Source: Pantoea coffeiphila
GTDB taxonomy: Bacteria > Pseudomonadota > Gammaproteobacteria > Enterobacterales > Enterobacteriaceae
Assembly: GCF_016909495.1 (NCBI RefSeq)
Contig: NZ_JAFBFW010000002.1
Location: 62,001 to 126,000 of the forward strand
Length of the DNA: 64,000 bases
Direction: 5' to 3'
Shown here: piece after piece, positions 1 to 64,000 of the stretch
Layout: each line of letters starts with the position of its first letter
Numbering within the stretch: position 1 is the first letter of the stretch
Notes under the pieces: model-generated
Told to the model about the DNA's origin: nothing
Database searches by the model: none
The model's input: the letters and a program-made list of their open reading frames with translations, nothing else
Translations under genes and position numbers: made by a program

Positions 1-603
1 CAGGCTATCCATTTTCCCCTGCCACTGCGCATCCACCTCTTTTTCCATCCGCTGGTAAGCGCGCTTGAGCACCGCAACATCGGTGGTATTCGCGGTATAC
101 AGATAGGTATCAGGATAGAACCATCCCTCAACGCCCTTCGCTTCACCTTCCAGCTTAAGGGCACTGGCGACGGTAGCCAGCTGGTCATCCGCCAGCGTGT
201 GTTTGATATACGGCGCGCTGCGCAGCTGGCTCAGCCACTCCTGCATGCGCGTGCCTTCTACGAAACGCAGCGGGAACTGGGCCTCTTTACCGCTGGCAAG
301 CAGCGCCAGCATCTCGCGGACGGTCATTTTGGGGTCGAGCCGATAGGTCCCGGCCTTAAACTTTGCCAGATCCGGCTCAAGTTTCAGCAATACGCCAAAC
401 CACGGGCTTTGTTTAATGATGTGCTTAGATTCCAGCTGGGCTTCCAGCACCACTCGGCCAGAACCTGCCGGGAGGGTAAAAATAGTTTCTTTGTCCACCG
501 TCAGCGGTGAGTCTGCAAGCTGGCGGGTTTGCCAGTATCCGTAAGCAACGGCCAGCAGAGAGACAGCAACGACCCCGGCGATAATTTTGCGTGTTTTAGT
601 CAT
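1..603 (-). CDS. mltG: Endolytic murein transglycosylase MltG (3' part outside the window)
   Basis: Cleaves nascent peptidoglycan glycan strands at the inner membrane and so sets their length. The visible 201 codons begin MTKTRKIIAG, give one N-terminal membrane helix (about residues 6-24), and continue into the YceG/MltG extracellular region with LADSPLTVDKETIFTLP, FKAGTYRLDP and GKEAQFPLRFVEG, which closely resemble E. coli MltG. The catalytic Glu lies beyond the window edge. It follows pabC by 17 bp on the same strand, as in E. coli, so the two are probably cotranscribed. The family call is secure; completeness cannot be judged. Confidence 0.93.
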   Translation of the reverse strand, partial: MTKTRKIIAGVVAVSLLAVAYGYWQTRQLADSPLTVDKETIFTLPAGSGRVVLEAQLESKHIIKQSPWFGVLLKLEPDLAKFKAGTYRLDPKMTVREMLALLASGKEAQFPLRFVEGTRMQEWLSQLRSAPYIKHTLADDQLATVASALKLEGEAKGVEGWFYPDTYLYTANTTDVAVLKRAYQRMEKEVDAQWQGKMDSL

Positions 604-620
604 GAAAATTCCACGGTTGA

Positions 621-1415
621 TTAATGGGGGTTAAGCAGACGGAACAAGCGGCGCGAGCTGAAGTGCCACGCCTCAATCTGACGAACGGGCAACACCGGCA
701 TCAGTGCATTGGTGATCAGCACTTCATCGGCTTCCGCCAGCACCTCAACGCCTGCACGGACTTCGCTGAGGGTAAACCCCAGATCCGCGATCTGCCGCAT
801 CACCCGCTGGCGCTGGATACCGTTCACGCCCGAAGCGCTTAAGTCCGGGGTAAAAACCTGCTCCCCGGTGCGCCAGAAAAAATTTGCCGCACAGCATTCC
901 ACCAGCATGCCATCAGTGTCAAGCACCAGTGCCTCATCGGCACCGGTCTGCTCAAGCCGTGTGCGGATCAGCACCTGTTCCAGCCGGTTAAGATGCTTTA
1001 TCCCCGCCAGCAGCGGATTTTTCCCCAGCTGAATCGGGCTGAGGGCCAGCCTTGCCCCGCTCTCACGCAGCGTGTGGTAGTGTGCAGGATAGGCTGAAAC
1101 GGAGACGATGCGCGTGGGTGCTGCACAGCCAGCGGCGCTGTATCCCCTGCCGCCGCTGCCCCGGGTCACAATCGTTTTCAGTACGCCATCGTCACAGTCA
1201 GCAACTGCGCGAATCATTTCCTGGCGCAATAATTCCCAGTCCACGCCGGTTATCAGCAGACGTTCGCAGCCCTGCTGCAGCCGCGCGATATGTGCGGGAA
1301 ACAGCTCGATCTCGCCAGAACTTATGCGAGCGGTGGTAAAGCAGCCATCACCAAACTGCACGGCGCGATCGCTCGCGGCAACAACGCCCTGCTTCACCCC
1401 ATTGACCCACATCAT
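621..1415 (-). CDS. pabC: Aminodeoxychorismate lyase
   Basis: PLP-dependent lyase that turns 4-amino-4-deoxychorismate into p-aminobenzoate and pyruvate for folate synthesis. Fold-type IV aminotransferase features are visible: SDRAVQFGDGCFTTAR near the N terminus, RGSGGRGYS, the PLP-lysine region LAGIKHLNRLEQ, and ADEALVLDTDGMLVECCAANFFW. I chose the ATG at 1415 because AGAGG lies seven bases upstream; an ATG at 1412 would match the E. coli N terminus equally well. A frame extension to 1439 lacks a ribosome site. It lies between fabF and mltG, but a hairpin with a T-run after fabF suggests partial uncoupling from the fab genes. Confidence 0.93.
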   Translation of the reverse strand: MMWVNGVKQGVVAASDRAVQFGDGCFTTARISSGEIELFPAHIARLQQGCERLLITGVDWELLRQEMIRAVADCDDGVLKTIVTRGSGGRGYSAAGCAAPTRIVSVSAYPAHYHTLRESGARLALSPIQLGKNPLLAGIKHLNRLEQVLIRTRLEQTGADEALVLDTDGMLVECCAANFFWRTGEQVFTPDLSASGVNGIQRQRVMRQIADLGFTLSEVRAGVEVLAEADEVLITNALMPVLPVRQIEAWHFSSRRLFRLLNPH

Positions 1416-1590
1416 GCTGATTCCTCTATTTTCGATCATGCTGCAAGATTACCTGCCCGTCGTGCCAGAATCATCTGAATCTGCCGGGGATGATGAGCAA
1501 TATCAGGTAATACCCGGTTCGCTATAACTCGCAAAGACGAATATGTCGTTCAAAACCGGATAGTGGTGATTCGCTCCCCTCAATCGTAGG

Positions 1591-1622
1591 TAAAAAAAAG
1601 CCCGCCGATAAGGCGGGCCTTT
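1591..1622 (-). terminator. Rho-independent terminator after fabF
   Basis: Read on the minus strand, GCCCGCC, a five-base loop and GGCGGGC are followed by eight T residues. It lies just past the fabF stop, so it would attenuate read-through from the fab cluster into pabC-mltG. Confidence 0.9.
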
Positions 1623-1638
1623 ACGCAAGAGCAAAAAA

Positions 1639-2880
1639 TCAGACCTTACGGAAAATCAGTGACCCGTTGGTGCCACCAAATCCGAATGAATTACACAGAG
1701 TGTATTCCATACCTTTCACCTGGCGCGCAGTATGCGGCACGAAATCCAGGTCACAACCTTCATCCGGGTTATCCAGATTGATGGTTGGAGGAACAACCTG
1801 ATCGCGCAGGGCAAGAATAGTGAAGATCGATTCGATCGCGCCCGCCGCACCCAGCAGGTGGCCGGTCATGGATTTTGTCGAGCTGACCATCACGCTACCG
1901 GCAGAAGCACCGAAGACGGATTTCACCGCCTGAGCTTCAGCGATATCACCGGCCGGCGTTGAAGTACCGTGCGCGTTGATATAACCAATCTGTTCCGCTG
2001 AAATCTTTGCATCTTTCAGCGCGTTGACCATCGCCAGGGCTGCGCCAGCGCCGTTTTCCGGCGGAGAAGTCATATGATAAGCATCGCTGCTCATACCAAA
2101 ACCAACGATTTCTGCGTAAATTTTGGCACCGCGTTTTTTCGCGTGCTCATATTCTTCCAGCACAATCAGACCAGCACCATCGCCGAGAACAAAACCATCG
2201 CGGTCTTTATCCCACGGACGGCTGGCAGCCTGCGGATTTTCATTGCGGGTTGACAGTGCACGAGCAGCACCGAAACCACCCACGCCCAGTGGCGTACTGG
2301 CTTTTTCTGCACCACCAGCCAGCATCACATCAGCATCGTCATAGGCGATGATACGTGCAGCATGACCAATATTATGCACGCCGGACGTACAGGCGGTAGC
2401 AATGGAAATACTTGGGCCTTTCATTCCGTACATAATCGTCAGATGTCCGGCAACCATATTCACAATAGTTGAAGGGACAAAGAACGGACTAATTTTACGG
2501 GGACCACCGTTGACCAGTGAGGAATGGTTTTCTTCGATTAAACCAAGACCACCGATACCGGAGCCAATCGCGGCACCAACGCGCCCTGCGTTTTCTTCTG
2601 TAATAACGAGGCCAGAATCTTGCATGGCCTGAACGCCAGCAACAACGCCATATTGAATGAAAGCATCCATCTTACGCTGATCTTTGCGCGAGATGATTTC
2701 ATCACAATTAAAATTCTTTACTAAGCCAGCAAAACGCGTTGCGTAGGCACTAGTATCAAAATGGTCAATCAGGCTGATGCCACTCTGACCGGCAACAAGA
2801 GCATTCCAGGTAGACTCTACGGTATTGCCGACAGGAGACAACATGCCAAGACCAGTCACAACTACACGACGCTTAGACAC
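1639..2880 (-). CDS. fabF: 3-oxoacyl-ACP synthase II (KAS II)
   Basis: Condenses acyl-ACP with malonyl-ACP in fatty-acid elongation; in E. coli it is responsible for the temperature-dependent palmitoleate to cis-vaccenate step. At 413 residues it is full length. The thiolase-fold Cys-His-His triad is visible as TACTSG (nucleophile), [11 protein letters not shown] and [12 protein letters not shown], and the protein ends with the usual glycine-rich [12 protein letters not shown]. It is the last of the acpP-side fab genes before a terminator. Start [12 protein letters not shown] is standard, with GGAGG on the minus strand just upstream. Confidence 0.98.
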
Positions 2881-2968
2881 GTTCGTCCTCCAGGGAGGGA
2901 AAAATTGACGCGATGAGGGATATTTAGATAAAACTCAGGCGGTCGAATGACCGCCTGGAGATGTTCAC

Positions 2969-3205
2969 TTATGCCTGGTGACCATTGATGTAATCAATAG
3001 CAGCCTGAACAGTAGTGATTTTCTCAGCTTCTTCATCCGGAATCTCGGTATCGAACTCTTCTTCCAGAGCCATTACCAGCTCAACGGTATCAAGAGAATC
3101 AGCGCCCAGATCTTCTACAAAAGAGGCAGTATTAACAACTTCTTCCTGCTTAACGCCCAGCTGCTCGCCAATGATTTTCTTAACGCGTTCTTCGATAGTG
3201 CTCAT
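2969..3205 (-). CDS. acpP: Acyl carrier protein
   Basis: Carries growing acyl chains on 4'-phosphopantetheine. The 78-residue protein starts [16 protein letters not shown] and has the attachment motif GADSLDTVE with the modified Ser. An open frame continues upstream to 3505 but the family length, the ATG at 3205 and AGGAAA nine to ten bases before it fix the start. The 154-bp gap to fabG can hold a separate promoter, as known for the abundant E. coli acpP transcript. The protein is strongly acidic and almost identical to E. coli AcpP. Confidence 0.98.
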
Positions 3206-3359
3206 ACTATTAAATTTCCTATCAAAACTCGCTTTCGCGATGGTTTTCGTAGTGTATAAAATGTTGAAAAAGATGCAACTAAATCCCGGCTGGTCAAACC
3301 ACGATTTTACGCTATTTTGCGGCTTTTGCCTCAAATAACGCAAATAGTTTTCGTGATTA

Positions 3360-4094
3360 TCAGACCATATACATTCCGCCATTGACGTGCAGCGTTTCAC
3401 CAGTGATGTAAGCTGCTTCGTCAGAGGCCAAAAATGCCACGGCATTAGCGATTTCCTGCGCGCTGCCGAGGCGGCCCGCGGGAACTTCCGCCAGAATACC
3501 TGCACGCTGATCGTCGTTCAGCGCGCTCGTCATGTCGGTTTCAATGAAACCAGGTGCCACGACGTTAACGGTAATGCCACGTGACGCAATTTCACGCGCC
3601 AGTGACTTGCTGAAGCCAATCAAACCTGCTTTTGCTGCCGCATAGTTTGCCTGACCCGCATTACCCATTGTTCCAACTACGGAGCCAATGGTAATAATTC
3701 GGCCCACTCGCTTTTTCATCATGGCACGCATTACCGCTTTTGACAGACGGAATACTGAAGTCAGATTGGTGTCCAGGATATCCTGCCACTCATCGTCCTT
3801 CATGCGCATCAGAAGATTATCACGCGTGATGCCAGCATTATTGACTAAAATGTCCACTTCGCCAAATTCGGCGCGAATATTTTCCAGCACGGTCTCGATC
3901 GAAGCAGGGTCTGTCACGTTCAGGAGCATGCCCTTTCCGTTATCGCCCAGATAAGCGCTGATGGCTTCGGCTCCGTTCTGGCTGGTCGCCGTACCGACAA
4001 CTTTAGCACCGCGGGCGACAAGCGTTTCCGCGATTGCACGGCCGATACCGCGACTTGCACCGGTAACCAGCGCGATTTTACCTTCGAAATTCAT
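3360..4094 (-). CDS. fabG: 3-oxoacyl-ACP reductase
   Basis: NADPH-dependent first reduction of the elongation cycle. It is a classical short-chain dehydrogenase of 244 residues: GASRGIG near residue 12, NNAG in the middle, the catalytic Ser in GSVVG and YxxxK in [11 protein letters not shown], then PGFIETDMT. The frame is open to 4118, but the ATG at 4094 preceded by CGAGGAACAAC gives the family length. That start lies 13 bp after fabD stops, so fabD and fabG are tightly coupled. Confidence 0.98.
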
Positions 4095-4107
4095 GTTGTT
4101 CCTCGTG

Positions 4108-5037
4108 TTATTGTTCAAGCGCCGCTGACAGGCTGGCCTGGTCGTTTACCGCCGCCGCCGTCAGGGTGTCAACAATACGTTTAGTCAGCCCGGTTAACAC
4201 TTTACCCGGACCCACTTCCAGCAGCGACGTCACGCCCTGCTGAGCCATAAATTCTACGCAACCGGTCCAACGCACCGGGCTGTACAGCTGACGGACCAGC
4301 GCACTGCGGATAGCTTCAGGTGAAGTCTCACACTGAACATCAACGTTATTCACCACCGGGAATGCCGGTGCGTTGAAGGTCAGTTGCTCCAGCGCCACGG
4401 CCAGCTTATCAGCAGCAGGTTTCATCAGCGCACAGTGCGAAGGTACGCTCACCGGCAGCGGCAGTGCACGCTTCGCGCCCGCAGCTTTACAGGCTGCACC
4501 CGCGCGCTCAACGGCTTCTTTATTGCCGGCGATAACGACCTGGCCCGGTGAGTTATAGTTCACCGGCGAAACAACCTGCCCCTGGGCAGACTCTTCACAG
4601 GCTTTGGCGATGGACGCATCGTCCAAACCGATAATCGCCTGCATGGCCCCCGTCCCTTCCGGTACGGCTTCCTGCATCAGCTTACCGCGCAGTTCAACCA
4701 GCTTAATGGCATCGGCAAACGCAATCACTCCGGCGCAAACCAGGGCACTGTACTCACCAAGGCTGTGGCCTGCAAGCATTGACGGTACTTTTCCGCCTTT
4801 TTCCTGCCAAACGCGGAAAATGGCAACAGAAGCAGCCAGTAAAGCAGGCTGAGTTTGCCAGGTTTTGTTCAACTCTTCAGCAGGTCCCTGTTGGACCAGC
4901 TGCCATAAATCGTAACCCAGCACGTCAGAAGCTTCGCGGAAGGTTTTTTCCACAATCGGATTGCCTGCGGCTAAATCAGCCAGCATGCCCACCGTTTGCG
5001 ATCCCTGTCCCGGGAATACCATTGCAAATTGCGTCAT
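4108..5037 (-). CDS. fabD: Malonyl-CoA:ACP transacylase
   Basis: Loads malonate onto ACP. The 309-residue protein has the N-terminal FPGQGSQ signature, the nucleophile elbow GHSLGE (Ser92), the PSHCALM His, and the C-terminal EVGPGKVLTGL. Its length and sequence match E. coli FabD throughout. It sits 16 bp after fabH and 13 bp before fabG in the conserved cluster. Confidence 0.98.
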   Translation of the reverse strand: MTQFAMVFPGQGSQTVGMLADLAAGNPIVEKTFREASDVLGYDLWQLVQQGPAEELNKTWQTQPALLAASVAIFRVWQEKGGKVPSMLAGHSLGEYSALVCAGVIAFADAIKLVELRGKLMQEAVPEGTGAMQAIIGLDDASIAKACEESAQGQVVSPVNYNSPGQVVIAGNKEAVERAGAACKAAGAKRALPLPVSVPSHCALMKPAADKLAVALEQLTFNAPAFPVVNNVDVQCETSPEAIRSALVRQLYSPVRWTGCVEFMAQQGVTSLLEVGPGKVLTGLTKRIVDTLTAAAVNDQASLSAALEQ

Positions 5038-5053
5038 CGTTATTTCCTGTTAA

Positions 5054-6007
5054 TCAAAAACGAACCAGAGCTGAACCCCAGGTGAAACCGCCACCGAAGG
5101 CTTCCAGCAGAATCAACTGGCCGGGCTGGATACGCCCGTCGCGCACCGCTTCATCCAGTGCTGAAGGCACAGAAGCCGCAGATGTATTGCCGTGGCGATC
5201 GAGGGTCACCACCACTTTATCCATATCCATGCCCAATTTGCGGGCCGTTGCACTGATAATGCGCAGGTTGGCCTGATGCGGCACTAACCAGTCAATGGCA
5301 GAACGGTCAAGGTCGTTCGCCTTGAGCGTTTCATCAACGATATGGGCCAGTTCGGTCACGGCAACTTTGAACACTTCATTGCCCGCCATCGTCAGATACG
5401 CAGGCTGTTCCTGATGCTCGCGATCCTGATTTGGCAGGGTGAGTAGTTGACCATAGCGGCCATCTGCGTGCAGATGGGTAGAGATAATGCCCGGCTCTTC
5501 GCTGGCACCAAGAACAACTGCGCCGGCAGCATCGCCGAACAGGATGATCGTGCCACGATCGGAAGGATCAAGCGTGCGTGACAGCACGTCAGCACCGACC
5601 ACCAGTGCATATTTCACCGCACCGTTTTTAATATACTGATCGGCAACGCTCAGTGCGTAGGTAAAGCCCGCACAGGCCGCAGCCAGATCGAAAGAGGCCG
5701 CATCGTCAATTTCCAGCATCTGCTGGATCATGCAGGCTGAGCTTGGGAACGCGTGACTGGAAGAGGTGGTTGCTACCACGATCAAACCGATGTCATTTTT
5801 ATCAATGCCCGCCATAGAGAGCGCACGCTCGGCGGCATGAAAGCCCATCGTTGCCACGGTTTCATCCGGGCCAGCAATACGACGTTCACGGATACCGGTT
5901 CGTGTGACAATCCACTCGTCCGACGTATCCACCATTTTTTCCAGATCGGCGTTAGTCCGCACCTGTTCGGGCAAATAGCTGCCCGTACCGATAATCTTCG
6001 TATACAT
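5054..6007 (-). CDS. fabH: 3-oxoacyl-ACP synthase III
   Basis: Starts fatty-acid synthesis by condensing acetyl-CoA with malonyl-ACP. Full length at 317 residues; Cys112 in AAACAGF, His in VPHQANLRI and Asn in GNTSAAS form the catalytic triad, and the protein ends in the typical GGGFTWGS. It begins seven bases after plsX ends, so the two genes are probably translationally coupled. Confidence 0.98.
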
Positions 6008-6013
6008 GTACGC

Positions 6014-7048
6014 TCAGTCACTCTTAGGTAATACAGCCTGTAGGCGGGCAGCAATCCGCTCGGGAACTTGCCGCCGCACCGCCTGCTCTGCCTGTTTTAT
6101 CGCGACGGTAAACGCGCGTTGATTCGCTGCGCCATGACTTTTAATCACGGTGCCGCGCAATCCTAACAGACAGGCGCCATTGTACTGGTCGGGGTTGAGA
6201 TGGCCGAAATTCTTAGCCAGACGCTTTTGAATCCAGCGCCCTAATAGTCTCAGCCACCATGCCTTTTTTTTACCTTCGCCCTGTGATTTCAACAGCGAAA
6301 GAAACATTCTTACCACACCTTCCATAGTTTTTAACGTCACGTTGCCGATGAAACCATCGCACACCAGAACATCCGTCTTGCCGGTAAGAAGATCGTCACC
6401 TTCAAGGTAGCCAATATAGTTAACTTCTGCTGAATCACGAAGTGCTGCTGCGGCTTCGCGAATTGCCGTTAACCCTTTGGTTTCTTCCTGGCCTATGTTG
6501 AGCAGCGCCACGCGCGGATTGGCAATTTCTAAAATTTCTTCTGCCATCACCGCACCCATAATGGCGAACTGCACCAGCATAGCACTGTCGGATTCGACAT
6601 TAGCACCTAAATCCAGCACGACGGTTTTACCCTTCAGCTGATTTGGCAGTACTGTCATCAGCGCTGGACGCTTAATCCCTTCCAGCGGCTGCAATAATAT
6701 TTTTGCCAGCCCCATCAGCGCACCGGTGTTACCGGCACTGATACAGGCATCGGCGTGACCCGCTTTGACCTGCTCCAAAGCAATACGCATTGACGATCCG
6801 CGACTTGCACGAATAGCCTGCGAGGGTTTCGCATCACTGGCAATAACTGATTCAGCAGGGATTATCTGCAAACGCGCGCGCAGCGCAGAATCAGCTGTGG
6901 CTAGTAATGACGTGATTTTGTCGGGATCGCCGACCAGAAGAAGATGCAGGTGCGAATCAGATGCCAGTGCCTGCATTGCCGCAGGCACTGTCACGCAGGG
7001 ACCGAAGTCCCCGCCCATGGCATCTATCGCCAGGGTCAATCGTGTCAA
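6014..7048 (-). CDS. plsX: Phosphate acyltransferase PlsX
   Basis: Makes acyl-phosphate from acyl-ACP for glycerol-3-phosphate acylation, linking the fatty-acid and phospholipid pathways. The N terminus [30 protein letters not shown] and [15 protein letters not shown] are family signatures. It has 344 residues, slightly shorter than E. coli PlsX, with a variable C-terminal tail. It follows rpmF by 25 bp, the conserved order linking ribosomal protein supply with lipid synthesis. Confidence 0.97.
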
Positions 7049-7073
7049 AGTATTGCCGCGCTATTCCGCGGAA

Positions 7074-7244
7074 TTACTTAACGATGACCTTGCGACCGCG
7101 GTAGTAACCATCCGCAGTGATGTGGTGACGCAGATGAGTTTCACCAGAAACTTTATCTACGGAAAGTGTTGCAGTGGTCAGAGCATCGTGTGAACGACGC
7201 ATGCCACGTTTGGAACGGGTTGGTTTATTCTGTTGTACGGCCAT
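7074..7244 (-). CDS. rpmF: 50S ribosomal protein L32
   Basis: Structural protein of the large ribosomal subunit. The 56-residue frame reads [20 protein letters not shown] and ends in [11 protein letters not shown]. It is one residue shorter than the 57-residue E. coli protein, with the difference in the [11 protein letters not shown] stretch. AGGAGTAAGGTCC lies directly before the ATG. It sits 14 bp after yceD, the usual partner, and before plsX. Confidence 0.97.
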
Positions 7245-7258
7245 GGACCTTACTCCTA

Positions 7259-7780
7259 TTACTTACGCTTTAAACTGGCTAATACGGCAAATGGATTTGG
7301 TTTTTCTGCCTCTGCAGGCAATTGACCAAAGACCATGTCCGCCTCGGACACTTCACAGTGTTCAGAATCATGCACCGGAACGACAGGCAGGGCGAGGATG
7401 ATTTCATCTTCAACCATTGCCAGCAAATCGGTTTCACCAAACTCGTTGATGTCGATTGGCTCGTACGCTTCCGGTAGTGCTTCGGCCTGCTCGTCAGTAA
7501 CGACCGGGCTGAAACAGTACGATACGTGGACCTGATGCGGGAATGGTTTGTTGCAGCGTTGACAACATAGCGTCACGGAAACTTCAGCAGTACCTTTCAA
7601 TACCGCCAGACGCTGATTGTCGATCGCAAACGACATCACACATTCTACATCACTGTCCACACTAACCACCGAGTCGGCAATTCGCTCAACCTGTTCAGGG
7701 GTGTAAACACCCTGGTAGTCCAGGCGTTTCTGAGCGGTTCGCACCACATCGAGAGTCAGGGGTAATTTTACCTTTTGCAT
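7259..7780 (-). CDS. yceD: YceD family protein (DUF177), likely 23S rRNA accumulation factor
   Basis: A 173-residue protein of the DUF177 family, encoded next to rpmF in most bacteria and implicated in 23S rRNA accumulation. It begins [24 protein letters not shown] and carries CxxC within [12 protein letters not shown], probably a metal-binding pair, plus a conserved acidic stretch with PINEFGET-like residues (here [18 protein letters not shown]). It is divergent from yceF and starts the yceD-rpmF-plsX-fab unit. Confidence 0.92.
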
Positions 7781-7922
7781 AGGGCGCGCATATTAACTTT
7801 GTAACGACATAGAGTCAAAGAAAAAGGCCGTGTAACGACATCTTTCAGCCATTATTCGCATCCAGTGCGGCGCACAGTTTAAAATGCCTTTCATCGATTC
7901 GCTATCTATTATGGAAAAAAAT

Positions 7923-8504
7923 ATGTCACAGCTGGTTTTAGCCTCAACGTCGACTTACCGCAGCGCGCTGTTAACGAAATTGCAATTGCCCTTTATTACC
8001 GATGCGCCGGAGGTGGATGAAACCCGGCTGGGCAACGAAACGGCAGAGCAGCTGGTTGTGCGCCTCGCGGCGGCGAAAGCTCAGGCGCTGGCAGGACGTT
8101 ACCCCGAGCATCTGATTATCGGTTCCGATCAGGTCTGCGTCGTGGACGGCGTTGTTTGTGGCAAACCTCATACCGAGGAGAACGCCCGCGCCCAGCTTCG
8201 CGCCGCCAGCGGACGCAGCGTGGTGTTTTATACCGGACTGGCGCTGTACGATAGTCGCCACCAGGCACTGCAAACGCTGTGCGAGCATTTCACCGTAGAT
8301 TTTCGAACGCTTAGCGAGCCCGAAATTACCCACTACGTTAGTCGCGAACAGCCGCTAAACTGTGCTGGCAGCTTTAAAAGCGAAGGTTTAGGCATCACGC
8401 TGTTTGAACGCCTTTCAGGGCGAGACCCGAATACGTTGATTGGCCTGCCGCTGATTGCGCTTTGTGAGATGCTAAGAAAGGCCGGAATGGACCCGCTGGG
8501 CTGA
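7923..8504 (+). CDS. yceF: Maf-like 7-methyl-GTP pyrophosphatase YceF
   Basis: House-cleaning nucleotide pyrophosphatase; E. coli YceF hydrolyses 7-methyl-GTP. The 193-residue protein begins [17 protein letters not shown] and has [16 protein letters not shown], the [15 protein letters not shown] signature and the C-terminal GLPLIAL. In-frame ATGs at 7884 and 7911 lie upstream, but 7923 matches the family; the upstream AT-rich stretch gives only a weak ribosome site, so the start is less sure than the function. Confidence 0.93.
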
Positions 8505-8550
8505 GCAACAAAATGCGGCGCAGACGCTGCCGCATTCATTGCCGGGATAA

Positions 8551-9507
8551 TTAGCTGCTTTGCTTACGCAGCACAGCAAGGCAGCGCTTCAGGCCGTCGT
8601 CCAGCGGCGCTTCCACGCGCATTTCTTCACCGGTGCCGGGATGGGTGAACTTCAGCGCGGCAGCATGCAGGAACAGGCGGTTAAGCCCGGTGCCGGCCAG
8701 TTGGCTATCAAACTCTGCCTCGCCGTAGCGATCGTCAAACGCAATCGGGTGTCCGGCATGCAGCGTGTGAACGCGGATTTGGTGAGTGCGTCCGGTCACC
8801 GGACTGGCTTTCACCAGCGTGGCGAACGCATAGCGCTCTTCAACCTTAAACAGCGTTTCCGACGGCTTGCCTTCACTACTGACCTTCACCACTCGCTCAC
8901 CGCTTTGCAGGATGTTTTTCAATAATGGTGCGCGCACCGATTTAACATGTGACGGCCATTGCCCACGCACCAGCGCCAGGTAATCTTTCTGCATTCCCTT
9001 TTCGCGCAGCTGCTCGTGGAGTGAACGCAGCGCGGAACGCTTTTTCGCCACCAGCAAAATACCCGACGTATCGCGGTCAAGACGATGGACCAGCTCAAGG
9101 AAACGTGCCTCCGGGCGCAGCGCCCTCAGCCCTTCAATTACACCAAAGCTTAAACCACTGCCACCGTGTACGGCCGTGCCGGAAGGCTTATTCAGCACCA
9201 GGATATGTTCATCTTCATAAATGATTGCATCACTTAACGCCGCCACTTTGGCCAGCTTAGGTGAAACGCTCTCTTCTTCACGTTCGGCCACGCGCACAGG
9301 CGGGACGCGAACCTGATCGCCATCTTCAAGTTTGTACTCAGGTTTGACGCGTTTTTTGTTCACCCGCACTTCGCCCTTACGCAAAATGCGATAAATCATA
9401 CTTTTCGGCACGCCTTTTAACTGAGTGCGTAAAAAGTTATCGATGCGCTGTCCCGCTTCATCAGCAGAAATGGCAATTATTTGTACGGCTGGAGTCATGG
9501 TTTTCAT
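8551..9507 (-). CDS. rluC: 23S rRNA pseudouridine synthase RluC
   Basis: Isomerises U955, U2504 and U2580 of 23S rRNA (E. coli numbering). An S4 RNA-binding domain comes first (AGQRIDNFLRTQLKGVPKSM), then the RluA-type catalytic domain with HRLDRDTSG, whose first Asp after Leu is catalytic, and RTHQIRVH. 318 residues from the ATG at 9507 equal the E. coli length; the open frame runs on to 9585 but lacks similarity. It is divergent from rne, as in E. coli. Confidence 0.97.
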   Translation of the reverse strand: MKTMTPAVQIIAISADEAGQRIDNFLRTQLKGVPKSMIYRILRKGEVRVNKKRVKPEYKLEDGDQVRVPPVRVAEREEESVSPKLAKVAALSDAIIYEDEHILVLNKPSGTAVHGGSGLSFGVIEGLRALRPEARFLELVHRLDRDTSGILLVAKKRSALRSLHEQLREKGMQKDYLALVRGQWPSHVKSVRAPLLKNILQSGERVVKVSSEGKPSETLFKVEERYAFATLVKASPVTGRTHQIRVHTLHAGHPIAFDDRYGEAEFDSQLAGTGLNRLFLHAAALKFTHPGTGEEMRVEAPLDDGLKRCLAVLRKQSS

Positions 9508-10097
9508 GGTTGGCGATTCTAAATACCCGGCAGTGATAGCGCCACATCTTTTTCTGTGCTTAACTGACATGGATGACCGCCGCAAGGAAGTTATGGCCGG
9601 ATTTTATACAGTTTGCTGAAAAGCACTGCAATTCGTTTTAAAAGACGGGATAAACTTCTCATCGCGGATAAAGTCATCTTGCGCTCTCAAGCTTAGCAAT
9701 GGAATAATGTTTCCGTTTTTAACGCGACATCTTGGGAATGCAAGAAAAAGCGTTAACCCAATAGAATTGGGGTGTATTACCAAAATTTTGCCGGATAGCC
9801 CATACACGCAGCAATGGCGTAAGACGTATTGTGCAATCAGGCATTTAGCGGGCTGCGGGTTGCAGCCTGGACGAAAAAACGGGATTGGTTCACCTGGTAA
9901 TCTACTGGCGGTTCCCCCCTTACAAAGCGCTGTTTTTCCATATGTAAAACAGGCTACCGTGATTTTGCGCCCCTTGAGCTGCCGACACCCGAGAGGTTGA
10001 CGACTAAGCGATGAGACACGGGGCCATCGGTTCAATACGTCCAGCGTTACTTTGCCCGCAGCTTTGTCCCTAATGTAAGAATAATGAGTAAGTTACG
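9508..10097 (+). promoter_or_regulatory. Long rne upstream region and 5' leader
   Basis: 590 bp with no supported gene between divergent rluC and rne. E. coli rne has a structured leader of about 360 nt through which RNase E represses its own synthesis; the length and position here agree with such a leader. A clear stem-loop GGCTGC-GGGTT-GCAGCC is at 9851-9867. The start codon is preceded by GAGTAAGTTACG. Feedback control is inferred from the family, not shown. Confidence 0.6.
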
Positions 10098-13000
10098 ATG
10101 AAAAGAATGTTGATAAACGCAACTCAGCAGGAAGAGTTGCGTGTGGCTCTCGTAGACGGCCAACGCCTGTACGATCTGGATATTGAAAGCCCAGGACACG
10201 AACAGAAAAAAGCCAACATCTACAAAGGCAAGATAACCCGCATTGAACCCAGCCTTGAAGCCGCCTTCGTTGATTACGGTGCTGAAAGACACGGTTTCCT
10301 ACCTCTGAAAGAAATTTCCCGCGAATACTTCCCCGCTAACTATTCCGCTCACGGCCGCCCTAATATCAAGGACGTACTCCGTGAAGGTCAGGAAGTTATT
10401 GTCCAGATTGATAAAGAAGAACGTGGCAACAAAGGCGCAGCCTTAACCACCTTTATCAGCCTGGCGGGAAGCTATCTGGTTCTGATGCCGAACAACCCGC
10501 GTGCTGGCGGTATTTCTCGCCGTATTGAAGGTGATGATCGCACAGAACTGAAAGAGGCGCTCTCTTCGCTGGAACTGCCGGATGGCATGGGACTGATCGT
10601 TCGCACCGCCGGTGTCGGTAAATCAGCCGAAGCGCTGCAGTGGGATCTGAGCTTCCGTATGAAGCACTGGGATGCCATTAAGAAAGCCGCTGACAGCCGC
10701 CCTGCTCCGTTCCTGATCCATCAGGAAAGCAACGTGATTGTCCGCGCATTCCGCGACTACCTGCGTCAGGATATCGGTGAAATCCTTATCGATAACCCGA
10801 AAGTGCTTGAGCTGGCTCGTCAGCACATTGCCGCTCTCGGACGCCCTGACTTCAGCAGCAAAATTAAACTGTACACCGGTGAGATCCCGCTGTTCAGCCA
10901 TTACCAGATTGAGTCGCAGATTGAGTCCGCCTTCCAGCGCGAAGTGCGTCTGCCGTCCGGTGGTTCCATTGTTATCGACAGCACCGAAGCCCTGACCGCT
11001 ATCGATATCAACTCGGCGCGCGCAACCCGCGGCGGCGACATTGAAGAAACCGCATTTAACACTAACCTTGAAGCGGCCGATGAAATTGCCCGCCAGCTGC
11101 GCCTGCGCGACCTGGGCGGTCTGATCGTTATCGACTTCATTGATATGACCCCGGTTCGCCACCAGCGCGCGGTTGAAAACCGCCTGCGTGAAGCGGTGCG
11201 CCAGGATCGTGCGCGAATTCAGATCAGCCATATTTCACGATTTGGTCTGCTGGAGATGTCACGTCAGCGCCTCAGCCCGTCACTGGGTGAGTCCAGCCAT
11301 CACGTCTGCCCACGCTGTAGCGGTACCGGCACCATCCGTGATAACGAGTCGCTGTCGCTGTCTATTCTGCGTCTGATTGAAGAAGAAGCGCTGAAGGAAA
11401 ACACTAAAGAAGTCCACGCCATCGTTCCGGTGCAGGTTGCGTCCTATCTGCTAAACGAAAAACGCGATGCCGTCAGTGCTATCGAGAAGCGTCAGGGTGG
11501 CGTTCGTGCCATCATCGTGCCAAACGATCAGATGGAAACCCCGCACTACTCGGTACTGCGCGTTCGTACCGGCGAAGAAACTCAGACGCTGAGCTATCAC
11601 CTGCCTAAGCTGCACGAAACCGAAATGGCGCTGCCTTCGGAAGAAGAACGTGCCGAGCGTAAGCGCCCTGAACAGCCTGCGCTTGCCGCCTTCGTGATGC
11701 CTGATGCACCTCCGGCACCGCAGGAAACCAGCAGCGATGTCACTGCGGTTCCAGTAAGCAAAAAGCCGGTTGAAAAAACCCCAGCAGAGCCTGCACAGCC
11801 GGGTCTGATTAGTCGCTTCTTTAGTGGTCTGAAAAAGCTGTTTGCCGGTGAAGAAAAAACCGTTGAACAGGCTCAGCCAGTTACCGAGAAAAAAGCGACC
11901 GATAGCGCTGCACCACGTGGCGATCGTCGTAACAATCGTCGTCAGAACAACAACCGTCGCGATCGCAACGGTGAGCGTACTGAACGTAACGATCGTAATG
12001 AGCGTAACGACCGCAGTGAACGTAGCGACCGCAACGAGCGCAACGACCGCAATGCCGATCGTACTGAGCGTAGCAACGACCGTTATAACGATCGTAATGA
12101 GCGTTCTGAACGCAATACCGATCGCAATGACCGTAACGATCGTAACGACCGCAATAGTTCTCGCGACCGTAACAATGAAGCGCGTGAAGGCCGCGATGAC
12201 AATCGTCGTAACAAGCGTAACGTTGCCACGCAGGTTGAGCAGGCAGACGATCGTCAGAATCTGAACGAAGAGAATCGTGCAGAGCAGCAGCCGCGGCGTG
12301 AACCTCGCGCAGATCGCCAGCGTCGTCGCCAGGAAGAAAAGCGCCCGGTAGTGCAGGAAGAGAAAGTCATTGAGCAGGCCGTTGCTGCCGTTGATGAAAA
12401 TATCGATGCGCTGGAAGAAAATGTGCAGGTGATGCCGCGTCGTAAACCGCGCCAGCTGAACCAAAAAGTACGCATTGAAACCGCAGAGCAAACGGCAGCC
12501 CGTACCTTCCGCCCGGAAGAGACTGAGGCAGTCCCTGCTCCAGCTGCTCAGCCAGCCGCGGCAGAAACGCCAAGCGAAAGCTTCGATAATGACGATCGTG
12601 ACAGCAACAACATGCCGCGTCGTTCACGCCGTTCGCCACGCCATCTGCGCGTTAGCGGCCAGCGTCGTCGTCGCTACCGCGATGAGCGTTACCCAACACA
12701 GTCGCCAATGCCGTTGACCAGTGCTGCTGCATCGCCAGAAATGGCATCAGGAAAAGTGTGGATCTCCTACCCTGTTGCTCAGGCAAGCGATGAAGTAGAG
12801 CAGGAACAGTCCGTTGTTCCAGCTTATGGTCATGCTGATGTCGACAACGACGTCGCTGAAGCTCCGGCAGCAGTTGAAGTGGCGGCAGCGGCAAGCGTAG
12901 CCGTTGCTTCTGCTACTGTGGCATCGTCTCAAGCCGTTGAGGCACCGGCAGCACCTGTCGCTCCTCAGGTAGAAGCCGCATCGGTTGAATCTGCGCCAGT

Positions 13001-13853
13001 GTCGGCAGAAACTTCACCGGTAGAAGCTACCCCAGCGGTAGCGGAGGCGCCGCAGGCTGAAGCTGCTCCTGTACAGGTTGAAGCAACACCGGTGCAGGCT
13101 GAAGAAACCACGTCAGTGCAGGAAGATGTTATAACGGCTGAAGTCGCCCCGGCTGCAGCGATCCCGACTGCAGAAGTTGTGGAATCTGCTCCAGTAATCG
13201 AAACACCGATTGCCGCGGCGCCAGTCACCGTCGCCGAAGAAGTTCAGCCAGAAGCTCAGCCGGTTCATATCTCTGAACCGCTGCCGGAAGAGCAACAGCC
13301 ACAGGTTACCGTGGTGAACACCGATGAAACTGCCGCTATCGAAACACCGGCAACAGAGGTCCCTTCAGTTATTCCTCCAGCGAAAGAGAGCGTTGCCGCT
13401 GAGACTGTCGCGGAAGCCGTATCGGCTGCCGAAGAGCCTCAGGCTGAATTCGCCCCGGTTGATGCCGTTGCGGATATCGTTGAGCAGCAGCAGATTGCTG
13501 AAGCAGCGAGCGAACTGGCAGAGCAGGCTCCGACGAGCGTCAGCGCGGAAACCACTCAGCAGGTCGCTGAAGTACTGAACGTGAGCACTGCGGTGAGTGA
13601 AGATGCGCCGATCGTTAGCGAACCGCATGCGCCAGTACCGGCACGCGATAAGCCGGTGAGTGATGCAGCCGCCCACGGTAGCTTTAAGCATCATGCCAGC
13701 GCGCCAATGACCAGTGCTCCAGCTCCGGCATATCAGCCAGAACCAGCACCTCAGAGTGACTGGGTGCGCCCTGACTTCAACTTTGAAGGTAAAGGTTCTG
13801 CCGGTGGCCACGCGGCCTCTCATCAGGCTACCGCTCCGGCAACCCGTCCTTAA
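10098..13853 (+). CDS. rne: Ribonuclease E with an enlarged C-terminal scaffold
   Basis: Essential endoribonuclease that nucleates the degradosome on the inner membrane. The catalytic half aligns without gaps to E. coli: S1 domain (about 35-125), 5'-sensor and RNase H-like regions, catalytic Asp303 (TAIDINS) and Asp346 (VIDFIDM), and the Zn-link CPRC at 404-407. The membrane helix [16 protein letters not shown] lies near 568-584. The scaffold differs: an Arg/Asn/Asp/Glu repeat tract spans about 606-709, further Arg-rich patches lie near 731-749 and 840-864, an Ala/Val/Pro/Glu-rich tract spans about 914-1168, and a C-terminal PNPase-site-like segment is present ([19 protein letters not shown]). 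At 1251 residues it is about 190 longer than the E. coli enzyme. Confidence 0.97.
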
Positions 13854-13881
13854 GCGTTATTTTTAACGCTGAAGTGAAATC

Positions 13882-13911
13882 CAGCCCTGGCCAACGTGCC
13901 GGGGCTTTTTT
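13882..13911 (+). terminator. rne terminator
   Basis: AGCCCTGGC, a short loop and GCCGGGGCT are followed by six to seven T residues. A second hairpin, AGCGTTA-TTTT-TAACGCT at 13853-13870, overlaps the stop codon and has no T-run; it may protect the 3' end. Confidence 0.85.
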
Positions 13912-13998
13912 ATGCCTGTGGGATGAGCATTTTTCCTTCAATCCCTGCCAAACGCACTTCCCTTAACGTTGCGAACGACGACTCAGACTTGACCCGCC

Positions 13999-14087
13999 GC
14001 ATCAGCATCAGCATCAGCATCAGCATCAGCATCAGCATCAGCATCAGCATCAGCATCAGCATCAGCATCAGCATCAGCATCAGCATC
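13999..14087 (+). repeat. Hexanucleotide tandem repeat (GCATCA), about 14.8 copies
   Basis: 89 bp of perfect GCATCA repeats with no interruption, in the gap between the rne terminator and the murJ terminator. Perfect arrays of this length are typical of slipped-strand mispairing sites. In one frame it reads as Ile-Ser repeats, but that frame starts inside the rne terminator and has no ribosome site, so I do not call it coding. The rest of the 13912-14284 gap shows no gene. Confidence 0.97.
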
Positions 14088-14284
14088 GTATATTCTCAGC
14101 TTTTGCTAATGGTGGCCTCAATTTAAAAAGGAGGATATCTAATAAATTCTCTTCCGGACTGGCGTTAAAGCTGCCCTCCTCATCGATTAATTCAGCAAAA
14201 GCGGCAGGCTATTCTCTGAGGTTGAAATCATTAAGCAATAAACCAGTCATCCAACAGACTGCACTTCAATCCCGTTTTCAGGCG

Positions 14285-14312
14285 AAAAAAAAATCGCCCG
14301 AAGGCGATTCTT
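14285..14312 (-). terminator. murJ terminator
   Basis: On the minus strand AATCGCC-TTCG-GGCGATT is followed by a run of T residues. It is a compact UUCG-loop terminator 36 bp past the murJ stop. Confidence 0.88.
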
Positions 14313-14347
14313 ATTCAGTGTTGATCCGTATCGTTCAACGCACGACG

Positions 14348-15886
14348 TTAAGCCACCGTCCGGCGTGCAAAGTCACGCAGCCGGAAGCCCAGCAGCATCA
14401 GCACGGCGAAGTATACTCCCCCACCCACCGCACAAACCGCCGCCAGGCGGATCAGACGCCACAGCATATTGCCCGTCGCCCAGTCAGGCATCACGTACAG
14501 CACACCCAGTAACGCAGCGGCCATCGCCACCACGGCGAACAGCAGACGTACCAGGAAGCTGCGCCAGCCCGGCTGCGGCTGGAAGATATCCTGCTTGCGG
14601 AGCTGCCAGTAAAGCAGTGCCGCATTAAGGCAGGCTGCAAGGCCAATCGACAGCGACAGTCCGGCGTGCTTCAGCGGGCCAATAAATGCCAGGTTCATTA
14701 CCTGAGTCATTACCAGCGTCACCATGGCGATTTTTACCGGGGTTTTAATGTCCTGACGCGAGTAAAAACCGGGGGCCAGTACCTTAACCACGATTAGCCC
14801 CATCAAACCAACCGAATAGGCAATCAGCGCGCGCTGGGTCATCGCCGCGTCGAATGCGGTGAATTTTCCGTACTGGAACAGCGCCACGGTCAGGGGTTTC
14901 GCCAGAATACCCAAAGCCACCGCACTCGGTAACGCCAGCAGGAAGCACAGGCGCAGGCCCCAGTCCATCAGGCGCGAATATTCGTCCTGGTTACCGCTGG
15001 CAAAGCTTTTTGCCAGCGACGGCAGCAGAATAGTGCCCAACGCCACGCCCAGAACACCGGACGGAAACTCCATCAGGCGGTCGGCGTAATACATCCAGGA
15101 AACCGAACCGGAGGCGAGGAAAGAGGCGAAAATGGTATTGATGATCAACGAGATCTGGCTGACGGAAACACCGAGGATCGCCGGCCCCATTTGACGCATT
15201 ACCCGCCAGACGCCGGCATCTTTCAGGTTCAGCCGGGGCAGAACCAGCATGCCGATTTTTTTCAGATGCGGCAGCTGATAGCCCAGCTGCAGCACACCAC
15301 CCGCAACCACCGCCCAGGCCAGCGCCATGACAGGAGGATTGAAGTGCGGTGCGGCAAACAGCGCAAAGCCGATCATACTGACGTTAAGCAGGGTCGGAGC
15401 AAAGGCGGGCACTGAGAAGCGGTTCCACGTATTGAGGATCGCCCCGGCCAGCGATGCCAGCGAAATCAGCAGGATGTAAGGAAAAGTCACCCGCAACAGG
15501 GATGAAGTCAGCGCGAATTTATCGGCCGTATCGGCGAATCCGGGTGCCGTGACCAGAATAACCCAGGGCGCGGCAAACATACCCAGAAGGGTGATAACCG
15601 CCAGCGCCAGGGTCAACAGACCCGATACATAAGCCACGAATATCCGCGTAGCTTCTTCACCCTGCTTGCTTTTATATTCGGCAAGGATCGGCACAAAAGC
15701 CTGAGAGAATGCGCCTTCCGCAAAGATCCTGCGCAGCAGATTAGGTAATTTGAACGCCACAAAAAAGGCGTCGGTGGCCATGCCTGCGCCAAAGATTCGC
15801 GCCACAATCGCGTCACGTGCAAATCCCAGCACACGAGAAAACAGGGTCATAGAACTGACCGCTGCGAGTGATTTCAACAGGTTCAT
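14348..15886 (-). CDS. murJ: Lipid II flippase MurJ
   Basis: Moves lipid II across the inner membrane for peptidoglycan synthesis. The 512-residue protein has the 14-helix MOP/MATE-like fold: the N-terminal [30 protein letters not shown] with charged residues in helix 1, [20 protein letters not shown], and [20 protein letters not shown]. Length and sequence match E. coli MviN/MurJ. It lies downstream of mviM, but the 147-bp gap allows its own promoter. Confidence 0.97.
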
Positions 15887-16033
15887 GTGTTTCCTGATTT
15901 GGGTTTTCCGGCCATCGGAGTGGCCGGAATAAGGTGGGGGATAGTCTACGGAAATGAAAGGAAATAACCACTCACGATTGTTACACCCTATAAACCCATC
16001 GCCTCTGTTGGGATGGGTGCAGGGTTAAGCTAA

Positions 16034-16957
16034 TCAGCCGCGATCCGCGTCACGCCAGAGTTTTTCCACTAAGCGCTGTGCGAGCAGAGCCTGCTCACCA
16101 CTAATCTCCGGCATTGTCTGATTTTCAATGCTGCGGATAAAATGATGCGCGGCACCGGCAAAACCTCGCTGCTCCAGGGTACTTTGCCAGCCCGGAACCG
16201 GATCGATGACGATACGCCCCCCGCTCTCCTGCTGCCAGTCGCGCATATCGCCGATGCGGAATACCGCCCCGTCGTCCACCGCCTGTACCGTTTCCATCTG
16301 GCTACCGGCGCGGCGATGCATACTGGTGGTCACCTGGGCATTGCCAACGCGGAAATGATGCTCGGCATACAGCAGCTGCCCCTGCGGATTGGTTTGCAGT
16401 ACGCCGCTTTTCAGATCGCCATCCCCGCCCCCCAGCCAGAGCGCCGTATCCACAACATGCAGGTAGTCATCCAGCAGGGTGAACAGCGCATCCTGCGGTC
16501 CTACGCTGTCGCTGCGATGTTTATCCATGCGTAATGAGGCAGGCTGAGAAAGTGCAGCGCGCAGCTGCAGATAGCGCGGCGCAAATCGACGGTTAAAGGC
16601 CACCATCAGCTTGCGGCCTCTCGACGCGGCAAGTTCCACCAGCTGTTCTGCTTCGTCATAGGTGGCCGCCAGCGGTTTATCAACGCAGACGTCAACCCCG
16701 GCACGTAACAGCATATCAACAATGCCAAAATGGCTGGCGGTACTGCTGTGTACAAAAACGGCATCGCTGACCGCAGCCAGATCGTTAAGGGAAGCCAGTA
16801 GCGGAATGCGATAAGCGTCGCAGACCGGCCGCGCCTTTTGTTGATTGGGCGAATACGCGCCTGAAATCGTCCAGCCGTCAGTACGGGTAACCACCGGTAG
16901 CCAGGCTTTCTGCGCAATGCCGCCAAGGCCGACAATACCTACTCTTAGCGCGGCCAT
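16034..16957 (-). CDS. mviM: Gfo/Idh/MocA family oxidoreductase MviM
   Basis: Putative NAD(P)-dependent oxidoreductase of unknown substrate. The N-terminal Rossmann motif is VGIVGLGGIAQKAWLP, and the family EKP-like motif appears as VCVDKPLA; a C-terminal alpha/beta domain follows. 307 residues is the usual E. coli MviM length. Its ATG follows the yceH stop with no gap (TAAATG), so translation is coupled. Its role with murJ is only suggested by conserved neighbourhood. Confidence 0.92.
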   Translation of the reverse strand: MAALRVGIVGLGGIAQKAWLPVVTRTDGWTISGAYSPNQQKARPVCDAYRIPLLASLNDLAAVSDAVFVHSSTASHFGIVDMLLRAGVDVCVDKPLAATYDEAEQLVELAASRGRKLMVAFNRRFAPRYLQLRAALSQPASLRMDKHRSDSVGPQDALFTLLDDYLHVVDTALWLGGGDGDLKSGVLQTNPQGQLLYAEHHFRVGNAQVTTSMHRRAGSQMETVQAVDDGAVFRIGDMRDWQQESGGRIVIDPVPGWQSTLEQRGFAGAAHHFIRSIENQTMPEISGEQALLAQRLVEKLWRDADRG

Positions 16958-17611
16958 TTATTCACCGTCCCGGTTTTCAAGCAGTGCGGCCAGCTGCTGT
17001 TTCAGCTGTGCCACTTCCCGTTCCAGTTGATCCACGCGCGTACTCAGCCCTTCATCGGCAACATCACTGTCGCCACCTGCCAGGCTGGCCTCATCCGGCT
17101 CTCCACTGAAAAGATGCATATAGCGGCTTTCACGCTTGCCGGGTTCCCGCGCCAGGCGAACCACCAACGCACCGCTTTCGCGCTTGCTCAGCCCTTCCAG
17201 CGTCTGTTCAACTTCCGCCATATCGCTAAAGTCATGCATCCGAGAACTGCGAGTACGCAGCTCACCGGGCGTCTGCGCCCCGCGTAGCAGTAACGTGGTA
17301 ATCAGCGCCACTTCCGCAGAGCTGAATTTAAGCTGGCCAAACTCAGAGTTGCAGAAACGCTGCTCATATTTCACCACCCGGCTGCCAAAACCACTGATGG
17401 CCGTGAGCTGATGTTTTTTAACCAGCAGATCCAGGGTGTTTTGCACCTCGCTCTCGCTGAGCGTCATTACCGGTTCACGGTTAGATTTCTGATTGCAGGC
17501 GGTAACCACGCCGTTTAACGACATCGGATACTGGTCGGGGGTAGTGACCTGCTTCTCCAGCAGGCAGCCAACAACTCGCGCTTCAATCGCGCTGAAAGGG
17601 CTTTTAATCAT
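16958..17611 (-). CDS. yceH: YceH family protein (DUF480)
   Basis: 217 residues of two winged-helix-like repeats followed by a C-terminal coiled coil ([21 protein letters not shown]). Conserved family strings are [16 protein letters not shown] (here [12 protein letters not shown]), [18 protein letters not shown] and KYEQRFCN. Function is not established. The ATG at 17611 matches the family; a GTG at 17629 in the same frame would overlap rimJ and is less likely. Part of rimJ-yceH-mviM. Confidence 0.92.
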
Positions 17612-17618
17612 GATAACG

Positions 17619-18212
17619 TTACGCTCCACGCCGTTCAGGCAGCCATTCGTGCCAGGTCAACGCCGTCAGGACATGATCCTGCCAGCGTCCGTCAATTAAC
17701 AGATAGTCTTTGGCATAGCCTTCTTTTTCAAAGCCGAGGCGCGCCAGTAAATCGCCGCTACGCTGATTGTGCGGCATATAGTTCGCCATAATACGGTGCA
17801 TACGCTGCTGACGCTGCATGTAGCGAATAGCGGTCTGCAGCGCTTCGAACATCATTCCCTGCCCCTGCCACTTTTCGCCCAGAGAGTAACCGAGATAACA
17901 GGCGTGAAACGATCCGCGCAGTACATTGCTAAAGTTAGCCACGCCGCGAATTTCATTTTCATCCGGGTCCATCACCGCGAAATAGAAGGCGCTGCCCTGC
18001 TTTTGCATTTCCGCGATGAGTCCCAGCCGCGCCTGCCAGCCGGAGGGGTAACAGTGGCTGTCGTCCCGAACCGGCTCCCACGGTTTAAGGAAAGCCCGGT
18101 TCTCAGAATAGTAATCAGCCAGGCGCCAGGCATCACGCTCATGGACCAGCCGCACGACCAGCCGGTCAGTAGTCAGGCGCACTTTCGGCGCAGCGGTACG
18201 ATAGCCAAACAT
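17619..18212 (-). CDS. rimJ: Ribosomal protein S5 alanine N-acetyltransferase
   Basis: GNAT enzyme that acetylates the N-terminal Ala of ribosomal protein S5. 197 residues, with the acetyl-CoA loop in [14 protein letters not shown] and the RimJ-type [15 protein letters not shown] and [11 protein letters not shown]. The ATG at 18212 has AGGAGA directly upstream; an upstream extension to 18251 is unsupported. It heads the rimJ-yceH-mviM unit. Confidence 0.95.
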
Positions 18213-18535
18213 CTTTTCTCCTGAAATCCGTGGCCGGGTCAATATTCTCACTTATCAGGCCGGTTGCATCTTAAGGTGCTGGCCTCGCTGTCTGCCACTA
18301 TACCTGCCATCAGAATCCCTGGAAAATACTGACAACAAAAAATGTGTGAAACAAACATGAAAAATACAGACGAATAAGAACAGGGTTCACGGAGTATTTT
18401 CAAATAGTCCGACATATTCAGTTGTGATTTTCCTTGAGGGTAATCGGCTTTGTCCTGGTGACGAATCAGGCCACGTGGTGCATGCTATCCCTCTGGCCGG
18501 ATTGGAAACTGCCGGTGTAATAACAGAGGATAATT
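18213..18535. other. Divergent intergenic region rimJ/yceB
   Basis: 323 bp with no supported gene. It must contain the promoters for rimJ and yceB. In E. coli grxB and mdtH lie in this position; no trace of either is visible here. Confidence 0.6.
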
Positions 18536-19099
18536 ATGAAGAAACGTTATTTTGGTCTGTGTGCCCTGCTGTTAGCAGGCTTACTCACCGGTTGTAATCA
18601 GATTGCACAGTACAGTATCAGCGAGCAGGAAATTAATCAGGCGCTGGTTAAGCACAATAACTATGAAAAACAGATCGGTGTTCCTGGCCTGGTTGATGCG
18701 CATATTGTTCTCAACGATCTGAACAGTCAGATTGGTCGTGAAGAACCCAATAAAGTCACACTGACGGGAAATGCCAAAGTCAACATCAGCTCGCTTTTCG
18801 GCCCACAGCAGGCGGATATGAAGCTGAAAATGAAAGCGCAGCCTACCTTTGATGCCGCCGCGGGTGCCATCTATCTGAAGGATATGGAGCTGGTTGACGT
18901 TGAGGTACAGCCGGAAAAAATGCAGGGTGTGCTAAAAACGCTGACTCCTTATCTTAATGAATCACTGAAAAACTACTTCAATCAGAAACCGGCCTATGTG
19001 TTAAGTACCGACCGCAGTAAAGCGGAATCGCTGGCCAAACGCTTTGCCAAAGGGCTGGAAGTGAAGCCTGGCGAGCTGGTGATCCCGTTCACTGACTGA
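18536..19099 (+). CDS. yceB: Lipoprotein YceB (DUF1439)
   Basis: A 187-residue lipoprotein of unknown function. The signal peptide MKKRYFGLCALLLAGLLTGC ends in a lipobox with the lipidated Cys20. The mature part is a BPI/TULIP-like DUF1439 domain with EQEINQALVKHN and the QVGVPG-like KQIGVPGLVDAHI. Asn at +2 does not signal inner-membrane retention, so outer-membrane anchoring is likely. AGAGGA precedes the ATG, and a terminator follows directly, so it is monocistronic. Confidence 0.92.
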   Translation: MKKRYFGLCALLLAGLLTGCNQIAQYSISEQEINQALVKHNNYEKQIGVPGLVDAHIVLNDLNSQIGREEPNKVTLTGNAKVNISSLFGPQQADMKLKMKAQPTFDAAAGAIYLKDMELVDVEVQPEKMQGVLKTLTPYLNESLKNYFNQKPAYVLSTDRSKAESLAKRFAKGLEVKPGELVIPFTD

Positions 19100-19106
19100 T
19101 GCCATG

Positions 19107-19135
19107 ACGGTACGGAGGTTTTCCGTACCGTTTTT
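19107..19135 (+). terminator. yceB terminator
   Basis: ACGGTACGG, a seven-base loop and CCGTACCGT followed by a T-run, eight bases after the yceB stop. Confidence 0.9.
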
Positions 19136-19179
19136 CACTTATCCGTCATAAACCTGGTGCATTCCCCTCGCTTTATCCC

Positions 19180-19230
19180 TATCCTTAGTACCCGGCCAAA
19201 ACCTGCCATTACCTTTCTCTTTTGCCGGAG
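19180..19230 (+). promoter_or_regulatory. pyrC promoter and SD-masking leader hairpin (nucleotide-sensing type)
   Basis: A -10-like TATCCT (19180-19185) precedes the start region TACCCGG. CCGGC at 19192-19196 is complementary to GCCGG at 19224-19228, which overlaps the Shine-Dalgarno CCGGAG. In E. coli and Salmonella pyrC, start-site choice between C and G residues decides whether this hairpin forms and blocks translation when CTP is high. The same layout is seen here; the mechanism is inferred from that precedent. Confidence 0.78.
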
Positions 19231-19238
19231 CACATCGC

Positions 19239-20291
19239 ATGACCGCACAACCTCAGCAGTTAATTATTCGCCGCCCTGACGACTGGCACATCCATCTGCG
19301 CGATGGAGATATGCTGGAAGCGGTAGTGCCCTTTACCAGTGAGGTCTGTGGCCGCGCGATTGTGATGCCAAACCTGGTGCCGCCGGTGACCAGCGTCGCC
19401 GCCGCCCGTGCCTACCGTGAGCGTATTCTGGCTGCGGTTCCTGCCGGGCACGCATTTACCCCGCTGATGACGTGCTATCTCACCGATGGCCTCGATCCTG
19501 ATGAAATTGAAAAAGGTTTCCGCGAGGGCGTATTTACCGCCGCGAAACTTTATCCTGCGCATGCCACCACTAACTCGGCGCACGGCGTGACCAGCATCGC
19601 CACCATTGCGACCGTACTGGAGCGGATGCAAAAAATCGGCATGCCGCTGCTGATCCACGGTGAAGTGACCGATGCCCATATTGATATCTTCGACCGCGAA
19701 GCGCGCTTTATCGAAACCGTGCTGCAACCGCTGCGCAAGCAGTTCCCGGAGTTGAAAGTGGTGTGCGAACATATCACCACCAAAGAAGCTGCCGCTTTTG
19801 TTCTGGAAGGCAACGAGTTCCTTGGCGCCACCATTACCCCTCAGCATCTGATGTTTAACCGCAATCACATGCTGGTCGGTGGCGTTCGCCCGCACCTTTA
19901 CTGCCTGCCGATTCTGAAGCGTAATATCCACCAGCAGGCACTGCGTGATGCGGTCGCCAGCGGTAACCGTCGTTTCTTCCTCGGGACTGATACCGCTCCG
20001 CACACCCGCGATCGCAAAGAAGCCAGCTGCGGCTGTGCCGGGGTATTCAATGCGCCGTCCATGCTGTCGGCCTACGCGACGGTGTTTGAAGAAATCGGCG
20101 CGCTGGAGCATTTCGAGGCGTTCTGCTCTGAAAATGGCCCGAACTTCTACGGCCTGCCGCTGAACGAGGGTACCATCACGCTGGAACGCCAGCCGTGGAC
20201 CGTGGCCGAAAGCGTTGCCGTGGGTAACGATGGCCATACCGTCATTCCGTTCCTCGCCGGTGAAACCCTGAACTGGCGCGTTAAAGCATAA
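19239..20291 (+). CDS. pyrC: Dihydroorotase
   Basis: Zn-dependent class II dihydroorotase, the third step of UMP synthesis. [13 protein letters not shown] holds the first metal ligands, [15 protein letters not shown] the carbamylated Lys, and [16 protein letters not shown] and GTDTAPH the remaining ligands and catalytic Asp. 350 residues against 348 in E. coli. It starts 140 bp after yceB and is preceded by the leader hairpin that masks its ribosome site. Confidence 0.97.
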
Positions 20292-20313
20292 GCATTTTTT
20301 GCTGATGCGGTGA

Positions 20314-20349
20314 TTGCCTTCGGTTAACTTACTGTATATATTTACAGTA
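20314..20349 (+). promoter_or_regulatory. dinI promoter with LexA (SOS) box
   Basis: The LexA box TACTGTATATATTTACAGTA occupies 20330-20349 and fits CTGT-N8-ACAG exactly. A -35-like TTGCCT (20314-20319) and a -10 TATATT (20337-20342) have a 17-bp spacer, so LexA would sit on the -10 element. Confidence 0.93.
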
Positions 20350-20367
20350 AATAAACCGGAGGCTCTC

Positions 20368-20613
20368 ATGCGTGTAGAAGTCACTGTAGCAAAAACCACC
20401 TCACTGCCTGCTGGCGCGATTGAAGCGCTGACGCAGGAACTCAGCAAAAGAATTGATAAACAGTTTCCAGACGGCACCAATACTATTTCGGTGCGCTACG
20501 CCGGTGCCAATAGCCTGACGGTGATGGGCGGCGGTAAAGAGGCTAAAGATCTCATTAGCGAAATTTTACAGGAAACCTGGGAAAGCGCCGACGACTGGTT
20601 TATTACCGATTAA
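20368..20613 (+). CDS. dinI: DNA damage-inducible protein I
   Basis: Small SOS protein that stabilises RecA filaments and inhibits UmuD processing. 81 residues from MRVEVTVAKTTSLPAGA to the acidic C-terminal helix ESADDWFI, which mimics DNA to contact RecA; the central GANSLTV region is conserved. The ATG at 20368 has CCGGAGG five bases upstream, and a consensus LexA box overlaps its promoter. It follows pyrC as in E. coli. Confidence 0.96.
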   Translation: MRVEVTVAKTTSLPAGAIEALTQELSKRIDKQFPDGTNTISVRYAGANSLTVMGGGKEAKDLISEILQETWESADDWFITD

Positions 20614-20734
20614 GCCCTGCCTTTTTATATTGTCTTTCTGCGCGATCGCGGCCTTCCAGGGGATAGACGACTTTCGAATTATCCCCTAATCTGAATCACT
20701 CATCCCGCCGTTGTTTATTACCGAGGTGTCGTTA

Positions 20735-21010
20735 ATGGCTCATGACAATCCTGAACAGGCAATGACTTTTGGGGAGCTCCTGGAAGTGATCGGCGAGCAG
20801 CAGCGCCGCCTTACCGTGTTGGAAAACGCCTTTTCCTGGCTCACCTTCTGCCTGGATGATAAATCCAACCAGCTGTTAATCCACAGCCTGCGGCTGGAAG
20901 GGCAAAATCAAAATCGCGACGAGCCGCTGCAAAAACAGTTCATCAGCTTTGCCGACGATATTGAAAAACGCCTTGGTTTGTCTGCCGCGCAGCCGGACAC
21001 CCCCGAGTGA
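20735..21010 (+). CDS. Small protein of unknown function
   Basis: A 91-residue protein that I do not recognise, beginning MAHDNPEQAMTFGELLEVIGEQQRR. It looks soluble and largely helical (heptad-like LLEVIGEQQRRLTVLENAFSWL, then LLIHSLRLEGQNQN), with no signal peptide or membrane segment. GAGGT lies before the ATG at 20735; the frame is open from 20711 without a ribosome site. The core resembles in style the small helical proteins YecF and IraP, but I cannot claim homology. It sits alone between dinI and bssS; no E. coli gene is known to me at this position. Confidence 0.72.
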   Translation: MAHDNPEQAMTFGELLEVIGEQQRRLTVLENAFSWLTFCLDDKSNQLLIHSLRLEGQNQNRDEPLQKQFISFADDIEKRLGLSAAQPDTPE

Positions 21011-21223
21011 GAAAATTCTGGTTTGATAACCGGAGTGACTATTTTTCACTCACACTCGTACAATTAATGTTCAAATAATGCACTGCTGTTTACCGTTCAA
21101 AAATATAATTCTGTCATACTAAAAAGTGCTGTTATAATTACAAAGCTGTAATAAAAGAAGCCGCATTGAACCTCGATAAATAACTTCGTTGTCATCATTA
21201 ACACGAGTAATAAGGGGGTTATA

Positions 21224-21481
21224 ATGGACAGAAACAACAAAGATGTCATCCAGACACATCCCCTCATCGGATGGGATATCAGTACAGTAGACAGCTATGA
21301 TGCAATGATGATTCGTCTGCATTCCCTGTCCTCCAATGAGCAACACAGTGATGAAGCCGAAGTTGGCCAGACCTATTGGCTGACCACAGATGTCGCTCGC
21401 CAGTTTATTTCCATCCTTGAAGCTGGCATTGCCAAGATCGAAGCGACCGATTACCAGGACCGCGATTACAAGAAGCACTGA
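21224..21481 (+). CDS. bssS: Biofilm regulator BssS
   Basis: Small cytoplasmic protein linked in E. coli to biofilm formation and signal-dependent gene control. 85 residues: MDRNNKDVIQTHPLIGWDIS, then YDAMMIRLH and the highly conserved LTTDVARQFISILEAGIAKIE, matching E. coli BssS. AAGGGGGT precedes the ATG. It is monocistronic, with a terminator straight after it. The 213-bp gap upstream is AT-rich and should hold the promoter. Confidence 0.95.
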   Translation: MDRNNKDVIQTHPLIGWDISTVDSYDAMMIRLHSLSSNEQHSDEAEVGQTYWLTTDVARQFISILEAGIAKIEATDYQDRDYKKH

Positions 21482-21505
21482 TCTTCAATCTGTTCCACAC
21501 CGACA

Positions 21506-21528
21506 GGCACCCCACTGGGTGCCTTTTT
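21506..21528 (+). terminator. bssS terminator
   Basis: GGCACCC, a short loop and GGGTGCC followed by five T residues. Confidence 0.92.
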
Positions 21529-21589
21529 CATGCCCGCAATAATTTGTTATTCTGCACGGAATAGTGTTCCAACCAGAGGCCGGGTAAAA

Positions 21590-22702
21590 ATGGTTTACGA
21601 TTTAATTGTGGTGGGCAGTGGTTCCGTTGGGGCCGCCGCCGGGTGGTATGCAACGCGTGCCGGATTGAAAGTGCTGATGATTGACCGCGCCCATCCTCCC
21701 CACGCGGCAGGAAGCCACCATGGAGAAACCCGTCTGATTCGCCATGCCTACGGTGAGGGCGCACGCTATGTGCCAATGGTGCTCCGCGCCCAGCAGCTGT
21801 GGGACGCGCTGGAGAAAGAGTGTGGCGAACAGATTATGCATCGCAGCGGCGTACTGAACCTGGGGCCGGAAAACGCCGAGTTCATCCAAAACGTCATCGG
21901 CAGCGCGCGCGAGTTTAATCTTGAGGTGCAGATCCTGCGGGGTGATGAGATAACCTCCCGCTGGCCGCAGATCAGCGTGCCTGAGGGCTATATTGGGGTC
22001 TTTGAGCCGCGTTCCGGCTACCTGAAATCCGAGCTCGCCATTAAAAACTATATCCGCCTGGCCAAAGAGGCGGGCTGCGCCCAGCTTTTCAACTGCGAGG
22101 TCACTGCGATCGATGAGCAGGATGGCCTGCAGACGGTCACTACACCTGAAGGCGTCTATCAGGCACGTAAGCTGCTGTTGAGCGCAGGAACCTGGGTCAA
22201 AACGCTTTATCCTTCTCTACCGGTCACCCCGGTGCGTAAGGTGTTTGCCTGGCACCAGGCGGATGGCCGGTACAGTGAGAACAACAAGTTCCCGGCGTTC
22301 ACCGCCGAAATGCCGGACGGCATTCACTATTACGGCTTCCCGGCAGATAATAACGCCATCAAAATTGGCAAACACGAAGGCGGGCAGCCGATTGATGCTC
22401 CTGAACAGCGTAAACCGTTTGGCAGCGTGGCGGAAGACGGCAGCGAACTGTTTGGTTTTTTACGCCAGTTCCTGCCGGGCGTTGGTGTTTGCCTGCGCGG
22501 TGAGTCCTGCACCTATGACAACTCGCCGGATGAGGACTTCATCATTGATACCTTTGCCCACCCTGACCGGCTGATTATCACAGGCTTAAGCGGGCACGGC
22601 TTTAAGTTCGTCAGCGTGCTGGGCGAAGTTGCAGCACAGTTTGCCGCAGGTAAAAGCAGCGAGTTTGATTTAACGCCGTTCAGCCTTACCCGTTTTTCCT
22701 AA
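21590..22702 (+). CDS. solA: N-methyl-L-tryptophan oxidase
   Basis: FAD-dependent amine oxidase of the monomeric sarcosine oxidase family; oxidises N-methyl-tryptophan and, weakly, sarcosine. The Rossmann motif [13 protein letters not shown] is at the N terminus, [15 protein letters not shown] follows, and the Cys of GESCTYDN is the covalent FAD attachment residue. 370 residues from the ATG at 21590 against 372 in E. coli. The frame is open to 21530, overlapping the bssS terminator, so the shorter start is preferred. Confidence 0.95.
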
Positions 22703-22731
22703 AAAAACGGCTCAATTCTGAGCCGTTTTTA
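22703..22731. terminator. Bidirectional terminator between solA and the ProP-like gene
   Basis: ACGGCTCA-ATTC-TGAGCCGT is flanked by A residues on the left and T residues on the right, so it can stop transcription from both convergent genes. Confidence 0.92.
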
Positions 22732-22753
22732 TTTGCATAGTTTCTGCTGAACA

Positions 22754-24232
22754 TTACTTCTTGATTTCGCTCGCCAGCGCTTTCTGACTACGCAGGCGCA
22801 GCTTATTGACCAGACGATGCGCCTCGGCACGGCTGCCAACCGAAGGGGCAGAACCGCGCAGCGGCTTACGTGCCGTTTCGCGCAGGGTGAAGACGGTAAT
22901 CACACCAATCGCACCGGCTCCCATCAGGTAGTATGCCGGCATTAGCAGATTACCGGTTTTCTCCACCAGCCAGGTGGTGACCAGCGGAGTGGTGCCGCCG
23001 AACAGCGAAACCGAGAGGTTAAAACCAATCGCCAGCGCACTGTAGCGAATATCGGTGGCAAAGAGTGCAGGTAGCGTGGCCGGCATTGAACCGCTGAAGC
23101 AGGTATGCAGCGCACCGAGAATAATCAATCCGAGGAAGACCAGCAGCATATTCCCCGTGCCTATTAACATCATGCAGGGGATCGCCAACAGGATCAGGCC
23201 AACCGCACCGCCCCAGATAACCGGACGACGACCAAGGCGATCGTTCCAGTGCCCCCAGAACAGCGTCAGCGGCATCATGACAAACATCACCACCAGAATA
23301 AGCAGCAGGCTGCTTAACTCGCTCAGACCGAGTATGCCGGTCAGATAGCTCGGCATATATGAGGTCAGCATATAGTTTGAGACGTTAAACAGCAGCACCA
23401 GGCCAATACACTTCAGCATCTGCGCTCTATAAGTCTTCAACATCGCCCACAGCCCCATCTGCGGTTTGCTATGTTCAAGCTGCTCCTGTTTTTCCATATG
23501 CTTCTGAAACGCCGGGGTCTCTTCCAGCTTTAGTCGAATATAGAGGCCAAACAGTCCCAGCGGCGCCGCGATAAAGAACGGGATGCGCCAGCCCCAGTCG
23601 AGCAGTGCCTGCTCAGGCATCGCCGCTGTCAGGCAGGTTACCAACCCAGCTCCCAGCAGATAACCGCCGAGCGTACCGAACTCCAGCCAGCTGCCCATAA
23701 ATCCACGGCGCTCATCGGTAGAATATTCCGCGATAAAAGTAGCCGCACCGCCGTACTCGCCACCGGTAGAGAATCCCTGCAGCAAACGTGCCAGCAGCAG
23801 CAGCACCGGAGCATAGATGCCGATTGAGGCATACCCGGGGATCAGGCCGATACAGAATGTGCCAATCGACATCAAAATCATAGTCAGTGCCAGTACTTTC
23901 TGGCGGCCAATGCGATCGCCCAACGGGCCGAACACTAAGCCTCCCAGAGGCCGAACCAGAAATGCCGCAGCAAACGCGCCAAATGTGGCTAACAGCTGAG
24001 CGGCAGGGCTGCCGCCGGGGAAGAAGACCTTACCTATGGTTACGGCAAGATAGCTATAGACGCCAAAATCAAACCACTCCATGGCATTACCTAGAGCAGC
24101 CGCACCCACGGCGCGCTTAAGCATGTCTTTATCGACGATGGTAATGTCGTCAACACTCAGCTCTTTTTTAGCTGATTTTTTTTGCCAGAAATGTTTTTTT
24201 TGCGATGCATTGTGATCGGATAAGTTGCTCAT
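22754..24232 (-). CDS. ProP-like MFS transporter (metabolite:H+ symporter)
   Basis: A 492-residue, 12-helix major facilitator of the MHS/ProP subgroup. It shares GNAMEWFDFGVY in helix 1, VRPLGGLVFGPLGDRIGR, FIAEYSTDERRGFMGSW, LDWGWRIPFF, LEETPAFQ and IRYSALA with E. coli ProP. It lacks the C-terminal coiled coil that tunes ProP osmosensing; the tail ends in a basic NKLRLRSQKALAS. It may therefore be a paralogue with another substrate, so I leave the symbol empty. Start at 24232 has AGGGAG five bases upstream. In E. coli this interval contains only yceO, so the gene is an insertion relative to that order. Confidence 0.88.
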   Translation of the reverse strand: MSNLSDHNASQKKHFWQKKSAKKELSVDDITIVDKDMLKRAVGAAALGNAMEWFDFGVYSYLAVTIGKVFFPGGSPAAQLLATFGAFAAAFLVRPLGGLVFGPLGDRIGRQKVLALTMILMSIGTFCIGLIPGYASIGIYAPVLLLLARLLQGFSTGGEYGGAATFIAEYSTDERRGFMGSWLEFGTLGGYLLGAGLVTCLTAAMPEQALLDWGWRIPFFIAAPLGLFGLYIRLKLEETPAFQKHMEKQEQLEHSKPQMGLWAMLKTYRAQMLKCIGLVLLFNVSNYMLTSYMPSYLTGILGLSELSSLLLILVVMFVMMPLTLFWGHWNDRLGRRPVIWGGAVGLILLAIPCMMLIGTGNMLLVFLGLIILGALHTCFSGSMPATLPALFATDIRYSALAIGFNLSVSLFGGTTPLVTTWLVEKTGNLLMPAYYLMGAGAIGVITVFTLRETARKPLRGSAPSVGSRAEAHRLVNKLRLRSQKALASEIKK

Positions 24233-24824
24233 AGCGCTCCCTGTCACGCAGTAGATTGAGCAGCCTTATAGCTTTCGTCGCCAGATCGAGCAGGAATACA
24301 TAAAGGGGAAGAAAGCTATAACGCAGCGAAATGTGAGATGACGATAAGCAACGAATACCGCTGGCACCCTTGCTTACGTATCTTTAATGTATACAAAATT
24401 CCGATATTTTTCAAATTAACCGCATTTTAAGCCAAATTACCTAAAGTTAGTGTGATTAACAAATATCGAAATATCACTTCCTGGTTGTTTCCACCACTGA
24501 AACTATCCACAAGAGAAAGATATTAGTATTTTTAATATATTTTTATCGGCGATGATTGACAAAAAATGACAAAAAATTGACATTAATCGATAAAATAAAC
24601 AAAAAAATAGAATATGTTTTTACAAAATCGAAATGATTAAAACTCAACCATAAAGCCACAAACCACTACTAACCCGCAAAAACAAACTGCTTTACTGAGT
24701 GTTTTTCGCAATTAATATTCAAATAATTTCACATAAAAAAATATTTTGTCATTAGAGGAAATTAGCTATTGATTTTAACCTTTCACCTGGCCAGTCTTAA
24801 CAAAAAAATGACAACCGGTGAATT
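24233..24824. other. Long AT-rich intergenic region
   Basis: 592 bp, strongly AT-rich from about 24370 to 24780, with many A and T tracts. No open frame with a ribosome site is seen. It must carry promoters for the divergent ProP-like gene and yceJ-yceI; such composition is what nucleoid proteins such as H-NS bind. Confidence 0.6.
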
Positions 24825-25379
24825 ATGCAGTGGAAAAATAGCGTTACCCGTTATGGCTCTTTGAGCATCAGTCTGCACTGGCTGGTGGCCATCGCTGTCT
24901 ATGGCATGTTCGCCTTCGGACTCTGGATGGTGACACTCGGCTATTACGATACCTGGTATCACAAAGCACCAGAGCTGCATAAAAGTATCGGTATGGTGCT
25001 GTTCGCCGTAATGCTGGTCCGCGTCGTGTGGCGTTTTGTCTCCCCACCGCCAAAACCACTCAGCACATACTCGCCCCTCACTCGCTATAGCGCGATTGCA
25101 GCGCACCTCCTCCTGTATGGGGTGCTGTTTGCTATTTTGTTTAGCGGCTATCTGATTTCTACCGCTGAAGGAAAACCGATTAACGTCTTCGGCGTGGTTC
25201 CTGTACCTGCCGCGTTTTCCGACCTCGGTGAACAGGCGGACCTGGCCGGGGATATCCATCTTTGGCTGGCCTGGGGGGTGGTTATCCTGTCAGGGCTTCA
25301 CGGGTTTGCCGCACTGAAGCACCACTTTATTGATAAAGATATTACGTTGAAACGGATGCTGGGTTCCCGCATCGATTAA
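24825..25379 (+). CDS. yceJ: Cytochrome b561 family protein YceJ
   Basis: Inner-membrane di-haem cytochrome of the b561 type, 184 residues with four predicted helices. His residues lie in [30 protein letters not shown] and [14 protein letters not shown], consistent with haem ligation. It sits 22 bp before yceI, the same pair as in E. coli. The electron partner is not known from the sequence. Confidence 0.92.
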
Positions 25380-25401
25380 CCTTTGGAAAAGGAGAAGTCT
25401 C

Positions 25402-25977
25402 GTGTTGAAGAATACTATTCTGGGATTAACCACCGCCGCACTGCTGATGACCGCCGGAACTGCCGCAGCGGCTGATTATAAAATTGATAAAGAAGGCCAG
25501 CACGCCTTCGTTCAGTTCCGCATTAAGCACCTTGGCTACAGCTGGCTGTACGGCAGCTTTAAAGATTTCGACGGGGGATTCACCTACGATCAGGCCGATC
25601 CGTCCAAAGATAAAGTCAACGTAACGATCAATACCGGCAGCGTCGATACCAACCATGCCGAGCGCGATAAACACCTGCGCAGTGCCGATTTCCTTAATGC
25701 CAGTAAATTCCCGCAGGCGACCTTCACCTCAACCGGCGTAACGAAAAACGGCGATGCCCTGAACGTGGACGGTAATCTGACGCTGAACGGCGTGACTAAG
25801 CCGGTGAAGCTGGAAGCGAAGCTGACTGGAGAAGGTAAAGATCCGTGGGGCGGCGAGCGAGCAGGCTTCGAGGCAACCGGCAAATTTGCGCTGAAAGATT
25901 TTAATATCAAATCCGATTTAGGCCCGGCTTCGCAGGAAGTTGAGTTGATTATTTCCGTTGAGGGCGTGCGTCAGTAA
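25402..25977 (+). CDS. yceI: Periplasmic YceI lipid-binding family protein
   Basis: YceI-family lipocalin-like beta barrel that binds isoprenoid chains. The signal peptide [24 protein letters not shown] is followed by [21 protein letters not shown] and [10 protein letters not shown], typical of the family; the protein has 191 residues. AAGGAG precedes the ATG. It is cotranscribed with yceJ, suggesting a quinone-related partnership, which is inference only. Confidence 0.95.
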
Positions 25978-25989
25978 GCACGGAGATCG

Positions 25990-26014
25990 CCACCTTCCCC
26001 GCCGGGGAAGGTGG
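25990..26014. terminator. Hairpin between convergent yceI and trhO
   Basis: CCACCTTCCCC-GCC-GGGGAAGGTGG is a perfect 11-bp stem. The following T-run is short (TGTTT), so termination efficiency is uncertain. Confidence 0.7.
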
Positions 26015-26028
26015 TGTTTCACTGAATA

Positions 26029-27075
26029 TTACTCTTCAGGAATATGCATCGTAGTACTGAGCAGACCACGCGATTTATTAAAGATTTTATTGCCATTCTC
26101 ACGGCCGGCACGGCGAGAACGCTGCTCTTCCGGCGACAGCGCCAGCTCCTCCATGCAAATCGGGCTACAGCAGTGATTGAATTTCTCTGCGCAACTCGGG
26201 CACTGGATAAACAGCAGATGGCATCCGTCGTTCAGGCAGTTCACGTGCGTATCGCACGGCGCGCCGCACTGGTGGCAGTTGGCAATCACATCTTCTGAGA
26301 TACGCTCCCCCATACGCTCGTCAAAGACAAAGTTTTTGCCCTTAAAACGCACCGGCAGCCCCTGCTCACGGGCACGACGCGCGTACTCAATAATACCGCC
26401 TTCAATGTGATAAACGTTCTCAAAGCCGTTATGGCGCATCCACGCACTGGCCTTTTCACAGCGAATTCCGCCCGTGCAGTACATCACGATTTTTTTGTCT
26501 TTGTCCTGCTGCAGCATATCCACGGCCATCGGCAGCTGATCGCGGAAGGTATCCGCCGGGATTTCCATCGCGTTGTCGAAGTGACCCACTTCGTATTCAT
26601 AATGGTTACGCATATCAACGAAAACGGCTTCCGGATCGTCAAGCATGGCATTCACTTCCGCCGCTTTCAGATAGGCACCCACGTCGCTGGCGTCAAAAGT
26701 ATCATCGGTAATACCATCGGCAACAATGCGCTCGCGGACTTTAAGACGCAGCACCCAGAAGGATTTACCGTCGTCATCCAGTGCAATGTTCATACGCAGG
26801 TTATTCAACTGTGCATGGAACGCATACAGCGTGGATTTCATGGTTTCGTACTGGCTGGCCGGAACGCTGATCTGGGCGTTAATGCCTTCAGCGGCGACAT
26901 AAACACGGCCAAAAACCTTCAGTTTGGTTAGCGCAACATAAAGTGCGTCGCGGAAGGCTTTTGGATCGTCAATGTTGAAATACTTATAGAAAGATACTGT
27001 GGTACGCGGCTCGGTTTCAGCCAGCATGCGTGCCTTCAGCTCTTCATTGGAAACAAGGTTATGTAACACTGGCAT
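26029..27075 (-). CDS. trhO: tRNA uridine(34) hydroxylase TrhO (rhodanese family)
   Basis: Adds an oxygen to U34 of certain tRNAs, an O2-dependent route to 5-hydroxyuridine. 348 residues: an N-terminal acylphosphatase-like domain (YKYFNIDDP), a central rhodanese domain with active-site loop [12 protein letters not shown], and a C-terminal Cys-rich segment (CHQCGAPCD and [12 protein letters not shown]) likely binding zinc. It was formerly YceA. AGGAACG precedes the ATG. It diverges from lpxL as in E. coli. Confidence 0.96.
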
Positions 27076-27519
27076 GGTGTTCGTTCCTGAATTCTGAATG
27101 AGAGAAATTTTTGCGGCGCTATCATACCTGAATTGTAGCGAATTGCACTTGCCGCTGTTGTCCCTGTACAGCTCCCAGGTTCCCGATACCTCATCGACTT
27201 TACATGTCTATTCAGTCGGATAAAAGTCCATCACGTAAAGTTCAGTACCAGGAAAAAACCGCAGGCACATGCTATGATCGCATTCAGGCGGGAATGGTGT
27301 CAGCCATTTTCGGCCTGTGGGGAATCGAGTAACTCAGGCATTCGGAGTGAGATTACTGGAAAATATTAACTATCATTGACGGGATTAGTGACTGGTTTTT
27401 CGAATAAAAATCACCCAAACGGCGCGTTATTTCGCGGGATATACAATAAATGGCACAATACGCCATAAATAAACCCCTATGGACAGGATAACATTTCCCC
27501 CTTTACGATCTGGAAACTC
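27076..27519. other. Divergent intergenic region trhO/lpxL
   Basis: 444 bp without a supported gene. TATACAAT near 27440-27447 is a -10-like element pointing to lpxL, and CGCG-TTATTT-CGCG lies just upstream. GCTATGATCG near 27272-27281 is another -10-like element that could start a longer lpxL leader or a small RNA; I cannot decide between these. Confidence 0.5.
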
Positions 27520-28440
27520 ATGACTCAGCTGCCCCAATTTAGCCGCGCATTGCTGCATCCTCGTTATTGGTTTACCTGGTTGGGTATTGCCCTGCTTTAT
27601 GTTCTGGTCCTGTTACCCTACCCGGTGCTCTATTACATCGGATGTGGCCTTGGGCGATTTTCAATGCGCTTTCTTAAACGCCGCGTAAGCGTCGCCAGAC
27701 GTAATCTTGAACTTTGCTTCCCGGAGATGCCCGTAGCTGAACGCGAAGCGATGGTAGTCCGTAATTTTGAATCACTGGGAATGGGCCTGATAGAGACCGG
27801 CATGGCCTGGTTCTGGCCGGACTGGCGGGTAAGCCGCTGGTTTCAGGTCAGCGGGCTTGAACATATCGCGAAAGCCGCAACCGACAAAAAAGGGGTGCTG
27901 CTGATCGGCATGCATTTTCTGACGCTGGAACTGGGCGCGCGAATTTTCGGTATCCATAACCCCGGTATTGGCGTTTATCGCCCAAATGACAACGCGCTGC
28001 TGGACTGGCTGCAAACCTGGGGACGTATGCGTTCAAACAAGAGCATGCTGGACCGCAAAGATCTTAAGGGAATGATTCGCGCGCTGAAAAATGGCGACAT
28101 CATCTGGTATGCACCGGACCACGATTACGGCCCCAAAAGCAGCGTGTTTGTTCCCTTTTTTGCCGTGGAGCAGGCCGCCTCAACGAAAGGCAGCTATCTG
28201 TTAATCCGCAGCGGTAATCCAGCGGTCATTCCTTTTGTACCTCGCCGTCTGCCGTCCGGGAAAGGTTATGAGATGGTGATCCTGCCGGAAGAACGGGATA
28301 TCCCCCTGGAAAATGAAAGCGCCACCGCCGCACGGATGAACAAGATTGTGGAGCACGGCGTGCTGATGGCCCCCGAGCAGTATATGTGGCTGCACCGCCG
28401 TTTTAAAACTCGACCGGAAGGCGAGCCTTCACTTTACTGA
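27520..28440 (+). CDS. lpxL: Kdo2-lipid A lauroyl-ACP acyltransferase
   Basis: Adds the secondary laurate to lipid A at the inner membrane. 306 residues: an N-terminal membrane helix ([21 protein letters not shown]), the catalytic HX4E motif within [10 protein letters not shown], and the LpxL strings [10 protein letters not shown] and [15 protein letters not shown]. Length equals E. coli LpxL (HtrB). No convincing Shine-Dalgarno is visible before the ATG, but the N terminus matches the family. Confidence 0.96.
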
Positions 28441-28454
28441 CCCGTCGCGTTATT

Positions 28455-28484
28455 CCTGCCAGACCGCGTTGCCGGGCTGGCAGG
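28455..28484. terminator. Inverted repeat between convergent lpxL and the porin gene
   Basis: CCTGCCAG and CTGGCAGG form an 8-bp stem with a 14-base loop. No T-run follows on either strand, so a terminator role is only suggested by position. Confidence 0.4.
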
Positions 28485-28506
28485 CACTCCTCAAACCGTT
28501 ATCGAT

Positions 28507-29856
28507 TTAGAACGTAATGTCCCCGGCAATACCGCCAACAAACGCGTCCTGCACCTGATCAACACCGCCCGGTTTAGTAATCAGCTGTAAGTTAGGCCGA
28601 ATGCTGAGCCAGCGCGTTGCTTTCACATTGTAATAGACCTCATAGTTCCACTCCGATCCTTTCTGCAGCGGCATATAGGACATATCGTGATAGTCGCTAA
28701 CGCCCTTGTCCTGGTTCTGCTCATTGCGCATCTTCGCATAGTCGTGGTTGACGTGGATGCGCGCCATGCCGATACCAATTTCATCCTTTGGACGCGCATC
28801 GAACGGCCCGGCCCAGGTTAAGGCGAGCGACTGGTAGTTATCCAGTTTTGAGGTTCGGTGATCGTTCATGATGTACTGGAAGTTAATACCGAGGCCACGA
28901 GTATTATCGCCACCGGTCGCGGTAAGCCGTTGTTCAGCGAGCAGATAGCCGCCGTAGGCATGATCCGTCTTGCCGTATTTTCCGTCATGCCAGCTGCTGT
29001 AATTACCGCCGCTGGTTGAGCTGTAATAGCCCCCCAGACGATAGTTACCCTGGAGTTTGTCAGCCCCCAGTTTCGGCTGCCAGCCGAGCTCCATCGGCAC
29101 CAGATTTCCCTCGCCGTGGCGCATATCGAAACGGAAGCCGTTGGCTTTGGTATTGTTGACCTTGTTCTGGTTATAAATACCTACCTGCAGATAAAGATCT
29201 TCTGGCAGATTCAGTTTCACCCTTCCGCCCCATTGTGATATTGGGGCGTTAAACCAGCGGTCGTTACGCCAGTGCCCGGGCTGTCCGCTCCCCATTGCCC
29301 AGTTCTGGAACATCCCCAGTTTTGCCGTATCAAAGTCTTCGTTGGTGGTGACGCGCCCCAGTTTTACATCCAGCCAGTTATTGAACAGGCTTTGATTTAA
29401 CCAGAATTGCGTCAGGCGCAGATAATCACCACGCGCGGAGATCCCCTGCACGTTGGATAAACCGCCGGTGCGCGGATCGTTAATATGAGAGGTTAAATTT
29501 TCACCGGAGCGATTGGTGATTGTGGCCTGGAAGGTTCCCCCCTGCCAGTTCAACAATTTATCCAGATCGAGCGTGCTGCCAAATGTCCACTGGTCGGCAT
29601 AACGCATGGTGGTTGCCGTACGGTATCCCCCCGCAAGGTTAGCGGCGGATTGCATGGTATAACCCACCTGAAAATCTACGCCGTCATCGGTCAGTTTCTG
29701 GCGATACCCGCCCCAGTCCCCCAGCAGCCAGGGAGAGTCCAGCGAAAATGGCGGGGTATCAGCAAGTGTGGAAAACGAAACCAGTGCCAGTCCCAGAGGT
29801 AGCAGTCCGGCTTTTTTCTTTTGCCAGGGTTTACGCGTGGTTAAATTCCTTGCCAT
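28507..29856 (-). CDS. OprB-family carbohydrate-selective porin
   Basis: Outer-membrane beta barrel of the OprB family, which in Pseudomonas passes glucose and other sugars. A long basic N terminus (MARNLTTRKPWQKKK) and hydrophobic core lead to probable cleavage after TLA, giving mature DTPPFSLDSPWLLGDWGGYR, where LLGDWGGYR is the OprB signature. The C-terminal residue is Phe (GDITF), as outer-membrane assembly requires. The ATG at 29856 has AAGGA at good spacing; another ATG at 29865 is too near it. E. coli has mdtG at this position. No sugar genes adjoin it, so its substrate is not indicated. Confidence 0.9.
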   Translation of the reverse strand: MARNLTTRKPWQKKKAGLLPLGLALVSFSTLADTPPFSLDSPWLLGDWGGYRQKLTDDGVDFQVGYTMQSAANLAGGYRTATTMRYADQWTFGSTLDLDKLLNWQGGTFQATITNRSGENLTSHINDPRTGGLSNVQGISARGDYLRLTQFWLNQSLFNNWLDVKLGRVTTNEDFDTAKLGMFQNWAMGSGQPGHWRNDRWFNAPISQWGGRVKLNLPEDLYLQVGIYNQNKVNNTKANGFRFDMRHGEGNLVPMELGWQPKLGADKLQGNYRLGGYYSSTSGGNYSSWHDGKYGKTDHAYGGYLLAEQRLTATGGDNTRGLGINFQYIMNDHRTSKLDNYQSLALTWAGPFDARPKDEIGIGMARIHVNHDYAKMRNEQNQDKGVSDYHDMSYMPLQKGSEWNYEVYYNVKATRWLSIRPNLQLITKPGGVDQVQDAFVGGIAGDITF

Positions 29857-30148
29857 ATCAGTCATCCTTAAATAGTGAAAGTTCGGGGCGGCAGGCCGCC
29901 TGGCGGCACATCACTGTGCGCGGCGCTAATTAACCACTTCTCAGGCATTTTCCTTTATTTAAATCGTGCGCTCGGCCGATAAACCGCACAGAGTCGCGTA
30001 GACATCGCTGCCTGCGGATGCAGATAGCTGCGCTACAGCAACGCCATCAGCACATCTGGCAAAAATTTCCTCACCGGCTCCTTGCATCTTGAAGCACAGC
30101 GACAACACTTAACGATGTTTTTACTTAAACGCCAGCAAGGAGAAGTAC

Positions 30149-30547
30149 ATGACCCTTTATGCAACTCTGGAAGAAGCCATCGACGCCGCTCGCGAAGAGT
30201 ATCTTGCCGCGAATCCGGAAGTGATTGAGGAAGAAGCGTCCGTTGAACAGTTCGCGATGCAGAAATACGTGATGCAGGATGGCGACATCATGTGGCAGGT
30301 GGAGTTTTTCACCAACGAAGGTGATGAAGGAGAATGCCTGCCGCTGCGCAGCGGTGAAGCGGCGCAGGCAATTTTTGACGGTGACTTCGACGAGATCGAA
30401 CTTCGTCAGGAGTGGCTGGCTGAAAATACCCTGCACGAGTGGGATGAGGGCGAATTTCAGCTGGTGCCGCCTGAAGGCAGTGAAGAGGCCGATGCCGCCG
30501 CTGAGGAGTGGGAGGATGATAACAGTGAGTCCGACCGCTGGGCATAG
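30149..30547 (+). CDS. mysB: Acidic protein MysB
   Basis: Small, very acidic cytoplasmic protein, first found in E. coli as a multicopy suppressor of secY and secA defects (also written MsyB). 132 residues beginning MTLYATLEEAIDAAREEYLA with the conserved QDGDIMWQVEFF and ENTLHEWDEGEFQL; the C-terminal tail is nearly all Glu, Asp and Ala. AAGGAG lies before the ATG. It is convergent with yceK, as in E. coli. Confidence 0.93.
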   Translation: MTLYATLEEAIDAAREEYLAANPEVIEEEASVEQFAMQKYVMQDGDIMWQVEFFTNEGDEGECLPLRSGEAAQAIFDGDFDEIELRQEWLAENTLHEWDEGEFQLVPPEGSEEADAAAEEWEDDNSESDRWA

Positions 30548-30574
30548 GCTTCCGCCAGGCTCAACCCCGGTGTG

Positions 30575-30808
30575 CTATTCGTAAGGTCCGTGTTTAGCAT
30601 CTACCGGCAGCAATAACGTATCCACAACCAGCGACAGCGGCAGATCGATAATAGTCAGAAATCGCCAGGGCGTATCCCGAACGTCCCACTGTACACCCGG
30701 ATAGTACTGATTGCCGTGTCCCTGTCCGGGCACGGCTCTGCTGATAATGCTGCCACAGCCGCTCAGTAGCAGCACGCAAAAACCAACCGTTAAACTACGT
30801 AAGAACAT
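30575..30808 (-). CDS. yceK: YceK family lipoprotein (DUF1375)
   Basis: A 77-residue lipoprotein of unknown function. MFLRSLTVGFCVLLLSGCGS ends in a lipobox, and the mature part is highly conserved: IISRAVPGQGHGNQYYPGVQWDV and DLPLSLVVDTLLLPVD. The ATG at 30808 suits the signal peptide; a GTG nine bases earlier is possible and the ribosome site is weak for both. It lies between mysB and opgH, as in E. coli. Confidence 0.9.
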   Translation of the reverse strand: MFLRSLTVGFCVLLLSGCGSIISRAVPGQGHGNQYYPGVQWDVRDTPWRFLTIIDLPLSLVVDTLLLPVDAKHGPYE

Positions 30809-30915
30809 ACTTATCACATCACACTTTAGGGTAAAAAACGCACTATTTTACCCACAGTTCTGCGCCACACCATAGCCGACAGTGAAAATTATGCGTAAAT
30901 ACTCGGATAGCCAGC

Positions 30916-30943
30916 GAAAAAAAGCCGGGACACTGTCCCGGCT
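30916..30943 (-). terminator. opgGH operon terminator
   Basis: On the minus strand AGCCGGGAC, a three-base loop and GTCCCGGCT are followed by seven T residues, 37 bp after the opgH stop. Confidence 0.92.
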
Positions 30944-30979
30944 TTCTGATGCAGCACCCGTAAGGCGCAATACAATTAA

Positions 30980-33520
30980 TTACTTCGCATTATTTAACGC
31001 CAGTGGATTGAGCGGCAGCGAGTGGTAATGATCCAGCCAGTCGTGATACTTATCCGCGTTCTGCCACAGACGATAGTGCATACGCGAAAGCGTAACCGGG
31101 TCACTCAGCAACGCAAGGCGGCTGTCGCGATCCAGCTTAGCCGGCGACTGGCTGAGTGCCTGCTCAACGCGACGGTCACGCGCATAGTCGAGGATATCGC
31201 TTTTCAGGTGGCGAGACGTTGCCATCGCACTGGCCAGCGCGTTAAACGACGGGTGGAACATCGCATGCATAAAGCCGTTATCCAGCGCACGCTCGCGATT
31301 CAGCTCCACGTAGCGATCGGTATCCAGCAGTTCCTGCGGCGGCTGATACTCTTCCGGAATAAGGAACAGTTTACCGCGCTTCGACGCCTGACCAAGCGTA
31401 CGACGGCTGGACCACACCGAAACGAACGGCGACAGGATCAGCGAGAAGACAATCGGAGACAGCCACCAGAGGAAGTTCAGATCCAGCCAGCCCATCCCCC
31501 CGGCCCAAACCAGGCCGAGCAGCATCTGCGAACCATGACGCTTAAAGGCTTCGCTCCACGGCGTTGCATCATCATCACGCTGCGGTGAATTCCACACCAC
31601 TTCCCAGCCGAGGAATGCGCTGACCACAAACACCGTATGGAACAGCATACGCACCGGTGCCAGCAGCACAGAGAACAGCATCTCCAGGAACAGCGAGGCC
31701 AGCACGCGCAGGGCTCCGCCGTAAGGTTTCGCTCCCTTACACCACACCAGCACTACGCTCAGCAGCTTCGGCAGGAACAGTAGCACCAGCGTGGTCGAGA
31801 ATAGCGCGATGGCCAGCTCAGGACGCCACTGCGGCCAGACAGGGAATAGCTGCCTTGGCTGCAGGAAGTACTGCGGCTCCATCAGGGTGTGAACCACCTG
31901 AAGTGCCGTTGATAGTGCAAGGAACATAAACCACAGCGGCGCGGAGAGATAGGACATCACACCGGTCAGGAATACCGCACGGTGTACCGGGTGCATACCT
32001 TTAACCAGGAACAGGCGGAAGTTCATCAGGTTACCGTGGCACCAGCGGCGGTCACGTTTCAGCTCATCAAGCAGGTTTGGCGGCAACTCTTCATAAGAAC
32101 CCGGGAGATCGTAAGCGATCCAGACTCCCCAGCCCGCACGGCGCATCAGCGCAGCTTCAACGAAGTCATGGGACAGGATCGAACCGGCGAAAGACCCTTC
32201 GCCCGGCAGCGGAGCCAGCGCACAGTGTTCGATAAACGGCTTAACGCGAATAATGGCGTTATGCCCCCAGTAATGCGACTCACCCAGCTGCCAGAAGTGC
32301 AGACCGGCAGTAAACAGCGGACCGTATACACGGGTAGCAAACTGCTGGCAACGCGCATAGAGCGTATCCATGCCGGAAGCCTTTGGCGAAGACTGGATGA
32401 TACCGGCGTTCGGGTTAGCTTCCATCATTCGCACCAGGCCATTAAGGCACCCGCCGCTCATCACACTGTCGGCGTCCAGTACGACCATGTAGCTGTACTG
32501 GCTGCCCCAGCGGCGGCAGAAGTCATCGATGTTACCGGATTTGCGCTTCACACGGCGGCGGCGGCGGCGATAGAAAATACGCCCCTCCCCTCCGACGTCA
32601 CGCACCAGTTCCATCCACGCCTTTTGCTCGGCCATGCAAATGTCCGGATTGTAGCTGTCGCTCAGAATATAGACGTCGTAATGCTGCTGTTCTCCGGAGC
32701 GCACCACTGATTCCCAGGTCGCGCGCAGACCGGCGAAGACGCGTTCCACATCCTCATTACAAATCGGCATAATCAGCGCGGTACGGTGTTCCGGGTTGAT
32801 CGGTTCGTCGCCGGTGGTCTTGTACGAAATACTGTACTTATCCTTGCCGATCAGCAGTTGCAGGAAGCCCATTAGCGCGGTCCAGAATCCTGCGGACACC
32901 CAACAGAACAGGATGGCAAACAGGAACAGAATCCCGGTTTGCAGCACATACGGCAGGATCTGCAGCAGCGACTGCTGCCAGTTCTGATTGATCATATCCA
33001 TAGGATCGATCAGCGCCCAGCCCTGGTAAGGCAGAATGGTCTTCATATACCAGGTCGCAATCACCGTCTGGAAAACGGTGAGGAACAGCAAAATGTAGCG
33101 ACGAATGGAGCCGACATAGCGCCAGTTATCTTCGCTCTTTTGCTCTTCCTTAGTGGCATAGCGATGAGTACTTTTGCGCCCGCGCAGCGAGTCCCACGCT
33201 CTGGCAACCGGGTTAGTACGCCACTCCTCAGGATACATCGACGAACGAGTATGCGGCGGCATCGCCTTGAGCGTAGTACGGTTAAGCGCATCCTGATAGA
33301 ACTGACGGCCTTCATCAATTGACTCTGGCCAGCTCATCTCAACACGTGCCTTTACCGACTGCTGAGGTACGTCGTCGGGACGGATTTCAGACGGAACTTC
33401 ACCCGCCAGATCAAAATGCAGCTGGCTGAAGCTCTCTTCACCACGCAGTTCCCCCTGCCGTTCAGGGGGAAGCGGCAGCGCGTCAATGTATTCAACGGGT
33501 ATCACAGTTGTCTTATTCAT
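30980..33520 (-). CDS. opgH: Osmoregulated periplasmic glucan glucosyltransferase H
   Basis: Polymerises the beta-1,2 glucan backbone from UDP-glucose at the inner membrane, and in E. coli also links nutrient status to FtsZ. 846 residues with about eight membrane helices around a cytoplasmic family 2 glycosyltransferase domain; [12 protein letters not shown] carries the metal-binding DxD-like residues and DRRWCHGNL is the RW motif of processive synthases. The long N terminus, which holds the FtsZ-binding part in E. coli, is present. Its ATG overlaps the opgG stop by eight bases, showing translational coupling. Confidence 0.97.
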
Positions 33521-35066
33521 TGGCAGGCAGCTGATAGCTCCAGGTTTCTGTCAGCGTCTTATCACCGTTAACCAGTGCAGCACGCATTTCAGTCGGCTGT
33601 TTATTGTCTTTCACTCGCAGACGCATCACCAGGCGCCAGCCTTTTGTGACCGGATTATAGCGGACGCTGTTCTCAACCAGCTCACCGTTATTACCGATAC
33701 TCACCTGCGGAGTGACCGGTGTATCCTGAGCCAGTTTGCTCATTTCCGGGCCGACAAAGTCAACGATAAAGGCAACGGTGCCGTCCGGCTGGCGTACCAG
33801 ATTAGACTGCTTAACATCGCCAGTAGATCGCAGCGTATCTTTCACGTAGGCCGTTTCCGGCGAATGCAGAAGATTTTCATCGCGGGTGAAGTGCAGGCGA
33901 TAGGAGAAGTTCATCTCTTTACCCGCTTCCGGCAGGCTTTCCGGGCTCCAGAACGCCACGATGTTGTCGTTCGTTTCATCGGTGGTTGGGATCTCCACCA
34001 GCTCGATGCGGCCTTTACCCCAGTCGCCTTTTGGCTCAATCCAGCCGCTTGGACGCAGATCGTAGCGATCGTCCAGATCCTGGTAAAGGTTGAAATCACG
34101 CCCACGCTGCAGCAGACCGAATCCGCGTGGATTCTCCACGGTGAAGGTGCTGACGGCAAGGTGACGAGGATTGTTCAGCGGACGCCAGATCCATTCACCA
34201 TTACCGGCATGAATCGACAGGCCGTTCGAGTCGTGCAGCTCTTTACGATAGTTGGTCACCGGCGACGGCTGATTTGCACCGAAGAGGTACATGCTGGTCA
34301 GCGGCGCAATGCCCAGTTTACCCACTTTGTCGCGCAGATAGACTTTGGAAGTAACATCAACAGTGCTGTCTTTACCAGGAGAGATCAGGAAACGATAAGC
34401 ACCAGTCGCACGCGGTGAGTCCAGCAGCGCATAGATAACCAGATGCTTGTCCTGCGGTTTAGGACGCTCAATCCAGAACTCCTTAAAGCGCGGGAACTCT
34501 TCACCGGAAGGCAGTGCGGTATCAATCGCCAAACCGCGTGCGGACAGGCCGTAGACCTGGCCCGCGCCGATAACACGGAAATAGCTCGCGCCGAGGAAAC
34601 TGCTGATCTCGTCTTTCTTATCTTTACTGTTTAACGGATACAGAACCTTAAATCCGGCAAACCCGAGATTTTTCACCGTATCCGAATCGTGCGGCACATT
34701 GCCAAAATTGAAATAGTCCGGGGAATATTTAATGGCGCGAACGCTGTTGGCGGTCACTTCATTGAGTTTGACCGGCAAATCGAAATACATGCCCTGGTGA
34801 TAGAATTCAAGCTTAAAGGGTGTCTTCAGCTTACCCCAGTAGGCTTTATCATGATTGAACTGAATCTGCTGATAGTCGGCATATTTCATATCGCGCAGCT
34901 GAGAAGGCAGATTACTCTTCGGCGCTTCGTAACCTTTACCGGCTAAATCCTTTGCCTGTTTTGCAACATCGTCAATGCTAAACGCCCATGCCGAATTGGC
35001 ATACATCGCAAGCAAAACCGCAGCACCAACCCAACGTAGCTGCATAAGTTTTGGTTTTTTGTTCAT
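33513..35066 (-). CDS. opgG: Osmoregulated periplasmic glucan biosynthesis protein G
   Basis: Periplasmic protein required for branching and release of periplasmic glucans. The signal peptide ends AMYANSAWA before [21 protein letters not shown], and the rest is collinear with E. coli Opg[36 protein letters not shown] and [11 protein letters not shown] at the C terminus. I chose the ATG at 35066; a GTG twelve bases upstream, close to a G-run, is possible. First gene of opgGH. In E. coli this operon is stronger at low osmolarity. Confidence 0.97.
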
Positions 35067-35319
35067 TTTAATCAGCACATCCCCCCCTTTACGGGTGCGA
35101 AAATCAATCCTAAACATCTTAATGGATAATTAAGCATTCCGACAGCATGACCGCGTTTTTGTTCCACTATTCCGAACGCGCAAGCGCCGGATTCTCAAGT
35201 GGTTAGCGGATACAGATTCGACTGATAGTATACCTGTGTTTACTCTATTAAAGTAAGCAGCAAGCTTTAGGCCGGTTCAGGGTGAGCCTGCATTGTAACG
35301 CATTGAAAATTGGACATAT

Positions 35320-36444
35320 ATGACTAAAAAATCACCACAACGAGAATATTTTCTGGATTCGATTCGCGCCTGGCTGATGTTATTGGGCGTCCCCTTTCAT
35401 CTGTCCCTGATTTATTCTTCACAAAACTGGTCAGTAAACAGTCCGGCTCCGTCTGAGTGGCTGACATTGCTCAATGAGTTTATCCATGCATTTCGCATGC
35501 AGGTGTTCTTTGTCATATCCGGCTATTTCTCCTACATGCTCTTCCTGCGCTATACGCCCGGCCACTGGTTGAAGGTGCGCGTTGAGCGTGTCGGAATTCC
35601 AATGCTGGCCGCTATTCCGCTGATTACCGTACCTCAGTTCTTCATTCTGAAGGAGCTGACTAGTAAGATTGGCGACTGGAGCAAAATGAGTCCCTACCAG
35701 AAGTACAATGCGCTGGTCTGGGATCTGATTTCTCACCTCTGGTTCCTGCTGGTACTGCTGGTTCTGACCGTTGCCGGCTTCTGGCTTTTCCGATTGCTGC
35801 GCGATGGTAAAAGGGAAAAAGCAGACTATTCCGACCTGACCTGGGGTAAATTAACCGTCGTTATCCTGCTTTGTGCGTTGGGATGGGGGGCGTTTCGCCG
35901 GGTGATTCTGTTCGTGGCCCCTCAGGTGACCGCCGATGGCCTGTTCAATATGGCGGTAATGCAATCGCTGATGTATCTGCCCTTCTTTATGCTCGGCGCG
36001 ATGGCGTGGAAATATCCGGCAATCAAGGCCCTGTTTGTGAAGCCGAATCCGTGGACGTTTATTGGTGCCGCTCTGGCGTTTGCTGCCTATGTGGCGAATC
36101 TGACGTGGAGTACGGGCGAAGGCTGGATGTACGAACTGGACACGATCGCATCTATGCTGATGGGGCTGTGGATGGTTAACGTGGTGTTCTCCTTCGGCCA
36201 CCGCATGCTGAATTCCCATTCGCCTCGCGTCACCTATCTGGTGAACTCGTCGTTATTTATCTATCTGGTCCACCATCCGCTGACCATCCTGTACGGTATT
36301 TTTGTTGTGCCGCTGATTGGCAGCAGCACGCTGGGCTTCTTCATCGGGCTGGTGATGGTTTTCAGCATCGCATTCCTGCTGTATGAGATCCATCTGCGTA
36401 TCCCCCTGCTGCGTTTCCTGTTTTCCGGCAAGCCCCAGCGCTGA
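35320..36444 (+). CDS. opgC: Glucan succinyltransferase OpgC
   Basis: Integral membrane acyltransferase that adds succinyl groups to periplasmic glucans. 374 residues, ten predicted helices, acyltransferase-3 fold with the N-terminal [20 protein letters not shown] carrying the essential His, followed by FFVISGYFS. It is divergent from opgG, as in E. coli, with about 250 bp shared promoter space. Confidence 0.95.
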
Positions 36445-36468
36445 TCCTTATGCCCGGCATCAGCCGGG

Positions 36469-37935
36469 CTACAGCAACCACTCAATCGGCAGACGCCACA
36501 CCAGCCTGACCAGCAGTCGTTGGATAAATCGCGTACGTGGCTCATGCCGGTGCACAACCTCCTCAGCTTCCCCCGGATATTCCACCCAGTTGATTTTTCC
36601 CCGCTCATCAAGCCTCAGCGTCCACGCGTGTTCACGCAGGTTGACCAGCAGGTTTTGATGGATGCTGTTCGCCAGCTCACCGCTTTCGATCACCAGCCCC
36701 ATTTCGGTGTTCAGCACCGCCGAACGCGGATCGAAATTAAACGAGCCGATAAACACCGTTTTTTGATCCACGCTGAAGGTTTTCGCATGCAGGCTCGAGC
36801 CGGAGTTCCCGGTCAGGCCACGGTCGTGCAGCACGCCGCCCGGAGGCGTACTGGTTGGCTTCAGTTCGTAGAGTGCGATACCGTGACGCAGCAGTTTCTT
36901 ACGCCACTTTGCGTAGCCGGCATGCACCACAGAGACATCGTTGGCCGCCAGAGAATTGGTCAGGATGGCAATTTTTACGCCCCTGCGTACCAGCGCCAGC
37001 AGCTGGGCGACCCCGGCACGGGTCGGAACGAAATAGGCAGAGATAATGTCCAGTTGCTCCTGCGGGCGGCCAATCACAGAGAGTAAGCGTTGGGGCAGCA
37101 GGTTTTTCGTTCTGGCTCGCCCCAGCCCTTTACGTGGGTCGTCGCTGAGCAGTCGGCTGCTGGCCCAGATAAACGGCAGCGTGCGGCTTTCCAGCCGGGT
37201 GATAAACGTTGACTCCTGCAAGCGCGTGAAATAGTGCTTCACCTGTTCGTTTTCTCGCCACCCCTCTTGCAGACCGATATCCGCTTCTGAGCCTGGCTCC
37301 ATATCAACTACCGTACTGAACGGCGCAACCGAACGACACTGCCAGTAGCGTTCAAAATCCTCCCCAACTTCCTCGACTACGGGCCCCACCGCCAGCACAT
37401 CCAGATCGGAGAACAGCGGTTCGTCACCGGCACCAAAGTATTTATCACCTACGTTCCGCCCGCCGACGATGGTGGCTTCTCCGTCCACGGTGAAGCTTTT
37501 GTTGTGCATTCGGCGGTTAAGCCGGGCGAAATCGGTGAGATATCCCAGCAGGCGCAGCGTGCGAAATGAAAAGGGATTAAACAGACGAATGTCAATATTA
37601 GGGTGGCTGTTAAGTGCACTGAGCGTCTTGTCCAGCCCCAGGGTATTGTTGTCATCCAGCAGTAGACGAACGCGCACGCCACGCCGGGCGGCTTCCAGCA
37701 CGGCGCTGAACAGCAGCTGCCCTGATATGTCGTTTTCCCAGATATAATATTGTATATCCAGCGTTTTTTCTGCCATGGCAATCAGCAGATAGCGGGCGGC
37801 AAACGCATCCAGTCCTTCAGCAAGAGGATAGATGCCGCTGTCCTGAGGATGCCCGGACACCAGCGGTCTGATGGCCTGGGCGAGGCGTGTAAATCCGTCG
37901 ACATCGGGCTGCATTGAAACGGTAACATCACTCAT
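36469..37935 (-). CDS. clsC: Cardiolipin synthase C
   Basis: Phospholipase-D superfamily enzyme; E. coli ClsC makes cardiolipin from phosphatidylglycerol and phosphatidylethanolamine. Two HKD motifs are present, HNKSFTVDG with VGGRNVGDKYF and HAKTFSVDQ with IGSFNFDPRS. 488 residues. ATGs at 37938 and 37935 are tandem, and the second is better spaced from AAGGA. E. coli ClsC works with the neighbour YmdB; no ymdB is seen here. A GCCCGGC/GCCGGGC hairpin at 36452-36469 lies at its stop. Confidence 0.94.
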   Translation of the reverse strand: MSDVTVSMQPDVDGFTRLAQAIRPLVSGHPQDSGIYPLAEGLDAFAARYLLIAMAEKTLDIQYYIWENDISGQLLFSAVLEAARRGVRVRLLLDDNNTLGLDKTLSALNSHPNIDIRLFNPFSFRTLRLLGYLTDFARLNRRMHNKSFTVDGEATIVGGRNVGDKYFGAGDEPLFSDLDVLAVGPVVEEVGEDFERYWQCRSVAPFSTVVDMEPGSEADIGLQEGWRENEQVKHYFTRLQESTFITRLESRTLPFIWASSRLLSDDPRKGLGRARTKNLLPQRLLSVIGRPQEQLDIISAYFVPTRAGVAQLLALVRRGVKIAILTNSLAANDVSVVHAGYAKWRKKLLRHGIALYELKPTSTPPGGVLHDRGLTGNSGSSLHAKTFSVDQKTVFIGSFNFDPRSAVLNTEMGLVIESGELANSIHQNLLVNLREHAWTLRLDERGKINWVEYPGEAEEVVHRHEPRTRFIQRLLVRLVWRLPIEWLL

Positions 37936-38058
37936 CATCTGTCCTTAACGGAGTTTCGGTAGATCATATTCATCAGCGCCCCTCATCCACGGTCTGGTCG
38001 CTCTTTTAGTCTAGACTTATCCCATTGTTCCGCTCAGTTCTGCAAACAGGAGAGCATC

Positions 38059-39222
38059 ATGTGTAATGACACCGATTCCTCCCGCTCCCGGCACCATCCG
38101 CATCTGTTTCAGAGTTTTTTCCAGGGCAGTTTCCCCGGTTCAAGTGCCTGCCGATCGCCGGGAAAGCGCGCCGATCTGATGATCAACAGCGGCCACGATA
38201 CCCTGGTGGATAAGGATTATGCCCTGCTGGCTGAGCATCAGCTACTGAGCGCACGTGACGGGGTACGCTGGTATCTTATTGAAAATCAGCCGGGGAAGTA
38301 CTGCTGGGAAAGCTTTCTGCCACAGCTTGAAGCGGCAAGAAAGTACCATATTCAGATGACATGGGAGCTGGCGCACTTTGGCTGGCCGGATGGGGTGGAT
38401 ATCTGGCAGCCTGAGTTTGTTGACCGCTTCGCGGCCTTCGGAGCGGCATTTGCCCGCCTTCTGCGCGAACAAGGCGAAACTCAGCCGCTGATCTCGCCGA
38501 TGAACCAGATTTCATTCTGGTCCTGGGCCGGGGCTGAAATCGCCTGGTTTAACCCGTTTGATACAGGCCGGGGATACGAGCTTAAGCAGCAGCTCACTAA
38601 GGCTGCGATCGCGGCAATGTATGCGATACGTAACGAACTGCCGGAAACCCGATTTATTATTACCGATCCGCTGGTGCACATTGCAGCATCCGGCTATTCC
38701 AGCACCGCGAAAAGTGCAGCACAGCAGCAGCATGAAGCGCAGTTTGAAGTGTGGGACTGGATATCGGGGCGCAGCCTTCCCGATCTGGGGGGCAGTGAAG
38801 AATTACTGGATATTATTGGCCTGACCTGGTACCCGGACCACCAGTGGTTCCACAATGGCGATCCTCTGGAGCCTCATCACCCCGATTATCGCCCGCTCCA
38901 TCTGTTGCTGCGGGATATCGCCACACGCTACCAGCGCCCCCTTCTGCTGGCAGAAACCGGTGCCGAAGCAATCAAATGTGCTGAGTGGCTAAATCGGGTG
39001 TGTGAAGAAGTCCGAGCGGCACTCGATATGGGCGTTGCGGTTGAAGGCATTTCACTCTATCCGCTGGTTGACTATCCCAGCTGGGATGATGACCGTCGCT
39101 CACCGGCGGGACTGTTTGGGCTGCCCGATGCCAACGGTAATCGCACGGTCAATGAAGCCTGCGCTTTAGCACTGCGCAGCCAGCAAATTAAATTTAAGCA
39201 GAATCAGGATCGGGAAGAATGA
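38059..39222 (+). CDS. Glycoside hydrolase-like TIM-barrel protein with altered acid/base motif
   Basis: 387 residues, no signal peptide, so cytoplasmic. It looks like a clan GH-A beta-glucosidase relative: ENQPGKYCWESFLPQLEAA, TWELAHFGWPDG, SPMNQISFWSWAGAE at the end of strand 4, LTWYPDHQWFHNG, and LLLAETGAEA at the strand 7 position, where Glu would be the nucleophile. The expected acid/base Glu after Asn is Gln (AAC CAG). A C-terminal YPLVDYPSWDDDRRSPAGLFGL is typical of family members. AGGAG precedes the ATG. It is next to clsC and near opgC, but the substrate is unknown. Confidence 0.8.
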   Translation: MCNDTDSSRSRHHPHLFQSFFQGSFPGSSACRSPGKRADLMINSGHDTLVDKDYALLAEHQLLSARDGVRWYLIENQPGKYCWESFLPQLEAARKYHIQMTWELAHFGWPDGVDIWQPEFVDRFAAFGAAFARLLREQGETQPLISPMNQISFWSWAGAEIAWFNPFDTGRGYELKQQLTKAAIAAMYAIRNELPETRFIITDPLVHIAASGYSSTAKSAAQQQHEAQFEVWDWISGRSLPDLGGSEELLDIIGLTWYPDHQWFHNGDPLEPHHPDYRPLHLLLRDIATRYQRPLLLAETGAEAIKCAEWLNRVCEEVRAALDMGVAVEGISLYPLVDYPSWDDDRRSPAGLFGLPDANGNRTVNEACALALRSQQIKFKQNQDREE

Positions 39223-39377
39223 TGCAAAGATGAGGGGCAGGTTCGGGTATCAAGCGGCTGCTCTGCGGGATACCGCACATCGGAAAGCCAGGTCAGGGTA
39301 AACAGTACCGTTACAGTAATCAGTCCAGCGGAAAGCAGCCCGACCAGCGCCAGTAATTTATCGTCTCTGGATTCCAT
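39204..39377 (-). CDS. Small single-helix membrane protein
   Basis: 57 residues with an acidic/basic N terminus MESRDDK, one hydrophobic helix (LLALVGLLSAGLITVTVLFTLTWL) and a hydrophilic tail. GAGG six bases before the ATG supports translation. Its 3' end overlaps the end of the convergent glycosidase-like gene by 19 bp. I do not recognise a family. It follows another small membrane protein gene by 53 bp on the same strand, so the two may be one unit. Confidence 0.6.
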   Translation of the reverse strand: MESRDDKLLALVGLLSAGLITVTVLFTLTWLSDVRYPAEQPLDTRTCPSSLHHSSRS

Positions 39378-39430
39378 ATAATCCTCAATCCTTAGGATAA
39401 TCAACACGTCATGATGTCGCCCGGAAAAAT

Positions 39431-39583
39431 TTACGACATCAGCAACGTTATGGTGAGGACAAAGATTATAAGAGTAAAAGAGGTGACTGCAAGTACCACA
39501 ATCGCAAATGGGGCATCATCAAGCGGCACCCGCGCGTGTTTTTCGGCTTCAAATTCGGAGCCAGATTCAGAACTTTTTTTCAT
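39431..39583 (-). CDS. Small single-helix membrane protein
   Basis: 50 residues: a hydrophilic, acidic N-terminal half (MKKSSESGSEFEAEKHARVPLD) and one C-terminal helix (FAIVVLAVTSFTLIIFVLTITLLMS), a layout typical of tail-anchored bacterial microproteins. The ribosome site is poor, so this call depends on composition and on pairing with the downstream small gene. An in-frame extension to 39652 is possible but adds no recognisable sequence. Family unknown. Confidence 0.5.
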   Translation of the reverse strand: MKKSSESGSEFEAEKHARVPLDDAPFAIVVLAVTSFTLIIFVLTITLLMS

Positions 39584-40136
39584 GTTAAGCCGCAGCGTTT
39601 GAGCAAAACCACCCTGTTTTATAGCCAGAAAACTGTGCGAAATCCTTTTCAAAAATTTTAAGAAAACGTATCTTTGCTTTGATGTTATCGGCGATTAAAT
39701 AAAGAATAATTAACCTGAAAAAATCATTAACAGCCTGTTTTAATCAGTCTGTTCACACCAGATACCGCTAAAATAAGTTTAAAAACAATGATAACATGGC
39801 GAATAAACATATTAACATGACAAATCAGTTAACACTGGCCCGATTGGCTATAAGATATTCCTTTTTGTCATCACACCTTAAAATCAGCTATGGTGGCAAA
39901 ATCCGGCACCTATAAAAAACATTAGCACAATTGATAAATACGGTGAATACCGTTGACCCTGAATTATTCGACCAATTTTAAGCAATTTAAGAGATAAAAT
40001 AGGGAATTCTTTCGGCAGGCTATCCAGGTGCTTCTTTTCTCGCCACCCCGATAGACTTGCATGAAAAAAGACTGAATAATGCTGGCGCTCATTCAACGGC
40101 ATCGCCAATTTATCCTGCTGCGCGACCAGGTTTATC
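39584..40136. other. AT-rich intergenic region before the c-di-GMP gene
   Basis: 553 bp, AT-rich, with no supported gene. A minus-strand open frame (39884-40249) has no ribosome site and overlaps the next gene, so I reject it. The region must hold the promoter of the PAS-GGDEF-EAL gene and probably of the small protein pair. Confidence 0.55.
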
Positions 40137-42146
40137 ATGCATCGATATCGCCTTCCTGAAGAAAGTTTTTTAATTTTTGAACAGATTATTGAACACAGTA
40201 GCAATGCGATTTTTATCGTTGACGGTGGTTTGACGCTGACCTTCGCCAACCATCCGGGTGAACGGCTCTATCATCATCTGCTGGCAACCGGACAATTGGC
40301 AAAAACGCTGACCGAAGACTGCCCTCAGCTCGATCTGTCAACGGCCGATGCACCTCTTTGGTTACGCACCCGATGCGTGACCATCGGCAATCCGCAGGCC
40401 ACGCCCGGTCAACTGCTGATCGCCACGGATATTACCGCCGAGATTCAGGCCCAGCGTGAAGAGTCGCTTTCGCGCTGGCGCCTGGAACAGACCCTGGAGC
40501 TGACGGAAGAGGGTTTTTGGTTATGGGATATCGGCAGTGGAATTATTTCCCATAATCAGGACTGGAACCGCCTGTTTGGCTTTGATGATAACCGGCTAAC
40601 GCATCACCAGGATGCGATGTTCAATCTGATTCACCCTGACGATCTTGCCGCCGCCAAACAGAATTTCTTCAATCATCTCTCCGGTCAAACCCCGCTTTTT
40701 CACTGCGAATATCGCGTTGTCGATCCCATTGGACGCCAGCGCTGGATACTTAATCACGGCAAGGCGGTACGTCACAGCGATTCGGGTACGGTGCTGGAGA
40801 TGCTGGGTAAAGCAAAAGACATTACCGAAAAAAAGCGCCGCGAGCGTGAGATGCTTCAGCTGGCCTGGCAGGACCCGTTAACCCAACTTGATAACCGTAA
40901 CCGTTTTTACGATAAAATTGAGCAGGCGCGCAGCCAGGCCGATCGGCAGCAGTTTTCCGCCCTGCTCTATCTTGACCTGACGCGCTTCAAAGAAGTTAAC
41001 GATACTCTGGGCCACAACGCCGGGGACGAGCTGCTGAAAATCATCGCTCAGCGCCTGCGCTCGACCCTTCGCAGCCACGATGCTCTCTCTCGCCTCGGCG
41101 GCGACGAGTTCGCCGTTCTGGTAACCGACCTCGGTGACAGCTATCAGGAAGCGCGCAGCAAACTGACCGTACTCGCCGAGCGCCTGCTGCAGAATCTGGA
41201 GCACGATGTCATCATTGGCGATAACCAGCTCAATATCACCAGTAGCATCGGTATTTACCTCTACCGCCACGATCTGGCTCCTATCGCCGAAATGATGCAC
41301 AAGGCCGATATGGCGCAGTACTACTCCAAAAAGAATCAGCGCAAGTGGATGTTCTGGTCAACGCGCCTGCGTGAAGAACAGCGCCAGCGGGATACTATCG
41401 AAAACGGTTTGCGGCGCGCGCTAAAAGAAGACGAATTTTTCCTTGAATATCAGCCGCAGTTTTCCCGCTGTGGCAGCGTTACCGGCCTGGAGGCACTGCT
41501 GCGCTGGCGAACGCCGGACGGTAGATTGATCTCTCCGGCCACCTTTATACCCGTAGCGGAAAACAGTGGGCTGATTCTGAATATCAGCGAGTGGGTGCTG
41601 GAGAAAACCTGCGCACAGCTCAAGCTGTGGCAGACTCAGCCCGGAATGGAAACGGTGCGAGTCTCGGTCAATATCAGCCCGCGACAGCTGAAACGCAGTG
41701 ACTTTATTCGGCAAACGGAGCGCATTGTGAGCCGCAGCGGCGTTGATCCTCAGCGTCTGAGTTTTGAAATACTGGAATCAGCGCTGGCCAGCGATATCGA
41801 TGACGTTCAGCGTAAACTCGCCGCACTGCGGGACATGCGCATTAATATCGCGCTGGATAACTTCGGTACGGGCATGGCATCGCTGACCGGGCTGCGTAAA
41901 TTGGGGATCGGCGAGGTCAAAATCGATCGTTCCTTTGTGATGGATATGGAACATAATCCGGATCATCTGATGGCGATCCGCGCGATGATCGCCATGTGCC
42001 AGGCTCTGGGGATCAACATTGTTGCCGAAGGCGTGGAAGAAGAAACGCAGTTTTCAGCCCTGTGCGATATGGGATGTCATCGCTTTCAGGGCTGGTATTT
42101 TTCCCGCTCTCAGACCCCCGATCGACTGGTCCATCTGTTTAACTAA
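40137..42146 (+). CDS. PAS-PAS-GGDEF-EAL c-di-GMP signalling protein
   Basis: 669 residues, no membrane helix. A short N-terminal PAS domain (about 10-110) and a second PAS/PAC (about 118-240, with WDIGSGIISHNQDWNRLFGF and RWILNHGKAVRH) precede a GGDEF domain with an intact active site at 321-325 and the inhibitory RSHD I-site five residues before it. The EAL domain has intact EAL (452-454), NISPRQL, FEILESAL, KIDRSF, VAEGVEE and FQGW, but the usual DDFGTG reads DNFGTG (Asp574-Asn575). Cyclase capacity is therefore likely, while phosphodiesterase activity is questionable. Architecture resembles E. coli PdeR, but the context differs, so no symbol is given. Confidence 0.92.
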   Translation: MHRYRLPEESFLIFEQIIEHSSNAIFIVDGGLTLTFANHPGERLYHHLLATGQLAKTLTEDCPQLDLSTADAPLWLRTRCVTIGNPQATPGQLLIATDITAEIQAQREESLSRWRLEQTLELTEEGFWLWDIGSGIISHNQDWNRLFGFDDNRLTHHQDAMFNLIHPDDLAAAKQNFFNHLSGQTPLFHCEYRVVDPIGRQRWILNHGKAVRHSDSGTVLEMLGKAKDITEKKRREREMLQLAWQDPLTQLDNRNRFYDKIEQARSQADRQQFSALLYLDLTRFKEVNDTLGHNAGDELLKIIAQRLRSTLRSHDALSRLGGDEFAVLVTDLGDSYQEARSKLTVLAERLLQNLEHDVIIGDNQLNITSSIGIYLYRHDLAPIAEMMHKADMAQYYSKKNQRKWMFWSTRLREEQRQRDTIENGLRRALKEDEFFLEYQPQFSRCGSVTGLEALLRWRTPDGRLISPATFIPVAENSGLILNISEWVLEKTCAQLKLWQTQPGMETVRVSVNISPRQLKRSDFIRQTERIVSRSGVDPQRLSFEILESALASDIDDVQRKLAALRDMRINIALDNFGTGMASLTGLRKLGIGEVKIDRSFVMDMEHNPDHLMAIRAMIAMCQALGINIVAEGVEEETQFSALCDMGCHRFQGWYFSRSQTPDRLVHLFN

Positions 42147-42181
42147 AGCGGGATCGGGGCAAAAAACCTGCTGGCAGATAT

Positions 42182-43558
42182 TTACTGCTGCCAGCCCCCG
42201 CCCAATGCACGGTAGAGATCGATCTGCGCCAGCAGCAGATTATTTTTTGCCTGTACCACGCTCAGCTGGGTACTGAACAGCGTGCGCTGAGCATCCAGTT
42301 CATCCAGATAAGACGCGTAGCCATTGCGATAGCGATTGCTGGCAATATGCAGCGCTTCGCTCACCACCTGCTGCTGTTTTTCCAGTTCGACCAGCTGCTG
42401 CTGGTAGCGCGTAATCGCATCAAGATCGTCATTCACCTCACCGAACGCGCTGCGCACCACCTTTTCATAGGTGTAGAGTGCCTGATTTCGCGACGCCATT
42501 GAGACATCCACCTGCGCGGTCAGCGCTTCACGGTTGAGCAGCGGAGCCAGCACGCTGCCACCGATGCTCCAGAGTCGGAAGGGATTGGCCGCCAGCTCAT
42601 GCAGAACGGAACTTTGCAGCGTGCCGCTGGCGGTCAGATTCAGCGACGGCAGCAAACTGGCGCGGGAAGACTGTAAAGAGGCATCCGCCGCCAGCAGCTG
42701 GCGTTCGGCCTGCACAATATCCGGCCGTCGCTGCAGCAGCTGCGATGGCATCACCGCAGGCAGCGATTGCGGAGCAAGATGGTCAAAGTTGTTCTGCCGG
42801 GCAATCTGACGTGGGTTCATACCGACCAGAATACTCAGCGCATTCTCCTGCTGGGATATCTGATGCTGCAACAGCGGGATCTGTGCTTTTGCCGTCTGAT
42901 ATTCCGACTCAGACTGTACCCATTCCAGCTTTGAGGTATAGCCGGTTTCAAACTGACGTTTAGCCAGATTCAGTGAGTTCTGCCGGGTTGCCAGCGTTGC
43001 CTCGGTAACACGCAGCTGTTCATCCAGCGAGACCAGTGTCATATAGCCAGAAGCGACCGACGCGGCAATGGTCAACTCCGCAGCACTGGCGGCGGCCTGC
43101 TGTGCTGCCAGAGAGGCTTTTGCCGCGTCAATACTGCTGCTGCGCGCGCCCCAAAGGTCAACGTTATAGTTTGCCTGCAGCAAGCCCTGGAACACCGAAT
43201 ACTGATACGGCTGCCCGGTGACGGCCGAAATTGCCCGCGCGCGGGTCGCGGCCACACCGGCATCCAGCGTCGGGAAGTTGTCACCCTGCGCCCCACGCAA
43301 CTGGGCACGGTACTGATCCACGCGCGAACGGGCGATCAGGATGTCCGGATTATTGCGCAGCGCCTGCTCCACCAGCTGATTCAGCTGCGAATCGCCAAAC
43401 GCCCGCCACCAGTTCGCCTCAACGGCGGCTCCCGGCCCGACCTGGCTGCGCCAGCCTTCAGGGATCGGCAGCGAAGCGGGAGCCTGGTCTACTTGTGTGG
43501 CGCAGGCCGACAGCATGGATGCCAGCAGCAGTGCCAGCAGGGCTTTTTGAGCCGGCAT
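42182..43558 (-). CDS. Outer-membrane efflux lipoprotein (NodT/OprM type)
   Basis: TolC-like trimeric channel subunit of 458 residues. The lipobox LLLASMLSACATQ gives lipidated Cys19, and the mature protein has two outer-membrane efflux repeats with NPDILIARSRVDQYRAQLRGAQG and RPDIVQAERQLLAADASL. It is the last gene of a four-gene operon; the fusion protein gene overlaps its start by one base. Having its own channel means the pump need not borrow TolC. Confidence 0.93.
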   Translation of the reverse strand: MPAQKALLALLLASMLSACATQVDQAPASLPIPEGWRSQVGPGAAVEANWWRAFGDSQLNQLVEQALRNNPDILIARSRVDQYRAQLRGAQGDNFPTLDAGVAATRARAISAVTGQPYQYSVFQGLLQANYNVDLWGARSSSIDAAKASLAAQQAAASAAELTIAASVASGYMTLVSLDEQLRVTEATLATRQNSLNLAKRQFETGYTSKLEWVQSESEYQTAKAQIPLLQHQISQQENALSILVGMNPRQIARQNNFDHLAPQSLPAVMPSQLLQRRPDIVQAERQLLAADASLQSSRASLLPSLNLTASGTLQSSVLHELAANPFRLWSIGGSVLAPLLNREALTAQVDVSMASRNQALYTYEKVVRSAFGEVNDDLDAITRYQQQLVELEKQQQVVSEALHIASNRYRNGYASYLDELDAQRTLFSTQLSVVQAKNNLLLAQIDLYRALGGGWQQ

Positions 43559-44649
43559 CAGCGTTTCTCCCTGCCGTTATCATCCCCTGTGGTATCGATG
43601 TTCACCTCCACCGACATACCGGGGCGCAGCTGTTCCGTGTTCTCGCTGGTAATGCGAATACGCACCGGAATACGCTGGGCGATTTTTACGAAGTTACCGG
43701 TGGCGTTATCCGGTGAAATCGCACTGAACTCAGAACCTGCCGCCGGAGAGATAAACTCCACTTCTCCGTCATAACGCGTGTTGTTCAGCGCATCGACGGT
43801 AAAGCTGACCGGTAGCCCAGGGCGGATGCGTGCCATCTGCGTTTCTTTCATATTGGCGATCACCCATTTCTGCTGCGGCACCAGCGACGTTAGCCGGGTG
43901 CCGGCGGTCACGTATGCACCCTGACGTACCGAAATCTGGCCAAGCTGGCCGTCATGCGGGGCAATAATATGGGTGTTATCCAGATCGATCTGCGCCAGCT
44001 CCAGCGCTGCCTGCGCGCTGGTCACGTCGGCCTCCAGCGAAGCGCGATTAACAATAGTGGTCTGAAGATCCTGACGGGACACTTCCAGCGTGGCCTGCGC
44101 CTGCTGAACGTCCGCCTGCGTCTGACTGTTGCTGGCCCGTGAAGCGTCGCGCTCGCGCAGCGACAGCGATCCGTCCGCCACCAGATTTTCTACGCGCTTC
44201 AGATCCAGCCCGCTTTTCACCGCCTGGGCTTTGGCATTTTGCAAAGCGGCTTCATTACGTTTGATTACCGCCTCTGCGCTGCGCCGCTGCTGCTGGTTAT
44301 TCGCCAGAGCCGCTTTCTTCATCTCCAGCTGCGCTTGAGACTGATGCACACGCTGGCGATAAATACGATCGTCGATAGTCATCAGCAGATCGCCGCGCTT
44401 AACCGGCTGCAAATCCAGTACCTTAACCGAGGTGACGTAACCACTGACCTGCGGGCTGATAAAGGTCACCTGTCCACGCACGTAGGCATTTTCCGTCGAC
44501 TGTACCTGGCTGGTAAACGGCGGCAGCTGCCAGGCGTAGAGGATCACCAGTACACCGACGATGGCAATGCCCGATCCCAGAGCAATCGATAAAATTCGCA
44601 GCTTGTTGTTTCTCTGGCGCTCGGCCTGCTGCTGTTCCTGTTGGCTCAT
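43558..44649 (-). CDS. HlyD/EmrA-type membrane fusion protein
   Basis: Periplasmic adaptor, 363 residues: an N-terminal membrane anchor (ILSIALGSGIAIVGVLVILYAW), a split lipoyl domain (ENAYVRGQVTFISPQVSG ... NTHIIAPHDGQLGQISVRQG), a long coiled-coil hairpin rich in Ala, Gln and Arg, and a C-terminal beta barrel. Resembles EmrA and MdtN. It shares one base with the transporter gene upstream and one with the channel gene downstream. Confidence 0.93.
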   Translation of the reverse strand: MSQQEQQQAERQRNNKLRILSIALGSGIAIVGVLVILYAWQLPPFTSQVQSTENAYVRGQVTFISPQVSGYVTSVKVLDLQPVKRGDLLMTIDDRIYRQRVHQSQAQLEMKKAALANNQQQRRSAEAVIKRNEAALQNAKAQAVKSGLDLKRVENLVADGSLSLRERDASRASNSQTQADVQQAQATLEVSRQDLQTTIVNRASLEADVTSAQAALELAQIDLDNTHIIAPHDGQLGQISVRQGAYVTAGTRLTSLVPQQKWVIANMKETQMARIRPGLPVSFTVDALNNTRYDGEVEFISPAAGSEFSAISPDNATGNFVKIAQRIPVRIRITSENTEQLRPGMSVEVNIDTTGDDNGREKR

Positions 44650-46346
44650 TATTTCCCCGTTGCGATCGTTGTCGCCGTTTGTTGCATTGCCCGCTGCTCA
44701 GCTTCCGCTTCCCGTTTTGCCTGCTGCCAGTTGAGATAGCGCAGGCGGGACAGCCGCCACAGCACCCAGAGTAAAGTCACGGCGGCAATACCCGCCGTCA
44801 GAAGATAAACATCGTTATAAGCCAGGACGTTTGCCTGTAGAGTGGCAACCGTTTGTAGCTGCGTGGTGCTCTGCGCACTGGTGAGAACAGAATCGGTCAA
44901 CTGGCTGCTAAACAGGCTGGAATACTGTGCGAGGCGATCGGTCACGTTGGGGTCGAGCAACGAAAGCTGGTCGCCAAGCAGGCTGGAATGATATTTCTCA
45001 CGCCATGTCTGAAATGTTCCCAGCAGCGCCGATCCCATCAGTCCGCCAATGTTCTGGCTCATGCCGAACAGCACCACGAAGCTCACCAGGTTTTTAGGCT
45101 GGGTGACCACGCCCCCTACCCCCAGCAGCATCGCCGGTGCGATAAAGAAAGAGGTACTGAAGCCGAGCAGGAACTGGCTGAAATACATATTGTGCGCACG
45201 CGTCAGCGGGTTGGATTGCGCATCCATCAGCGAGGCAACCATCACAATAATCAGCGAAACAACGATCGGCCAGCTCAGATGCTTCGGATTAATGGTCAAC
45301 GCACTGAAAATAATGCCTGCCGCAACGCCGGCCAGGATCGCCAGCGCCAGCCCCTGCATCTGATCGTTTAACATCCCGATCGTTTGCAAATAGCCCACCG
45401 CGCCGGTGTTCTGTTCAGCCAGCATGATACGCAGCAGGATCATCACGATCCCCAGCCGAATAATCGCCCCGCTGCCCAGCCACCGCGTATTGATTAGCGG
45501 GTTACTGCGGTTATGCTCCACCAGCACGGCGGCCGTCACCAGTACCAGGCCCAGCGCCGTGCAGACACCCAGCCACGGCGTGCTGGTCCACCACTCAATG
45601 CGGCCCAGTGACAGCACGCCACAAAACAGCGCCATGCCAGGCGCCATCAGGAAGAAGGTGAGGAAATCTTTTTTCTCAAACACGCGGGTCCGCTCGCCCG
45701 GCGGCAGTTTGAGGATCAGCACCGCGCCCAGCGCCATCAGCGCCAGCCCCAGCTCAAACAGATACAGCCCCCGCCACTCCTCCAGCTGCAGCAGCTCGGT
45801 AGAGAACAGCCGCGCCAGTGGGATCGCCAGCTGCGATGCGCCCAGCCCGATAGCCAACGCCTTCAGCCGATGCTTCGCAGGCCAGGCCTGAATCTGATAG
45901 TAAATACCCAGTGAACTCAGCGCTGCCCCCACCATACCGTGCGCCGCACGCACGATAATTGCCGAGCTGAGATCGTTGACCAGCAGATGGAAGAACGCCA
46001 CCAGCACGTACAGGACCAGGAATGCTTCGGTAAACACCCGCAGGCCGAACTGCTGGCGAAACTTGACCAGCAGCAGGTTGATGGAGATGTTGCCCATCAC
46101 ATAAACCGCCGGCAGCCAGGCGATTTCATTGCTGTATGCGCCAAAGACGCCCTGAAGATTGGTGAGATTAGCCGTCACCAGCGCATTGCTCAACGCCCCG
46201 GTGATGGAGATCAGCAGGCCAACAATGCCAAAGGCAATACGCTTATGGCCGGGGTGCAGCGGCGTGGAGGGGGAGCCGGGCAGCATCGGCTTTTCACCGG
46301 GAGCCCACTCCCGCGGCGCATAGGGGTTAGGCTTATCGCGGCGCAC
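44649..46346 (-). CDS. DHA2-family MFS drug exporter (EmrB-like, 14 helices)
   Basis: 565-residue major facilitator whose N-terminal proline-rich cytoplasmic tail (MRRDKPNPYAPREW) precedes the first helix. The proximal half contains the NLTNLQG motif, WLPAVYVMGN and VRAAHGMVGAA typical of the FusB/MdtO-like and EmrB groups. With the fusion protein and lipoprotein channel it forms a complete tripartite exporter; substrates cannot be read from sequence. It begins directly after the marR-type gene ends. Confidence 0.92.
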   Translation of the reverse strand: MRRDKPNPYAPREWAPGEKPMLPGSPSTPLHPGHKRIAFGIVGLLISITGALSNALVTANLTNLQGVFGAYSNEIAWLPAVYVMGNISINLLLVKFRQQFGLRVFTEAFLVLYVLVAFFHLLVNDLSSAIIVRAAHGMVGAALSSLGIYYQIQAWPAKHRLKALAIGLGASQLAIPLARLFSTELLQLEEWRGLYLFELGLALMALGAVLILKLPPGERTRVFEKKDFLTFFLMAPGMALFCGVLSLGRIEWWTSTPWLGVCTALGLVLVTAAVLVEHNRSNPLINTRWLGSGAIIRLGIVMILLRIMLAEQNTGAVGYLQTIGMLNDQMQGLALAILAGVAAGIIFSALTINPKHLSWPIVVSLIIVMVASLMDAQSNPLTRAHNMYFSQFLLGFSTSFFIAPAMLLGVGGVVTQPKNLVSFVVLFGMSQNIGGLMGSALLGTFQTWREKYHSSLLGDQLSLLDPNVTDRLAQYSSLFSSQLTDSVLTSAQSTTQLQTVATLQANVLAYNDVYLLTAGIAAVTLLWVLWRLSRLRYLNWQQAKREAEAEQRAMQQTATTIATGK

Positions 46347-46778
46347 TTACTTACCCTCGGTGGCAATCAGTAGCTGTTGCAGTACTCGCTGGGTGACCGC
46401 CAGGTCATCTTTATCAACGTTGGCCAGCAGCTCATTGCGCAGTGCATCCGCCTCAACCTTCAGTCGCTGATACAGCGTTTCGCCCTGAGGCGTCACGTGC
46501 AGCAGCCGTTTACGCCGGTCTTCTTCCGGCTGGATGCGCTCCACCAGCTGCTGTTTGACCAGCCGATCGATCAATGGCACCACGCTGGCATCTTCCAGCC
46601 CCAGCGCCTGAGCCAGCTCTTTCTGACTGATTGGCGTTTCCTGAATGGCAATGGTGGCCACCGCCATCCAGCTGCTCATGCTCAGACCGTTATCTTTCAT
46701 CCGCCGATCGATCGCCTGACGCCAGGCATGCGCCGTAAGATGCAGCAAACGGGAGAAGTTCAGTTCCTGGGAGTTCAA
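46347..46778 (-). CDS. MarR-family transcriptional regulator
   Basis: 143-residue winged-helix regulator with LSMSSWMAVATIAIQETPISQKELAQALGLEDASVVPLIDRLVKQQLVERIQPEEDRRKR reduced here to its features: a recognition helix centred on EDASVVPLIDRL and a beta wing with EEDRRKRLLHVT. It is the first gene of the efflux operon and abuts the transporter gene, so it most likely controls that operon itself, as with EmrR. A 12-bp palindrome lies 19 bases before its start. Confidence 0.93.
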   Translation of the reverse strand: MNSQELNFSRLLHLTAHAWRQAIDRRMKDNGLSMSSWMAVATIAIQETPISQKELAQALGLEDASVVPLIDRLVKQQLVERIQPEEDRRKRLLHVTPQGETLYQRLKVEADALRNELLANVDKDDLAVTQRVLQQLLIATEGK

Positions 46779-46796
46779 TATATAGAGACCTGATGA

Positions 46797-46808
46797 TTAG
46801 AGTTCTAA
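46797..46808 (-). promoter_or_regulatory. Candidate MarR operator
   Basis: TTAGA-GT-TCTAA has perfect 5-bp arms and lies 19 bases before the marR-type start. The size fits small MarR half-sites; assignment is by position and symmetry only. Confidence 0.45.
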
Positions 46809-46932
46809 CTAAATTACCTGGCAATTATAAACGTGCTCAGATAAAAATGGGAAGAGGATCGGAAAAAGTTTAGATAGTTCCTGAACTTTCCGCCAGGCGG
46901 TGGAAATGAATTCACGCATCGGAGAGGATTGA

Positions 46933-47400
46933 ATGGAGATTGTGCCCCTGCGCCAACAGCCTGAAAGAAGCCTGGAGATAGCGCACCTGCTGCACAGCGA
47001 ATGGTCAGCGCTGCCAAACTGGTCTTCGATAGCGCGGATTAATGAACGTCTGCTTTTACGCAATCACCCGGACCGCAGCAGTTTTACCCTGCTTGCCAAC
47101 CACACAGACGGCAGTCTGATGGGAACCGCCAGTGTGATTGAGTACGAACTCGACGATGATCCGTCGCGACGCTTCTGGCTGGGAGAAGTATTCACGCCAG
47201 TTGCCTGGCGCGGTAAGGGCGTGGGATCGGCGCTGGTCAATGCCTGTATCCAGTATGCGAGAAACGATCGTATGGACAGTCTGTGGCTCTATACGCCGGA
47301 TAAGCAGAGTTTGTATCAGCGGCTTGACTGGCGTGAGATTGAACAACGTGAAGTCTCCGGCGAATGGGTTTCGGTGATGGTGCTGAACCTGGCGGCATAA
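46933..47400 (+). CDS. GNAT-family N-acetyltransferase
   Basis: 155 residues. The acetyl-CoA pyrophosphate loop is WRGKGVGSALV, preceded by the beta strand WLGEVFTPVA and followed by LWLYTPDKQSLYQRLDWRE. The acceptor is unknown. GGAGAGG lies before the ATG. It is divergent from the efflux operon with about 150 bp between them and precedes an RraA-like gene by 41 bp on the same strand, so these two may form an operon. Confidence 0.9.
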   Translation: MEIVPLRQQPERSLEIAHLLHSEWSALPNWSSIARINERLLLRNHPDRSSFTLLANHTDGSLMGTASVIEYELDDDPSRRFWLGEVFTPVAWRGKGVGSALVNACIQYARNDRMDSLWLYTPDKQSLYQRLDWREIEQREVSGEWVSVMVLNLAA

Positions 47401-47441
47401 AGGCGATAGATAACCCATAACGACTAAGAAAGGTAATGACG

Positions 47442-48026
47442 ATGAGCTACGGTAAACGCATTAACGCTTCCTTTGAACGCCCTGACCCGCAGGTTCTGGC
47501 ACGACTGGCGGTTTATGCCACACCGGATTTATGTGATGTTGCGGGTATCTTCGACTGCATGACCAGCAGCATCAAACCGTGGGTATCCGCCGGTAAAATC
47601 GTTGGACCGGCCCTGACCGTCAGAGTGCCGCCTGGCGAAGGCGGTATCATTCCCACCGCCATTGAACTGGCGCAGCCCGGTGATATCGTGGTGATCGACG
47701 GGAAAGGCAATACCGAAAGCGCCTACTGGGGCGATCAGCGCAGCAGCCTGGCTCTTAAATTCGGTGCGATTGGGGTGATTATTGACGGCGCGTTTCGCGA
47801 CATTGATGACTGCGAAAAAATTGGCCTGCCGATTTTTGCCCGAGGGCTGACCTGTGGCGCTTCAGGAAAAACGGGTACCGGTGAAATCAACGTCGCGATC
47901 AGCTCCGGTGGCGTAGTGGTAAATCCTGGAGATATTGTATTTGCCGATCGTAATGGCGTCTGCGTTATTCCGCTGCAATATGCCGCCGACGTCGCCGACA
48001 GGCTTGAACAACGCTTCCCACGATAA
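47442..48026 (+). CDS. RraA-like / HMG aldolase family protein
   Basis: 194 residues of the RraA/4-hydroxy-4-methyl-2-oxoglutarate aldolase fold. The aldolase signature Gly-x20-Arg-Asp is met by WGDQRSS and DGAFRDIDD, and GGIIPTAIELAQPGDIVVIDG is typical. It could be a class II pyruvate aldolase or another lyase; it is not RraA itself (which follows menA in E. coli). The ATG at 47442 has AAAGG eight bases upstream, while an ATG six bases earlier is too close. No aromatic-degradation genes adjoin it. Confidence 0.85.
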   Translation: MSYGKRINASFERPDPQVLARLAVYATPDLCDVAGIFDCMTSSIKPWVSAGKIVGPALTVRVPPGEGGIIPTAIELAQPGDIVVIDGKGNTESAYWGDQRSSLALKFGAIGVIIDGAFRDIDDCEKIGLPIFARGLTCGASGKTGTGEINVAISSGGVVVNPGDIVFADRNGVCVIPLQYAADVADRLEQRFPR

Positions 48027-48111
48027 ACCGTTCTGCGTTTTTAAGTCGATATCTGCCCGGTGGCTTGCCGGGCCGAATCGGTGTTAGGGGAGAGCCGTAT
48101 TGGTGATTTCA

Positions 48112-48130
48112 GCCTGAATCAGGCGTTTTT
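48112..48130 (+). terminator. Terminator after the RraA-like gene
   Basis: GCCTG-AAT-CAGGC followed by GTTTTT, overlapping the last codon of the convergent DUF1275 gene. A second GC-rich hairpin, GCCCGG/CCGGGC at 48055-48073, lies upstream of it. Confidence 0.75.
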
Positions 48131-48905
48131 ATGCTGAGCGTTTTCTGAATATCGTTGCCAGCGAAAGATAAAGCAGCCCGGCACCGATAATTATCAGAAA
48201 AACATAGCTAAACAGCTTAGACAGCCAGATCCCGGCGACCCCACCCACAAAAAACGCTAAAAGCGTTGATGAGTGCAGCCCCAGACGATCCAGGTAAAGC
48301 GGTGCATCCTTGGGCGATTCTTTACGTCGGAAGACATCGATGAGCATCGCAACCTCAATGCCAATATCCGTGGCGGTGCCGGAAACATGGGTGGTTCTGA
48401 CCCTGGCATTAGAGATCCGCGTGACTACCGCATTCTGTAATCCCATCAAAAAGCTCAATGAAAAAATCAGCAGCAGCCCGGGATATGATGGATTACACCA
48501 CATTTCAACGATGCCCAGCGCAATCAGCGCCAGTGCCTCAACGAGAATATTTGCCGCGAAAATGGTACGAATCCCCCTTCTACGCCCGGCGTTGATGATC
48601 AGCGTGGAAAAAGCAGATCCTGCAATAAACAGCAGCAGAACCGCCAGGAACAGAACGCCCGCCTTCAGGTTTGCTTTCGCCAGATTGTCCGACAGTGACG
48701 AAACGTTGCCGGTCATATTCGCCGAGAAAAAACCAACGATCTCAAAAGCCGCCGTATTCAGTGCACCCGCAACGGCGGCAAGCGTACAGGCCAGACGGCT
48801 GTCGGTATTGATGGTTCTGGCTTCGTCGGTACTGATTAACATCTGCGATGTCTCATTCTCAGGCATGATTCGTGCCATCATCGGCTTAATTGTGTCTGAG
48901 GACAA
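48129..48905 (-). CDS. DUF1275 (YoaK-like) membrane protein
   Basis: About six membrane helices. Conserved family features are AGALNTAAFEIVGFFSANMTGNVSSL near the N terminus and MGLQNAVVTRISNARVRTTHVSGTATDIG in the middle, reported here only as family landmarks around SANMTGN and TTHVSGT. Function is unknown. The start is uncertain: ATGs near 48905, 48881 and 48863 all lack a clear ribosome site; length from the first is 258 residues. It is convergent with the RraA-like gene and ends an accessory stretch before the tRNA cluster. Confidence 0.82.
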   Translation of the reverse strand: MSSDTIKPMMARIMPENETSQMLISTDEARTINTDSRLACTLAAVAGALNTAAFEIVGFFSANMTGNVSSLSDNLAKANLKAGVLFLAVLLLFIAGSAFSTLIINAGRRRGIRTIFAANILVEALALIALGIVEMWCNPSYPGLLLIFSLSFLMGLQNAVVTRISNARVRTTHVSGTATDIGIEVAMLIDVFRRKESPKDAPLYLDRLGLHSSTLLAFFVGGVAGIWLSKLFSYVFLIIIGAGLLYLSLATIFRKRSA

Positions 48906-49014
48906 GTAGAGGAACCTATGTTGTTGTTAATCGTGGAGTGCGATACGCGGATGCGTGTTAGTGGCCGGACCCAGTTGAATAGTATCAGGAGAGGTTATTA
49001 GGAAATTGCGGGAC

Positions 49015-49042
49015 AAAAACAAAAAAACCGCCCTTGGGCGGT
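49015..49042 (-). terminator. Terminator of the tRNA operon
   Basis: On the minus strand ACCGCCC and GGGCGGT form the stem (two-base loop as drawn) followed by seven T residues, about 57 bp after the tRNA-Leu 3' end. Confidence 0.88.
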
Positions 49043-49098
49043 CACGACATTACTACATATTGCTTTGATTTTATTCGTTTTAATCGGTACTTCGAATA

Positions 49099-49184
49099 TG
49101 GTGCCCGGAGTGGGACTTGAACCCACACAGCCATAAGCCGAGGGATTTTAAATCCCTTGTGTCTACCGATTTCACCATCCGGGC
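49099..49184 (-). tRNA. leuZ: tRNA-Leu (UAA)
   Basis: 86 nt ending in encoded CCA. Acceptor arm GCCCGGA pairs with TCCGGGC; the anticodon loop reads TTTAAAA with anticodon TAA; a long variable arm (CTCGGCTTATGGCTGTG region) and GGTTCAAGTCC T-arm mark it as leucine. Third in a Gly-Cys-Leu unit, the E. coli glyW-cysT-leuZ order. Confidence 0.97.
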
Positions 49185-49197
49185 CTGGATGTAAGAT

Positions 49198-49271
49198 TGG
49201 AGGCGCGTCCCGGAGTCGAACCGAGGTAGACGGATTTGCAATCCGTAGCATGGCCACTCTGCCAACGCGCC
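49198..49271 (-). tRNA. cysT: tRNA-Cys (GCA)
   Basis: 74 nt ending in CCA. Acceptor GGCGCGT pairs with ACGCGCC; the anticodon stem-loop ACGGATTGCAAATCCGT gives GCA, and TTCGACT follows in the T arm. Middle gene of the tRNA unit. Confidence 0.97.
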
Positions 49272-49315
49272 TTTATTCTTTTTTGCCTTCAGAGAAATTC
49301 TCTGCTGACTTAAAC

Positions 49316-49391
<76 letters not shown>

Positions 49392-49486
49392 TTGGCCATC
49401 AACTTTGCTACTTTGTTTGAGTGAAACTCAGAAGCTGCTGATTTGCTTTATCTTCTGGCAGACCGTGCTGCCTTTCGATGCGTTGC

Positions 49487-49514
49487 ATTCTACTGAGATG
49501 GCGCACTGAGTCAA
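49487..49514 (-). promoter_or_regulatory. Promoter of the glyW-cysT-leuZ operon
   Basis: On the minus strand TTGACT (49514-49509) and TAGAAT (49492-49487) are 16 bp apart, a good sigma-70 promoter. It is about 95 bp upstream of tRNA-Gly, so a processed leader is expected. Confidence 0.72.
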
Positions 49515-49564
49515 TCAAATTATCCGTACAATGCGTCCGTTTGCTGCTTTTTAAGTCGCTTCGA

Positions 49565-50113
49565 TCAACGTTCGAGCAAATCACCGCGTGCAGCGCTCAA
49601 ATATTGGAACATTGACCAGAAAGTCAGCACGGCGGCAATGTAAAGTGCAGCCACCCCAATGCCCTCAACGATCGAGTTCGGACGCCATAACAGAGCAAAA
49701 AGTGCCAGCATCTGCGCCGTGGTTTTCACTTTACCAATCCAGGATACGGCAACGCTGCTGCGTTTACCGATTTCCGCCATCCACTCGCGCAGCGCAGAAA
49801 TGATAATTTCACGGGCAATCATGGTTGCAGCAGGCAAAGTGATCCACCATGCGTGGAAGTATTCCGCCACCAGCACCAGCGCCATGGCAACCATCACCTT
49901 ATCGGCCACCGGATCGAGGAACGCACCAAAACGGGTGGTTTGCTTCCAGCGACGGGCAAGAAATCCATCAAACCAGTCCGTTACCGCAGCAACGACAAAG
50001 ATCAATGCACAAAGTAGTGGAGCCCATTCAAACGGCAGGTAGAACGCCAGCACGAAAAATGGAATTAAAACTACGCGAAACAGGGTCAGTAAGGTCGGGA
50101 TATTAAATGGCAT
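49565..50113 (-). CDS. pgsA: Phosphatidylglycerophosphate synthase
   Basis: Inner-membrane enzyme that makes phosphatidylglycerophosphate from CDP-diacylglycerol and glycerol-3-phosphate, the committed step to phosphatidylglycerol and cardiolipin. 182 residues; the CDP-alcohol phosphatidyltransferase motif is [10 protein letters not shown] followed by [10 protein letters not shown], with all four Asp residues present. It follows uvrC by 71 bp, the same order as in E. coli. Confidence 0.97.
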
Positions 50114-50184
50114 AATTATGCTAACTGTTTGGACAGAGTAGAATTTGTCTCTATGTTCCTACATTGCTACGGGTGTTGCAATGC

Positions 50185-52020
50185 TTAGTGTTTCAGCGCA
50201 TAGAAGATTTTTTCGGCCAGCGCATGCGATATTCCCGGTACTTTGGCAATCTCTTCCACCGAGGCATTTATCAGCGGTTGCAGGCCCCCCATATACTTCA
50301 GCAGCATCTGGCGACGTTTCGGGCCTATGCCTTCTATCGTTTCCAGCGCGCTGGTATTTTTCACTTTCGCCCGTTTATTGCGATGACCCGTAATTGCATG
50401 ATTGTGAGAGTCATCACGAATATGCTGCAATACATGTAGCGCAGCGGAATCCGGCGGCAGAGAAAATCCCTCCCCCTCCGGTTCGAAAAACAGCGTTTCC
50501 AGCCCCGCTTTGCGATCGGTGCCTTTCGCAATACCGAGTAGCAAAGGATGCTGTTTATCCCAATTGACGTCCAGTTCAGCAAAAACGCTTTTCGCCTGCG
50601 CCAGCTGACCTTTACCGCCGTCGATCAGAATCACATCGGGGATTTTACTCTCTTCCAGATCTTTGCCATAACGGCGGCGCAGTACCTGATTCATCGCCGC
50701 GTAGTCATCCCCTGGCGTGATTCCGCTGATATTATAACGCCGGTATTCACTGCGCACCGGACCATTAGCATCAAATACGACACAGGAAGCCACAGTTTGC
50801 TCCCCCATCGTATGGCTGATGTCGAAGCACTCCATTCGATTGATTTCAGGCAGTTCCAGCACCTGAGCCAGTTCTGACAACCGTTGATGAACGGTGGAAT
50901 GCTGGGCTAAACGAGTCGCCAGCGCCGTGGCGGCATTCGTCCGGGCCAGCTTCAGATACCGCGCGCGATCGCCACGGGGCTTGCTTTGTATGCTAACCCG
51001 CCGCCCGGCAAGCTCGGTCAGGGACTCGGCCAGCAGATCTTTTTCCGGTAGCGTGAAATCAAGCAGGATATCTGACGGCAGCGTTCGGGCCTGACTACCC
51101 TGTAAGTAGAACTGCCCGACGAAGGTTTGCACCACCTCGGCCTGATCCGTTCCTGCCGGGACCTTCGGATAATAGCTGCGGCTGCCCAGCACCTTGCCCT
51201 GCCGGATAAACAGCACGTGCAGGCAGGCCAGGCCGCCATCGAAAGCAACGCCGATGACATCCATATCATCGCCCTGATTGGAAACGAACTGTTTTTCCGT
51301 TACGCGGCGCACGGCCTGGATTTGATCGCGCAGGCGTGCAGCCTCTTCAAAACGCAGCTCCATGGCGGCAGCCTCCATCCGACTGACCAGCTGGTTGAGA
51401 ACCTGATCGTCTTTGCCGGAGAGAAACAGCCGCACGTAGTTAATCTGCTGGGCGTATTCTTCTTCACTCACCAGCCCGCTTACACAGGGACCTAAACAGC
51501 GGCCAATCTGATACTGCAAACAGGGCCGCGTGCGGTTGCGGTATACGCTGTTTTCACACTGGCGAACGGGAAACACCTTTTGCAACAGCGACAGCGTTTC
51601 CCGCACCGCATAGCCATTAGGGAAAGGACCAAAGTACTCCCCTTTCGCGTGTTTGGCACCGCGATGACTGGCAAGACGCGGATGGGCATCAGCGCTGAGG
51701 AAAATATAAGGATAGGATTTATCGTCACGCAGCAGAACGTTATAGCGCGGCTGGTAGAGCTTTATATAGTTGTGTTCCAGCAGCAGGGCTTCAGTTTCCG
51801 TGTGGGTCACGGTCACATCTATCTGCTGGATCAATGCCACCAGCGCTTCCGTTTTTCGGCTGGCAAGATTATCGCGAAAATAGCTGGAGAGGCGCTTTTT
51901 CAGGTCCTTGGCTTTACCAACATAAATGACCGTTTCACTGGCGTCGTACATACGATAGACACCAGGCTGGCTGGTAACGGTTTTTAGAAAGGAACGGGCA
52001 TCAAATACCATACTACTCAC
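50185..52020 (-). CDS. uvrC: UvrABC excinuclease subunit C
   Basis: Makes both incisions in nucleotide excision repair. 611 residues: a GIY-YIG 3'-incision domain ([28 protein letters not shown] as landmark, key residues GVY and YVG), a UvrB-binding UVR segment near 204-239, the RNase H-like 5'-incision domain with [11 protein letters not shown] and LIDGGKGQL, and a C-terminal double HhH ([25 protein letters not shown]). The GTG at 52020 overlaps the uvrY stop by eight bases; an ATG at 52011 is the alternative. Confidence 0.97.
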
Positions 52021-52669
52021 TGCTGATTAACGGTTCCGAATTGAACAGACCATAGCGAATAGCCAGATGCGTTAACTCAACATCACCACTGATATTCAGC
52101 TTGCTGAACATACGATAGCGGTAGCTATTCACCGTCTTAGGGCTGAGATTCAACTGCTCGGAAATCTCAGTCACTTTCTGTCCTTTGGTGATCATTAGCA
52201 TAATCTGCAGTTCGCGTTCTGACAAACAGCTCAAAGGTGATTCTGACTGCGGTTCTATCTGGCTTAACGCCATCTGTTGCGCGATGTCAGAGGCGATGTA
52301 GCGCTGCCCGGCGTTGACGGAACGGATTGCATTGACCACTTCCTGCGGAGCCGCTCCCTTACTCAGGTAACCTGATGCACCCGCCTGCATTACCTTAGCC
52401 GGAAGCGGGCTTTCAGTATGAATGGTCAGCATAATCACTTTAGCATCCGGCGAGTAGCGCACAATTTTACGCGTAGCTTCAAGGCCACCAATGCCTGGCA
52501 TGTTCATATCCATAAGCACCACGTCAACATTGTTGCTGCGGCACCATTTCACTGCATCCTCACCACAGTTGGCTTCACCTACAACCTGGATACCTTTGAT
52601 ATCTTCCAGTATGCGACGGATCCCTGTACGCACCAGTTCGTGGTCATCGACGAGAAAAACGCTTATCAA
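52013..52669 (-). CDS. uvrY: Response regulator UvrY
   Basis: Partner of the sensor kinase BarA; activates the small RNAs that counteract CsrA. 218 residues: a receiver domain with [11 protein letters not shown] acidic pocket, phosphoacceptor Asp in [10 protein letters not shown], and a C-terminal LuxR/FixJ HTH ([25 protein letters not shown]...). Called GacA, ExpA or VarA in relatives. It is cotranscribed with uvrC. Here it lies close to a luxI-sdiA pair, placing two regulators of population and metabolic state together. Confidence 0.97.
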
Positions 52670-53193
52670 ACGGAACTCCCTAAATGGCTGAGGCAGGTGA
52701 TGATGTGCAATAACGCAGGGTCATTATTCTACTACTTTTTTTTCACTGGTAGAACATATTTAACACAGCGACTAACAATTTCGTTTCTTAAATCATAATG
52801 CAAAATAAAAAATAACGCTCATGAAAATCTCTATGGCAGAGACATTGATATTCATCGGAAAAATTGCAATAAATACTTACCAAAATAAATGAAAAATACA
52901 CAATAATCAGCAATTACATAGCATTAGATAAAACCAGTTGCGACAACTCTTCGTTAAGTAAATTCTACAGACATCCGGATATCTCTGTGAACTTAAATTA
53001 AGTTTAGTCTAAAGCGATAAGTAAGCAGGATAGCGTTACCGTTACTGCATCACGCTTTACTTCGTAAACGAGAGCGAAAACGAAGCGTGCCCGTCTGATT
53101 TTTTTTAAGCTATGTATGATATACTTTTAACAATTTTTCGCGCCCTGCCCTGTGGCTCAGGAGCATGTTTTTTATCATTTATCAGGAGAGATC
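52670..53193. other. Divergent intergenic region uvrY/yecF
   Basis: 524 bp, AT-rich, no supported gene. TATGATATACTTT near 53113-53125 offers -10-like elements for yecF. The stretch beside uvrY has several A/T tracts. In E. coli this gap also carries uvrY promoter elements responding to SdiA; no convincing lux box was found here by eye. Confidence 0.55.
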
Positions 53194-53418
53194 ATGAGTC
53201 AGATTGACTTTTCAACCAGTGAAGACGTTAAAGCATTAGCTAACGAAGTCACCTGCATGAAGGCGTTGGTTACGCTGATGTTGAAATCGATTGGTCAGGC
53301 CGACGCAGGCAAAGTGATCATCAATATGGAGCGCTACATTGCGGGTCTGGAAGATGAGCAGCAGGCTGAAGTGTTCAGCAACACCGTAAAACAAATCAAA
53401 CACGCCTTCCGTCAGTAA
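53194..53418 (+). CDS. yecF: YecF family protein (DUF2594)
   Basis: 74-residue helical protein of unknown function, [19 protein letters not shown], with the conserved [18 protein letters not shown] and [10 protein letters not shown] end seen in E. coli YecF. AGGAGAG precedes the ATG at 53194. It lies between uvrY and the sdiA region, as in E. coli, where it separates uvrY from sdiA. A GC-rich inverted repeat follows at about 53426-53463, without a T-run. Confidence 0.93.
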
Positions 53419-53558
53419 CCAGACAGGGGCCGGCAGCAGGGCTCTCGATCCCGCTGTCGGCCTCGAGCGTGCCTAATTTTCCCTGACGATGCCGCCCTTC
53501 TGCATCATCTGATAAGCGTCAGCCTCAGAAGAATAAACAATAACCAGTTGATGAAATA

Positions 53559-53897
53559 ATGGCCTTACTTATTAAAGCGATACTTGGTGCAGTCGTTGTG
53601 TTACTCATCGGCATCCTTGCGAAAACACGTAATTACTATCTTGCCGGCTTGATCCCCCTGTTTCCCACTTTTGCGCTGATTGCACACTATATCGTCGCAA
53701 GCGAGCGTGGGGTCGAGGCGCTGCGCGCAACCATTCTGTTTGGCATGTGGGCAATCATTCCCTATTTCGTTTATCTGTTATCGCTGTGGTATTTCATCAA
53801 TATGATGCGATTGGTGCCTGCACTGATGGCCGCGGTAGCCTGCTGGTCCGCGGCGGCATGGCTATTGATAACGCTGTGGTCGAAATGGCAGGCCTAG
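53559..53897 (+). CDS. ydgC: GlpM family inner-membrane protein YdgC
   Basis: 112 residues, about four helices (ILGAVVVLLIGILA, YYLAGLIPLFPTFALIAHYIV, FGMWAIIPYFVYLLSLWYF, a C-terminal helix). It is nearly identical along its length to E. coli YdgC, a member of the GlpM family named for a Pseudomonas protein affecting alginate. In E. coli ydgC lies elsewhere. Here it stands between yecF and luxI, and its stop overlaps the convergent luxI end by four bases. Confidence 0.9.
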   Translation: MALLIKAILGAVVVLLIGILAKTRNYYLAGLIPLFPTFALIAHYIVASERGVEALRATILFGMWAIIPYFVYLLSLWYFINMMRLVPALMAAVACWSAAAWLLITLWSKWQA

Positions 53898-54517
53898 CGC
53901 CCGCGCATACCCCAGCTGATTGAAACGCCCAGAGAAGGCAGGACCTCTTCAGGCTTGAAGCGTCTTGAACCATGAAAACGCCTGGCCAGATGAGGCTGGG
54001 ATATCGGTATTCTTACAGCAAAGAGATTATCTTCTGACTGAATGACGCCCGGCGGCAATTGCAGATAGTTAACCTGATACTGACCGAACATGTTTTCCAG
54101 CATTGGTGTCGCGGCGCTGAATAAATTGCTGATTCCGGACTGTTCAGCGAGCTGAAGCGCGTGCCATAAGATATTTAATGGCAGCTCACTGTCTATTTCC
54201 AGGCGCGCTGAAAAACGGGACATTTCCCAAATTTGTCCACCGTCGAGGCTTTCCCGATCGGCGTCAGAAAGTTCGCTATTTTGCGGACACTGCCATTTCA
54301 TCAGCCGGGCACAGCCGCAAATGCCGTGCTGTGCATGCCAGGCGATCAGCCAGCAGACATCGGAACGATCAAAGCGATCGTACTCCTGGCCTGGGGTGCT
54401 GAGCCGAGAAGGAATTGACCAACCTTCTTCTCTGGCAAACACGCTGTAACGATAGCTTCCCAATTCGGCCAGCAACGAGGAAGGCATATCCTTCAGTTTG
54501 GTCTGGATAATTTTCAT
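53894..54517 (-). CDS. Acyl-homoserine-lactone synthase (LuxI family)
   Basis: Makes an N-acyl-homoserine lactone from S-adenosylmethionine and acyl-ACP. 207 residues with every invariant residue of the family: Arg23 and Phe27 in SYRYSVFARE, Trp33, Asp47 and Asp50 in EYDRFDRSD, Arg71 in CARLMKW, Glu98 and Arg101 in WEMSRFSA. GGGGA is placed well before the ATG. It lies directly downstream of sdiA on the same strand; Erwinia and Pantoea PhzI/ExpI proteins are known as cognate partners of SdiA-type receptors. The acyl chain cannot be read from the sequence. Confidence 0.95.
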   Translation of the reverse strand: MKIIQTKLKDMPSSLLAELGSYRYSVFAREEGWSIPSRLSTPGQEYDRFDRSDVCWLIAWHAQHGICGCARLMKWQCPQNSELSDADRESLDGGQIWEMSRFSARLEIDSELPLNILWHALQLAEQSGISNLFSAATPMLENMFGQYQVNYLQLPPGVIQSEDNLFAVRIPISQPHLARRFHGSRRFKPEEVLPSLGVSISWGMRGR

Positions 54518-54571
54518 TTATAAATCCCCGTCGCACTCCCGCACGAAAACCACCCCGGGCGGGACGCGCAG

Positions 54572-54601
54572 GGTTGTTACCCTTGCGAAGGGTAGACAAC
54601 C
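54572..54601 (-). promoter_or_regulatory. Strong stem-loop in the luxI leader
   Basis: GGTTGT and ACAACC pair, then one bulged base, then TACCCTT and AAGGGTA around a three-base GCG loop: 13 bp over 30 nt. No T-run follows on the minus strand, so it is not a typical terminator of sdiA. It is 55 bases upstream of the luxI start, in the expected transcript leader. Confidence 0.75.
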
Positions 54602-54615
54602 AATTAGTAATACGA

Positions 54616-54635
54616 AACTACCAAAATTAGTAGTT
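54616..54635 (-). promoter_or_regulatory. lux-box-like palindrome upstream of luxI
   Basis: AACTACCAAAATTAGTAGTT is a 20-bp imperfect palindrome fitting the CT-N12-AG pattern of LuxR-type sites. It lies 98 bp before the luxI start and just after the sdiA stop. Binding by SdiA is inferred. Confidence 0.65.
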
Positions 54636-54645
54636 GCGTTGTTTT

Positions 54646-55371
54646 TCAGATCAAACCGATTGCAGCTGCGTAAGAGGCAATTTGCGTCTTGTTTGGCGCA
54701 TTTAATCGTTTTTGCATGTTTTTCTGATGAAAATTAACCGTGTGCTGAGAAATAGAGAGTATCAGCGATATTTCAGCAGACGTTTTTCCTTCCGCCGTCC
54801 ATTTAAGGATTTCGCGCTCGCGATCGCTTAATTCCAGTTTCACAGAGACCATGGAAATATCTTCAAGCCGGCTGAGCGTCGCCAGCGACAGTTCCACCAT
54901 ATACTGGAGTTTAAGTTGTAACTCGGTGGTTAACTTTACATTATTTAACGGATCTGATGAGGCGAATGATAATATCCCCGTTGCTCTGTTTTGCGCGATG
55001 GCTGAGATTGAGATACCGTGATAAATCCCATGCCGCCTTGCCGCTCGCATCATGACAACCCCTTCGCCTGCGCTCTCATCGTCCCACACCCACAGACTTC
55101 CCGGGAGATGACAATTCTGCAGGATAGGGTCCACAGGGGAATAGTTTTCCCGAAAATAAGAATTTATCCATTCATCGGGTAAATTGCAGTAATAGAAGGT
55201 CTTAGGCCGAGTAAATGGCACAGGGTGCTTGATGAAAAGCACATAAAAATCGAACCCAAGACGCTTTGCCTGTTGCTCAATTAACAGAGTTACCTGTTCA
55301 ACCTCAGTTTTTTTACTGAATGCTAATTGAACTTCGTCTCGCCAGCTGAAATAAGTGTCAGCAGTCATCAA
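54646..55371 (-). CDS. sdiA: LuxR-family AHL receptor SdiA
   Basis: Quorum-sensing transcription factor of 241 residues. The N-terminal autoinducer-binding domain matches E. coli SdiA (TYFSWRDEV, HPVPFTRPKTFYY, DPILQ), and the C-terminal HTH is nearly the same: LSDREREILKWTAEGKTSAE and NFHQKNMQKRLNAPNKTQ. Ligand-pocket Trp68, Tyr72, Asp81 and Trp96 are kept, but the Tyr63 of E. coli aligns with Leu64. Order uvrY-yecF-sdiA is as in E. coli, where sdiA has no luxI; here one is present. Confidence 0.95.
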   Translation of the reverse strand: MMTADTYFSWRDEVQLAFSKKTEVEQVTLLIEQQAKRLGFDFYVLFIKHPVPFTRPKTFYYCNLPDEWINSYFRENYSPVDPILQNCHLPGSLWVWDDESAGEGVVMMRAARRHGIYHGISISAIAQNRATGILSFASSDPLNNVKLTTELQLKLQYMVELSLATLSRLEDISMVSVKLELSDREREILKWTAEGKTSAEISLILSISQHTVNFHQKNMQKRLNAPNKTQIASYAAAIGLI

Positions 55372-56180
55372 TTCCCCAACGGAACGTAAGGGAACCCACT
55401 CGCGGTGATTCTGGTTTTCATTGTAAATATTGCTGTGTAATTAGACATTAAATGTGACCAGATAAATGATTATTGTAATAATGTTTTCGTGAGTAAATTA
55501 CAGGATCGTTCTCTAATTCTTATTAAGTGTAGCTATTTTTTCACCGAAACAAGCCTAACTTTTATCCAACCCATCACAATACCGTATGTTATTATCACCT
55601 CAATGCTCGGATTTCCCACTCTGCATCGATCATTAAGCCTCAGATAACACTAGCATCATAGGATTTATCCTATCAGCATACAGCAACTTTGCGCTTTTTT
55701 CCCCCTGATCTGCATGTTGTCATACCCAGACAGGTATCACAGTCAGATCAAAACCCTGAAAAACGAATAAACCAATGATTTTAATATAATTATTTAATCT
55801 AGCGCATGCCATAAAATCGCCACAAATGTTCAAAAAAACGCAGTTCATGACCTGTTCATACACTTTCTTTCTGAAGTCCCTCATCTGAAATCCAATCCTG
55901 TCTCCTTTAGGATGGCGACTTTTTAAGCAGATAATCCCCGTTTAGCGCAATGTCGTTGTTTTTTATACTTTATCATTCTGATTTTGCGTTAAGCTCCTCT
56001 TCCTGTGGTGTCAACCGGAATCATTCGCTTCGATCGCCATCACTATTACCGAAAAGAATTACCCGTTTAAAGCGTTATTACACTATCTTATGCCAGCTAA
56101 TCATGGCAGGACCGAATGAAATAAAAGCCATCAGAGCTTTAACTCATTTACACAGGACAGAACACGACAGGAGAACCTTA
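55372..56180. other. Long AT-rich region between sdiA and cycA
   Basis: 809 bp, the longest gene-free stretch here. It must carry the divergent promoters of sdiA and cycA and probably a long cycA leader; in E. coli cycA mRNA is a target of the small RNA GcvB. ATACC-CAGACA-GGTAT at 55722-55737 is a short inverted repeat. A frame open from 55950 into cycA lacks similarity before 56181. Confidence 0.55.
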
Positions 56181-57575
56181 ATGGTTGATCAATCAAAAGA
56201 GGCAACGCTTTCAGAGGAAGGCCCGGACACGCTACGGCGTAACCTGCACAATCGGCATATCCAGCTTATCGCCATCGGTGGGGCCATCGGTACCGGGCTG
56301 TTCATGGGATCGGGAAAAACAATCAGCCTGGCCGGGCCTTCGATCATCTTCGTCTACATGATCATCGGCTTTATGCTGTTTTTCGTCATGCGAGCCATGG
56401 GTGAGCTGCTGCTCTCCAATCTTGAATACAAATCCTTCAGCGATTTTGCGGCGGACCTGCTTGGCCCGTGGGCCGGCTATTTTACCGGCTGGACCTACTG
56501 GTTCTGCTGGGTCGTTACCGGTATTGCCGACGTGGTGGCCATCAGTTCGTACTTCCAGCTGTGGTTCCCTGACTTCTCTATCTGGATGAGTGCCCTGCTG
56601 TGTATCGTGGTGTTCTTATCGCTCAACGTCGCCACCGTTAAGCTGTTTGGTGAGATGGAGTTCTGGTTCGCCATTATTAAAATCGTCGCCATCGTAGCGC
56701 TGATTGCCACCGGTATTGTACTGGTTGCCATGCACTATCCTTCGCCGGGCGGCGGTACTGCCTCCTTAAGCAACATCTGGGATCACGGCGGTATGTTCCC
56801 GAAAGGGCTGAGCGGATTCTTTGCCGGCTTCCAGATTGCCGTATTCGCCTTCGTCGGTATCGAGCTGGTGGGCACCGCAGCAGCGGAAACTCACGATCCC
56901 AAAAAAGTGCTGCCGCGCGCGATTAACGCCATTCCCCTGCGTATCATCATGTTCTACGTGCTGGCGCTGATGGTGATTATGGCCGTGACGCCGTGGAATC
57001 AGGTTGTCGCCGACCGCAGCCCGTTTGTTGAAATGTTTGTGCTGATTGGTCTGCCGGCCGCGGCAAGTATCGTTAACTTCGTGGTGCTGACCTCGGCGGC
57101 ATCCTCCGCCAACAGCGGTATCTTCTCCACCAGCCGTATGCTGTACGGCCTGTCACAGCAGGGCGTGGCGCATCGTCGTTTTGGTGTGCTTTCAAGCCGT
57201 GCAGTGCCAACAACCGGCCTGTTCTTCTCCTGCTTCTGCCTGCTGGGCGGCGTGGCGCTGATTTATCTGATCCCGAACGTCATGACGGTGTTTACCCTGG
57301 TCACCACGGTCTCCGCCATCCTGTTTATGTTCGTCTGGACGATTATTCTGTGCTCGTACCTCGCCTACCGCAAAAAGCATCCGCAGCGCCATGCGGAGTC
57401 GAGCTATAAAATGCCGCTGGGCAAATTTATGTGCTGGGTATGCATGGCCTTCTTCGCCTTCGTACTGGTGCTGTTAACGCTGGAAGAAGATACTCGCCAG
57501 GCGTTGATGGTCACGCCGCTGTGGTTCCTGATGCTGGCCGTGGGCTGGTTCCTGCGTAGCCGCAAAAAAGCCTAA
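56181..57575 (+). CDS. cycA: D-serine/D-alanine/glycine permease
   Basis: Proton-coupled amino acid transporter of the APC family, 464 residues, 12 helices. The first helices carry QLIAIGGAIGTGLFMGSGK, and the long block from there to SNLEYKSFSDFAADLLGPWAGYF is nearly identical to E. coli CycA (landmarks SAASSANSG and YKMPLGK also match). I set the start at MVDQSKEATL with AGGAGA upstream, not at the longer open frame from 55950. In E. coli cycA is far from sdiA and rut, so this neighbourhood is rearranged. Confidence 0.95.
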   Translation: MVDQSKEATLSEEGPDTLRRNLHNRHIQLIAIGGAIGTGLFMGSGKTISLAGPSIIFVYMIIGFMLFFVMRAMGELLLSNLEYKSFSDFAADLLGPWAGYFTGWTYWFCWVVTGIADVVAISSYFQLWFPDFSIWMSALLCIVVFLSLNVATVKLFGEMEFWFAIIKIVAIVALIATGIVLVAMHYPSPGGGTASLSNIWDHGGMFPKGLSGFFAGFQIAVFAFVGIELVGTAAAETHDPKKVLPRAINAIPLRIIMFYVLALMVIMAVTPWNQVVADRSPFVEMFVLIGLPAAASIVNFVVLTSAASSANSGIFSTSRMLYGLSQQGVAHRRFGVLSSRAVPTTGLFFSCFCLLGGVALIYLIPNVMTVFTLVTTVSAILFMFVWTIILCSYLAYRKKHPQRHAESSYKMPLGKFMCWVCMAFFAFVLVLLTLEEDTRQALMVTPLWFLMLAVGWFLRSRKKA

Positions 57576-57589
57576 GCCTTACCCGAACG

Positions 57590-57613
57590 GGGCAGTCCAT
57601 CGTTGGACTGCCC
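57590..57613. terminator. Hairpin between convergent cycA and rutR
   Basis: GGGCAGTCCA-TCGT-TGGACTGCCC is a perfect 10-bp stem with a tetraloop; the tail TGCTTTA is a weak T-run, so it is probably a terminator for cycA. Confidence 0.75.
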
Positions 57614-57634
57614 TGCTTTAGCGGTCAGCCAGGC

Positions 57635-58300
57635 TTAACGTACGCGTATTCCCTCAATCACCATTTTCTGCACGTTTTCCACCGTCTGATTAAAAAAGGC
57701 TTCATCGCTTAGCGTCTGGCCGGTCACGGCTTCAACCTGAGTCGCAAAATCAGCATAGTGCTGCGTGGTTGCCCACAGCATAAAAATCAAATGGTGTGGC
57801 TGAACTTCCGCTAGTTTTCCCTCGCGAACCCACTGTTCAATGATTGTCGCCTTATCTTCAACCAGATGACGCAAATCCCCCGCCAGCTCAGCCTTCAGCA
57901 GCGGTGCCCCCTGCAGCATCTCCATACAGAACAGCCTGGAGGCCTGAGGATAATCGCGCGATACCTCCAGTTTAAGACGTATATATTGGCGAATAGCCTC
58001 CAGCGGATGCTGGTCGGCGCGCAGCGCTCGCAGCGGTGCCAGCCAGATATCCAGCAGATCTTTTAACACCGCAATGTACAGTTCTTCCTTAGAAGGGAAG
58101 TAATACAGCAGATTGGTTTTGGATACATCGGCGCGTTCGGCCACTTTATCCAGGCTGGTGCCGTGGATACCAAACTGTGAAAAATACTCCAGCGCCGCCG
58201 CCAGAATAGCGGAACGCTTCGCCGCGACCGCGCGGGAGCGCCTCGTCGGGGCTTTGACCGGTTGTTTATCTGTCGAATTCACCGTGACTCCGTGATCCAT
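57635..58300 (-). CDS. rutR: Pyrimidine-responsive TetR-family regulator RutR
   Basis: Uracil- and thymine-binding repressor of the rut genes. 221 residues: an N-terminal HTH (SKTNLLYYFPSKEELYIAVL region) and a ligand domain with RDYPQASRLFCMEML, FMLWATTQHYADFATQVEAV and EAFFNQTVENVQ, closely like E. coli RutR. The ATG at 58300 has no good ribosome site; a GTG at 58282 preceded by GGAG is an alternative. It is divergent from rutA. Confidence 0.95.
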   Translation of the reverse strand: MDHGVTVNSTDKQPVKAPTRRSRAVAAKRSAILAAALEYFSQFGIHGTSLDKVAERADVSKTNLLYYFPSKEELYIAVLKDLLDIWLAPLRALRADQHPLEAIRQYIRLKLEVSRDYPQASRLFCMEMLQGAPLLKAELAGDLRHLVEDKATIIEQWVREGKLAEVQPHHLIFMLWATTQHYADFATQVEAVTGQTLSDEAFFNQTVENVQKMVIEGIRVR

Positions 58301-58415
58301 ATGGGTTGCGGGGATAATACCAAATCACCTGAATCACACCTAATCGCGACGCTGCACTTTTATTGCGCACCGCTGCCAGTTTTTTGTGCAGTTATTTTTT
58401 ATCAAATGGTCCGTT

Positions 58416-58431
58416 TTGACCGACTGCTCTA
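58416..58431. promoter_or_regulatory. Candidate RutR box
   Basis: TTGACCGACTGCTCTA matches 11 of 14 defined positions of the RutR consensus TTGACCA-NN-TGGTCAA. It is between divergent rutR and rutA, about 55 bp upstream of the sigma-54 element. Confidence 0.55.
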
Positions 58432-58485
58432 CCTTTAAATTCACAGAGAGAAAACAACCCGTTGCTTTAATTAACATTTTTAATT

Positions 58486-58501
58486 CTGGCATAACCTTTG
58501 C
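58486..58501 (+). promoter_or_regulatory. Sigma-54 promoter of the rut operon
   Basis: TGGCATAACCTTTGCA has GG and GC separated by exactly ten bases (GG 58487-58488, GC 58499-58500) and fits TGGCAC-N5-TTGCA. It predicts a start near 58512 and an 80-nt leader. The E. coli rut operon is likewise switched on by NtrC under nitrogen limitation. Confidence 0.88.
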
Positions 58502-58591
58502 AATCTTTCCTGCAACGCGCCGCTTTAATGGAAACCGCAGGATGCAACGCAGCGCCGGGATTAAATCTTCCAATTAATCAGAGGGTTCCAT

Positions 58592-59683
58592 ATGAAAATC
58601 GGTGTTTTTATTCCTATCGGTAACAACGGCTGGCTGATCTCCCGCAACGCGCCGCAGTACATGCCAACTTTCGAGCTGAATAAAGCCATTGTGCAGAAAG
58701 CGGAGGCCTACAACTTCGATTTTGCCCTGTCGATGATTAAGCTGCGCGGCTTTGGCGGTGAAACGGAGTTCTGGGACCATAATCTGGAATCCTTCACGCT
58801 GATGGCCGGTCTGGCCGCCGTGACTTCCCGCATCGAGATTTATGCCACCGCAGCCACCCTGACTCTGCCTCCGGCCATTGTGGCGCGGATGGCCTCAACG
58901 ATTGATTCCATTTCCGGCGGCCGCTTCGGTGTGAATCTGGTCACCGGCTGGCAGAAACCCGAATACGACCAGATGGGTCTGTGGCCGGGCGATGAATATT
59001 TCTCCCGCCGCTATGACTATCTGACCGAGTACGTCAACGTGCTGCGCGATCTGTGGGGCACCGGTAAATCCGACCTGAAAGGTGAATTCTTCACCATGAA
59101 CGACTGTCGCCTCAGCCCGCAGCCGCAGCGCCCGATGAAAGTGATTTGCGCCGCGCAGAGCGATGCCGGAATGGCGTTTTCGGCGCAGCATGCGGACTAC
59201 AACTTCTGCTTCGGTAAAGGCGTCAACACACCAACCGCTTTTGCCCCTACCGCCGCTCGCATGAAGGCTGCCGCCGATGCCGCAGGCCGCGACGTGGGTT
59301 CTTACGTACTATTTATGATTATTGCCGCGGAAACCGACGAGGCCGCCCGCGCCAAATGGGAACACTACAAAGACGGTGCCGATGAAGAAGCACTCGCCTG
59401 GCTGACCACCCAGAGCCAGCAGGATAAACGCTCCGGGAGCGATACCAACGTCCGCCAGATGGCCGACCCGACGTCAGCGGTCAACATCAATATGGGCACG
59501 CTGGTGGGGTCATGGTCCAACGTGGCCCGCATGCTGGATGAGGCCGCCACCGTGGCCGGTACTCAGGGCATCCTGCTGACGTTTGATGATTTCCTGCAGG
59601 GCATTGAAGATTTTGGCGAGCGCATTCAGCCACTGATGAAGAGCCGCGCCGAGCTGATTGATATCGCGAAAGAGGTAGCATAA
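58592..59683 (+). CDS. rutA: Pyrimidine monooxygenase RutA
   Basis: FMN-dependent oxygenase that opens the uracil ring by a flavin-peroxide mechanism, the first step of the Rut pathway. 363 residues with the luciferase-like (bacterial LLM) fold: [39 protein letters not shown] and [12 protein letters not shown]. It is collinear with E. coli RutA. GAGGG lies before the ATG. Needs reduced FMN from RutF. First gene of the operon. Confidence 0.97.
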
Positions 59684-60429
59684 TGAACGCGAAACGCGCC
59701 GTAGTCTGTACCACCGCATCAACAACACATGCCGTTACCCTCCCAGCCCGTCCGGAGGATATCGTCTTCCCGCCCGAGCAGACCGCGCTGATCGTGGTGG
59801 ACATGCAGAATGCCTACGCCACGCCCGGTGGCTATCTGGATCTGGCAGGATTTGATGTTTCGGCAACACGACCGGTTATCGATCGGATTAACAATGCGGT
59901 TAACGCCGCGCGCGAAGCCGGGATACAGATTATCTGGTTCCAGAACGGCTGGGACGATAACTACGTTGAAGCAGGCGGCCCCGGATCGCCAAACTGGCAT
60001 AAATCCAACGCCCTGAAAACCATGCGCCAGCGCCCTGAACTGGAGGGTACGCTGCTGGCCAAAGGAACCTGGGACTATCAGCTGGTCGATCAGCTGACCC
60101 CGCAGCCCGGCGACATTGTGTTGCCCAAGCCCCGCTACAGCGGTTTCTTTAATACCGCACTCGACAGCATGCTGCGCAGCCGCGGCATCCGCCATCTGGT
60201 CTTCACCGGAATCGCGACCAACGTCTGCGTTGAGTCAACGCTGCGTGATGGCTTCTTCCTCGAATATTTCGGCATCGTGCTGGAAGACGCGACCTATCAG
60301 GCCGGACCGCTGTTTGCCCAGCAGGCGGCGATCTTCAATATCGAGACCTTCTTCGGCTGGGTGTCTAACGTTGACAGCTTCTGCGCCACGCTGAAGGCCG
60401 GGCAAAACGCGCTGCCGCAAACGGCATAA
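59683..60429 (+). CDS. rutB: Ureidoacrylate amidohydrolase RutB
   Basis: Isochorismatase-like hydrolase that splits ureidoacrylate (or its peracid), freeing carbamate and aminoacrylate. 248 residues, Cys nucleophile in [15 protein letters not shown] and catalytic Asp in [14 protein letters not shown]. The N terminus is about 17 residues longer than in E. coli. The start overlaps the rutA stop by one base (TAATG). Confidence 0.96.
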
Positions 60430-60456
60430 CCATCACTTGACTGAGGAAGAACCATC

Positions 60457-60843
60457 ATGCCTAAAACCATTATTACGCCACCCGGGACCAGCGTCCCCAT
60501 TGCACCTTTCGTCCCCGGAACGCTGGCCGACGGCATCGTGTATGTTTCCGGAACGCTGCCTTTTGATAAGGACAATAACGTTGTCCACGTTGGCGACGCG
60601 GCGGCGCAGACCCGCCACGTGCTGGAAACGATTAAGAGCGTTATCGAAACGGCAGGCGGCACGATGGATGACGTTACCTTTAACTCCATATTTATTACCG
60701 ACTGGAGCAACTACGCGGCGGTGAACGCGGTGTATGCCGACTACTTCCCCGGCGAGAAGCCCGCTCGTTTTTGCATTCAGTGCGGGCTGGTGAAACCGGA
60801 TGCACTGGTTGAAATCGCCAGCGTGGCGCATATCGGTAAATAA
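60457..60843 (+). CDS. rutC: 3-aminoacrylate deaminase RutC (RidA family)
   Basis: Speeds hydrolysis of aminoacrylate to malonic semialdehyde and ammonia. 128 residues of the YjgF/YER057c/UK114 fold with [14 protein letters not shown] and [23 protein letters not shown]; the conserved RidA-type Arg of the active site aligns with ARFCIQ. AGGAAG lies before the ATG. Third gene of the operon. Confidence 0.96.
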
Positions 60844-60854
60844 GGGGATACCTT

Positions 60855-61679
60855 ATGCATATTGAACTGTCAGGCTGTAGCGATCCCGATGCCAGAACCC
60901 TTGTACTCTCCGCCGGACTCGGCGGACTGGGGAACTTCTGGCTACCGCAAATGAACGCCCTTCGCGCCGCCTATCGCGTGGTGGTATATGACCAGCGCGG
61001 CACCGGCCGCAGCGCGGACAGCCTGCCTGACGGTTACAGCATGCAGGATATGGCCGACGAGCTGATCGCGCGACTAGACCGGCATGGGATTGAACGCTTC
61101 GATGTTATCGGCCACGCGCTGGGCGGGATGATCGCCATGCAACTGGCGCTCGACCATCCGCAAAGGGTGGAAAGACTCGTACTGGTCAACGGCTGGCTTC
61201 AGCTGGATGCCCATACCCGTCGCTGCTTTCGCGTGCGTCAGGATCTGTTACTCAATACGGGCGTCGAGGCTTATGTCCGCGCTCAGCCGCTGTTTCTTTA
61301 TCCCGCAGACTGGCTGTCGGAGCATCAGGATCGTATTGAAGCCGAAGATGCGCTGCATACCGCGCATTTTCAGGGGATGGAGAATCTGCTTAAGCGGCTG
61401 CACGCGCTGATGAGCTGCGATTACAGCACGCAGGCGGCGCGTATCACCCAGCCGGTACTGCTGCTCTGCTCCCGCGACGATCTGCTGGTTCCCTGGACCT
61501 GTTCCGAACGCCTGCATGCTGCCCTGCCCAATGCCACGCTACAGCAAATGAACTGGGGCGGCCATGCCATGAGCGTTACCGACAGTGCCACCTTTAATCA
61601 CCATTTACTGACCTGGCTGCAGCATACCGAACGCAGCCCCGAAACCGTTGATATGGAGCTGATATGGCTGAAACCCTGA
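60855..61679 (+). CDS. rutD: Alpha/beta-hydrolase fold protein RutD
   Basis: Aids loss of carbamate or aminoacrylate; not strictly needed in E. coli. 274 residues. The nucleophile elbow is VIGHALGGM, with Ala where hydrolases have Ser; E. coli RutD also has Ala here (GHALG), so this is a family trait, not a defect. DQRGTGRS and the C-terminal GGHAMSVTD His are present. AAGGGGATACC precedes the ATG. It overlaps rutF by 16 bases, with no rutE between them. Confidence 0.94.
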
Positions 61680-62176
61680 ATGACCCGACGGTAGAAAAAC
61701 ACCAGTTTCGTGATGCCATGTCTCGCCTTGGCGCCGCCGTCAATATTATCACCACCGACGGCCCCGCGGGGCGTGCTGGCTTTACCGCCTCGGCGGTGTG
61801 CAGCGTCACGGATTCACCTCCGACGCTGCTGGTATGCCTGAATCGTTCTGCTTCGGTATACGAGGTATTCAGAGAGAACATGCAGCTGTGCGTCAATACG
61901 CTGGCCGCAGGTCATGAGTCGCTGTCCGGTCTGTTCGGCGGTAAAACGCCAATGGCCGAGCGCTTTATTGCCGCCGACTGGACGACCCAGGTAACCGGGT
62001 CACCGATCCTCAGCGGCGCGCTGGCCTCATTTGATTGCATCGTCAGCCAGATTGTCAGCGTCGGTACACATGACATCCTGGTCTGTGAAACCCGCGCGCT
62101 GGTGTTTGGCGATAGCCGAAGTGGCCTGATCTATTTCGATCGCCGCTATCACCCGGTGGGAGAGCACAGTTTCTGA
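61664..62176 (+). CDS. rutF: Flavin reductase RutF
   Basis: NADH:FMN reductase that supplies reduced flavin to RutA. 170 residues, the flavin-reductase-like domain with [36 protein letters not shown] shown by its landmarks AGFTASAV and [13 protein letters not shown], then [10 protein letters not shown]. The ATG lies inside the end of rutD, so they are translationally coupled. In E. coli rutE stands between them. Confidence 0.95.
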
Positions 62177-62269
62177 TTTTTCTTCGCGGGCTACACGGCC
62201 CGCATACCTACTGGCTCATTCAGCGGCAACGCGGCCGGTCAATGTGGTTATGACACTCTGGAGAAGACG

Positions 62270-63598
62270 ATGGCGAGTTCCTGGTTTCCTCAATGGTCGA
62301 AAAAAACGGCGTCAGCGCAGGATATTGTCGCGCCCGATGAAGCGTTGCCCGTCGGGCAAACCCTGATTATGGGCCTGCAACACGCGGTGGCGATGTTCGG
62401 TGCCACCGTGTTGATGCCGCTGCTGATGGGTTTTGATCCTAACCTGTCGATCCTGATGTCGGGTATTGGCACCCTGCTGTTCTTCCTGGTAACCGGCGGG
62501 CGTATCCCCAGCTACCTCGGTTCGAGTGCGGCGTTCGTCGGCGTGGTCATCGCTGCCACCGGATTTAACGGCCAGGGCATCAACCCCAATATCAGCGTTG
62601 CGCTGGGCGGGATCATTGCCTGCGGCGCGCTGTACACGCTGATCGGCTTTGTGGTGATGAAGGCGGGAACCCGCTGGATCGAAAAGATGATGCCGCCGGT
62701 GGTCACCGGGGCGGTGGTCATGGCCATCGGCCTGAACCTGGCGCCGATTGCGGTTCGCGGCGTATCCGCTTCGATGTTCGACAGCTGGATGGCAGTGATG
62801 ACGGTGATGTGTATCGGCGTGGTGGCGGTTTTTACCCGCGGCATGGTGCAGCGATTGCTAATCCTGGTCGGGCTGATTGTCGCATGGGCGATTTATGCAC
62901 TGATGACCAACGTGCTGGGTTTTGGCACGCCGGTGGACTTCAGCCCGCTGGCCGCTGCGGCCTGGTTCGGTATGCCGCAGACTACGTCACCCACGTTTAG
63001 CACTCAGGCTATCGTGATGATCGCGCCGGTGGCGGTGATTCTGGTGGCAGAAAATCTCGGCCATATCAAAGCCGTGGCCGGAATGACCGGACGCAACCTC
63101 GATCCATGGATGGGCCGTGCGTTCGTCGGTGACGGTCTGGCGACCATGATTTCCGGTAGCGCAGGCGGAACGGGCGTGACCACCTATGCGGAAAATATCG
63201 GGGTGATGGCCGTCACTAAAGTCTATTCGACACTGGTGTTCGTTGCAGCAGCGCTGATTGCCATGGTACTGGGCTTTTCACCTAAGTTTGGTGCGCTGAT
63301 CCACACGATTCCGGGCCCGGTCATCGGCGGTGCCTCGATCGTGGTCTTCGGCCTGATCGCCGTGGCCGGCGCGCGGATCTGGGTACAGAACAATGTTGAT
63401 CTTAGCCAGAACGGTAACCTGATTATGGTGGCGGTGACACTGGTACTGGGTGCGGGTGATTTCGCACTGAAAATCGGCAGCTTCACACTTGGCGGCATCG
63501 GCACGGCGACGTTTGGTGCGATTCTGCTCAATGCGATTCTGAGCCATAAGCGTGCCGCTGCCTTAAGCGACAGCAGCGTAGTACGCCAGGACAGTTAG
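62270..63598 (+). CDS. rutG: Uracil/pyrimidine permease RutG
   Basis: Nucleobase:cation symporter-2 family, 442 residues, about 12-14 helices. GLQHAVAMFGATVLMPLLMGF is the NCS2 start, YLGSSAAFVGVV and ENLGHIKAV follow, and SGSAGGTGVTTYAENIGVMAVTK holds the substrate-binding Glu region (landmark TTYAENIG). GGAGAAG precedes the ATG, 93 bp after rutF. Last gene of the rut operon; its end overlaps the EamA gene by four bases. Confidence 0.96.
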   Translation: MASSWFPQWSKKTASAQDIVAPDEALPVGQTLIMGLQHAVAMFGATVLMPLLMGFDPNLSILMSGIGTLLFFLVTGGRIPSYLGSSAAFVGVVIAATGFNGQGINPNISVALGGIIACGALYTLIGFVVMKAGTRWIEKMMPPVVTGAVVMAIGLNLAPIAVRGVSASMFDSWMAVMTVMCIGVVAVFTRGMVQRLLILVGLIVAWAIYALMTNVLGFGTPVDFSPLAAAAWFGMPQTTSPTFSTQAIVMIAPVAVILVAENLGHIKAVAGMTGRNLDPWMGRAFVGDGLATMISGSAGGTGVTTYAENIGVMAVTKVYSTLVFVAAALIAMVLGFSPKFGALIHTIPGPVIGGASIVVFGLIAVAGARIWVQNNVDLSQNGNLIMVAVTLVLGAGDFALKIGSFTLGGIGTATFGAILLNAILSHKRAAALSDSSVVRQDS

Positions 63599-64000
63599 CC
63601 GTTTTTACACTCTACGGGCGAAGGCGATCCCTTCGCCTTTTTTTTGCGCTTCAGTTTCAGCTCGCTAACCAGCACACCCATCACAATCAATGCGCCGCCC
63701 AGCAGAGCGATAGCCGGCAGGCGTTCCCCGGCAATGCGCCCTACAACGCCTGCCCATACCGGTTCACCGGCATAAATCACGGTGGCACGGGTCGGAGAAA
63801 CGCTGCGCTGTGCCCAGTTCATCGTCACCTGAATGATGGCGCTGGCGATACCCAGGCCCACCGCGCTGTACAGCAGATACGGGCTCCACGCCGGAACAGA
63901 CTCGCCGTTCGGGGCCATCATCAGAAAACCAAAAATCGAGGCGGCGGCCAGCTGAATAACGGTAACGCGCCGCACGTCCACTTTCCCCGCACTGGCTCCA
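63595..64000 (-). CDS. EamA/DMT-family transporter (5' part outside the window)
   Basis: The last 135 or so residues of a drug/metabolite transporter. Helices SIFGFLMMAP, YLLYSAVGLGIASAIIQV, GEPVWAGVVGRIAGE and LLGGALIVMGVLV form the C-terminal EamA repeat, where ATVIYAGEPVWA is the family landmark near helix 9. A Lys-rich tail (KLKRKKKAKGSPS) follows. The frame is open through the window edge, so the start is not seen. Its 3' end overlaps rutG and encloses the rut terminator. Confidence 0.9.
   Translation of the reverse strand, partial: GASAGKVDVRRVTVIQLAAASIFGFLMMAPNGESVPAWSPYLLYSAVGLGIASAIIQVTMNWAQRSVSPTRATVIYAGEPVWAGVVGRIAGERLPAIALLGGALIVMGVLVSELKLKRKKKAKGSPSPVECKNG
63617..63645 (+). terminator. 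rut operon terminator inside the EamA coding end
   Basis: GGCGAAGG, a five-base loop and CCTTCGCC are followed by eight T residues. On the opposite strand the same bases encode the Lys-rich C-terminal tail of the EamA transporter. Confidence 0.9.

Follow-up and report, generated by a model that had tools for sequence, protein, structure and literature searches.

The sdiA-luxI pair of Pantoea coffeiphila: a conserved locus with a divergent LuxI

In the window, the whole stretch of 64,000 nucleotides of Pantoea coffeiphila DNA analysed here, an ortholog of sdiA is directly followed by a luxI gene, with purifying selection on the locus, a conserved lux box between the two genes and residue changes in the encoded LuxI. 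The locus is real and conserved, and its SdiA-LuxI loop probably works. With moderate confidence, it is thought to be an autoinduction loop that is ancestral in Erwinia and Pantoea, with a remodelled LuxI and a signal that would be unusual or missed by biosensors. The arrangement itself is already published, and the window is a further member. In Erwinia and Pantoea, Sabag-Daigle and Ahmer (2012, PMC3474713) described a luxI gene that adjoins sdiA close to sirA and suggested that its product is the lost SdiA partner, a proposal restated in a 2025 review (PMC12086679, in excerpt). The window pair has the same genes, order and neighborhood as ExpR/ExpI of Erwinia and PhzR/PhzI of Pantoea (PMC3474713), and its LuxI falls in the same clade (100/100). 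The same holds for EPYR_02386/02385 of E. pyrifoliae, reported in the 2010 genome paper as a pair whose LuxI has low identity to known synthases (PMC2827408, in excerpt). From these published pairs, the window differs in its species and in the SdiA pocket residues Leu63, Ala100 and Met107. Within this known arrangement, the new weight of the analysis is on the synthase.

The locus and its receptor

luxI (53894-54517, minus strand) encodes a LuxI-fold enzyme of 207 amino acids and lies directly downstream of sdiA (54646-55368, minus strand), from which it is separated by 128 bases. The SdiA ortholog has 240 amino acids counted from the ATG at 55368 and matches NF007561 with 270.8 bits (E 8.9e-81). 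Both open reading frames were found at the place and on the strand originally predicted; the TTG at 55371, which had been taken as the start of sdiA, immediately precedes this ATG, and with the ATG as start the predicted Leu64 becomes residue 63, as in the E. coli numbering. One flank of the pair holds glpM (53559-53897, plus strand; PF06942, E 5.2e-49), which is convergent with luxI and overlaps its stop codon, yecF of the DUF2594 family (53194-53418, plus strand), matched by NF007904 and PF10769 from residue 15 of a longer ORF, and uvrY, the sirA/gacA ortholog (52013-52669, minus strand; NF007018 442.9 bits, cut-off 280). The other flank holds a cycA-type D-serine/D-alanine/glycine transporter gene (55950-57575, plus strand), divergent from sdiA and matched by NF008272 with 879 bits over residues 78-540. 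The E. coli-type context that had been claimed for the locus stands for uvrY, yecF and uvrC, which lie beside sdiA-luxI, and is departed from by glpM, which lies between yecF and luxI; the gene upstream of sdiA is the permease gene and not yecC. Genes for tRNA-Leu, tRNA-Cys and tRNA-Gly were also seen near pgsA (window 49099-49391, minus strand).

The window sdiA is adjacent to uvrY (sirA), the gene that defines the place of sdiA in PMC3474713. Its product and E. coli SdiA can be aligned from end to end (4y13, E 2.5e-68), and the HTH is nearly identical, as had been predicted. The NF007561 score stays below the equivalog cut-off of 350 bits, which is reached by none of 37 Erwinia genomes, and therefore the model is considered to be drawn round the solo SdiA type. 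Among the residues that we take to contact the AHL in E. coli SdiA (Y63, W67, D80, W95 and S134), the last four are kept in the window protein, and Y63 is replaced by Leu. Across 64 linked SdiAs, W67 is present in 63, D80 in 64, W95 in 64, S134 in 63 and Y63 in 57, with Leu63 confined to the window strain and Erwinia sp. JUb26. The predicted exchange of Tyr63 is real, but given these counts it was rejected as a mark of linked SdiAs. Other residues of the window SdiA are Val43, Tyr59, Ala100, Met107 and Ile115, at positions that presumably line the ligand pocket, as does position 132, where 63 of the 64 linked SdiAs have Ile and each of the 37 solo SdiAs has Phe or Tyr. The solo SdiA of E. coli and Salmonella shares with the linked type its clade and its place beside yecF and uvrY, but differs at position 132 and in its lack of a partner, luxI having been found next to solo sdiA in none of the 38 loci searched. 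In one P. stewartii locus (L070, 4156-4824), sdiA encodes 222 amino acids with an altered C-terminal end, and luxI is open.

The nearest named LuxI orthologs are those of Erwinia sp. JUb26 (93%) and Erwinia sp. SLM-02 (87%). Compared with JUb26, dN/dS is 0.043 for luxI, 0.082 for sdiA and 0.017 for uvrY, and comparisons with the two nearest loci give 0.043-0.057 for luxI. Purifying selection acts on luxI, and because of the JUb26 rates both genes of the pair are regarded as maintained. A chance ORF was ruled out for luxI and sdiA by the orthologs and by dN/dS, and a luxI pseudogene by the count of 0 stop codons in 67 linked LuxIs; a plasmid copy of the region was also considered, and no record spanned 80% of the 10-kb query. 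The pair could also be seen as a relic on which selection has relaxed and which is heading to loss as in E. coli, given that 4 of 37 Erwinia genomes have a disrupted sdiA or none, that dN/dS is higher for sdiA than for luxI and that several pocket residues of the window SdiA are changed. This is very improbable and largely refuted by the rates against JUb26, and luxI is moreover open in 36 of the 37 Erwinia genomes and free of stop codons in the whole linked set.

The linked LuxI and its origin

In a tree of 47 rows, the window receptor falls within the SdiA clade (100/99), which is adjoined by RhlR (94/88), and the 21 linked rows form one clade (100/100). In the LuxI tree of 42 rows, 25 linked rows, including the window, also form one clade (100/100). 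With LuxI placed within the linked ExpI/PhzI clade and the receptor within SdiA, the phylogeny supports the predicted descent from an SdiA-synthase pair, a model already present in PMC3474713. Two divergent solo SdiAs without luxI (L148 and L149, from G145 and G251 of one genus; 292 and 272 bits to NF007561) form a separate branch (100/100) within the SdiA clade. A recent horizontal arrival of luxI into Erwinia was not supported: 36 of the 37 genomes carry the gene, and the linked SdiAs form a single clade, as do the linked LuxIs.

The stem branch of the linked LuxIs carries 2.18 changes per column, and the fork with RhlI and PhzI (87/90) has a bootstrap that is not settled, so that the tree does not decide whether RhlI or PhzI is closer to the linked LuxI. 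The highest profile score outside the linked clade belongs to an RhlI (113.4 bits, from 198 Pseudomonas-type family genomes), followed by a PhzI-like protein (L178, 92.4 bits), and among 349 phylum and 274 class genomes drawn, nothing outside this clade scored higher. The RhlI with 113.4 bits adjoins an RhlR that is identical to the P. aeruginosa chain over the compared region. As in RhlI/RhlR of P. aeruginosa, the regulator gene stands before the window luxI and on its strand, and RhlR is the neighbor of the SdiA clade; LuxI identity to this system is only 29%, versus 38% for the receptors. Relative to RhlI, 7 of 8 linked systems have a LuxI identity lower than that of their receptors, and 1 has the two equal; in 8 of 9 other canonical systems (the RhlI-like L180 left out), LuxI identity is at least as high as LuxR identity. 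Within the linked set, LuxI is more conserved than SdiA in all 28 pairs of eight systems (60-93% vs 44-90%). These identities suggest that the linked synthase changed first and was then frozen.

The PF00765 match of the window LuxI is borderline (24.9 bits vs a cut-off of 24, residues 14-103 only), and the protein has the LuxI fold, with TofI as its best structure match. Eight residues that we take to be the classical invariant ones of LuxI (R23, F27, W33, D47, D50, R71, E98 and R101 of the window) are all present, and they are found in nearly all 67 linked LuxIs. The claim that all invariant residues are kept holds for these eight, but three further positions that do not vary in 44 of 44 other LuxIs have changed. 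Residue 29 is E or D in all 44, with Asp in 28 of 28 canonical LuxIs of Erwinia, and Arg in 65 of the 67 linked LuxIs; Tyr56 is Trp in the window; and in the VFP motif, Phe is missing from its column in 67 of 67. RhlI has Glu at residue 29 and the VFP Phe, whereas the linked LuxI is without both. The remodelled LuxI retains the LuxI fold and its classical catalytic core but lacks residues common to the other LuxIs compared. Residue 29 is essential in CepI, as the E29Q form is inactive (PMC6079302, in excerpt), and a literature search, with thin coverage of subscription journals, returned no published report of the residue-29 change in the linked LuxI. In fire-blight-type Erwinia (L167, L184 and L166, from G002, G018 and G015), the linked LuxIs have changes in common at residues 51, 56, 69 and 75, and the box is intact (19/20).

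The sdiA-luxI gap and the distribution of the pair

The gap contains a palindromic lux box of 20 bp, AACTACTAATTTTGGTAGTT (54616-54635, minus strand), located 98 bp before the luxI start. This predicted SdiA site is unique in the window and was found in 0 of 100 shuffles. Boxes with at least 14 of 20 matches to a consensus derived from the same 64 gaps that were scored occur in 62 of these 64 sdiA-luxI gaps, 91-100 bp before luxI, versus 0.5% of shuffled gaps; the two gaps below this threshold are L091 (9) and L084 (13). Given this origin of the consensus, two independent checks, the genome-wide pattern and the loci that lost sdiA, therefore weigh more. With at most one mismatch allowed, so that weaker boxes would be missed, the box pattern was detected in 33 of 37 Erwinia genomes, and in 30 of these 33 it stands at a single place, the sdiA-luxI gap, with no further place pointing to a wider SdiA regulon at this threshold; a reversed control pattern gave 0-2 matches per strand and genome. 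All 33 Erwinia genomes with a full-length sdiA have the box, 32 by the pattern and G017 by 17/20. Where sdiA was not detected, no box was found in any of the four fetched luxI loci (L078, L093, L150 and L152). L051, with an sdiA remnant only, has a decayed, one-armed box, and L157, with a broken sdiA, still has a box of 17/20. The comparison of 62 of 64 gaps with 0 of 4 gives a Fisher p of 1.8e-5, kinship of the loci being ignored. It is thought that SdiA would bind the box at 54616-54635 and switch luxI on, and that the LuxI product would in turn activate SdiA, making the autoinduction loop self-reinforcing.

Two further elements lie between the box and luxI. TTGTCTACCCT (54589-54599, minus strand), 16 bp after the box, may be the -10 region (TACCCT) of a luxI promoter; the same or a slightly varied element was seen by eye in most of 11 printed gaps, and a sigma-70 scan did not return it. 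An inverted repeat read from the sequence, about GTTGTCTACCCTTCGCAAGGGTAACAAC (54573-54600, minus strand), has TTGTCTACCCT as one arm and could form a leader hairpin or attenuator. A terminator scan did not return this repeat, and Rfam gave 0 matches at 52000-56200.

A scan of named genomes with two peptide patterns, which is not a census, yielded 66 loci with a linked LuxI, and sdiA lies directly upstream of luxI in 63 of them, being missing in L051, L078 and L093. Linked luxI is present in P. ananatis LMG 2665 (L056) and in a P. stewartii genome (L070). Among 37 Erwinia genomes, linked LuxI was found in 36 and full-length SdiA in 33; luxI stands without intact sdiA in G008, G016 and G035, both are absent from G031, and no genome has sdiA without luxI. 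Of 392 family genomes drawn, 20 gave LuxI and 124 gave SdiA (E up to 1e-45), with both in 16, LuxI only in 4 and SdiA only in 108. These counts and the losses in Erwinia relatives therefore indicate that the Enterobacteriaceae side lost the synthase and that some Erwinia relatives lost the receptor. L051, L078, L093, L150 and L152 retain linked luxI but have no sdiA or only a remnant, the opposite of what is seen in E. coli. The dN/dS of luxI is 0.10-0.14 in three pairs (L051, L078 or L093 vs a relative) and 0.12 between L051 and L078.

Retention of luxI without intact sdiA in G008, G016 and G035 (of 37) and in L150 and L152 would agree with a linked enzyme that makes no diffusible signal, a LuxI-fold acyltransferase with an internal role, SdiA then mainly sensing an EsaI-type AHL made elsewhere in the genome. 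The window genome does have a second LuxI, an EsaI ortholog (L001, G000:C3:608416-609616; 341 bits to EsaI) that is convergent with an adjoining LuxR-type gene, and the 22 A1 members all show a weak match to an exosortase-associated acyltransferase model (32.7 bits for the window, against a cut-off of 111.95). Such a role is nonetheless quite improbable: the box in the luxI promoter ties luxI expression to SdiA and is gone where sdiA is gone, and several Erwinia genomes, among them G002, G018 and G019, which gave no canonical LuxI in a PF00765 search, keep sdiA and linked luxI. Synthases of the EsaI/EanI type belong to the LuxI family and often occur in the same genome, but as a separate gene elsewhere.

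The signal and the native ligand of SdiA

The linked LuxI is the sole LuxI of E. pyrifoliae (P0108), a member of the linked clade that is itself divergent, in a genome that has the box and no PF00765 match. In the available excerpt of its genome paper, two AHL biosensors gave no response, and an unknown signal, unrelated to known ones, was already proposed in 2010 (PMC2827408); the present analysis adds to this the residue changes, the lux box and the pattern of gene loss. An eanI deletion of P. ananatis PA13 gave no QS signal on CV026 (PMC7883899, in excerpt). ExpI and PhzI have been stated to make oxoC6, citing Venturi 2004 and Morohoshi 2007 (PMC3474713), and an excerpt of another paper assigns what Morohoshi found to the EsaI homolog EanI (PMC7883899), so that the common claim of 3-oxo-C6-HSL for the linked synthase cites work credited elsewhere to EanI. 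In the excerpts available, an esaI deletion strain of P. stewartii was unable to make OHHL (PMC12459020), AHLs of E. amylovora were reported in some isolates and not found by others (PMC7912708), and C6 and 3-oxo-C6 are produced by Pantoea sp. 1.19, whose pair is a different one, yspI/yspR (PMC5532839). Symplasmata were lost in P. eucalypti phzI::Tn5 and this was complemented (PMC4989142, in excerpt), and eanI/R and rhlI/R were both needed for biofilm in P. ananatis (PMC5532839, in excerpt); this phzI and this rhlI are possibly not the linked gene. Because the EsaI ortholog is in the same genome, AHLs in a culture of the window strain would say nothing on the SdiA-LuxI pair.

The original prediction of an intact AHL synthase finds little support, the residue essential in CepI being charge-reversed and biosensors being negative in E. 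pyrifoliae and in the P. ananatis eanI deletion, as far as the excerpts of PMC2827408 and PMC7883899 go. The linked LuxI should not be named an intact ordinary AHL synthase before its product is known. That it is an ordinary though divergent one, making a short-chain AHL (e.g. 3-oxo-C6) at low level or under untried conditions, is rather unlikely, even though the eight classical residues in nearly all 67 linked LuxIs, the structure match to TofI and the SdiA residues W67, D80, W95 and S134, each conserved in no fewer than 63 of the 64 linked sequences, point in this direction. A hydroxyl residue is also found at position 134 of the linked LuxI (Ser in 64 of 67, Thr in 1 of 67), equivalent to EsaI T140 and LasI T142, which bind 3-oxo groups (PMC8188788, in excerpt), and the AHL reports in E. 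amylovora would fit as well (PMC7912708, in excerpt). The Arg29, the loss of Tyr56 and of the VFP Phe, the length of the LuxI stem branch and the biosensor results argue against it. For an ancestral loop with a remodelled LuxI, the signal would probably be no ordinary short-chain AHL seen by standard biosensors, or would be made in amounts or under conditions that they miss. More tentatively, the lost SdiA partner may not have been a usual AHL synthase: an rhl-type pair would have entered the ancestor, the SAM-side helix and loop of its synthase would have been rebuilt and then frozen by selection, and the enzyme would now make a different acyl signal, with another acyl donor or amine.

E. coli and Salmonella make no AHL, and which ligand SdiA naturally binds there is a long-standing question, to which the linked synthase of Erwinia and Pantoea offers the direct way. 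If the linked LuxI makes something else than AHLs of the usual kind, SdiA reporter screens used the wrong molecules. If it makes a different acyl signal, the native SdiA ligand in Erwinia and Pantoea would be that molecule, and the broad AHL response of the solo SdiA of E. coli and Salmonella would be a later or secondary property.
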